From the NCBI RefSeq assembly GCF_009602465.1, contig NZ_WBKP01000040.1, positions 1-35,876 of the forward strand: DNA of 35,876 nt. The letters run 5' to 3'. This DNA is from Cumulibacter manganitolerans (GTDB lineage Bacteria; Actinomycetota; Actinomycetes; Mycobacteriales; Antricoccaceae). Position numbers and translations under genes: made by a program. This document shows positions 1 to 35,876 of this stretch, one piece after another. Under the pieces are notes generated by a model that saw only the letters and a program-made list of their open reading frames with translations, did no database searches and was not told where the DNA came from. Within the stretch, counting starts at the first letter, position 1. Each line of letters starts with the position of its first letter.

Positions 1-2
1 GG

Positions 3-272
3 GGCCGCCGGCGGCGCCGCGCCGGCCACCGGCGCCCCGAACGGCAGGAAGCCGCCCGGGCCCGCGGACACGAAGAAGACCGGTGGCATCGGAGGGTACG
101 GCGGGTACGGCGGGAACGGAGGCTGCGGCGGAAGCGGGGGCGCCGCGTTCTCCAGCGGCCCCGGCTCGCGCCGGCGCGGCTCGGGTGCGCGCCGCCGGCG
201 CCGGTACACCTTCACGATCTCCCAGTCGTCGTCGTCGAAGGCGGCGTACGAGTCGTCGTCGATGAGTTCCAT
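3..272 (-). CDS. N-terminal part of an unknown proline-rich protein (runs off the left edge)
   Basis: An open frame on the minus strand begins with ATG at 272 and runs off the window without a stop, so only about 90 codons are seen. The protein opens MELIDDDSYAAFDDDDWEIV, which is strongly acidic, then has an arginine cluster (YRRRRR). From about residue 43 it becomes a proline/tyrosine/phenylalanine-rich tract of PPYPPYPP type, followed by glycine, alanine and proline. No catalytic domain is visible. Such N-termini often precede membrane segments in actinobacterial proteins, but that part is outside the window, so the function is unknown. Codon third positions are strongly G/C, which supports real coding. 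Confidence 0.5.
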   Translation of the reverse strand, partial: MELIDDDSYAAFDDDDWEIVKVYRRRRRAPEPRRREPGPLENAAPPLPPQPPFPPYPPYPPMPPVFFVSAGPGGFLPFGAPVAGAAPPAA

Positions 273-474
273 GCTCGCCCCCCGGTCAGGTGCACGGTGG
301 CCTACGACTGCGGTTGATGGGTGGTGGTCTCGCGCGGCGGGGGGAGCGACGCGGGGTCGGGGCGCGAGAGGACGTCTATGTGAGGTGGATCACTTCGAAT
401 GATAAGCCCGACGGGGACGGCCGGGCAAGACCGTTTCCTCAGGTGAGCGCGCAATTCTCGGCGCCGTACCGCCG
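273..474. other. Intergenic region between the proline-rich gene and the ABC exporter
   Basis: About 200 bases without a convincing gene. It must hold the promoter of the minus-strand gene starting at 272 and the 3' end of the ABC operon ending at 475. Around 389-403 there is an imperfect inverted repeat, ATCA and TGAT around a TTCGAA core, which could be a regulator site. No clear terminator hairpin with a T-run is seen. Confidence 0.3.
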
Positions 475-2292
475 CTAGACCAGCGAGTCCTTCCAGGCAC
501 CGTGCAGGCGGGCGAACCGGCCGCTGCCGGCGATCAGTTCGTGCGGCGTGCCGTCCTCGACGACCTCGCCGGCATCGAGCACCAGCACCCGGTCGGCGAT
601 CTCGACCGTGGAGAGCCGGTGCGCGATGATCACCGCGGTGCGGTCGGCGAGGATCGTCTCGAGCGCCGCCTGCACCAGCCGTTCGCTGGGGACGTCGAGG
701 GAGGAGGTGGCCTCGTCGAGGATCAGCACCGCCGGGTCGGCCAGGAACGCCCGCGCGAAGGCGACGAGCTGCCGCTGACCGGCGGAGAGCCGGCCGCCGC
801 GCTTGCGGACGTCGGTGTCGTAGCCGTCGGGCAGCCTGCTGATGAAGTCGTGCGCGCCCAGCGCGCGGGCGGCGCGCTCGATCTCCGCGCGCGTCGCGGA
901 CGGCTTGCCGATCGCGATGTTGTCGGCCACCGTGCCGGAGAACAGGAAGCTCTCCTGGGTGACCATCACGATCGCCCGCCGCAGGTCGTCGTCGGCCAGC
1001 TCGCGCAGGTCCACGCCGTCGAGACGGACCGCGCCCCGCTGCGGGTCGTAGAACCGGCACACCAGCCGCGCGATCGTCGACTTGCCGGCCCCGGTGGCGC
1101 CGACCAGCGCGACGGTCTGGCCGGCGCGCAGCGTGAGGTCCAGCCGCGGCAGCACGTCGCCGGCCTCGGCGCTGTAGGCGAACTCGACGTCGTCGAGCAC
1201 CACCTCGCCCCGTGCCTTCGGCAGCGGCGTCGGGTGCTCGGGCGCGGGCACGCTGGACGGCTCCTCGAGAACGCCGGAGAGCTTCTCCAGCGCGGCCATG
1301 CCCGACTGGTATGAGTTGTAGAACATCCCGAGATCGACCATCGGGTCGAAGAACTGCCGAAGGTAGAGCATGAAGGCGGCCAGCACGCCGAGCCGGAGGT
1401 CGCCGTCGACGACCCGCAGGCCGCCGTACACCAGGCATACGGCCATCGCCAGGTTGCCGGTCATCTTGATCGCCGGGACGAAGATGCTGAACAGCCGGTA
1501 GGCGTGCTCGTTCGCGGCGCGGTTGTCCTCGTTGAGGTCGTGGAAGATCTCGGTGTTGCGGCGCTCGCGCCGGAAGGTCTGCACGGCGCGGATGCCGCCG
1601 AAGGTCTCCACGAACTGCACGATGAACGCCGCCGAGGTCTCCCGGGTACGCCGGTAGGCCGTGGTCGAGCGCACCCGGAACCAGTGCAGGATCGCGACGA
1701 CGACCGGCAGCGCCAGCAGCACCACGAGTGCGAGCGACGGGTCGAGCACGGTCAGGATGACGGTCACGCTGAGCACGCTCAGCAGGGCCGTGATCAGGCC
1801 GTCGAGCCCCGCGTCGAGGAGCTCGTTGAGCGAGTCGAGGTCGCTGGTCTGCCGGGAGATCACCCGCCCGGACGTGTACTTGTCGTGGAAGGCGAGCGGC
1901 AGCCGTTGGAAGTGCCAGAACAGCCGTCGCCGCAGGTCGAGCAGCACCCGCTGCCCGAGGCGCCCGAGGCTGCGCAGGAAGTAGCTGCGCAGGACTGCCG
2001 CCAGGACCGCGGCGAGCAGCACGGCGGCGAACGTCGTCCACAGCGGTCCCCAGTCGCCACGCCGTAGCGCCGGGATGGCCCAGTCGATGCCGACGCCGAC
2101 CAGCCACGGCGCGGCCAGCACGGCGAGGTTCTGCGCCAGGATCGCCGCCGCGGTGATCCACAGCGGCCGCTTGTACGGGCGCAGCAGCGATTCGAGCAGC
2201 CGCCGAGAGCGTCCGCGCAACAGCAGGCTGACCGACGCGTCGAGGTCCGCGACGTCCTCGGCGGCGACCCCGCGCCAGTCGGGCGTGCTCAT
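475..2292 (-). CDS. ABC exporter half-transporter (permease-ATPase fusion), second subunit of a heterodimer
   Basis: A 605-residue type IV ABC exporter subunit: an N-terminal membrane domain of about six helices, starting after LLRPYKRPLWITAAAI, then a C-terminal ATPase. The ATPase has Walker A VGATGAGKST, Q-loop VTQES, signature LSAGQ (second glycine replaced by alanine), Walker B VLILDEATSSLD with the catalytic Glu, and the switch His in IIAHRLST. The start is ATG 2292. It overlaps the TGA of the upstream partner as ATGA and has GGAGG seven bases upstream; longer readings into the upstream gene are spurious. The upstream gene encodes the complementary half, so the two probably form one asymmetric exporter in the cytoplasmic membrane. 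The substrate cannot be read from sequence; drugs, lipids or peptides are all possible. Confidence 0.93.
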   Translation of the reverse strand: MSTPDWRGVAAEDVADLDASVSLLLRGRSRRLLESLLRPYKRPLWITAAAILAQNLAVLAAPWLVGVGIDWAIPALRRGDWGPLWTTFAAVLLAAVLAAVLRSYFLRSLGRLGQRVLLDLRRRLFWHFQRLPLAFHDKYTSGRVISRQTSDLDSLNELLDAGLDGLITALLSVLSVTVILTVLDPSLALVVLLALPVVVAILHWFRVRSTTAYRRTRETSAAFIVQFVETFGGIRAVQTFRRERRNTEIFHDLNEDNRAANEHAYRLFSIFVPAIKMTGNLAMAVCLVYGGLRVVDGDLRLGVLAAFMLYLRQFFDPMVDLGMFYNSYQSGMAALEKLSGVLEEPSSVPAPEHPTPLPKARGEVVLDDVEFAYSAEAGDVLPRLDLTLRAGQTVALVGATGAGKSTIARLVCRFYDPQRGAVRLDGVDLRELADDDLRRAIVMVTQESFLFSGTVADNIAIGKPSATRAEIERAARALGAHDFISRLPDGYDTDVRKRGGRLSAGQRQLVAFARAFLADPAVLILDEATSSLDVPSERLVQAALETILADRTAVIIAHRLSTVEIADRVLVLDAGEVVEDGTPHELIAGSGRFARLHGAWKDSLV

Positions 2293-4082
2293 CGGGTCAC
2301 CTCCAGGTCGGTCTGCTCCTCGGCGTCCGCCGACAGGATGGCGCGGTAGGCCGGCAGCGTCCTCAGCAGCTCGCGGTGCGTCCCCACCGCGGCGATCGTG
2401 CCGTCGACGAGGAACGCGACCCGGTCGGCGAGCAGCACGGTCGAGGGACGGTGCGCCACCACGATGCCGGTGGTCTGCGCGAGCACGCGGCGCAGCGCCC
2501 GCTCGACGAGCGCCTCGGTGTGGATGTCCAGCGCGGACAGCGGGTCGTCGAGGACCAGCAGCCGAGGGCGGCCCAGCACGGCGCGGGCCAGCGCCAGGCG
2601 CTGTCGCTGGCCGCCGGACAGCGACATGCCCTGCTCGCCGATGCGGGTCTCGAGGCCCCACGGCAGGGCGTGCACGAACCCGGCCTGCGCCACCTCGAGT
2701 GCCTCGGCGATCTGTGCCTCCGTCGCATCGGGACGGCCCAGCGTCAGGTTCTCGCGCACCGAGGCGGAGAACAGCGTCGGGTCCTCGAACGCCATGGACA
2801 CCGTGGCCCGCAGGTCGGACAGCGCCAGCTGCCGAACGTCGACGCCGTCGATCTCGACGGCTCCACCGGTGACGTCGTACAGCCGCGGAACGAGCCCCGT
2901 GAGCGTGGTCTTGCCGCAGCCCGTCGGGCCGACGACGGCGACGGTCTCGCCCGGCGCGACCTCCAGGTCGATGCCGTGCAGCACGTCGCGGCCGCTGTCG
3001 GGGAACCGGAACGACACGTCGCGGAAGACCAGCCGTGCCCCGTCCGCAGCCGCGCCGCGGCCGGTCACCGGCGAGGCGTCGACGATGCCCGGCTCGGTGT
3101 CGAGCACCTCGAACAGCCGGCCGGCCGCGGTCGCGGCCTGCTGGGCGTCGGCGACGAGGAAGCCCAGCGACGCGATCGGCCACAGCAGGATCAGGAACAA
3201 CGACACGAACGCGACGAGGGTGCCCAGGGTGATGGCGCCGCTGCCGACGGCGGCGCTGCCGGCCAGCACGAGGACGGAGAGCACGACGTGCGGGTGCAGC
3301 TCGATCAACGCCCAGATGGCGGCGAGCACGTTCACCCGGGTGAGCTGGATGTCGAGCAGCGTCAGGGACTTCGCGTCGTACCGGTCGGCGGCGAGCTGCG
3401 CGCGCCCGAAGGACTTCAGGATCCGGATGCCGGTCGCGGACTCCTCCACGTCGGTGGCGAGCTCACCTTGCTGGTCCTGCTGGGCGAGCGCGATGACGCT
3501 GTAGCGCTTCTCGAAGCGGTACAGGATCCACACCAGGGGGACCGCCGAGGCCAGCACCAGCAGACCGAGCGGCCAGTACGTTGCGACGAGGACGACCACC
3601 ACCACCGCGAAGGTGAGCACGTTGACGATGAAGAAGACCAGGCCGAACCCGACGAACCGGCGGATCGCGCTGAGGTCGGTCGTGGCGCGGCTGAGCAGCT
3701 GACCGGACTGCCACCGGTCGTGGAAGGCGACCGGGAGGCGCTGCAGGTGCCGGTAGAGGGAGTCACGCAGGTCGGCCTCGATCGCGATCGCGGCCTTGGA
3801 CATCATCACCCGCCGCAGATAGATCATCGCCGACTCGAAGACGCCGAACGCGAGCGCGACCGCGCCCAGCCACCACAGCCCGGCGCGGTCGCCGTGCCGG
3901 ATCGGGCCGTCGATGACACGCTGGGTGAGCACCGGGATCGCCAGACCGGCGAGGGTAGCCAGCAGCGCGCCGAGGAACATCAGGCTCAGCTGCCCGCGGT
4001 AGGGACGCACCCACGGCCACAGCCGTACGAGCGTGCCCAGCCCCGCCGCGCGGTCCTCGTCGTGCCCTGCCCCGTCATCCAC
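2289..4082 (-). CDS. ABC exporter half-transporter, first subunit with degenerate ATP site
   Basis: A 597-residue membrane-ATPase fusion, transcribed before and overlapping (ATGA) the partner gene at 475-2292. The membrane domain starts near residue 30 (PYRGQLSLMFLGALLATLAG). The ATPase domain has Walker A VGPTGCGKTT, a canonical LSGGQ signature and switch His in VVAHRPST. Its Walker B reads LLVLDDP, with Asp in place of the catalytic Glu, and the Q-loop reads AFEDP, with Glu for Gln. With the partner's LSAGQ signature this gives one degenerate and one canonical ATP site, the pattern known for heterodimeric exporters such as TM287/288. The GTG at 4082 (VDDGAGHDED) is taken as start because upstream codons run into the neighbouring gene; its ribosome site is weak. 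The substrate is unknown. Confidence 0.9.
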   Translation of the reverse strand: MDDGAGHDEDRAAGLGTLVRLWPWVRPYRGQLSLMFLGALLATLAGLAIPVLTQRVIDGPIRHGDRAGLWWLGAVALAFGVFESAMIYLRRVMMSKAAIAIEADLRDSLYRHLQRLPVAFHDRWQSGQLLSRATTDLSAIRRFVGFGLVFFIVNVLTFAVVVVVLVATYWPLGLLVLASAVPLVWILYRFEKRYSVIALAQQDQQGELATDVEESATGIRILKSFGRAQLAADRYDAKSLTLLDIQLTRVNVLAAIWALIELHPHVVLSVLVLAGSAAVGSGAITLGTLVAFVSLFLILLWPIASLGFLVADAQQAATAAGRLFEVLDTEPGIVDASPVTGRGAAADGARLVFRDVSFRFPDSGRDVLHGIDLEVAPGETVAVVGPTGCGKTTLTGLVPRLYDVTGGAVEIDGVDVRQLALSDLRATVSMAFEDPTLFSASVRENLTLGRPDATEAQIAEALEVAQAGFVHALPWGLETRIGEQGMSLSGGQRQRLALARAVLGRPRLLVLDDPLSALDIHTEALVERALRRVLAQTTGIVVAHRPSTVLLADRVAFLVDGTIAAVGTHRELLRTLPAYRAILSADAEEQTDLEVTR

Positions 4083-4135
4083 GTACGGGGACTCTAGTGG
4101 CGCAGGCGGACAACAGAGAACGGGTTTTTCGCCGC

Positions 4136-4825
4136 TCAGCCCCGCGGCGCGGCCGCGTCGGCGATCAGCCGGGCCAGATCCTGCGGCCGGGTCACCATGG
4201 GCCAGTGGCCCGAGTCGGTGTCGACGTACTCGACGTCCGCGGCCCGCGCGAGCTCCGGCAGCTCGCCGGCGCGCACCCAGGCGCGCGCCTCGTCGGGGGA
4301 GAACTCCGGGCAGACCATGGTGATCGGGACGGCGTACCGCCGCTCGTCGGCCAGCCGCACGATGCCCTGCGAGACCGCCTGCGGGACGGGGATCGCGCCG
4401 CCTTCGAGCGCCGCCCGCCGGTCGTCGTCGAGGTCGGCGGAGTCGGCGCCGGCGAACGGCTCCCACCCCGGGAACGGCATCACGCCGTCGACCGGAGGGA
4501 AGAAGTCGGCGTACGTCGAGCCGTCCATGCCGGGGAAGCCGCCGACGAGCACGACGCGCGCCACCCGCTCGGGCCGGGCGTCCGCCGCGACCCAGGCGAG
4601 CGTGGCGGCGGCCGAGTGACCGACGACGACGCAGCCCGGCTTGGCGGAGTCCACCGCGGCGACGACGGCGGCGACCTGGTCCGCGAGGGTCGCAGTGCTG
4701 CTGCCGTCGCCCTGGCCTGGCAACCGTACGGGTACCGGCCGGACGCCGAGACGGGCGAGCTCGTCCGCGGTCGTGCTCCAGACCGACGCGTCGAGCCACA
4801 GGCCGGCGATGAGCAGAACGTCCAC
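4136..4825 (-). CDS. Alpha/beta-fold hydrolase
   Basis: A 229-residue protein of the alpha/beta hydrolase superfamily. It opens with the first strand VDVLLIAGLWLDASVW and has an oxyanion region after GLWLDASVW. The nucleophile elbow is VVVGHSAAATLAW (GHSAA, serine nucleophile), and a late DSGHWPM segment supplies the catalytic His. The acid is probably in the ITMVCPEFSPDEAR region. The GTG at 4825 is chosen because AGGAGG lies six bases upstream; an open frame continues upstream only through the repeat region. This size and motif set fit esterase/lipase-like or EstA-type hydrolases; the substrate is not predictable. The gene lies downstream of sepH on the same strand but is separated from it by about 780 bases of repeats, so co-transcription is doubtful. 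Confidence 0.85.
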   Translation of the reverse strand: MDVLLIAGLWLDASVWSTTADELARLGVRPVPVRLPGQGDGSSTATLADQVAAVVAAVDSAKPGCVVVGHSAAATLAWVAADARPERVARVVLVGGFPGMDGSTYADFFPPVDGVMPFPGWEPFAGADSADLDDDRRAALEGGAIPVPQAVSQGIVRLADERRYAVPITMVCPEFSPDEARAWVRAGELPELARAADVEYVDTDSGHWPMVTRPQDLARLIADAAAPRG

Positions 4826-4913
4826 GACGCACCTCCTGCGCGGGTATCTCGTCAGCCTAGCCGTCGTACGCCGCGGGGCAGGCGACGGAGGATCGGTCGG
4901 GGGCCTCACGCAT

Positions 4914-5101
4914 GGTCGTCGAGCGAGCGAGCCCCTTGGGGCGAGCGACGTCGAGACGTCGCGGGTCGCTGGTTCGGGTGCGCCGAGCGTTGGGTGCGCG
5001 TTCCCGCGGGAACGTCGTCGGTCGCTGCGGTGGTCGCGGGCGTTGTCGGCTTCCGGCGTCTCGGCGTCGCTTCGCCTATCGGCTCCGCTCGCTCGACGAC
5101 C
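4914..5101. repeat. Palindromic repeat unit, copy 1 (188 bp, 16-bp terminal inverted repeats)
   Basis: The unit begins with GGTCGTCGAGCGAGCG (4914-4929) and ends with its exact reverse complement (5086-5101). Inward of these ends the two arms stay similar with small gaps for about 45-50 bases (GAGCC, GGCGA, GCGACG, CGAGACG on both arms). A second perfect palindrome, GTTCCCGCGGGAAC, sits in the middle at 5000-5013. The structure resembles a small non-autonomous palindromic element or a REP/ERIC-like chromosomal repeat. Confidence 0.85.
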
Positions 5102-5207
5102 AGCAGGAGCGGCGACCGTGGGGTGCGACGTCCGCGGGAAGTGACGCGGGGCAGGATCCACGCCGCGGGGCAGGGCGGCGGAGGATCGGTCGGGGCGGCT
5201 CGCGCAT

Positions 5208-5395
5208 GGTCGTCGAGCGAGCGAGCCCCTTGGGGCGAGCGACGTCGAGACGTGGCGGGTCGCTGGTTCGGGTGTGCCGAGCGTTGGGTGCGCGTTCCCG
5301 CGGGAACGTCGTCGGTCGCTGCGGTGGTCGCGGGCGTTGTCGGCTTCCGGCGTCTCGGCGTCGCTTCGCCTATCGGCTCCGCTCGCTCGACGACC
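5208..5395. repeat. Palindromic repeat unit, copy 2 (188 bp)
   Basis: Same length and same 16-bp ends as copy 1, with only a few substitutions. The central palindrome is at 5294-5307. The start-to-start distance from copy 1 is 294 bp, so it is a direct tandem copy that also includes part of the flanks. Confidence 0.85.
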
Positions 5396-5460
5396 AGCAG
5401 CAGCGACAACCGTGGGTCGCGACGTCCGTGGGGGCGCGACAACCGTGGGGCGTTCACCAT

Positions 5461-5601
5461 GGTCGTCGAGCGAGCGAGCCCCTTGGGGCGAGCGACGTCG
5501 AGACGTGGCGGGTCGCTGGTTCGGGTGCGCCGAGCATTGCGTGCGCGTTCCCGCGCGAACGTCGTCGGCCGCTGCGGTGGTCGCCGGCTTGTCGGCTTCC
5601 G
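5461..5601. repeat. Palindromic repeat unit, copy 3, truncated
   Basis: This copy begins with the same 16-bp end and follows copies 1 and 2 to about 5601, where identity stops six bases before the sepH stop codon. The right inverted end is therefore missing. The central palindrome is altered by one base (GTTCCCGCGCGAAC, 5547-5560). Confidence 0.8.
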
Positions 5602-5607
5602 AAGGGG

Positions 5608-6687
5608 CTACTTGCGCTTCTTCACGCCGAAGACGATGTCGTCCCAGCTCGGGATGCGCGGCTTCTTGTCCTTGGCGGCCGTCTCGCCGTCGTCCTGCGC
5701 CGGGCCCTCGTCGGCCTCGCGGCGGGGCCGCGGTCGCTCGTCGGGGTCGACGTCGTCGGCCTGCGGCTGGGAACGCTCGTCGCGGTCCTCGGCGGGCTGC
5801 GGACGGGGCCGCTGGCGGCGCTGCTCGAACGCGGCCGGCTCGTCGAGGTCGTCGTCGCGCAGCTCGGGCCGGCGGCCCGCGTTGCCGAGGTGGCCGGGGT
5901 CGACGGCGTCCTCGAGCTCGTCGGGCAGGAACAGCTGCTCGAGATCGACCTCGCGCCCCACCGGTCGCTTGCGGGGGCGCCGACGCGGCTCCTCGTCGCG
6001 GTCACGCCCGCGCTGCAGCGGGATGGGTGCCTCCGCGGGCTCGTCGGCGTCGCCGGCGGACGGGTCGTCGACCGGTACCGGCACGGCCGAGAGCCGCGGC
6101 TTCGGCTCGACCATCGCGATGGTGTCCTTCGTGCCCGGGTAGGCGATGCCGTTCTGCATGTCGTAGCGCCAGTGCGCGGTGACCGTGCGGTCGTCGGCCT
6201 GCCAGGTCGAGGACACCTCCCACTGCCCGTTCTCGAGGCGGCGGGCGTCCCAGTCGACCGGGTTCTCGTCGATGCCGCGCACGAGCAGCCGGTTCTCGAT
6301 CAGCTCGCGCAGCGTCGGCGGATGCGCGCCGGAGTCCTCGATCTTGACCTTCGCGGACTGGGCCCGCTGCGCGACCTGGGCGCGTTCCTGCAGCACCGGG
6401 TAGGCGTAGGTCATGACCCGCTCGATGCGGATGCCCGCGGCCGCGGCCACCGCGTCCGGGGTCTCACCGGCGCGGATCCGCGCCTGGATCTCGCGCGGCC
6501 GCAGCTGCGACTCGATCTCGAGCTCGATCTGCCCGAGGCGGCTGATGTCGCCGCGGGAGGCGGCGCGCAGGCGGTCGTCAAGAGCCAGCAGGAAGCGCTC
6601 GCCGTTGTCGATCGCTTCCGGTACGTCAGGGGCGAGCACGAAGTGCTTGCCGTCCTCCGACAGTGCGACGAAGCGAAGTGGGCGCAT
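5608..6687 (-). CDS. sepH: Septation protein SepH (DUF3071), FtsZ-interacting division regulator
   Basis: A 359-residue protein with the actinobacterial SepH architecture. The N-terminal DUF3071 domain starts MRPLRFVALSEDGKHFVLA and carries a helix-turn-helix-like stretch at about residues 62-104 (LRPREIQARIRAGETPDAVA). A long disordered, acidic/arginine-rich linker follows at about 200-335, and then a conserved basic tail, KPRIPSWDDIVFGVKKRK. In Streptomyces and Mycobacterium SepH binds FtsZ and promotes Z-ring assembly during septation. The ATG at 6687 is chosen because family members start at MRPLRF and a GGAGGAGG site lies upstream; an ATG 48 bases further up would place that site inside the gene. 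Divergent from the E1 gene at 6846. The repeat block begins six bases after its stop. Confidence 0.93.
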   Translation of the reverse strand: MRPLRFVALSEDGKHFVLAPDVPEAIDNGERFLLALDDRLRAASRGDISRLGQIELEIESQLRPREIQARIRAGETPDAVAAAAGIRIERVMTYAYPVLQERAQVAQRAQSAKVKIEDSGAHPPTLRELIENRLLVRGIDENPVDWDARRLENGQWEVSSTWQADDRTVTAHWRYDMQNGIAYPGTKDTIAMVEPKPRLSAVPVPVDDPSAGDADEPAEAPIPLQRGRDRDEEPRRRPRKRPVGREVDLEQLFLPDELEDAVDPGHLGNAGRRPELRDDDLDEPAAFEQRRQRPRPQPAEDRDERSQPQADDVDPDERPRPRREADEGPAQDDGETAAKDKKPRIPSWDDIVFGVKKRK

Positions 6688-6845
6688 CCTTGGGTGTCCT
6701 CCTCCATAAAGAGGGTCATGCAGTGCGTGGTGCAACGATACGCGAGTCCGGGCCCGCGGTACCGGGGGCGCGCCGACCCTTCAGGTGGCCCGTTTGACGG
6801 CCCCCTAACATGAGCACCAGACCACAGTCCACCTGAGGGGGCGCC

Positions 6846-9080
6846 TTGACCGCGCGAGAGCCAGTCGATCTGCACTTCGAATCGGCGCTGCGCGCGCATC
6901 GCCCCCGCACGGCCGGCGCGGTGCCGGTCGACGACCTGTGGCGGGTGTTCGAGGCGCAGGCGGGCAGCCGGCTGCTGGACCTGCAGGCGCGGCTGATGCG
7001 CGCGGACGGCACCGGCTACTACACGATCGGCTCGGCCGGGCACGAGTCGAACGCCTACGTCGCCGACGCGCTGCGCCCGACCGACCCCGCCTTCCTGCAC
7101 TACCGCTCGGGAGCGTTCTACCTCGCCCGCGCCGCGCAGGTCGAGGGCATCGACGGCGTCCGTGACGTCCTGCTCTCGCTGGCGGCGTCCACCGCCGACC
7201 CGATCTCCGGGGGCCGGCACAAGGTGTTCGGGCGGCACGAGCTGGCCGTCGTGCCGAGCACGTCGACGATCGGCTCGCACGTGCCGCGGGCGATGGGCAC
7301 CGCGTTCGCCATCGGGCGGGCCCGCAAGCTCGGCGTCGCCGCGCAATGGCCGGACGACGCGATCGCGGTGGCGTCCTTCGGTGACGCCTCGGCCAACCAC
7401 GCCTCGACGGTCACCGCGATCAACACCGCCGTTCAGACCGCCTATCAGGGCCTGCCCATGCCGCTGCTGCTGGTCTGCGAGGACAACGGCATCGGTATCT
7501 CAGTGCCCACGCCGCGCGGCTGGATCCACACGGCCTACGGCGCCCGCCCGGGGCTGCGCTACTTCTCCGGCTCCGGGGACGATCCCGAGCAGATGCGCAC
7601 CGTCGCCAAGGACGCCGCCGACTACGTGCGCCGCACCCGCGGCCCGGCGTTCCTGCACGTGCGCACCGTCCGGTTCATGGCGCACGCCGGCTCGGACGCC
7701 GAGCTCGCGTACCGCACGCCCGCGGAGATCCAGGCCGACTACGAGCGCGACCCGCTGCTGGCGACCGCCCGCGCGCTGGTCGACGCCGGCGTCGGGTCCG
7801 GGGAGGTGCTCGAGCGCTACGAGGCGATTCGCGAGCGGGTCGAGCGGGAGTCCGGCGAGGTGATCCGGCTGCCCAAGCTCGCGACGGCCCAGGACGTCAT
7901 CGCGCCCCTGGCCCCGGTCCGCCCGGACGCGGTCGCCGAGCAGTCCGTCGCCTGCGCGCCGGCGCACCGTCGCGCCCGCGTCTTCGACGGCCGGCTGCCG
8001 GAGGACGAGGGCCCGCTGACCCTGTCCCAGTCGATCAACCGGGCGCTCGCCGACGGGCTCGCGGCGTACGACTCGATGCTGGTGTTCGGCGAGGACGTCG
8101 GCCGCAAGGGCGGCGTCTACGGCACGACCACGCGGCTGCAGAAGCGCTTCGGGATGGCGCGGGTGTTCGACACGCTGCTCGACGAGACGTCGATCCTGGG
8201 CCTGGGCCTCGGGCTCGGGGTCAGCGGCCTGCTGCCGGTGCCGGAGATCCAGTACCTCGCCTACCTGCACAACGCCATCGACCAGATCCGGGGCGAGGCG
8301 GCGTCCACGCAGTTCTTCTCCGAGGGCCGGTACCGCAACGGCATGCTGGTGCGCATCCAGGGTCTCGCGTACCAGAAGGGGTTCGGCGGTCACTTCCACA
8401 ACGACAACTCGGTCGCCGCGCTGTGCGACATCCCCGGCCTCGTCGTCGCGGTGCCGAGCCGCGGGGACGACGCTGCCGCGATGGTCCGCACCCTGCTGGC
8501 GGCGGCGCAGGTCGACGGGACGGTCAGCACCTTCATCGAGCCCATCGCGCTGTACCACTCGCGGGATCTGCTCGCCGACGGCGACGGGGGGCTGCTGGCG
8601 CCGTACGCGCCACCGGAGGAGTGGGCGGACGCGCACGTCGCGATCGGCGAGGCTCGGCACTACCTGCCGGAGCCCGGCGCGGACGCGGCGGAGCTGAGCA
8701 TCGTCACCTTCGGCAACGGCGTCCCGATGGCGTTGCGGGTCGCCGAGCGGCTGCGGGCCGAGGGACGCGCGGTGCGGGTGCTCGACCTGCGATGGCTGCG
8801 CCCGCTGCCCGTCGACGCGCTGCGGGCCGAGATGGCCGCCTCCGGAGCGATCCTGGTCGCCGACGAGACCCGGCGCTCCGGCGGCGTGTCGGAGTCGGTT
8901 TGCGCGGAGCTGGTCGATCTCGGGTACGAGGGCCGTCTCGCGCGGGTCACCAGCGAGGACTCGTTCGTGCCGCTCGCCGACGCGGCCAACCTCGTGCTGC
9001 TCAGCGAGCAGACGATCGAGGAGGCGGCCCGCCAGATGCTCTCGGAGCAGCGCCACGGCGCGCACCTGCGCTCGATCTAG
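6846..9080 (+). CDS. Fused E1 alpha/beta thiamine-diphosphate 2-oxoacid dehydrogenase
   Basis: A 744-residue single-chain E1. Residues about 30-345 match the E1-alpha fold. The ThDP/metal motif is GDASANHAST...CEDNGIGIS, where the usual GDG is GDA. Residues about 385-744 are E1-beta: GEDVGRKGGVYG, then FEGR-type and HNDNS segments, then a transketolase C-terminal domain with VTFGNGVPMAL and DLRWLRPLP. Related fused enzymes decarboxylate branched-chain or other 2-oxoacids and pass the acyl group to a lipoyl E2. No E2 or E3 lies nearby, so the partner and true substrate are unknown. The TTG at 6846 is preferred because GAGGGGG lies just upstream. A possible -10 (TAACAT) is at 6806-6811. Confidence 0.88.
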   Translation: MTAREPVDLHFESALRAHRPRTAGAVPVDDLWRVFEAQAGSRLLDLQARLMRADGTGYYTIGSAGHESNAYVADALRPTDPAFLHYRSGAFYLARAAQVEGIDGVRDVLLSLAASTADPISGGRHKVFGRHELAVVPSTSTIGSHVPRAMGTAFAIGRARKLGVAAQWPDDAIAVASFGDASANHASTVTAINTAVQTAYQGLPMPLLLVCEDNGIGISVPTPRGWIHTAYGARPGLRYFSGSGDDPEQMRTVAKDAADYVRRTRGPAFLHVRTVRFMAHAGSDAELAYRTPAEIQADYERDPLLATARALVDAGVGSGEVLERYEAIRERVERESGEVIRLPKLATAQDVIAPLAPVRPDAVAEQSVACAPAHRRARVFDGRLPEDEGPLTLSQSINRALADGLAAYDSMLVFGEDVGRKGGVYGTTTRLQKRFGMARVFDTLLDETSILGLGLGLGVSGLLPVPEIQYLAYLHNAIDQIRGEAASTQFFSEGRYRNGMLVRIQGLAYQKGFGGHFHNDNSVAALCDIPGLVVAVPSRGDDAAAMVRTLLAAAQVDGTVSTFIEPIALYHSRDLLADGDGGLLAPYAPPEEWADAHVAIGEARHYLPEPGADAAELSIVTFGNGVPMALRVAERLRAEGRAVRVLDLRWLRPLPVDALRAEMAASGAILVADETRRSGGVSESVCAELVDLGYEGRLARVTSEDSFVPLADAANLVLLSEQTIEEAARQMLSEQRHGAHLRSI

Positions 9081-9098
9081 CCGACCGGGCCGAGACGC

Positions 9099-10217
9099 TC
9101 AGCCGAGGCGCTCGACGACGTAGTCGATGCAGCGGGTCAGCGCCTCGACGTCCGACGGCGGCGTCGAGACGAACATGCCGATGCGCAGCTGGTTGCGCGC
9201 CAGGCCGCGGTACGGCTCGGTGTCGAGGATGCCGTTGGCGCGCAGCGTCGCGGTGACCGCCTTGGCGTCGACCGCCGGGTCGAGGTCGATGGTGCCGATC
9301 ACCGGCGAGCGCAGCGCCGGGTCCTGCACGAACGGCGTGGCGTACGCCGAGGACTCGGCCCAGCCGTACAGCACCGACGACGACTCGGTGACCCGCGACG
9401 TGATCCACGGCTGGCCGCCCTGGGCCAGCAGCCAGTCGACCTGGTGGGCCAGCATGAACAGCGTGTAGACGGACGGCGTGTTGTACGTCTGGTCCTTGCG
9501 CGAGTTGTCCAGCGCGATCTTCAGATCCAGCGACGGCGGGACGTACCGCCGGCCGGCCGCGATCCGCTCGGTGCGGTCGATCGCCGCGGGGGAGACGACC
9601 GCGACCCACAGGCCGCCCTCGCCGGCGAACCCCTTCTGCGGGGCGAAGTAGTAGCAGTCGGTCTGGCCGAGGTCGACCGGCAGGCCGGCGGCGGCCGAGG
9701 TCGCGTCGATGACGGTGAGCGCGCCGTCCGCGGGCACCCGGCGCACGGGCACGGCGACACCGGTCGACGTCTCGTTCTGCGGCCAGCAGTAGGCGTCGAT
9801 GTCGTCCTCGACGAGCGGCTCGATCGCCGAGCCCGGCTCCGCGCTGCGCACGCTCGGGTCCTCCAGGAAGGGCGCCGCGGCCACCGCCTTGGCGAACTTG
9901 CCACCGAACTCGCCGAACGACAGGTGCTGCGAGCGCCGCTCGATCAGGGAGAACACCGCGGAGTCCCAGAAGTACGTCGAACCGCCGTTGCCCAGCATCA
10001 CCTCGTAGCCCTCCGGGGCGTCGAGCAGCGCGAGCAGACCCTGCCGCACCAGCCCCACCAGCCTCCGGACCCCGGCCTGGCGGTGCGACGTCCCGACGTA
10101 CGAGGCGGCGACCTGCCCGAAGTCCTCGAGGGCCTCGTAACGGGTGCGGCTCGGCCCACTGCCGAACCGCCCGTCCTCAGGCAGCAGCTCGACGGGGATC
10201 TCGATGTTCTCGCTCAT
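9099..10217 (-). CDS. serC: Phosphoserine aminotransferase (PLP-dependent)
   Basis: A 372-residue class V aminotransferase of the actinobacterial SerC type. It opens IPVELLPEDGRFGSGPSRTR, the phosphate-binding GSGPSR segment. The PLP-binding lysine is Lys195 in FAPQKGF, and the phosphate-contacting LGNGGSTYFWDSA segment is at about 75-87. It converts 3-phosphohydroxypyruvate plus glutamate to O-phosphoserine in serine biosynthesis, in the cytoplasm. The ATG at 10217 (MSENIE) has GAGAG seven bases upstream; a GTG two codons earlier is possible. It is divergent from pdxH, which makes the PLP cofactor, and convergent with the E1 gene (18 bases apart). Confidence 0.95.
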   Translation of the reverse strand: MSENIEIPVELLPEDGRFGSGPSRTRYEALEDFGQVAASYVGTSHRQAGVRRLVGLVRQGLLALLDAPEGYEVMLGNGGSTYFWDSAVFSLIERRSQHLSFGEFGGKFAKAVAAAPFLEDPSVRSAEPGSAIEPLVEDDIDAYCWPQNETSTGVAVPVRRVPADGALTVIDATSAAAGLPVDLGQTDCYYFAPQKGFAGEGGLWVAVVSPAAIDRTERIAAGRRYVPPSLDLKIALDNSRKDQTYNTPSVYTLFMLAHQVDWLLAQGGQPWITSRVTESSSVLYGWAESSAYATPFVQDPALRSPVIGTIDLDPAVDAKAVTATLRANGILDTEPYRGLARNQLRIGMFVSTPPSDVEALTRCIDYVVERLG

Positions 10218-10250
10218 GCGCACGCTCTCGGGGTCGTAGGTAGCCGTCCA

Positions 10251-10276
10251 AGCCTATGACCCGCGCTCGCTAGGCT
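10251..10276. promoter_or_regulatory. Candidate divergent -10 elements between serC and pdxH
   Basis: AGCCTA at 10251-10256 reads TAGGCT on the minus strand, and TAGGCT at 10271-10276 reads the same on the plus strand. Both are plausible -10 hexamers at sensible distances from the serC and pdxH starts. They also form a 6-bp inverted repeat with a 14-base spacer, so a single regulator site is an alternative. No strong -35 is seen. Confidence 0.35.
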
Positions 10277-10302
10277 GGGCGCAGGGCAGAGGGGTGCACG
10301 AG

Positions 10303-10947
10303 ATGAACGAGCCGGAGTTCGACGTCCAGCATGAACGCGTGCGGTACGACCTGCCGCGGCTGCGCGAGGACGATCTCGGGGAGGACCCGATCGCGATCTT
10401 CGCGACCTGGTTGGACGCCGCGGCGGCCGCCGGCGTCCCGGAGCCCAACGCCATGGTGCTCGCCACCGCGTCCCCGGACGGGGCGCCGCGCGCCCGCACC
10501 GTGCTGCTGCGCGGCTACCGCGACGGGTTCGTCTTCTTCACCAACTACACCTCCGCCAAGGGCCGCCATCTGCAGGCCAACCCGCGGGCGAGCCTGTGCT
10601 TCCCCTGGCTGCCCATCCACCGGCAGGTCATCGTCGAGGGGACCGTCCAGCGGGTGTCCCCGCGCGCCTCCGACGCGTACTTCGCCTCGCGTCCGGTCGA
10701 GTCGCAGATCGCCAGCGCGCTGAGCCCGCAGTCGCAGGTGATCGACGGCATCGACGGGCTGCTCGGCGAGCTGGCGAAGGTCAGCGCCGCCCATCCCGAC
10801 GGCATCGCGCGGCCCGAGCACTGGGGCGGCTACCGCCTCGACCCGCAGGTCGTCGAGTTCTGGCAGGGCAACGTCGGGCGGCTGCACGACCGCTTCCGGT
10901 TCCGCCGCGAGGCCGGGCGCTGGGTGCGAGAACGACTCGCCCCGTGA
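10303..10947 (+). CDS. pdxH: Pyridoxamine 5'-phosphate oxidase
   Basis: A 214-residue FMN flavoprotein that oxidises pyridoxine/pyridoxamine phosphate to PLP. The family signatures are visible in order: ARTVLLRGY, FFTNYTSAKGRHLQANP (FMN phosphate contacts), WLPIHRQVIVEGTV, SRPVESQI and the C-terminal PEHWGGYRL / FWQGNVGRLHDRFRF (PNPOx C-terminal dimerisation and substrate region). The ATG at 10303 is favoured by AGAGGGG eight bases upstream; a GTG at 10294 is in frame. Its stop overlaps the GTG of the next gene (GTGA), suggesting translational coupling with the transporter. Confidence 0.95.
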   Translation: MNEPEFDVQHERVRYDLPRLREDDLGEDPIAIFATWLDAAAAAGVPEPNAMVLATASPDGAPRARTVLLRGYRDGFVFFTNYTSAKGRHLQANPRASLCFPWLPIHRQVIVEGTVQRVSPRASDAYFASRPVESQIASALSPQSQVIDGIDGLLGELAKVSAAHPDGIARPEHWGGYRLDPQVVEFWQGNVGRLHDRFRFRREAGRWVRERLAP

Positions 10948-12257
10948 CCGAGGGACCCGAGACCACCCGCCGCACCGACACCCCGGACCGTGCGCCGCAG
11001 CGGGCACCGCGCCGGCTGAGCCGGGTCACCATGGACACCCGGCCGTTCGGCTACCCCCAGTTCCGGCGGCTGTTCGCCGGGAACGTGCTGACCCAGGTTG
11101 GCGCGCAGATGACGCTGGTGGCCGTCGGCGTGCAGGTCTACCGGATGACCGGCAGCAGCGCGATGGTCGGCTACACGAGCCTATGGGCGCTGATCCCGCT
11201 GATCGTGTTCGGGCTGATCGGCGGGGCGCTCGCCGACACCATCGACCGCCGCACGCTGGTCATCTGGTCGACCCTGCTGACCGCGCTGACCAGCCTGATG
11301 CTGTACCTGCAGGCGGCGGCCGGGCTGGACAACGTGTGGATCGTGTGGGCGCTGGTCGCGCTGCAGTCCGCCGCGGCGGCCGCCTACCGGCCCGCCCGCT
11401 CGGCGATGCTGCCGAAGCTGATCCCCGAGTCGCTGATCCCGGCGGCCAACACGATCTCCTCCAGCACGATGTCCGGGTCGATGATCGTCGGCCCGCTGGT
11501 GGCCGGCGTCATCGTCGCGCACGCGGGCGTCACCTGGGCGTACCTCGCCGAGGCGGTGCTGCTGGTGCTCGCGATCCTCACGCTGTTCGGGCTGCCGGTG
11601 ATGGCCGCCGCGCACGACACCGGCGGCCGGAGCCCGTTCCGGACTGCGCTGAGCGACACCGCGGCCGGCTTCCGGTACCTGCGCACCCAGCCCCTGCTGA
11701 GCATGCAGTACGTCGTCGACCTCATCGCGATGATCTTCGGGTGGCCGCTCGCGGTCTTCCCGGCGCTCGCCGACCAGCGTTTCGGAGAGGGCTCGATCGG
11801 CTGGCTGTATGCCGGTGCGTCGATCGGCGCGGTGGCGGCCGGGCTGTTCTCCGGCTGGATCTCGCACATCGTCCGGCACGGCGCGACGATCATCGCGTCG
11901 GTCGCGGTGTGGGGCGGGGCGATCATCGCGTTCGCGTTCACCGACAGCCTCCTGCTGGGCCTGTTCTTCCTCGCCGTCGCCGGCGCCGCCGACCTCGTCA
12001 GCGCGTCGCTGCGGATGACGATGCTGCAGGTGCTGACACCGGACGCGATGCGCGGCCGGATGCAGGGCGTGTTCATGGTCGTCGTCGCCGGGGGCCCGCG
12101 GCTCGGCGACGTGCGCCTCGGCCAGATGGCCACCCTGCTCACGCCGACCGTCGCGCTGTGGTCCGGCGGCCTGACCATCGTCGTGCTGATGCTGGTGATC
12201 GCGCTGACTTTCCGGCTGCTGTGGCGCTACCGTCCCGCCGATTCCTCGGCGGCGTGA
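10944..12257 (+). CDS. MFS transporter (about 12 membrane helices)
   Basis: A 437-residue major facilitator of the EntS/MFS_3-like type. A cytoplasmic N-terminus of about 30 residues is followed by helix 1 (FAGNVLTQVGAQMTLVAVGV). The loop 2-3 signature region is GGALADTIDRRTLVIWS, and hydrophobic segments continue to the end. A second basic loop (RMTMLQVLTPDAMRGRMQG) before helix 11 is typical of the family. The GTG at 10944 overlaps the pdxH stop as GTGA; an ATG at 11032 (MDTRPFGY) would remove the N-terminal tail and is possible. Related proteins export siderophores or drugs. Coupling to pdxH may be positional only. The substrate is unknown. Confidence 0.85.
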   Translation: MTEGPETTRRTDTPDRAPQRAPRRLSRVTMDTRPFGYPQFRRLFAGNVLTQVGAQMTLVAVGVQVYRMTGSSAMVGYTSLWALIPLIVFGLIGGALADTIDRRTLVIWSTLLTALTSLMLYLQAAAGLDNVWIVWALVALQSAAAAAYRPARSAMLPKLIPESLIPAANTISSSTMSGSMIVGPLVAGVIVAHAGVTWAYLAEAVLLVLAILTLFGLPVMAAAHDTGGRSPFRTALSDTAAGFRYLRTQPLLSMQYVVDLIAMIFGWPLAVFPALADQRFGEGSIGWLYAGASIGAVAAGLFSGWISHIVRHGATIIASVAVWGGAIIAFAFTDSLLLGLFFLAVAGAADLVSASLRMTMLQVLTPDAMRGRMQGVFMVVVAGGPRLGDVRLGQMATLLTPTVALWSGGLTIVVLMLVIALTFRLLWRYRPADSSAA

Positions 12258-12308
12258 GACGCTGGTCCGGGTAGCCCGCCCCCACGATCCGACAGGAGCG
12301 ATCAGCAG

Positions 12309-13199
12309 GTGCTCGCCATCGAGAAGGTAGCGAAGCGATTCGGCGACAAGGTCGTGCTGGACGACCTGTCCTTCGCCGTACGACCGGGGGAGCTCTTCGG
12401 GTTCTGCGGCGCCAACGGGTCGGGCAAGACGACCACCATGCGGATCATCCTGGGCCTGCTGCGGGCGGACGCCGGCCGCGTCACCTGGAACGGTGCCCCC
12501 ATCGACGCCGACGTCCGGCAGGCGATCGGCTACATGCCGGAGGAGCGCGGGCTCTACCCGAAGATGCGCCCGGCCGAGCAGCTCGCGTACTTCGCCCAGC
12601 TGCACGGGGTCGACCCGGCGCGGGCCAAGCGGTCGGCGGCGTACTGGATCGAGCGGCTCGGGGTGAAGCTCGAGCCCAAGGACACCCTCGAGAAGCTCTC
12701 GCTCGGCAACCAGCAGAAGGTGCAAATGGCAGCCGCGCTGGTGCACGACCCGGCGATCCTGGTGCTCGATGAGCCGTTCAGCGGCCTGGACCCGGTCGCC
12801 GTCGACTCGCTGCTAGACGCGCTGACCGAGAAGGCGAACGCCGGCGTCCCGGTCATCTTCTCCAGCCACCAGCTCGAGCTCGTCGAGCGGCTGTGCGACG
12901 CCGTCGGCATCATCAGCGACGGACACATGGTCGCCTTCGGGCCCGTGCACAGCCTGCGCGCGCAGGAGGCGCGCAAGCAGCTCGTCGTGTCGGTGGCCGG
13001 CGTGCTGCCCGGATGGAGCCGCGCTCTGCCGCACGTCAGCGAGAGCCAGGAGAAAGGCAGCACCGCGATCGTCACGGTGACCGAGCCGGAGCGCTCGAAC
13101 GAGGTGCTCGCCGCCGCTATGGCGCTGGGCCCCGTCGAGCAGTTCGCCTGGAAGTCACCGACCCTGACCGAGATCTTCCGGGAGGTGGTCGCCGCGTGA
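12309..13199 (+). CDS. ABC transporter ATP-binding protein (NatA-like)
   Basis: A 296-residue ATPase. Walker A is GANGSGKTTTMR, the Q-loop region is IGYMPEERGLYPKM, the signature is LSLGNQQKVQMA (LSxGN variant usual for this subfamily), Walker B is ILVLDEPFSGLDP and the switch His is in IFSSHQLELVE. A C-terminal extension (about 215-296, DUF4162-like) ends LTEIFREVVAA, as in sodium/drug-export ATPases of the NatA group. The GTG at 12309 has AGGAG about ten bases upstream. Its stop overlaps the GTG of the permease gene, so they form one transporter operon. Confidence 0.93.
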   Translation: MLAIEKVAKRFGDKVVLDDLSFAVRPGELFGFCGANGSGKTTTMRIILGLLRADAGRVTWNGAPIDADVRQAIGYMPEERGLYPKMRPAEQLAYFAQLHGVDPARAKRSAAYWIERLGVKLEPKDTLEKLSLGNQQKVQMAAALVHDPAILVLDEPFSGLDPVAVDSLLDALTEKANAGVPVIFSSHQLELVERLCDAVGIISDGHMVAFGPVHSLRAQEARKQLVVSVAGVLPGWSRALPHVSESQEKGSTAIVTVTEPERSNEVLAAAMALGPVEQFAWKSPTLTEIFREVVAA

Positions 13200-14431
13200 G
13201 CACGCCGACGATCACCCCGCCGGACCGGCCGCGGTCGAGGCCCTCCGGTCCGCAGCTCGTCGCGCAGGTCGCCAGGCGGGAGATCTCCACCAAGCTGCGT
13301 GATCGCACCTACCTGATCTCCATCCTGGTGTTCCTGCTCATCGTCGGCGCAGTCATCACGTTCAACGTGCTGGCCAACAAGAACGCCGACGACTACAAGG
13401 TGGCCGTCGTCGGCAGCACCGGGCCCGGCTTCGAGGAGGCCGCGCGGGCGCAGGCCCGGCAGGCCGGAGCCACCGTCACGTTCGTGCAGGTCGCGGACCG
13501 GGCCGCGGGGGAGAAGCTGCTGGACGACGGCGCCGACGTCGTCATGGACGGCGACACGCTGCTGCGCAAGGACGCGCTGCCCTCCACGCTCAGCACCATC
13601 CTGCAGGGCGCCCACCAGACCGTCTCGATCATCGAGCGGGCGTCCGCCGCCGGCATCAGCCCCGGCGAGCTCACCCAGATCATGACCGTCCAGCCCCTGC
13701 GCGAGCAGTCGCTCGCGGCCTCGTCCGGTGACGCGCTCGAGCGCGGCATCGTCGCGATGACGGCGGTCGGGCTGGCCTACGGCATGCTGATGATGATCGT
13801 GCAGTTCGTGGCCCAGGGTGTCGTGGAGGAGAAGTCCAGCCGGGTCATCGAGCTGCTCATGACGGCGGTGAAGCCGCGGCAGCTGCTGGCCGGCAAGGTC
13901 CTCGGCCTCGGCGTGCTCGGCCTGCTGCAGCTGCTGCTGGTGCTCGGTCTCGGCGTCGCCGCCGCGACGCTCGGCGGGCTCATCGAGATCCCGGCGTCCG
14001 GCTGGAGCACCATCCTGCAGGTGCTCGGCTGGTTCGTGCTGGGCTACGCGTTCTTCGCGACGCTGTCGGCCGCCGCCGCCTCCCTGGTCTCGCGCCAGGA
14101 GGACCTGGGCTCGGCGCTCATGCCGCTCACCTTCATCCCGATGATCGCGTTCTTCCTCGCCTTCAAGGTGCTGAGCTCACCGGACAGCACCTTGTCGGCC
14201 GTGCTGAGCATGATCCCCGGCTTCGCACCGACCACGATGCCGGTACGGGCGGCGATGTCCAGCGTGCCGCTCTGGCAGTACGTCGTCGCCGTCGTCCTGC
14301 AGGTCGCGGCCGTGTACCTGCTGGTCCGGCTGGCCGCGCGGATCTACGCCGGCGCCATGCTGAAGACCTCGGGCAAGCTCAAGGCCAGGGAGGCGCTCGC
14401 GCGCAGCCGGGAGGGCGCGGACGCCGTGTGA
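13196..14431 (+). CDS. ABC transporter permease (NatB-like, ABC-2 family)
   Basis: A 411-residue membrane protein. One helix lies near residue 40 (YLISILVFLLIVGAVITFNV). A large extracytoplasmic domain of about 160 residues with a substrate-binding-like fold follows (VAVVGSTGPGFEEAAR). A block of about six helices from near residue 200 contains the GVVEEKSSRVIELLMTAVKP signature of NatB/COG1668 permeases. It starts with GTG inside the ATPase stop (GTGA), with GGGAGG upstream. It pairs with the preceding ATPase. The family exports sodium or hydrophobic compounds; the actual substrate is not shown. Confidence 0.9.
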   Translation: MSTPTITPPDRPRSRPSGPQLVAQVARREISTKLRDRTYLISILVFLLIVGAVITFNVLANKNADDYKVAVVGSTGPGFEEAARAQARQAGATVTFVQVADRAAGEKLLDDGADVVMDGDTLLRKDALPSTLSTILQGAHQTVSIIERASAAGISPGELTQIMTVQPLREQSLAASSGDALERGIVAMTAVGLAYGMLMMIVQFVAQGVVEEKSSRVIELLMTAVKPRQLLAGKVLGLGVLGLLQLLLVLGLGVAAATLGGLIEIPASGWSTILQVLGWFVLGYAFFATLSAAAASLVSRQEDLGSALMPLTFIPMIAFFLAFKVLSSPDSTLSAVLSMIPGFAPTTMPVRAAMSSVPLWQYVVAVVLQVAAVYLLVRLAARIYAGAMLKTSGKLKAREALARSREGADAV

Positions 14432-14674
14432 GCACGCCGTCCCGGGAACGGCCGCTCGCGCCGAGTAGATTCGGCTCTGTGGGCGCCGGTGACCGTCATC
14501 GGGTGCTCACCGGGGAGCGAATCGCCGGAACCAACCGACCTGCGCGAGGCTCCTAGAACCGCACAACCTGGCACGTGCGCGTCTCGTCGAGGCTCGGTGG
14601 ACGCGCACGCATGATCACTGACGGGCCGTCGCGGGCCACTGCGACGGTCGTGCTGAACTGATACGGAGCACGCG
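14432..14674 (+). other. Leader/intergenic region with a 10-bp stem-loop before the acidic protein gene
   Basis: A 243-base stretch without an ORF of merit. It holds a perfect 10-bp inverted repeat, CGTGCGCGTC at 14574-14583 and GACGCGCACG at 14600-14609, with a 16-base loop and no following T-run. An upstream segment around 14488-14550 is also able to fold (GGTGA/TCACC, GGGAG/CTCC pairs). It could be a structured 5' leader, but no known riboswitch class is confidently recognised. Confidence 0.35.
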
Positions 14675-15394
14675 ATGAGCGACGATATTTCCCCCGACCT
14701 GGGCGCGCACGACACCGGCGACGACTCGATCAGCGTCGCTTACGGCGACTCGACCCTCGACGCCGGCTCCGCCGGCTTCGACGCGGACGACCACGGGTTG
14801 ACCGACACCGCCGAGCCGGGCGACGGCTATGAGGCGCAGAGCGACACCGACGCGCCGCTGGACGACGTCCAGCCGATGGACAAGTTCCCCGAGCCGGGCG
14901 CCGACGCCGAGCCCGGCGGCGGCAGCGAAGCCGGCTCCGGCGCGGAGAGCACCTCGGACACGGACCCCTCGGATTCCGCCGGCGACGCCTCGGAGCCTGG
15001 CGGCGACGCGGCCGGGTCCGGCGACGCGGCTGGGCCCGGGGACGAGGGGCTGCACAGCGCGATGGGCCCGGAGGACTCGGGCACCGAGCAGAGCGCCGGC
15101 GACGAGTCGCCGTCCGAGGGCGCGAGCACGGATCTCACGGTCAGCATCGACGGCGAGGACATCGTGGTCGGTGCGCCGACGCTCGACATCACCGGCGACG
15201 GCGTCGCCGACACCGTCGTCGTCGAGAGCGAGGGCAACGTCGAGTACTACGTCGACACCGACCAGGACGGTGTCGCGGACCAGATCATCGTGCTCGACGA
15301 GACCGACGGCACCCTGGTCAGCCACGAGGTCTACGACCCGGCGACCGGCGAGTGGACCAACGTCACCGACGAGAGCACCGGCACGCCTGACTAG
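14675..15394 (+). CDS. Very acidic protein with calcium-loop-like repeats, unknown function
   Basis: A 239-residue protein dominated by Asp, Glu, Gly, Ser and Ala; residues about 1-150 are low-complexity and probably disordered. The C-terminal 90 residues look folded. They carry two Asp-rich loops, DITGDGVADTV and DTDQDGVADQI, of the DxDxDG calcium-binding kind, each followed by a beta-like segment (VVVESEGNVEYYV, IIVLDETDG). There is no signal peptide or membrane helix. The ATG at 14675 has GGAG eight bases upstream. Similar single-gene acidic proteins with such loops occur in actinobacteria, but I cannot assign a role. It ends 11 bases from the convergent HNH gene. Confidence 0.8.
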   Translation: MSDDISPDLGAHDTGDDSISVAYGDSTLDAGSAGFDADDHGLTDTAEPGDGYEAQSDTDAPLDDVQPMDKFPEPGADAEPGGGSEAGSGAESTSDTDPSDSAGDASEPGGDAAGSGDAAGPGDEGLHSAMGPEDSGTEQSAGDESPSEGASTDLTVSIDGEDIVVGAPTLDITGDGVADTVVVESEGNVEYYVDTDQDGVADQIIVLDETDGTLVSHEVYDPATGEWTNVTDESTGTPD

Positions 15395-15405
15395 CCGCGT
15401 CGGGT

Positions 15406-17169
15406 TCAGTAGCCGGCGTACTCGTTGGTGATCGGGCTCGTCGCGGCGGGCTCGAGGAGCTCGGCCATGTCGGTACGGCCGACGCGTGCGCCGGCCCAGC
15501 GCGGGTAGGGGTGCTCGTCGGTGTCGAACACGCTGGTGTACCGACGTACGGACTCCATCGCCGCCGGCAGGTCCCAGTGCGGCTGGATGCTGCTGACGGA
15601 GTGCCAGGCCTCGTCCTGGTTCGGGACGACCACCGACGGCGCTGCCTGCAGCCGCAGCGCGTCGCCGGTGAGCTCGGCGAGCAGCTCGCGCTCGTCGGGA
15701 TGGCGCAGATTCGGGTCGGCGAGCCCGGCGCGGGAGTACTGCGAGGGATGCTGCGCCGTGATCAGCTGGCCGCCAGCCCGCCGGAAGTCGTATCCGCGTC
15801 GGGACGGGCGCTTCGTGATCGTGATGCCGGCGGCGTGCACGACGACGTGGTGGTGCTGGCACAGCAGCAGCATGTTGCACACGTCCGTCGGGCCGCCCAG
15901 GCTCCACCGCACGATGTGATGCGCGTGCAGGCGGGTCGCTCGGGTGCAGCCGGGGAATCGGCAATGCCGGTCGCGCGCCTTCAGAGCCCGTTTCTGGGCC
16001 TTGGTCGCGAGGCGACGCTCGCGGCCGAGGACCAGCACCTCGCCGTCGGCGCCGGTGACTACCGGCTGCACGACACCGGTGCACGCGATCCGCGCCGCGG
16101 TGGTCGCCGCCAGCCGGCCGACCGGCTCCGCCCACGTCGAACCGCCGAATCGATCGGCGTCCGCCGCAGCAACGGCGTCGGTCGCATCGGCGTCGCGCGT
16201 TCCCGCGGGAACGTCGTCGTCCGGCGCGGCAGCGTCGCGGAGGTCACGCTCGTCGATGTGGACGACGACCACATCGCGGTCCTCGCCGGACACGTCGGCC
16301 GGGCCGGAGTCGATGAATCCGCGGGCCACGTCCACCAGGGCGTCGGCCAGCGTGAAGGCCGGCACGGGCGCCTCCGCATCGGGCGTTCCCGCGGGAACGT
16401 CCTCCTCGAGAACCGACTGCTCCTCACCGGCCTGGCGCGCCGCCGCCGACCGGTATCGCACGGTGGCGATCTCGAGGGCGTTCAGCACGATGGCGGCCTC
16501 TTCCGGCGGCAACCAGGCGCTGATCTGGATGGTCCCGTCGGGTAGCTCGCGATGCGTGACCCGACGCGCCTCCTCGGCGACCAGCCGCTGGCTGCGCCCG
16601 GCGCGGAACCCACGCACCGCCCGTTCCAGCTGTGCCGCGGTCATGTTCCGGGCGACCTCCACGAGCGTCGCCTCGTCGATCAGACCGGCGAGCCGGGTGC
16701 ACTCGCGCGCCTTGCTGAACGACAGCAGGCCGCGCCCGAACGCCTCGGCAACCAGCGGCATCACTCGCAGCGCGCGGGCGATCCGCACGTGCTCGCGCGC
16801 GGCGCCGGGGCTCATCGAGCACGAGAACGCGAGCCACTTGGACGTCGACTCGATGTTGTAGTGGTCGGCGCCGCGACGGGCGTCGAACACGCCGACCATC
16901 TCGATCCAGGCGGCCGTCGTGACCGCGACCTTCGCCGCGCCGGTGATGATCCGCGCGGCCAGCACCTCCGCCTCGTGCTCGGCAAGATGGTTCGTCATGA
17001 CCCCGGCCGCCTCGGCGCGGGCCGCGAACGCCGCCGTCTCCGCCTCGGTCGGTACCTCCTGGCCGAGCTCGTTGATGTTGATCCCCACGACAACCGCCCC
17101 CGGTTCCCAGATCGACTGCTCCCCACCGACGCTACGCACGGCCACCGACAGAATCCTTGCGGCGTTCAT
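15406..17169 (-). CDS. DUF222 and HNH endonuclease-domain protein (13E12 repeat family)
   Basis: A protein of about 587 residues. A helical DUF222 domain lies in the N-terminal half (HYNIESTSKWLAFSCSMSPGAAREHVRIA region). An acidic linker contains two near-identical DVPAGT motifs. The HNH domain is CRFPGCTRATRLHAHHIVRWSLGG...LLCQHHHVVVH, with its Cys pairs and HH. Proteins of this family are multi-copy in actinobacteria, and in M. tuberculosis their genes (REP13E12) serve as prophage integration sites; nuclease activity is inferred from the HNH motif. The start is uncertain: ATG 17169 is used, ATG 17220 would leave only 17 bases to the divergent gene, and GTG 17088 has the best Shine-Dalgarno. 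The DVPAGT codons coincide with the palindrome of the 4.9-5.6 kb repeats. Confidence 0.85.
   Translation of the reverse strand: MNAARILSVAVRSVGGEQSIWEPGAVVVGININELGQEVPTEAETAAFAARAEAAGVMTNHLAEHEAEVLAARIITGAAKVAVTTAAWIEMVGVFDARRGADHYNIESTSKWLAFSCSMSPGAAREHVRIARALRVMPLVAEAFGRGLLSFSKARECTRLAGLIDEATLVEVARNMTAAQLERAVRGFRAGRSQRLVAEEARRVTHRELPDGTIQISAWLPPEEAAIVLNALEIATVRYRSAAARQAGEEQSVLEEDVPAGTPDAEAPVPAFTLADALVDVARGFIDSGPADVSGEDRDVVVVHIDERDLRDAAAPDDDVPAGTRDADATDAVAAADADRFGGSTWAEPVGRLAATTAARIACTGVVQPVVTGADGEVLVLGRERRLATKAQKRALKARDRHCRFPGCTRATRLHAHHIVRWSLGGPTDVCNMLLLCQHHHVVVHAAGITITKRPSRRGYDFRRAGGQLITAQHPSQYSRAGLADPNLRHPDERELLAELTGDALRLQAAPSVVVPNQDEAWHSVSSIQPHWDLPAAMESVRRYTSVFDTDEHPYPRWAGARVGRTDMAELLEPAATSPITNEYAGY
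16199..16212. repeat. Palindrome GTTCCCGCGGGAAC inside the HNH gene, site 1
   Basis: A perfect 14-bp palindrome that with flanks shares 25 identical bases with the centre of repeat copies 1 and 2. In the HNH frame it encodes part of DVPAGT. Confidence 0.7.
16385..16398. repeat. Palindrome GTTCCCGCGGGAAC inside the HNH gene, site 2
   Basis: A second perfect copy, 186 bp (62 codons) from site 1 and in the same reading frame, again encoding DVPAGT. Confidence 0.7.
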
Positions 17170-17237
17170 GCCCTGGTGCAGGCCCGATTCCGGTGCGACA
17201 CTGACCGCACGGAGATCCATGCGGGAAGGCGGCCGTC

Positions 17238-17744
17238 ATGCCGAGCGACTTCACGATCGTCCAGGCCGTCCGGCAGCGTTTCGGTGACGCCGATCCCGAT
17301 TTCAGCCTCGCTCAAGAGGTGGAGGCGCCGTTCGTCGGCGCCGCGAAGGACTTCCCGTTCGTGTGCCCTGGCGTGGACTCGCGCGAGATGGCCCTGCTGC
17401 AGTTCGAGTCGCTCGGTGTGCAGGCAGGCTCGTTCCAGCCGTTCGTCGTACCGCAGCCGCCACCCAGGAACATTCTCCGCATCAACGGCGTGGACATCCC
17501 CGGCGGGATCACCCCTGCGGCCGCGGAGCGCATGGGCGGCCAAGTCCAGCATTTCTGGAAGAGCCACACCCTTCTGGTGCCCGCCGACGTCCTTCGTGAG
17601 CAGAACGTTCTGCACATCGCCGCGGTCAAATACAGCCTGACCACAAATCAGGCCAACCTCGACAACTTCATCATCGACAACGTCGTCGTGCACTTCAAGC
17701 TCCGCGCGGGCGGCACCAGCCGTCCTCCGGTCGCGCACGGCTGA
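17238..17744 (+). CDS. Small protein of unknown function, possibly a beta-sandwich
   Basis: A 168-residue soluble protein with no signal peptide or membrane helix, beginning MPSDFTIVQAVRQRFGDADP. The C-terminal half has alternating hydrophobic strands and the sequence EQNVLHIAAVKY...NLDNFIIDNVVVHFK. That pattern is reminiscent of galactose-binding/jelly-roll domains (an N-V-L-I strand then D-N-F-x-I-D-N-V-V), but this is only an impression. The ATG at 17238 has GGGAAGG upstream. It is divergent from the HNH gene and followed after 107 bases by the LLM oxidoreductase. I do not recognise the family. Confidence 0.75.
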   Translation: MPSDFTIVQAVRQRFGDADPDFSLAQEVEAPFVGAAKDFPFVCPGVDSREMALLQFESLGVQAGSFQPFVVPQPPPRNILRINGVDIPGGITPAAAERMGGQVQHFWKSHTLLVPADVLREQNVLHIAAVKYSLTTNQANLDNFIIDNVVVHFKLRAGGTSRPPVAHG

Positions 17745-17851
17745 ACCGGTCGGCCGATTGGCATGCGCGCCGCCTGGGCGAGTGCGTAGCGTGAGCCTCG
17801 GCTGCGGTGGCGCCGTGCCGCCGATGGCCGGGACTGACCGAGGAGAGATCG

Positions 17852-18811
17852 ATGACGAAGTTCGGGGTGTTCGTTCCACAGGGGTGGCGGCAGGACCTGG
17901 TCGACGTGCCGGACCCCGCCGAGGCCTTCGACGCGATGGTGCGCGTCGCCAAGGAGGCCGACGCGGGGACCTGGGACTCGATCTGGGTCTACGACCACTT
18001 CCACACGGTGCCCGAGCCGACCGAGAACGTGGTGTTCGAGTGCTGGACGTCGACCGCCGCGCTGGCCCGCGAGACGTCCCGGGTGAACGTCGGGCAGATG
18101 GTCGGCTGCAACGGCTACCGCCAGCCGTCGCTGTACGCCAAGACCGCCTCCACCGTCGATGCCATGTCGCACGGCCGGCTGTACGCCGGGATCGGCGCCG
18201 GCTGGTACGAGCACGAGTGGAAGGCATACGGCTACGAGTGGACCGACATCCCGCCGCGGATGCGCGCCTTCCGGGAGGCGGTCGAGATCATCCACGCGAT
18301 GTGGACCGAGGACGCGCCGACCTACGAGGGCAAGCACTACCACATCGACAAGCCGATCAACCTGCCGAAGAGTGCCGCGCCGGGCCGCAAGGTCCCGCTG
18401 TGGATCGGTGGCGGGGGAGAGAAGGTCACCCTCAAGCTCGTGGCGCAGTACGCCGACGCGTGCAACATCGGCGCCGGCAAGCCCGACCTCATCCGCCAGA
18501 AGCTCGGCGTGCTAAAGGGGCACTGCGACAAGCTCGGCCGCGACCTCGGCGACATCACCGTGTCGACGAACATCATGGCTTTCCCCACTGCCGACGGCGA
18601 CGGGTTCGAGGCCGCCTCGGCCAAGGCGCGTGGCAGCCGGTGGAGCGCCGACGAGTGGCGCGAGACGATGGCGCTCGGCGCCGATGCGATCAAGCAGCGC
18701 ACCGAGGCGGCCGTCGAGGCAGGCGCCGACTACATCATCTACTACGTGCCCGGCCTGGCGTACGACGACGAGATCCTGCCCGCCATGCAGGACATCATCT
18801 CCGGCTACTGA
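17852..18811 (+). CDS. LLM-class (F420- or FMN-dependent) oxidoreductase
   Basis: A 319-residue luciferase-like monooxygenase TIM-barrel protein. It starts MTKFGVFVPQGWRQD and contains WDSIWVYDHFHT (DH motif at the first strands), GQMVGCNGYRQPSLYAKTAS, the signature SHGRLYAGIGAGWYEHEW (GR...GIGAGW), and VPLWIGGGGEKVTLKL (WIGG, cofactor phosphate binding). In actinobacteria most members use coenzyme F420, but FMN users exist and the sequence alone does not decide. The ATG at 17852 is supported by AGGAGAG; an in-frame ATG 45 bases earlier lacks a ribosome site. The substrate is unknown. It forms the left border of the accessory block. Confidence 0.9.
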   Translation: MTKFGVFVPQGWRQDLVDVPDPAEAFDAMVRVAKEADAGTWDSIWVYDHFHTVPEPTENVVFECWTSTAALARETSRVNVGQMVGCNGYRQPSLYAKTASTVDAMSHGRLYAGIGAGWYEHEWKAYGYEWTDIPPRMRAFREAVEIIHAMWTEDAPTYEGKHYHIDKPINLPKSAAPGRKVPLWIGGGGEKVTLKLVAQYADACNIGAGKPDLIRQKLGVLKGHCDKLGRDLGDITVSTNIMAFPTADGDGFEAASAKARGSRWSADEWRETMALGADAIKQRTEAAVEAGADYIIYYVPGLAYDDEILPAMQDIISGY

Positions 18812-18908
18812 GGGCTTCGGCTCAGCCCATCGTCCGGCGCCGTCGATCCCTGATGGATGATGTCGGCGGGACCGGTACCGCGCCTATCGCCACGCGGCAG
18901 GATAAATG

Positions 18909-18926
18909 TATCCGCGAACGCGGACG
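18909..18926 (-). terminator. Possible terminator hairpin after the selenoprotein gene
   Basis: TCCGCG and CGCGGA (18911-18924) form a tight hairpin. On the minus strand it is followed by an A/T-rich stretch (TACATTTATC). It lies 20 bases past the TAG of the selenoprotein gene. There is no long T-run, so the call is weak. Confidence 0.35.
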
Positions 18927-18944
18927 TTATTGGGCCTGCAATGC

Positions 18945-19910
18945 CTACAGGTACTGCAGTGCCTGGGGATCGCGCGCGTGCTGTAAAAGCTGAAGCGCGG
19001 CCGTCACCACCTCGCGCTGCCGGAGCCGGTCTGCGACCGGGCCGATCGTGCGACCGATCAAGTGCGGGGTGACCAGCACGCGCGGCACGCGTAGGCGCCC
19101 GGCGATGTGGGCGAACGCGCGCACGTACACCGACACGGTAGCGATTCCCGCTGCCTCCAGAGCCCTCGCGACGAGTCCGACCGACTCGTGGCACACCGGT
19201 CAAGTAGCGACCAGCAGGCAGGCGTCGACCTCTTCAGCGACCAGTTGCTCGGCCCACTGGGGCGCAACCCGGTGCTGCAGGCGACGTTGGGACGTGGCAC
19301 CTGTGAACGCGTAGTGGTTGTCGGCGAGCAGGATCTGCCCCGCGTCCTGGAGCTCGCGCAGGACGGCCAGGGGAAAGACCGTGCCGGGATCGCGCTGCGC
19401 GGTCCGGGCGTCGTAACCGGGATGACGGGCCGTCAACTCGGTGTCCGGAGTGTCCTTGGGAAGGCGAGACAGCGTGGGCGTGCCGCGCAGGAAATCGTTG
19501 ATCATGCTCAACGATTCCTGTTGGGTGGGGCCGTGAGGGCCCATCGGGTCATCCCCGACGCGGAAGACGCCGCCAGCGGAGATCAGTGCGAGTCGCATCC
19601 CGGCCAGGTCACCGGTGACCGGAGTGAACGGTGCGTCGGTCACCGTCGGTGTGTCGTCACCGGCGTACGCGGTGACTTGCGCCTGGTACACCGCGTCCCG
19701 GACCGGTTCGAGGTCGCCGGTGTCGAAGGCCTCACCCAGCGCGGCGAGTACGCCGGCTACGGCGTCGGCAGCAGCTGCATCGCTCAGCTTGGCAAGAAAC
19801 TTGAACTGCATGTCGGCGTGCTCGCCGTAGAAGAACGACCGGCGGAACTCCTCGAACGACAACGCGGGTTGAGAGTCCTCATGGCCGTGCGGGTCGGCAT
19901 CTGTGTTCAT
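18945..19910 (-). CDS. Selenoprotein of the GrdB/PrdB (glycine/sarcosine/betaine/D-proline reductase B) family, with in-frame UGA as Sec
   Basis: Read through the TGA at 19200-19202, this gives 321 residues with Sec at position 237. The N-terminal part has the family pattern SFEEFRRSFFYGEHADMQFK, then RLALISAGGVFRVGD, HPGYDARTA, and PLAVLRELQDAGQI. The active site reads LLVAT-U-PVCHESVGLVARALE, a UxxC redox motif (C240). The continuation AGIATVSVYV...PRVLVTPHLIGRTIGP is typical of the C-terminus. Stopping at TGA would delete the active site. A SECIS-like hairpin follows the TGA. The ATG at 19910 has AAGGAG. Sec synthesis genes are not in the window. Such proteins occur in aerobes, where the substrate is unknown; the classic members reduce glycine or proline anaerobically. 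A rare TTA codon sits at 18984-18986. Confidence 0.88.
19171..19202 (-). promoter_or_regulatory. Sec UGA codon (19200-19202) and bacterial SECIS-like stem-loop (19171-19189)
   Basis: Seventeen bases after the TGA lies the loop of a perfect 7-bp stem: ACGAGTC, loop GGTCG, GACTCGT (minus strand). The apical GGTC is the sequence recognised by SelB in the E. coli fdhF SECIS, where the loop starts 18 bases after UGA. Position, stem and loop all fit a bacterial SECIS inside the coding sequence. Confidence 0.85.
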
Positions 19911-19981
19911 GGTTGCTCCTTGGTCGGTGTCGTGAGATCACCGACTGGTTGGTCGATCGAGTCTCGATGTGATCGGGGTCG

Positions 19982-20677
19982 TTAGCCGGCCACCGCGCGT
20001 AGCCCGTGGGGATCGAGTACAGATATCCGGCCTCGGCCCAGGGCGATCAGGCCGCTGCTCGCGAGGTCGCCGAGCACTTTCGTGGTGGTCTCTCGGGATG
20101 TCCCGGCGAGCGCGGCGAGCTGTTCGTGCGTGATCCGCACGTGGCCGCCGCGTAGCCGGCTTCCTCCTTCGGCCAGAGTCGCCACTGTCCCGGCCACTCG
20201 CTGCGGCACCGACTTGAACACCACGTCGCTGAGCCGCTGCTCGAGCTCGCTGAGCCGGCGGCCCATGGTCTCGGCGATGCGCGCGGCGATCCGAGGATCA
20301 CCGAGCAGAAACCGGCGGACGTCGGCGCAGCTCATCACACACACGACGACCTCCTCCATCGCCTCGGCGAATGAGCCGTGCATGTGCTGGCCTACGGTCA
20401 CCATCTCACCGAAGATGGTCCCCGGCTCGAGGATCGCCGTGGTGAGCGCGCGGCCGTCCTCGGACACCCGGAAGATCCGGACCCGGCCCTTTTTCAGGAT
20501 GAACAGGACCTCCACGGGGTCGTGGGCAGAAAAGATGAGCTCGCCGGCGGGGTAGGTCCGCACAGGTGCGGCCTGCGCCATCGACTGCATCTCCTGCTCA
20601 TCCAGGTCGCAGAAGATATCAACCTCCGACATGCACCAAACCCGCTCCGGGTCATTCACTGCCTCGTGCATCTGCAT
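19982..20677 (-). CDS. Crp/Fnr-family transcriptional regulator
   Basis: A 231-residue regulator. A cyclic-nucleotide-binding-type beta barrel spans about residues 20-135 (IFCDLDEQEMQSMAQ, YPAGELIFSAHDPVEVLFIL, LEPGTIFGEM). It is followed by a dimer helix and a C-terminal winged helix-turn-helix (ITHEQLAALAGTSRETTTKVL). The barrel lacks an obvious cAMP phosphate-binding RSA motif, and two cysteines lie near the N-terminus (C15, C23), so a redox or other signal is possible but unproven. The ATG at 20677 has GAGAGGA four to five bases upstream. The selenoprotein gene starts 71 bases after its stop on the same strand and DUF427 lies upstream, so it is a good candidate local regulator. Confidence 0.9.
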   Translation of the reverse strand: MQMHEAVNDPERVWCMSEVDIFCDLDEQEMQSMAQAAPVRTYPAGELIFSAHDPVEVLFILKKGRVRIFRVSEDGRALTTAILEPGTIFGEMVTVGQHMHGSFAEAMEEVVVCVMSCADVRRFLLGDPRIAARIAETMGRRLSELEQRLSDVVFKSVPQRVAGTVATLAEGGSRLRGGHVRITHEQLAALAGTSRETTTKVLGDLASSGLIALGRGRISVLDPHGLRAVAG

Positions 20678-20790
20678 GTCGTCCTCTCGTCGGCCAGGAC
20701 CCCAGGGTCGGGTCTGACCGGCGATCATCTCAAGTCTCTCGCCGCTGATACACCCGCCTGATGCGTGCCTGACCAATATCATGCCGCTGT

Positions 20791-21246
20791 TCACATCGCC
20801 ACGCCGGCTCGCACATAACCGGGCGCTGCGTGGCTTGCCGCAGGGATGACCTCGGCTTCGGCACGGTGCCGGTTCTCGGCCGCGAAGATCACGGAGCGCA
20901 GGTCCATGTCGACGACCACCACATCAGCGTTGTATGCGTCATCAGTGGCCGCCGCGCGGGACGGGCGGACCTCGACCCCGTTCCAGAAGGCGACACGCCC
21001 TTTGATCTTTCGGGCGATAAACGACGGTTTGGGATAAGTCCAGGCGGCATCCAGGTTCACTGCTTCGCCTACCGCGACCGTGTAGTAGCTGGCCTTCCCC
21101 TTCCATGGGCAGATGCTGGTAGTGGAACTGGGCCGTAGGTGTTCACGACGCAATGACTGCTCGGGAAAGTAGTGGTTGCCTTCGACAACGACGGTGTCGT
21201 CGCTATCGGCGATCACGGTGTCCTGGAACACGGCCTGCATCCTCAT
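20791..21246 (-). CDS. DUF427 domain protein
   Basis: A 151-residue protein. Its core matches DUF427: FPEQSLRREHLRPSSTTSIC, PWKGKASYYTV, AAWTYPKP, IKGRVAFWNGVEV, i.e. the conserved S-x-C-x-W-K-G and W-x-Y-P-x-P motifs. The fold is a small beta barrel and its biochemical role is not established. The C-terminal 35 residues (ENRHRAEAEVIPAASHAAPG) are an extra tail. ATG 21246 has GAGGGA six bases upstream. A short ORF ends 13 bases before this start. It is followed by the Crp/Fnr gene (113 bases). Confidence 0.85.
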   Translation of the reverse strand: MRMQAVFQDTVIADSDDTVVVEGNHYFPEQSLRREHLRPSSTTSICPWKGKASYYTVAVGEAVNLDAAWTYPKPSFIARKIKGRVAFWNGVEVRPSRAAATDDAYNADVVVVDMDLRSVIFAAENRHRAEAEVIPAASHAAPGYVRAGVAM

Positions 21247-21259
21247 GGTGTTTCCCTCA

Positions 21260-21349
21260 CTAACGCGGTGCCTGGCGGCAGCCATACTCGACCAGCGACG
21301 ATCGCACTGACGGCGCGGCCGGAAGATCGGGGACGGGAATACGTGGCAT
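21260..21349 (-). CDS. Candidate 29-residue peptide ORF upstream of DUF427
   Basis: ATG at 21349 with GAGAGGA eight bases upstream reads MPRIPVPDLPAAPSVRSSLV and nine further residues, ending at TAG (21260). The stop is 13 bases before the DUF427 start, so it could be a leader peptide coupled to that gene. The peptide is proline-rich with one cysteine and no membrane segment. Support is only the ribosome site and spacing. Confidence 0.4.
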   Translation of the reverse strand: MPRIPVPDLPAAPSVRSSLVEYGCRQAPR

Positions 21350-21612
21350 AGCAGTGATCCTCTCGATGAAACGGCCTGTGCGACTCGACGCTAGACCGAC
21401 CACAGTCACCGCACCGTGGGCGTGCTCACATAACGGCGCGAGTGGAGGACAAGAGCAGTTGCACTGGCAGCACTGCGTCACCCATGGCGCAGCTGAATCG
21501 GTGATGTCGCAGGTGAGTGCCCTGGACGTCTGCGACACCCTCGACATCGCCGGCCGCCCGAGGACCACCCCGACGCCATCCGGGGAATTCACGTCACCGG
21601 CTGATTGTCGTT
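21350..21612. other. Intergenic region with an 8-bp inverted repeat
   Basis: About 260 bases between the SRPBCC stop and the small ORF, less GC-rich than the neighbourhood. TGTCGCAG (21505-21512) and CTGCGACA (21530-21537) form a perfect inverted repeat with a 17-base spacer, usable as a hairpin or regulator site. No gene is convincing on either strand. Confidence 0.35.
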
Positions 21613-22191
21613 TCAACCTCCCGGCTGGTGACTGGGGCCCGCGCGTCGTTCGCTTTCGGTCTTGATCAGCTCGAGGGAGGCCTCGACCGCCGTGGTCCAG
21701 CTGCGGGCGACCACGTCGCCCCATAGCTCGCCGAGGCGGCCGAGGTCGGTGCCGAGCTCGCCGGTGTAGGTCAGCCGTGTCCCACGGCCGCACGACTCGA
21801 GATCGAAGGTCTCGGTGACCACAGGGACGGGACCTCGCACGAGGCGGAACCTGACGCTGGCGGGTGGGTCGAAGCGGACCGTTTCCACGGTCACCGCAGT
21901 CAGCCGATTGCCGACCGCCGTGTAATGTGCCGCGAGCACCATCCGTTCGGAGCGCTCGAGGATGTGGACCTTTTCGGCCATCGCACGCGGCCGTCGCTCG
22001 GCGTACGGCGCCACCGTCATTGCATACACGACGTCCCGGGGAGCGGCGATGTCCACGGTGATCGGTCCCAGCGGGCGGGTGCGCCGTCCAATGTCGAGGT
22101 GCAGGCTCAGCCGACCGGTTATCACCCCGACGTACGCCGCGGCGCCGCCGGGGCCAGCGGCGACCGCCGCGAGTAGCGTCGTCACGCGCAT
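21613..22191 (-). CDS. SRPBCC-family (START/polyketide-cyclase-like) protein
   Basis: A 192-residue protein. The first about 30 residues (VTTLLAAVAAGPGGAAAYVG) are small and hydrophobic and may be a signal or anchor. The rest is a helix-grip SRPBCC domain: ITVDIAAPRDVVYAMTVAPY, the usual first strand and helix, then alternating strands (RFRLVRGPVPVVTETFDLES, GTRLTYTGELGTDLG) and a long last helix. This fold binds lipids, polyketides or other hydrophobic ligands. The ATG at 22191 has GGAGAA four bases upstream and overlaps the end of the methyltransferase gene by ten bases; a GTG at 22185 gives a four-base overlap. It is the last gene of the radical SAM operon. The ligand is unknown. Confidence 0.8.
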   Translation of the reverse strand: MRVTTLLAAVAAGPGGAAAYVGVITGRLSLHLDIGRRTRPLGPITVDIAAPRDVVYAMTVAPYAERRPRAMAEKVHILERSERMVLAAHYTAVGNRLTAVTVETVRFDPPASVRFRLVRGPVPVVTETFDLESCGRGTRLTYTGELGTDLGRLGELWGDVVARSWTTAVEASLELIKTESERRAGPSHQPGG

Positions 22192-23000
22192 GGCTTCTCC
22201 GCGACGATGAGCGCGTATCCCAGCGCGCCGTTCTCGACGGCGTGCTGCGTCGCCGACAGGATCGGGCGTATCCGGTCGAAGTCCAGGCCGAGTGCCGCCG
22301 CGCGGTCCCGTTGCATCATCCGCAGCAGTTCGATGCGGGCGGCGATCTGCAGCACCATCCGGTCCAAGGCCTCGCGGTGCGGTTCGACCAGCCTCACCCG
22401 TAGTCCGTGAGCGGTCAGCAGTGCCTCGTACTCCTCCGCGGGGCGGGCGTCGGCCACGCACCCGATCCAGGCGCCGAGACCCGTCAGCTCGGCCGGGAGG
22501 CGGTCCCGGTCCGCGGTGACGTCGCTGATCCCCACCCGGCCGCCCGGCCGCAGCACCCGGGCCATCTCGGCGACGGCGATCGGCTTGTCGGGAAAGGTGC
22601 ACAGAGCGCACTCACACACGATGACGTCCCAGCCCGCATCGCCGAGCGGCAGCGCCTCGGCGTCACCATGCTGGAACCGGGCCCGCTCATCGATCCCCGC
22701 GGCCTCGACGGCCGCGGTGGCGCGCGCGACGTTCGAGGCCGACAAATCGATGCCGTCGACGATCGCGTTGTACTCCTGGACGGCGAGCAGGGCAGTGGTG
22801 CCGACGCCGCTGGCGACGTCAGCCAGCCGTTCGCCGGGTTGAAGGTCGACCGCGTCGAGCAGTCTGCGGGTGAGCTGGGTGCCGCCGGGGTGGTAGGAGG
22901 TTCCGAGCAGCATGCTGACGAGGTCGGAGGAGTAGCCGGTGGCGCAGCAGGCTTTGATCCGAGCTGCACCCAGGCCGTTGGTGAGATCTGCGCCGTTCAT
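22182..23000 (-). CDS. SAM-dependent methyltransferase resembling arsenite methyltransferase (ArsM-like)
   Basis: A 272-residue class I methyltransferase. Motif I is LADVASGVGTTALL (about 59-72), the acidic loop is DGIDLSASNVARA, and HGDAEALPLG is motif II. The region VCECALCTFPDKPIAVAEMARVL then RPGGRVGISDV, and the later GAWIGCVADARPAEEYEALL, align in pattern with the two conserved cysteine regions of bacterial ArsM. An additional CC pair is at residues 18-19. Arsenic methylation is therefore possible, but a sulfur, selenium or lipid substrate cannot be excluded. ATG 23000 overlaps the TGA of the radical SAM gene (ATGA), so the two are translationally coupled, and its own stop overlaps the SRPBCC gene. 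Confidence 0.85.
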   Translation of the reverse strand: MNGADLTNGLGAARIKACCATGYSSDLVSMLLGTSYHPGGTQLTRRLLDAVDLQPGERLADVASGVGTTALLAVQEYNAIVDGIDLSASNVARATAAVEAAGIDERARFQHGDAEALPLGDAGWDVIVCECALCTFPDKPIAVAEMARVLRPGGRVGISDVTADRDRLPAELTGLGAWIGCVADARPAEEYEALLTAHGLRVRLVEPHREALDRMVLQIAARIELLRMMQRDRAAALGLDFDRIRPILSATQHAVENGALGYALIVAEKPCA

Positions 23001-24538
23001 CGCCGTACCTGCTTGCTGCCGTAGCGGGTCTCGACGAGCAGCGGTTGCAGCTGGCTGGCGTTCGGCACGACGTCGGCGACCTCGACGCCGCTCATCTGGG
23101 CGCGGACCTGCTCGCGATAGCCCACGGAGTTGTAGGCGCAGAACGGGATCAGGCGACCGTCGGGGGTGATCTCCTCCACGCAGCACTTCATCAGCTGGCG
23201 AACATTGAGGGTGTAGGGGTCGAGGAAGTCCTGGACCACGATCATGAAGGTGTTCTCGGTGATCGTGCTGAGCGCTTCCGGGAGGTTGACCCCGCAGGCG
23301 TCGGCGCAGTCGAGCGCCTCGGCGACCCGCATGAGCCTGTCATCGTTCGTGCCGGTACCGATGAACGCCGAGGCGCTCCACAGCTTCTCCAGGGCCTCAC
23401 GAATCTCGTAGTCGGGTACCACCCGGTTGGCGACGTAGTCGAGGTAGTCCTCGACCTGCAGCAGCCGGGGGATCGGGACGAGCCCGAAGTCGGGGTCGGC
23501 CGGAGTCCCTTGAGTGAGCAGATAGGTGACCGAGCGGCAGGTTGGGGCGCAGCAGGGGACGGGGAAGAAGTCCTCGACAGTGAGCCACTCGGGGACCTGC
23601 GTGCCGATCGCGTGCAGCACGTCGGAGTTGGTCAGGCGGGTGAGCGGGTCGAACTCGACGTGCCGGCCGGAGTGGGTCACCGGCTGGAATACGACTGAGC
23701 GCGCCGCGGGATGCGCGAGCCCGTGGCGGATGACCGCGCCGATCTCGTGCTCGTTGATGCCCTTCTCGATGGCGGCCACCAGCGTGACCGTGAGCCCCGC
23801 CTCGGCGCAGTTGTCCAGCGCCCGCTGCTTGATCTCGCGGAGGTCTCGGCCCCGGATGGCCAGCTGGGTCTTCTTCTCGAGCCCGTCGAACTGCAGGTAG
23901 ACGTTCACCGGGCGGCCGGGGCGGTTGCGGCGGCCGAGTTCGGCGACGAACCTCTTGTCCGAGGCGAGCCGCAGGCCGTTGGTGTTGAGATTGACCGCGT
24001 TGATTGGCCGACCCTGGGCCAGGTCGATCATGGCGAGGATGTCCTTGTGGAGGGTCGGCTCTCCCCCGGAGAACATCACCACCTCGGGTTCGCCCTCGGC
24101 CGCCACGAAGGCGTCGAGCATGGTGGCGCACTGCTCGAGCGTGATCTGGTAGCCGTCGGGTCCCTTGTCCCGTACCGACCCCGAGTCAGCGAAGCAGATC
24201 GGGCAGTCGAGGTTGCAGCCGGTATTGACCTCGATGATGCCCAGGCACGCGTGCTGCTTGTGCTCGGGACAGAGCCCGCAGTCAGCTGGGCAGCCGTCCT
24301 TGACATCGGTCTGAGTCTGCAGCGGTCGGGTGCCGGGCTTGTTGAAACGCTGCGCGGCGACGTACATGTCGGCATCGCCGTACACGCGCGCCTCGAACTC
24401 GCCGTGCTCGGGGCACCGCTTGCGGAGGAACACCTGGTCGTCCCGCGCGTTGACCTCGGCGTTGACGGTCTGCTTGCACAGCGGGCAGATGGAGCGGGTC
24501 AGCTCGAGGAACACCTCATCACGATCGCGGGTCGTCAT
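22997..24538 (-). CDS. Cysteine-rich radical SAM enzyme (MJ0619/Tes-like family)
   Basis: A 513-residue protein. An N-terminal zinc- or cluster-binding region has CPLC (18-21) and CPEHGEFEARVYGDADMY. Then come CPADCGLCPEHKQHAC (83-98) and the radical SAM cluster motif CNLDCPIC (108-115, CxxxCxxC), followed by FSGGEPTLH (SAM binding). C-terminal cysteines (VPCCAPTC, CADACG, KCCVEE, PFCAYN) suggest extra metal clusters. This architecture is shared by the archaeal MJ0619-type methylase family and the tetraether-lipid synthase Tes, whose members act at unactivated carbons. ATG 24538 has no Shine-Dalgarno; a TACGGT at 24546-24551 would give a leaderless transcript. It starts 88 bases after egtD and is coupled to the methyltransferase. 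The substrate is unknown. Confidence 0.87.
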   Translation of the reverse strand: MTTRDRDEVFLELTRSICPLCKQTVNAEVNARDDQVFLRKRCPEHGEFEARVYGDADMYVAAQRFNKPGTRPLQTQTDVKDGCPADCGLCPEHKQHACLGIIEVNTGCNLDCPICFADSGSVRDKGPDGYQITLEQCATMLDAFVAAEGEPEVVMFSGGEPTLHKDILAMIDLAQGRPINAVNLNTNGLRLASDKRFVAELGRRNRPGRPVNVYLQFDGLEKKTQLAIRGRDLREIKQRALDNCAEAGLTVTLVAAIEKGINEHEIGAVIRHGLAHPAARSVVFQPVTHSGRHVEFDPLTRLTNSDVLHAIGTQVPEWLTVEDFFPVPCCAPTCRSVTYLLTQGTPADPDFGLVPIPRLLQVEDYLDYVANRVVPDYEIREALEKLWSASAFIGTGTNDDRLMRVAEALDCADACGVNLPEALSTITENTFMIVVQDFLDPYTLNVRQLMKCCVEEITPDGRLIPFCAYNSVGYREQVRAQMSGVEVADVVPNASQLQPLLVETRYGSKQVRR

Positions 24539-24626
24539 GGTCGTGACCGTACGCGGAACCGGGATGCCGGCTCAGTGTTCCCTCTTACACAAGCGTCCCG
24601 CACCTCGGTCGCGTCGAGGCCGCACA

Positions 24627-24839
24627 TCAGCGTCGGGCGAGTGCGAGCGCGTAGTCCTTGGCGGGATCGGTCCACCAGCCCTCGAGTCGCAGCCCGGCGG
24701 AGGCGAGTTCCTGGGCAATCCGCTCGTGGCGGAACTTCGCTGAGATCTCGGTGCGCATCTCCTCCCCTTGGGCGAAACGGATGGTCAGCGACAGCGTCGG
24801 GATCGTCACCACCATCGGTGCCAGAGCCCGCAACCGCAT
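24627..24839 (-). CDS. C-terminal EgtD fragment that could be separately translated
   Basis: Seventy codons starting with the ATG that directly follows the TAG of the egtD frame (TAGATG). It carries the GEEMRTEIS substrate-binding segment and the family's WWTDP end. Reinitiation at an adjacent ATG is mechanistically possible, but there is no independent ribosome site, so this is conditional on the TAG being real. Confidence 0.4.
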   Translation of the reverse strand: MRLRALAPMVVTIPTLSLTIRFAQGEEMRTEISAKFRHERIAQELASAGLRLEGWWTDPAKDYALALARR

Positions 24840-25676
24840 CTAGACCCACTCGGTCACGGGGTCCCAGAGGGCCACGTGCTCGAAACGCCTCGGGTCGAAG
24901 TCGGCGCCCAGGTCACGGTTCAGCACGTGCAGCACGTTGCGGTTGAATTCCGCGGTGACGCCGGTCGCGTCGTCGTACGCCGCGACCAGGCGCCGGGGGT
25001 CCTTGACCAGGTCGAGGCCGAGAAGCAGCGTCTCTCCCACCCGAAGTCCCGCGGTCAGCTGGGCGAGCAGCTCGGCGCGCGCAGCGGGAACGTAGTTGCC
25101 GATCGTGCTGCCGAGCAGCGCGATCAGTCTGCGGCCGTGGACAGGCAGTTGATCCAGATGGTGGTCGAAGTCGGCCACCACACCGTGTATTGGCAGTGCC
25201 GGGTAGGACCGACGCAGCTGCGGAACGGCAGCCCCCAGCGCTCCGGCGCTAACGTCGACGGGCACGTAGGCCGCGAGACCGGCGGCGGCAGCCATGGCGT
25301 CGAGGAGCAGTCGGGTCTTCTCGCTCGAGCCCGATCCAAGCTCGACGAGAACCTCCGCACCTGCAGTTCGCGCGATCTCATCTGCGACGGAGGTCAGCAA
25401 GGCCCGCTCGGTACGTGTCGGGTAGTACTCCGGTAGCCGGGTGATCTCCTCGAAGAGCACACTGCCGGCGTCGTCGTAGAAGTACTTGGGCGGCAGCCAC
25501 TTCGGCGACGCCGTCAGCCCCGTACGGGCGTCGCGCTCGAGCGCTCCCCGCAGGTCGCCGGGCCTGAGCAGCACGTTGAGGTCGGTCACTGCCGGCGGAG
25601 TGGTAGCCGTGCAAATTCGTAAGTCTCCCGAGGGGTCAGTGTGAAGCGGCCGCGGGCCCGTGCCGCGGCCGATCAT
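24627..25676 (-). pseudogene. egtD: egtD, L-histidine N-alpha-trimethyltransferase, interrupted by an in-frame TAG
   Basis: The frame encodes EgtD, which trimethylates histidine to hercynine. The first part (278 codons, 25676-24840) has PKYFYDDAGSVLFEEIT, LPEYYPTRTERALL, VELGSGSSEKTRLLL (SAM site), ALLGSTIGNY and FEHVALWDPVTEWV. It then meets TAG at 24842-24840. The frame continues at once with ATG and the normal C-terminus, MRLRALAPMV...GEEMRTEISAKF...WWTDPAKDYALAL. By spacing, that Met, Glu and Ser match M252, E282 and S284 of the M. smegmatis enzyme, the last two being histidine-binding residues. Family members usually have Glu at the interrupted codon, so one base change (GAG to TAG) explains it. 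ATG 25676 overlaps the egtB stop; a GTG about 25 codons later fits the usual EgtD length better. It could be a pseudogene, a sequencing error, or a two-chain enzyme. Confidence 0.8.
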
Positions 25677-26974
25677 CGAGGCCCTGCGCTGCCGTCGTCG
25701 GCAAGCCGTAGGCCGGTGACCGGCCACCGCGCGCCCGGCGGGAAGAAGTTGCGGTAGGACGTCCGCGAGTGGCCCGGCGGCGTCAGCACGGAGCCGCCCC
25801 GTAGCACCATCTGGTTCGACATGAACTTGCCGTTGTACTCCCCGATCGCTCCGGCGGCCGGGTGGAAGCGGGGATAGGGCAGATAAGCAGACGACGTCCA
25901 CTCCCAGCAGTCTCCGGACAGCTGTCGCAACGCACCGGTCGCCGGGCCCGCGGCCCGCGGATGCCACGACTCGGCGGCCGCGGGACTCGCCGCCGGATTC
26001 CGGGTCGGGGCCGGCTCCTCCAGTGCGGCGGCGTGCTCCCACTCCGCCTCGGTCGGCAGCCTCTTGCCGGCCCACGCAGCGTAGGCGTCGGCCTCGTAGT
26101 GGCTCAAGTGGCAGACCGGCAGGTTCGGCGCGACCGGGAATGTGCCGTGCAGCGTGTGCTCGAGCCACACCCCGTCGACCGTGGACCAATAGAACGGCGC
26201 CGTCCAGCCCTCGCTCTGGATGCGGGCCCAGCCGTCGGAGAGCCAGAGCTCCGGTCGCCGGTAGCCGCCGTCGGCCATGAACTCCAGCCACTCGCCGTTG
26301 GTTATCAGCCGGTCGGCAAGCCGGTAGGGCTGCAGGTATTGCTGATGCCTGGGCATCTCGTTGTCGAAGCAGAATCCGTGGCCGATGTCGTGGCCGATCT
26401 CAGTCAGGCCTCCGTCGTACTCCTTCCATCCGAGCGCACCACCGTCGGCCGAGCCGGCGGGAGAACCGGCGTAGACCGGTCGCAGTGGATTGAGCGAGAG
26501 GACGTGCTTGATGTCCATGAGCAGCAGCTCCTGATGTTGCTGCTCGTGGTGGAAGCCGAGCTCGACGGTGCTCGCGATCTTGGCGAGGGTGCCGTCGTCC
26601 ACACCGCCGAGAACGTCTCGCATGCGTTCATCGACGTTGCGCCGATAGATCCCCACGTCGTGGACACCCGGGCGGCTGATGACGCCGCGCATCGGACGCG
26701 CGAAGCGGGGGCCGACGGACTCGTAGTAGCTGTTGAACAGGAACCAGTAGGTGTCCTGGAAGGGCGTGAACCCGCTCTCGACGTCCGCCAGGACGAAGGT
26801 CTCGAAGAACCAGGTCACGTGCGCGCGGTGCCACTTGGTCGGGGACACGTCCGGCATCGACTGCACCGTCTGGTCCTCCGGCGACAGTGGCGCGGCGAGC
26901 CGCTCGGTGTGGGCCCGCACCTCGTCATAGCGGCTCAGCAAGGCGGCGGGATCGGACAGAGGTGCGGCTGGCAT
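25673..26974 (-). CDS. egtB: Ergothioneine biosynthesis sulfoxide synthase EgtB
   Basis: A 433-residue non-haem iron enzyme that joins hercynine to a thiol (gamma-glutamylcysteine or cysteine) by oxidative C-S bond formation. The N-terminal DinB-like domain has the iron ligands expected from the family: H52 in WHRAHVTWFFETF, and H143/H147 in HHEQQHQELL. The C-terminal formylglycine-generating-like domain has LPTEAEWEHAA, SGDCWEWTSSAYLPYPRF and VLRGGSVLTPPGHSRTSYRNFFPP. ATG 26974 is used; a GTG two codons earlier (26980) is equally possible and neither has a strong ribosome site. The stop overlaps egtD as ATGA. No egtA, egtC or egtE is adjacent, so the thiol donor may differ from mycobacteria. 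A selenoneine-type SenA role is an alternative, but no senB or senC is seen. Confidence 0.92.
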   Translation of the reverse strand: MPAAPLSDPAALLSRYDEVRAHTERLAAPLSPEDQTVQSMPDVSPTKWHRAHVTWFFETFVLADVESGFTPFQDTYWFLFNSYYESVGPRFARPMRGVISRPGVHDVGIYRRNVDERMRDVLGGVDDGTLAKIASTVELGFHHEQQHQELLLMDIKHVLSLNPLRPVYAGSPAGSADGGALGWKEYDGGLTEIGHDIGHGFCFDNEMPRHQQYLQPYRLADRLITNGEWLEFMADGGYRRPELWLSDGWARIQSEGWTAPFYWSTVDGVWLEHTLHGTFPVAPNLPVCHLSHYEADAYAAWAGKRLPTEAEWEHAAALEEPAPTRNPAASPAAAESWHPRAAGPATGALRQLSGDCWEWTSSAYLPYPRFHPAAGAIGEYNGKFMSNQMVLRGGSVLTPPGHSRTSYRNFFPPGARWPVTGLRLADDGSAGPR

Positions 26975-27051
26975 GCTCACCGCACGATCGTCGCACCGGA
27001 TCGCACGGGAACAAAGTGTGCGGGGTTACATAGTGGGCCACCGATTTGCGG

Positions 27052-27312
27052 ATGCTGGTGTCTGTGAAACAGACGAGCCGGGCGGTCCCTCGCGGTCTGC
27101 CAGTCCTGCGGATCGGCCTCACAGCCGGTCTAGCCGGGATGTTGTGCTGTGTCGGACCGACCGTGCTCGCCTTGCTGGGCGTCATCAGCGCGGGCACCGC
27201 GTTCGTATGGGCCAACGACCTGTATGACGACTACGCGTGGCTGTTCCGGCTCGCGGGTCTCGCATCGCGTGAGCCGCAGGCTGCCGGCAGGTGCCAGCGC
27301 CATGATCATTAA
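27052..27312 (+). CDS. Short MerT-like membrane protein, probably C-terminally truncated
   Basis: About 86 residues. The middle is a strongly hydrophobic stretch, LRIGLTAGLAGMLCCVGPTV, followed by LALLGVISAGTAFVWANDLY, with the paired cysteines and CCVGP motif of mercury-transport MerT-like proteins. After AWLFRLAGL the sequence turns into a polar, unrelated-looking tail (SREPQAAGRCQRHDH) and stops inside the end of the convergent merR gene. Full-length relatives have at least one further helix, so a deletion or frameshift is likely. The start is uncertain: ATG 27052, a TTG at 27046 or a GTG a few codons later. Confidence 0.55.
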   Translation: MLVSVKQTSRAVPRGLPVLRIGLTAGLAGMLCCVGPTVLALLGVISAGTAFVWANDLYDDYAWLFRLAGLASREPQAAGRCQRHDH

Positions 27313-27707
27313 TGGCCGGTGAGGATGTGGCAGACATCGGAATCGCTGCAGTCGCCCGGGTTGAGCCGCGTGCTGCGATTCAGGAGGCGCTCCAGCTCGG
27401 ATGCCAGCGTGTCGAGCTCGCGCCGGCGGACGCGGACATCGGCCAGTTTCGCCGAGAGCAGGCTCGTCACGTGCGTGCAGGGCACGTCTCCCTCCTCCCG
27501 TAGCTCGACGATGCTCCTAATCTCGCCCAGGGTCAGGCCCGCCGCCTGCGCCGCTCGGATGAAGGTGAGGCGGTTCAGCGCGGCATCGCCGTAGTGGCGG
27601 TACCCGTTGGCCCCACGTGCGGGTACCGGCAGTAGGCCTTCACGCTCGTAGAACCGGATGGTCTGCGCGGCCAGTTCCGCGGCGTCGGCCAGCTGTCCGA
27701 TCAGCAT
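27309..27707 (-). CDS. MerR-family heavy-metal-responsive regulator
   Basis: A 132-residue MerR protein. The winged helix is MLIGQLADAAELAAQTIRFY-EREGLLP, followed by NGYRHYGDAALNRLTFIRAAQAAGLTLGEI and a dimerisation helix. Metal-ligand candidates are C77 (VPCTHV), C120 and C126 (GDCSDSDVCHIL). The cysteine spacing differs from Tn501 MerR (C82, C117, C126), so mercury is likely from context but another soft metal is possible. ATG 27707. Divergent from the thioredoxin-like gene, with the operator in the 55-base gap; its 3' end overlaps the MerT-like gene's stop. Confidence 0.9.
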   Translation of the reverse strand: MLIGQLADAAELAAQTIRFYEREGLLPVPARGANGYRHYGDAALNRLTFIRAAQAAGLTLGEIRSIVELREEGDVPCTHVTSLLSAKLADVRVRRRELDTLASELERLLNRSTRLNPGDCSDSDVCHILTGH

Positions 27708-27723
27708 GCTGCCAGCCTAGCCC

Positions 27724-27755
27724 TTGACCTTGTAGTGCGGCTCAAGGTCTAGGGT
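27724..27755 (+). promoter_or_regulatory. MerR-type promoter/operator (20-bp spacer)
   Basis: TTGACC (27724-27729) and TAGGGT (27750-27755) are separated by 20 bases, the overlong spacer typical of MerR-activated promoters. The spacer holds a dyad, GACCTTG and CAAGGTC, separated by ten bases. Transcription would start at or next to the ATG at 27763, giving a leaderless mRNA. Confidence 0.75.
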
Positions 27756-27762
27756 CGCGCCC

Positions 27763-28062
27763 ATGGACATCACACTCCTGTACTTCGACAGCTGCCCGAG
27801 CTGGAAGACCGTCGCCCAGCGGCTCGCCACGATCACCGCCGAACGAGCCGACATCGCGGTGACCCACCACCTCGTGGAGTCCATCGAGGACGCGGAGCGC
27901 CTGGAGTTCCACGGGTCGCCCAGCATCCTGGTGAACGGCGAGGACGTGTTCGCCGACGCCGATGCCCCAGTGGGCCTCTCGTGCCGCGTCTACCAGACAC
28001 CGGCCGGACCGGCCGGTGCGCCCACCATCGAGCAGCTGCAGGCCGTCCTCCCGCCCGCGTGA
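27763..28062 (+). CDS. Thioredoxin-like protein of a mercury/heavy-metal locus
   Basis: A 99-residue protein with a thioredoxin-type beginning, ITLLYFDSCPSW, where only the first cysteine of a CxxC is kept (C11). Then come HGSPSILVNGEDVF, a cis-proline-like loop, and GLSCRVY with a second cysteine (C74). Relatives lie beside merR and merA-like genes in actinobacteria and are often annotated as thioredoxin family or alkylmercury lyase-associated; the chemistry is not established. It starts at ATG 27763, likely leaderless from the MerR promoter, and is followed 25 bases later by the flavoprotein. Confidence 0.82.
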   Translation: MDITLLYFDSCPSWKTVAQRLATITAERADIAVTHHLVESIEDAERLEFHGSPSILVNGEDVFADADAPVGLSCRVYQTPAGPAGAPTIEQLQAVLPPA

Positions 28063-28087
28063 AGGCACCCAGAAACGGAGCACTGGC

Positions 28088-29440
28088 ATGACCAAGACCT
28101 ACGACGTTCTCGTCGTCGGTGCCGGCATGGCCGGCGTCGCCGCAGCCCACAAGTGCGCCGGCCAGGGCGGGCAGGTCGCGATCGTCGACGCCCGGCCGTA
28201 CGGCGGCACCTGCGCGCTACGTGGCTGCGATCCCAAGAAGATCCTTCGACGCGGCGCCGAGATCATCGACAGCGCGCGGCTGATGCGAGGCAAGGGAATC
28301 GACGACCCGTCCCTGAGCATCAACTGGCACGACCTGATGAGGCATAAGGCCGGCTTCACCGACCCGGTGCCGCACAGCCTCGAACGCGATCTCGCGAGGC
28401 ACGGCGTCGACACCCTCCACGGCCAGGCACGATTCCTCGACAAGGGCCGCGTCGACATCGCCGGAGTCTCCGTGGAGGCAGGCCGGTACCTGATTGCTGC
28501 AGGCGCCCATCCACGCCCGTTGGACTTCCCGGGCAGCGAGCACCTGACCGACAGCACCGACTTCCTGAACCTCGAGAGGTTGCCTGCCAGGGTCCTGTTC
28601 GTCGGTGGCGGCTTCGTCTCCTTCGAGTTCGCCCACATCGCCGCCCGCGCCGGCAGCAGCCCCACCGTCATCGACCGAGGACGGCGACCACTGAAAGGCT
28701 TCGACCCGGACCTGGTGGATCTGCTCATCGAGCGGAGCCGACAGGTAGGGATCGCCGTCCGGCCCTCCACGAGCATCACGGCCGTCGAGGAGACGGACTC
28801 CGGATTCCGAGTCGACCTCGATGTCTCTGGAGTCCCTGAGACGATCGAGTGCGATCTCGTCGTCCACGGGGCAGGACGCGAAGCCGACCTCGCCGGCCTC
28901 GACCTGGACGCCGCAGGTGTCGATTGGGGGCCGCGCGGCGTGAAGGTCGCGGGCCACCTGCAGAGCACCACCAATCCTGCCGTGTACGCCGCGGGCGATT
29001 CGGCCGACACCCCCGGACTGCCGCTGACGCCCGTCGCCGTATTCGAGGGCAAGCTCGCCGCGTCCAACATGATGAACGGAACGGCTCGGGTGCCCGACTA
29101 CGCAGGCGTGCCAACCGCGGTGTTCACCATTCCGGAGCTCGCCAGGGTCGGCATGCTCGAGCAGGAAGCACGCGAGAGAGGCCTCGACATCGACGTCCGC
29201 TACCACGACACCAGCGGCTGGTACTCGAACTACCGCATCGGAGAGACCACGGCGGCCGCCAAGATCCTCGTCGACCGCGGCACCGACCGGGTCGTCGGGG
29301 CACATCTCCTGGGCCCGGAGTACGCCGAGCTCATCAATATCCTCGGCCTGGCCATGAAGGCCCGACTCACCACCCGACAGCTCAAATCGATGACCGCTGC
29401 CTACCCGACCGTGGGGTCAGACCTGGGCTCCATGCTGTGA
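28088..29440 (+). CDS. MerA/dihydrolipoamide dehydrogenase-like FAD disulfide oxidoreductase
   Basis: A 450-residue two-dinucleotide-binding flavoprotein. The FAD motif is VLVVGAGMAGVAAA (residues 8-20), the redox disulfide is GGTCALRGCDPKK (C42, C47), the NAD(P)H motif is LFVGGGFVSFEFAHIAA, a second FAD contact is YAAGDSADTPG, and the dimerisation domain begins TAVFTIPELARVG. Two features differ from true MerA: no C-terminal cysteine pair (it ends VGSDLGSML), and the usual catalytic HPT of the family reads YPT with no following Glu. It is therefore more likely another disulfide or quinone reductase in a metal-stress operon than a mercuric reductase. ATG 28088 has CGGAG eight bases upstream. 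Confidence 0.88.
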   Translation: MTKTYDVLVVGAGMAGVAAAHKCAGQGGQVAIVDARPYGGTCALRGCDPKKILRRGAEIIDSARLMRGKGIDDPSLSINWHDLMRHKAGFTDPVPHSLERDLARHGVDTLHGQARFLDKGRVDIAGVSVEAGRYLIAAGAHPRPLDFPGSEHLTDSTDFLNLERLPARVLFVGGGFVSFEFAHIAARAGSSPTVIDRGRRPLKGFDPDLVDLLIERSRQVGIAVRPSTSITAVEETDSGFRVDLDVSGVPETIECDLVVHGAGREADLAGLDLDAAGVDWGPRGVKVAGHLQSTTNPAVYAAGDSADTPGLPLTPVAVFEGKLAASNMMNGTARVPDYAGVPTAVFTIPELARVGMLEQEARERGLDIDVRYHDTSGWYSNYRIGETTAAAKILVDRGTDRVVGAHLLGPEYAELINILGLAMKARLTTRQLKSMTAAYPTVGSDLGSML

Positions 29441-29446
29441 GTGCTC

Positions 29447-30070
29447 CTAGTCCACCTTCTCGTCCGGTACGTTGTCGACCTCGGCGCCGATGGTGGTGTC
29501 GTCGCCGTGGCCGGTGTGCACGACCGTGTCCGCCGGCAGCGTCAGCAGCCGGGAGCGGATCGACTCGACGATCGTCGGGTAGTCGCTGAACGACCGGCCG
29601 GTCGCGCCCGGGCCCCCGTTGAACAGCGTGTCGCCGGTGAACACCACGCCGAGGTCGGGGGCGTACAGGCACACGGCGCCCGGCGCGTGCCCCGGCGTGT
29701 GCATGACCTGCAGGTCGGTGCCGGCGATGGACAGCGTCTCGCCGTCCTCCAGGTCGCTGTCCGGCGTCGCGTCCGGGTGGGTCAGCGACCACAGCTCCCG
29801 GTCGGCCGGGTGCAGGAGGATCGGCGCCCCGCTGAGCTCGCGCAGCCGCGGCGCCTGCGCCACGTGGTCGTCGTGCGCGTGGGTGCACACGATCGCGACG
29901 ACCTTGCGCTCGCCGACCTGCCGCATGATCGCCTCGGCGTCGTGCGGCGCGTCGATGACGACGACCGACTCGTCGTCCCCGACGATCCAGACGTTGTTGT
30001 CGACCTCCCACGTGCCGCCGTCCAGGCTGAAGGTGCCGGAGGTGACCAGGTGCTCCACGCGCGCCGTCAT
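29447..30070 (-). CDS. MBL-fold metallo-hydrolase paired with mscR
   Basis: A 207-residue metallo-beta-lactamase-fold protein. The dinuclear metal motif is CTHAHDDHV (HxHxDH at residues 64-69), followed by [23 protein letters not shown] and [12 protein letters not shown], the glyoxalase-II-like pattern. It follows mscR with an ATGA overlap. The same order occurs in M. tuberculosis (Rv2259-Rv2260), so it probably hydrolyses S-formylmycothiol or a related mycothiol thioester; this is inference from context. The ATG at 30070 has GGAG six bases upstream. Confidence 0.9.
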
Positions 30071-31152
30071 GACAGCTCCACCACCGAGCGCAGGACGGCG
30101 CCGTCGTGCATCTTCGCGAACGCCGCCTCGACGTCCTCGAGCCCGATGCGCTCGGTCACGAACTTCTCCAGCGGGAAGCGGCCCTGCTTGTACAGGTCCA
30201 CCAGCATCGGGAAGTCGCGCGACGGAAGGCAGTCGCCGTACCAGCTCGACTTCAGCGCGCCGCCGCGCCCGAACAGGTCGATCAACGGGATCTCCCACTT
30301 CATCTCGGGGGTCGGTACGCCGACCAGCACCGCGGTCCCGGCCAGGTCGCGCCCGTAGAACGCCTGCGAGAACGTCTCCGGGCGTCCGACGGCGTCGATG
30401 ACGACGTCCGGGCCGAATCCGCCGGTGAGCTCCTGCATCGCCTCGACCGCATCGCGTTGCCGGGAGTTGACGGTGTGCGTGGCGCCGAATTCCGTGGCCC
30501 ACTCGAGCTTCTTGTCGTCGACGTCGACGGCGATGACCTTCGAGGCGTTGTTCAGCCGCGCGCCGGCGATCGCGGCGTTGCCGACGCCGCCGCAGCCGAT
30601 CACGGCGACGGACTGGCCGGGGCGCACCTTGGCGGTGTTCACCGCCGCCCCGAGCCCGGCCATCACCCCACAGCCCAGCAGCCCGACGACGGCCGGGTCG
30701 GCCTCGTCGACCTTGGTGCACTGGCCCGCGGCGACGAGGGTCTTCTCGGCGAACGCGCCGATGCCCAGCGCCGGCGACAGCTCGGTGCCGTCCTCGAGGG
30801 TCATCTTCTGGGCGGCGTTGTGGGTGTTGAAGCAGTACTGCGGCTCCCCGCGCAGGCAGGCGCGGCACTGCCCGCACACCGCGCGCCAGTTCAGGATCAC
30901 GAAGTCGCCGGGTTGCACGTCGTCCACGCCGGCGCCGACGCTCTCCACGACGCCGGCCGCCTCATGGCCGAGCAGGAACGGGAAGTCGTCGTTGATGCCG
31001 CCCTCGCGGTAGTGCAGGTCGGTGTGGCAGACGCCGCACGCGGCCACCCGTACCACCGCCTCACCCGGCCCGGGGTCGGGCACCACGACGTTCTCGATGG
31101 TGACGGGCTCGCCCTTGGCGCGGGCGACGACGCCCTTGACGGTCTGCGGCAT
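30067..31152 (-). CDS. mscR: S-(hydroxymethyl)mycothiol dehydrogenase (mycothiol-dependent formaldehyde dehydrogenase)
   Basis: A 361-residue zinc alcohol dehydrogenase closely matching mycobacterial MscR. The catalytic zinc site has [17 protein letters not shown] (C42) and LGHEAAG (H63). The structural zinc cysteines are C93, C96, C99 and C107 in [16 protein letters not shown]. The NAD motif is [14 protein letters not shown], and the family-typical segments [10 protein letters not shown] and [18 protein letters not shown] are present. It oxidises the formaldehyde-mycothiol adduct and shows that the organism uses mycothiol. ATG 31152 is chosen because GAGAGG is seven bases upstream and the M. 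tuberculosis protein starts there; an ATG two codons earlier is too close to the ribosome site. Confidence 0.95.
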
Positions 31153-31320
31153 GCTCATACCTCTCGTAGGTCGGATCGGGTTGCCTCGATCGTATGGGGG
31201 TCCGCCGGAGAGGGGACCGTCCGTGCGCGGGAGGGGTTGTGACCCAGGCTACTCGTGGCGATACTGGCCCCAGGTGCACGGCGGGAACCGACCTGCCGTC
31301 GAGTCCTGGAGGCGCAGCAG

Positions 31321-32475
31321 ATGGCCGGACGTATCGCCGAGATCCTCGAGCAGGCGGTCGCCGACGGCGCGGTCCCCAATGCGGTCGCGATCGTCGGCGA
31401 TCGCGACGGGGTGCGCTACGAAGCGGCCGCCGGAACGCTCTCGCCCACCGACGACGGTTCGGTCGACGGCGACACGGTGTATCGAATCATGTCGATGACC
31501 AAGATCATCACGACCACGGCGGCGCTGCAGCTCGTCGAGCAGGGGCACCTCGACCTCGACGCCCCCGTCGAGACGTACCTGCCGGAGTTCGCCGACCGCA
31601 AGGTGCTCAGCGGGTTCGACGGCGACGAGCCGCAGTACCGGGACCCGGCGTCCGCGGCCACCGTCCGGCAGCTCGTCACGCACACCGCCGGGCACGGCTA
31701 CATGTTCTTCAACGAGGACATCCACCGCTGGGAGGAGGTCACCGGGTACCCGGGGATCCTCAGCGGCGAGCGCCGCATGCTCGACGCGCCGCTGCTGTTC
31801 GACCCCGGCGAGCGCTTCGAGTACGGCATCAACACCGATGTCCTCGGCGCCGTCGTCGCCGCGGTGGCCGGTCGTCCGCTCGACGTCCTCGTCACCGAGG
31901 GCATCCTCGACCCGCTCGGCATGCGGGACACGACCTATCGGCTCACCGACGCGCAGAGGTCGCGGCTCACGCCGGTTCAGGTGAGCACGCCGGACGGTTG
32001 GGTCGACTCCGGCGTCGAGTACGCCCAGGACCCCGAGCTCGTTCCGGGTGGCCACGGGCTGTACAGCACTCCCCGGGACTACCTGCGCTTCGAGCGGGCG
32101 CTGCTGCGCGGTGGTGAGCTCGACGGCCGGCGCATCCTGCAGGAGGCGACCGTCCGGCAGATGTTCAGCAACCAGATCGGCGCGCTGGACTTCCCGGCGG
32201 AGATCCGCAGCGCCGACCACGCGTACACCGAGGACTTCCTCGCCGGTCCGGGCTGGAAGTGGGGTCTCGGCCTGCTGCTGAACCCCCAGGACCTGCCGGG
32301 GATGCGCCGGGCCGGCTCGGGGTCGTGGGCGGGTTTGTGCAACACGCACTTCTGGATCGATCCGCAGGCCGGCGTCGTCGCGGGCATCTACTCGCAGACC
32401 CTGCCGTTCGTGAGCCCGGGCGCCCTGCAGATGTATCAGGCGTTCGAGCAGGCGGTGTACGCCGAGGTGTCTTAG
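31321..32475 (+). CDS. Beta-lactamase-fold serine hydrolase (EstB/class C-like)
   Basis: A 384-residue protein of the beta-lactamase/penicillin-binding-like esterase family. The SxxK motif is SMTK (residues 58-61). LVTHTAGHGYMFF is the usual segment after it, followed by RFEYGINTDVLGAVV (the Tyr motif region), GGHGLYSTPRDYLRF, and a late GSWAGLCNTHFWIDP region replacing the KTG box. There is no signal peptide, which argues for a cytoplasmic esterase rather than a secreted lactamase. ATG 31321 is supported by GGAGG about nine bases upstream; a longer ATG start at 31255 lacks a site. It is divergent from mscR, and the acyl-CoA dehydrogenase follows with its own promoter. Confidence 0.9.
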   Translation: MAGRIAEILEQAVADGAVPNAVAIVGDRDGVRYEAAAGTLSPTDDGSVDGDTVYRIMSMTKIITTTAALQLVEQGHLDLDAPVETYLPEFADRKVLSGFDGDEPQYRDPASAATVRQLVTHTAGHGYMFFNEDIHRWEEVTGYPGILSGERRMLDAPLLFDPGERFEYGINTDVLGAVVAAVAGRPLDVLVTEGILDPLGMRDTTYRLTDAQRSRLTPVQVSTPDGWVDSGVEYAQDPELVPGGHGLYSTPRDYLRFERALLRGGELDGRRILQEATVRQMFSNQIGALDFPAEIRSADHAYTEDFLAGPGWKWGLGLLLNPQDLPGMRRAGSGSWAGLCNTHFWIDPQAGVVAGIYSQTLPFVSPGALQMYQAFEQAVYAEVS

Positions 32476-32481
32476 GTCGCG

Positions 32482-32510
32482 TTGAGGGGTCCGGTGCTGT
32501 TCGTTAGCAT
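32482..32510 (+). promoter_or_regulatory. Promoter of the acyl-CoA dehydrogenase gene
   Basis: TTGAGG (32482-32487) and TAGCAT (32505-32510) with a 17-base spacer, 37 bases before the ATG. The -10 region includes GTTAGCA, the same half-site as the palindrome before the CoA transferase gene. Confidence 0.55.
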
Positions 32511-32547
32511 GTCGAAGGGATTTAATCGAGCAACGAGGAGCGCGACC

Positions 32548-33696
32548 ATGGACAACGAGGACTTCGACGAGGTCTTGAAGGCGGTACGCACGTTCATGCG
32601 CGAGGTCGTCGTGCCCGCCGAGGAGCAGATCGAGGCCGACGACAAGGTCCCCGACAGCATCCGCGACCAGGCCAAGGAGATGGGCCTGTTCGGGTTCGCC
32701 ATCCCCGAGGAGTACGGCGGCCTCGGGCTGGACATGATGCAGGAGGTGCTGCTGAACATCGAGCTCGGGTGGGGCACGCCGTCCTTCCGGTCCATGTTCG
32801 GCACCAACAACGGCATCGCCGGCCAGGTGCTGGTCAAGGCCGGCACCGAGGAGCAGAAGAAGCAGTGGCTCCCGCGGCTCGCCTCGGGCGAGGTCACCGC
32901 GTCGTTCGCGCTCACCGAGCCGGAGGCCGGCTCCGACCCGTCCTCGCTGCGCACCAAGGCGGTCCGCGAGGGCGACGAATACGTCATCAACGGCGGCAAG
33001 TGCTTCATCACCAACGCCGCGATGGCGCAGGTGCTCATGGTGTTCGCGCGGGTGGGTGACACCCCCGGCGGCAAGGGCATCGCGGTGTTCCTGGTGGAGA
33101 CCGACCGTCCCGGCGTGACCATCGCGCCGCACGACAAGAAGATGGGCCAGCGCGGCGCGTGGACCTCCGACATCAACTTCGACAATGTGCGCATCCCCGC
33201 CGACCACCTCATCGGCGGTGACGAGTCGGTCGGCTTCCCGACCGCCATGCGCTCGCTGCAGCAGGGCCGGCTGACCCTCGCCGCGTTCATGACCGGCGTC
33301 TCGCGGCGCATCGTGCACGAGATGACCAAGTACGCCGCGGAGCGCCAGCAGGGCGGCCAGTCGATCGCCAACTACCAGCTCGTGCAGGGCCTGATCGCCG
33401 ACGCGCAGACCGACCTGTACGCCAGCGAGTCGGTCGTGCTCAACGGCGCCCGCGACTGGGACAGCGAGAACGACCGCCGGATGGCGCCGTCGGTCGCCAA
33501 GTACTTCGCCTCCGAGGCCGTCGGTCGGATCGCCGACCGCGCGGTGCAGGTGCACGGCGGCTACGGCTACATGCACGGCTACGCGGTCGAGCGGCTGTAC
33601 CGCGACGTCCGGCTGTTCCGGATCTACGAGGGCACCTCGCAGATCCAGCAGATCGTCATCGCCAAGCAGGCGCTGGCGCCGTACCGCCAGGGCTGA
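32548..33696 (+). CDS. Acyl-CoA dehydrogenase
   Basis: A 382-residue FAD enzyme introducing the alpha-beta double bond into acyl-CoAs. The N-terminal helical domain includes LFGFAIPEEYGGLGLD. The flavin-binding beta domain has SFALTEPEAGSDPSSL and YVINGGKCFITNA. The C-terminal helical domain has DRAVQVHGGYGYMHGYAVERLYRDVRLF and IYEGTSQIQQIVIAKQAL, where the Glu of YEGTSQIQ is the usual catalytic base. Chain-length specificity cannot be read. ATG 32548 has GAGGAG about eight bases upstream and a recognisable promoter. A CoA transferase gene nearby on the opposite strand suggests shared acyl-CoA metabolism. Confidence 0.94.
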   Translation: MDNEDFDEVLKAVRTFMREVVVPAEEQIEADDKVPDSIRDQAKEMGLFGFAIPEEYGGLGLDMMQEVLLNIELGWGTPSFRSMFGTNNGIAGQVLVKAGTEEQKKQWLPRLASGEVTASFALTEPEAGSDPSSLRTKAVREGDEYVINGGKCFITNAAMAQVLMVFARVGDTPGGKGIAVFLVETDRPGVTIAPHDKKMGQRGAWTSDINFDNVRIPADHLIGGDESVGFPTAMRSLQQGRLTLAAFMTGVSRRIVHEMTKYAAERQQGGQSIANYQLVQGLIADAQTDLYASESVVLNGARDWDSENDRRMAPSVAKYFASEAVGRIADRAVQVHGGYGYMHGYAVERLYRDVRLFRIYEGTSQIQQIVIAKQALAPYRQG

Positions 33697-33740
33697 GCCG
33701 GCCGAGGACCGGTGCACCGCCTCGCCGATAGGGTGGGGCG

Positions 33741-34175
33741 GTGCCGACAGTCTTCTCGCAGATCATCCGCGGTGAGCGTCCGGGTCGCCTGGTCTGGCGC
33801 GACCCTGTCTGTGCCGCGTTCCTGGACGCCTACCCGCTGACCGACGGGCACACCCTCGTCGTGCCGGTCACCGAGGTCGACCGGTGGACCGACGCCCCCG
33901 ACGATCTGATGGCGCACTTGTGGCAGGTCGTGGGTGCCGTCGGCAGAGCGCAGCAGGTCGCCTTCCCGTCGCGGCGGATCGGCCTGATGGTCATGGGCTA
34001 CGAGATCCCGCACCTGCACATCCACAGCTTCCCGACCAACCGGTTCGCCGACTTCGACCTGGCGCACAAGGATCGCCGTCCCGACCCGCGTCGCCTCGAC
34101 GCGAACGCGAGCGCGCTGCGACAGGCGCTCCGCGAGGCGGGGTACGCCGCGCAGGTCGACGCGGCGCAGGCGTAA
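33741..34175 (+). CDS. HIT-family nucleotide hydrolase/transferase
   Basis: A 144-residue histidine-triad protein. It starts PTVFSQIIRGERPGRLVWRD, has YPLTDGHTLVVPVTEVDRW, and the triad EIPHLHIHSFPTN (H91, H93, H95). HIT proteins act on nucleoside phosphoramidates or dinucleotides by a His-AMP intermediate; the physiological substrate is usually unknown. The third position before the triad and the FADFDLAHKD tail resemble the Fhit-like/HIT-like actinobacterial branch. It starts with GTG 33741, preceded by a purine-rich GGGTGGGG. It is convergent with the CoA transferase gene. Confidence 0.9.
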   Translation: MPTVFSQIIRGERPGRLVWRDPVCAAFLDAYPLTDGHTLVVPVTEVDRWTDAPDDLMAHLWQVVGAVGRAQQVAFPSRRIGLMVMGYEIPHLHIHSFPTNRFADFDLAHKDRRPDPRRLDANASALRQALREAGYAAQVDAAQA

Positions 34176-34184
34176 CGGACGCCG

Positions 34185-35333
34185 CTACGCGGGGTACTCG
34201 GCGCGGATGGCCGCGGTGTCGGCGCCCAGCGCCGGCGCGCCGGCGGTCGGCGCGGGGGTGAACGACGAATAGCGAGCCGGGGTCCGGACGGTGTGCGTGA
34301 CCACGCCGTCCCGCTCGACCTCGAGGGCGAGCTGCTCGGCCGCAAACTGCGGGCTCGCGACCACGGCGGGGTAGTCGCGGACCTCGCCGTAGACGATCCC
34401 CGCCGCCCGGAAGCGCTCGACCCACTCGGCCGTCGTGCGAGTGCGCAGGATCTGCTGCACGCGCTCCAGCAGGAACGCCCGGTCACCGCTGCGCCCGGCC
34501 TGGTCGGCGTGCTTGGGGTTGTCGATCAGCTCGGGGTCTCCGAGCGCGCGCGTCAGCGCGCTCCAGTGCTTCGGAGTGTTCGCCGAGAACAGGATCAGCC
34601 CGTCGCTCGTGGCGTAGGTGCCGGACGGCGTGGTGAACACCGGATGCGCGCCGGCCCGGGTGAGCGGCACGTCGACGGTCAGGTACTCCGTGTAGTTGTG
34701 CGTCTGCAGCGCGATCGCGGTGGCCAGCAGCGAGCACTCGATCCGGTCGCCGCACCCGTGCCGCTCGCGGTTGAGCAGTGCGGCGCAGATCGCCTGCGCG
34801 GCGGTGATGCCGGTGCTGGCGTCGACGATCTGGGTGCCGACCCGCTGGGGGAGCCCGTCGGGCTCGCCGGTGATCACCATGAGGCCCGACTCGCCCTGGA
34901 TGGCGGTGTCGAAGCCGGGGCGCCCGGCGTCCGGTCCGTGCTGGCCGAACCCGCTGATCGAGACGTACACGATGTCGTCGTTGACCGCGCGGATCTCGTC
35001 GTAGGTGATGCCGAGCTTGGCGGCCACCCCCGGCCGGAACGCCTCGATCACGACGTCCGCCTCGGCGGCGATCCGCAGGAACAGCGCATGGTCGTCGGGG
35101 TCGGTCAGGTCGATCGCCAGCGAGCGCTTGCCGCGGTTGAACGCGGCGGTCATCGAGTTGAACCGCACCGTCGGGTCGGCGCTGAAGTAGGCGCGGCTGC
35201 CGTCGCCGGACGGCGGCTCCACCTTGATGACGTCGGCGCCGAGGTCGGCGCAGATCGTGCCGGCCAGCGGGCCGGCGATCATCATGGTCAGGTCCAGGAC
35301 GAGCATGCCGTCCAGCGGGCGCGGTGCAGTCAT
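34185..35333 (-). CDS. CaiB/BaiF family (class III) CoA transferase
   Basis: A 382-residue class III CoA transferase. The N-terminal Rossmann part has LVLDLTMMIAGPLAGTICADLGADVIKVE and NRGKRSLAIDL. The catalytic Asp is expected in GRPGFDTAIQGESGLM, followed by GTQIVDASTGITAAQAI and RIECSLLATAI. The C-terminal part carries FTTPSGTYATSDGLILFSAN and AGIVYGEVRDYP. It transfers CoA between carboxylic acids via enzyme-bound anhydride/thioester; the acid is not predictable. ATG 35333 lies six bases after a TAGGAT -10, so the mRNA is probably leaderless. A palindromic operator covers the -35 region. Confidence 0.93.
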   Translation of the reverse strand: MTAPRPLDGMLVLDLTMMIAGPLAGTICADLGADVIKVEPPSGDGSRAYFSADPTVRFNSMTAAFNRGKRSLAIDLTDPDDHALFLRIAAEADVVIEAFRPGVAAKLGITYDEIRAVNDDIVYVSISGFGQHGPDAGRPGFDTAIQGESGLMVITGEPDGLPQRVGTQIVDASTGITAAQAICAALLNRERHGCGDRIECSLLATAIALQTHNYTEYLTVDVPLTRAGAHPVFTTPSGTYATSDGLILFSANTPKHWSALTRALGDPELIDNPKHADQAGRSGDRAFLLERVQQILRTRTTAEWVERFRAAGIVYGEVRDYPAVVASPQFAAEQLALEVERDGVVTHTVRTPARYSSFTPAPTAGAPALGADTAAIRAEYPA

Positions 35334-35339
35334 GCACCG

Positions 35340-35369
35340 ATCCTAGCGGGAAGTGTTAGCAATGCTAAC
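35340..35369 (-). promoter_or_regulatory. CoA transferase promoter overlapped by a perfect palindromic operator
   Basis: On the minus strand GTTAGC (35369-35364), 18 bases, then TAGGAT (35345-35340), with the start codon six bases further on. GTTAGCAATGCTAAC at 35355-35369 is a perfect 15-bp palindrome around a central base and covers the -35, as expected for a TetR- or GntR-type repressor site. Confidence 0.7.
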
Positions 35370-35383
35370 GATCACCGGGGGAG

Positions 35384-35876
35384 CTACAGGTAGATGCCCC
35401 GGGCGGCCAGCCACGGGATCGGGTTGACGCGGGTGCCGTACATGCCCTGGGTGACCTCGAAGTGCAGGTGGACGCCGGTGGACTGGCCGCGCTTGCCCAT
35501 GCCGCCGATCTGCTGGCCGGCGTACACCCGCTGGCCGACGCTGACGTAGATGTCCTCGACGTGGCCGTAGACCGTGACCCACCCGTCGTCGTGCCGGATG
35601 TAGATCGCCTGGCCGAAGCCGTTGGCGAACCCGGCCCGCATGACGGTGCCCGTGCCGGCCGCGTAGATCGGCGTGTGCATGACGTTCGCGATGTCGATGC
35701 CGTAGTGGAAGGTCCCCCAGCGCGCACAGAAGCAGCTCGTCAGCGCGCCGCCCGCGGGGCGCGCCCACGAGCCGTTGCTCTGGGCGCTGCTGGTCGCGGC
35801 GGGTGCGGCGGCCGCCGCCGGCGCCGGAGCGGAGTAGGACTGCTGCTGCGAGGCCTGCTGCGCGGCTGCGGCCTGC
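35384..35876 (-). CDS. M23-family (LytM-type) metallopeptidase, C-terminal part
   Basis: About 163 codons of the 3' end are seen; the gene continues beyond the right edge. A Gln/Ala/Ser/Pro-rich linker (QQASQQQSYSAPAPAAAAAP) precedes the peptidase domain: ALTSCFCARWGTFHYGIDIA (HxxxD zinc motif), YAAGTGTVMRAGFANGFGQA, YGHVEDIYVSVGQRV, and VHLHFEV (HxH). Enzymes of this type cut peptide cross-links of cell-wall peptidoglycan or serve as non-catalytic division activators; here the zinc ligands are present. The N-terminal part, probably with a signal peptide and coiled coil, is outside the window. Stop TAG at 35384. Confidence 0.9.
   Translation of the reverse strand, partial: QAAAAQQASQQQSYSAPAPAAAAAPAATSSAQSNGSWARPAGGALTSCFCARWGTFHYGIDIANVMHTPIYAAGTGTVMRAGFANGFGQAIYIRHDDGWVTVYGHVEDIYVSVGQRVYAGQQIGGMGKRGQSTGVHLHFEVTQGMYGTRVNPIPWLAARGIYL

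Follow-up and report, generated by a model that had tools for sequence, protein, structure and literature searches.

We have found that the repeat array lying behind a DUF3071 (SepH-type) gene of Cumulibacter manganitolerans belongs to a family of REP-like hairpin repeats with about 185 copies in this genome, and that related REPs lie upstream, in the same orientation, of many multi-copy DUF222-HNH genes in several actinobacteria. Each full unit of the array consists of two inverted ~45-nt repeats, of core types A and B, placed tail to tail, an arrangement similar to that of BIMEs and REPINs. No match to the Y1/RAYT transposase, the usual mobiliser of REPs, was found in any of 18 repeat-bearing genomes, and we read the array as non-autonomous derivatives of DUF222-HNH elements. 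The REP nature of the array is well supported, while the role of the DUF222-HNH element, its most likely driver, is a strong association with an inferred mechanism, in which we have only moderate confidence.

Results

Structure of the array

The DNA analysed, called here the window, is a stretch of 35,876 nucleotides (assembly GCF_009602465.1, contig NZ_WBKP01000040.1, positions 1 to 35,876). The original prediction described a tandem array of a 188-bp element with 16-bp perfect inverted ends and a central palindrome, present in two full copies and a truncated one, and this was confirmed, with start-to-start spacings of 294 and 253. The inverted ends are 17 bp perfect by direct reading, and arms of 49 nt are 78% complementary. 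However, the element is not one simple unit with terminal inverted repeats but two REPs of different core type facing each other. The features are as follows:

4136..4825 (-): gene downstream of the array, alpha/beta hydrolase (Pfam was run on the longer ORF 4136-5161)
4913..5102 (+): unit 1, tail-to-tail REP dimer (A..B), 190 bp
4914..4958 (+): REP copy, core type A
4999..5014 (no strand): spacer palindrome CGTTCCCGCGGGAACG
5057..5101 (-): REP copy, core type B
5207..5396 (+): unit 2, tail-to-tail REP dimer (A..B), 99% identical to unit 1
5208..5252 (+): REP copy, core type A
5293..5308 (no strand): spacer palindrome CGTTCCCGCGGGAACG
5351..5395 (-): REP copy, core type B
5460..5601 (+): unit 3, truncated, with A and most of the spacer kept and B lost, ending 6 bp from the sepH stop codon
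5461..5505 (+): REP copy, core type A
5608..6687 (-): gene upstream of the array, DUF3071 (SepH-type; the name SepH is taken from the original prediction)

Folded as single-stranded DNA, positions 4911-5104 score z = -7.0, with 0 of 200 shuffles as stable. An Rfam scan of 4500-6000 gave a single match, below its gathering score and outside the array, and no terminator-like site is present in the array. Orthologues of sepH were found in four relatives, but no orthologous site for the array was found, and the hydrolase has only distant matches in two of them.

A genome-wide family of hairpin repeats

The pattern GGTCGTCGAGCGN{8,32}GTCGAGACG hits 91 times forward and 94 times reverse in this genome, with 0 in the control, and full-length relatives of the units with 90-92% identity are present on contigs C32 and C36 (C numbers denote contigs of the assembly). 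A local duplication, which the 99% identity of units 1 and 2 could have suggested, is therefore refuted as the only explanation. In the same genus, genome G002 has 10 copies and genome G001 has 0, and the two other genomes of the family have 0. Of 397 genomes of the order, 16 have a hit, but the 14 besides the C. manganitolerans genome and G002 have one each, with cores that look unlike the repeat. A count of 14-mers in 400 kb each of G001 and G002 revealed no comparable repeat.

In the window and 54 further stretches of the genome we found 168 fuzzy matches, of which 161 were classified; the 7 unclassified ones, 3 of which look like type A, were dropped from the pair counts, and type B in these counts includes some E2-like cores. 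Each repeat has a near-constant head (consensus CACGGTCGTCGAGCGAG) and tail (CGACGTCGAGACG) that can pair around a variable hairpin core, and conservation ends about three bases before the head. By reading the cores, most types fit the order GTC, GA bulge, stem P2, GA/GA loop, stem P1 and loop, with P2 as GC/GC, GCC/GGC, GG/CC or AC/GT, whereas types C and D have P2 (GGGC/GCCC, GGC/GCC or GC/GC) and the loop GAGGAACGA in place of P1. The outer helix, formed by head and tail, covaries across genera, as 113 and 114 of 118 distinct repeats pair at its two variable positions against shuffled maxima of 76 and 89. Against within-genome shuffles the second position exceeds all 2000 (maximum 112), but the first, at head base 4, does not (maximum 115). 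The RNA z-scores of five repeats of this genome are modest (+0.3 to -1.8), compared with -2.2 in G004 and -6.1 in G597 (two other actinobacterial genomes), so that the structure rests on covariation and on reading the cores and not on energy. At several loci (L numbers denote extracted loci; e.g., L032 3709 and L031 3569) head fragments (ACGGTCGTCGAG) repeat alone at about 20-26 bp spacing just outside full copies.

Of 100 neighbouring pairs less than 400 bp apart, 44 are tail to tail and 36 head to head, with unlike core types in 80 of 80, and 20 are direct, with the same type in 20 of 20, although tandem duplication of one dimer produces part of this rule. The tail-to-tail units are discrete, since E1/D dimers (11 copies) are 0.92 identical inside and 0.32 in the far flanks, and A/B dimers (6 copies at three loci, window included) are 0.93 identical inside. 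Taking E1/D, A/B, B/D and A/C dimers together, identity is 0.91-0.95 inside and 0.26-0.38 in the far flanks, except for 0.59 on the right of A/B, where tandem copies of one locus count together. No target-site duplications were seen, the mean best direct repeat of 44 dimers being 0.34 against 0.33 in shuffled sequences.

Position relative to genes

Of 64 sampled clusters, 56 lie between gene calls, 4 overlap one and 4 are at contig edges. Among the 56, 34 are between convergent, 19 between tandem and 3 between divergent genes (p 1.2e-7), although the gene caller is our own and unvalidated, and two of the 64 clusters are made of unclassified matches only. In one case two type-I repeats lie in frame inside the C-terminal end of an ABC permease gene and add repeated residues (L044 9057-9198, C29). 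Among 10 of the proteins encoded between nearby clusters we found one IS481-type transposase, whose gene lies 56 bp from a REP copy (L040 4376-5251, C53), and two DUF222 genes.

This placement, together with hairpin cores that show paired changes, could indicate that the repeats are kept as bidirectional 3'-end RNA or DNA elements (mRNA stabiliser, terminator or nucleoid site) whose spread is secondary or old. However, three gene pairs that hold REP clusters here are 55, 91 and 99 bp apart in G002, and none of the ten G002 copies lies in those stretches, while G001 has 0 copies. Furthermore, no run of four T was found within 20 nt after the tail in 161 of 161 copies, and the placement bias also follows from selection against insertions elsewhere. 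We therefore consider this explanation unlikely; a transcription or nucleoid role, which the original prediction had also proposed, is compatible with the 3'-end placement but is not shown.

Search for a RAYT transposase

The architecture, unlike partners, copy number and 3'-end placement match those of REPs as described in PMC3733652, so that an ordinary RAYT-driven REP/REPIN system had to be considered. However, PF01797 has no match in this genome, rated 100% complete, nor in any of the 18 REP-bearing genomes, while the control finds the family in 5 of 14 known genomes. This explanation is thus very unlikely.

REPs upstream of DUF222-HNH genes

In the C. manganitolerans genome we found ten DUF222 genes (11 rows, that of C11 being below the cut-off), two of which have the upstream side cut by a contig end (C4:129717 and C66). 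Of the other eight, five (C10, C4:38832, C8, C25 and C11) have a REP upstream in the same orientation, and C12, C28 and C40 do not, although these figures lack a control count of upstream REPs for this genome. The five are not independent, as they represent three families: X (C25, C11), Y (C4:38832, C8) and C10. Contig ends C3, C43 and C47 hold further copies of X, 84-95% identical in DNA, and because several contigs end inside X copies the true number of copies may be higher than counted. In X the REP, of type A as in the window, lies inside the shared block with shared sequence on both sides (five copies). In Y a 1.88-kb block, 93.6% identical, holds a type E1 REP and ends at the gene's C-terminus, and the C10 gene has a type B REP, so the core types next to DUF222 genes include both types of the window unit. 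The window holds its own DUF222-HNH gene at 15406-17220 (-), without a REP upstream, which contains the core of the spacer palindrome twice (at 16200 and 16386), once with a 25-nt exact match to the spacer.

In the wider class, the pattern GGTSGTYGAGN{14,40}TCGARACNNC hits 150 of 394 genomes, most of them only once or twice, and high counts with control 0 occur mainly in one family (genomes G725 with 216, G597 with 130, G514 with 102, G541 with 101 and G456 with 91), in G561 (22) and in the C. manganitolerans genome (136). Among 40 DUF222 loci chosen from REP-rich genomes, 20 have a same-orientation REP upstream and 20 do not: G597 9 of 10, G456 4 of 6, G532 0 of 8, G514 1 of 6, G725 2 of 3, G470 1 of 3, G629 2 of 3 and G561 1 of 1, with opposite orientation adding cases in G456 and G514. 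In control stretches, placed by hand at roughly even steps off the DUF222 loci, a same-orientation REP within 500 bp upstream was found in 2 of 367 genes of G597 and 4 of 369 of G456. As one of the four G456 REPs lies over 500 bp away, the fair figures for DUF222 genes are 9 of 10 and 3 of 6 (p 1.4e-15 and 7.8e-5, paralogues being treated as independent). In G004 six of six loci show head or tail motifs upstream (4 of 6 by a stricter pattern), one with about eight tandem copies. G532 carries a divergent form, seen in the six genes aligned, and three of four aligned G643/G698 loci carry a minimal form.

Many DUF222 genes lack REPs. Among the 30 top-scoring DUF222 loci only 3 have a REP upstream, with two more on the 3' side, and DUF222 paralogue groups in G001, G002, G003 and G712 show no REP by the patterns used. 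By reading, three DUF222 genes of G002 (L151, L161, L171) carry a stretch like the type-D core inside their 5' coding region, and L151 also has a REP-like hairpin downstream. DUF222 gene number is no higher in REP-rich genomes. A scan for the helix without the head sequence gives 22 of 93 upstream, 3 in the gene body and 4 downstream, while an exact-stem scan upstream of 13 DUF222 loci, which misses the bulged helices, gave two unrelated hits.

DUF222-HNH units look mobile

In G597 (9 copies aligned), G004 (6), G532 (6) and G725 (3), similarity stops at or within about ten bases of the stop codon and the flanks are unrelated; a sharp 3' end is also seen in family Y, and in family X the match between C3 and C4 ends at the stop codon. 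Of 100 DUF222 loci, 93 entered a protein tree, seven being left out because contig ends cut them. In this tree the REP label, which for G532 and G643 relies on patterns written after their forms had been seen, is clustered (18 changes, shuffled mean 30.9). Rows with a close paralogue in the same genome carry REPs in 40 of 68 cases and singletons in 2 of 25 (p 1.1e-5 uncorrected), but the support is weak when corrected for the tree (the same way in 5.2 and the other way in 0.1 of 11 pairs, median p 0.0625). Pfam HNH was matched in 6 of 10 proteins, above cut-off in 2, and an HNH motif was found in 61 of 93 proteins and in 34 of 42 REP-labelled ones. A PDB search with one DUF222 protein gave only a chance-level match, and NCBIfam only weak hits (IscB, a restriction enzyme) far below cut-off.

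Discussion

Both suggestions of the original prediction, a non-autonomous mobile element or a REP-like repeat, hold together, as the array belongs to a REP family arranged in BIME/REPIN-like units that disperse as units with unrelated flanks. We propose that the HNH protein recognises and cuts the REP hairpin, probably single-stranded, and spreads both its own unit and, in trans, REP dimers such as those of the window, that local arrays then grow by tandem duplication, and that copies are tolerated at gene 3' ends, where they may also act on transcripts. All of this is inferred, without experiment, and the absence of target-site duplications and the presence of REPs at one side only of the DUF222 units, while REP dimers have two inverted ends, speak against it.

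The main alternative is that REPs are landing sites, next to which DUF222-HNH elements insert, and that they are spread by something else. In G597 two different REP core types lie next to members of one DUF222 family, and the distance from the nearest REP to the first in-frame start codon is 302-304 bp in 7 of 9, as site-specific insertion would give. In addition, where this genome has a REP array on C36 (L032 3665-4722), relative G001 carries a DUF222 gene between the same two neighbours (L152), which fits either view. However, in families X and Y the REP lies inside the duplicated block with shared sequence on both sides, no REP was found on the 3' side of the 10 G597 loci, and the six REP matches in 400 kb sampled from G597 have other 3' flanks than the DUF222-linked ones. 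We therefore regard this alternative as unlikely, although it is the strongest of those considered.

Like the REP/BIME repeats with GTAG heads and RAYTs of enterobacteria, pseudomonads and others (PMC3733652), the repeats described here are short hairpins of high copy number, with alternating orientation, unlike partners in dimers and an intergenic 3'-end bias, but they have no GTAG head (the head is GGTCGTCGAG) and no RAYT/Y1 match in any of 18 genomes, their paired outer helix covaries between genera, and they are linked to DUF222-HNH genes instead. The CGTC REPs (PMC3733652) are also a family without a dedicated transposase and mostly inverted dimers, and a CGTC lies in the head here. However, they have an unpaired CGTC end and stems of 8-9 bp starting with AT pairs, with loops mostly of 4-5, whereas here CGTC can pair in the outer helix, the head and predicted folds differ, and dimers are tail to tail more often than head to head; four actinobacterial search words do not occur in that paper. 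REPINs (PMC3116915) would be two inverted REPs that move as one unit, and the dimers here are dispersed as units with a conserved spacer, but the dependence on a RAYT that REPINs appear to have is not fulfilled. Compared with MITEs, the units have terminal inverted repeats but no target-site duplication was seen. Finally, the REP13E12/DUF222-HNH repeat of Mycobacterium tuberculosis, named as a repetitive element in PMC10589994, shares the multi-copy DUF222-HNH genes, with no hairpin-repeat link mentioned in that passage. Judging from titles and the beginnings of abstracts, literature searches listed no paper linking REPs with DUF222 or HNH genes (papers consulted also include PMC12306157, PMC6006769 and PMC5526307).

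It is possible, although this remains tentative, that DUF222-HNH genes are autonomous mobile elements of a so far unrecognised kind in actinobacteria, in which an HNH nuclease, and not an HUH or DDE transposase, recognises a GA/GA-interrupted hairpin (as single-stranded DNA or as a transcript) at the 5' side of its own unit, the same activity seeding hundreds of non-autonomous hairpin dimers across the genome. REP repeats are usually tied to RAYT transposases, and how families without one spread is left open in PMC3733652. Here a large actinobacterial REP class without a detectable RAYT is linked to a concrete and testable candidate, the DUF222-HNH protein, whose main domain is still a domain of unknown function in Pfam. 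If right, this would also explain why actinobacteria carry so many DUF222 genes.
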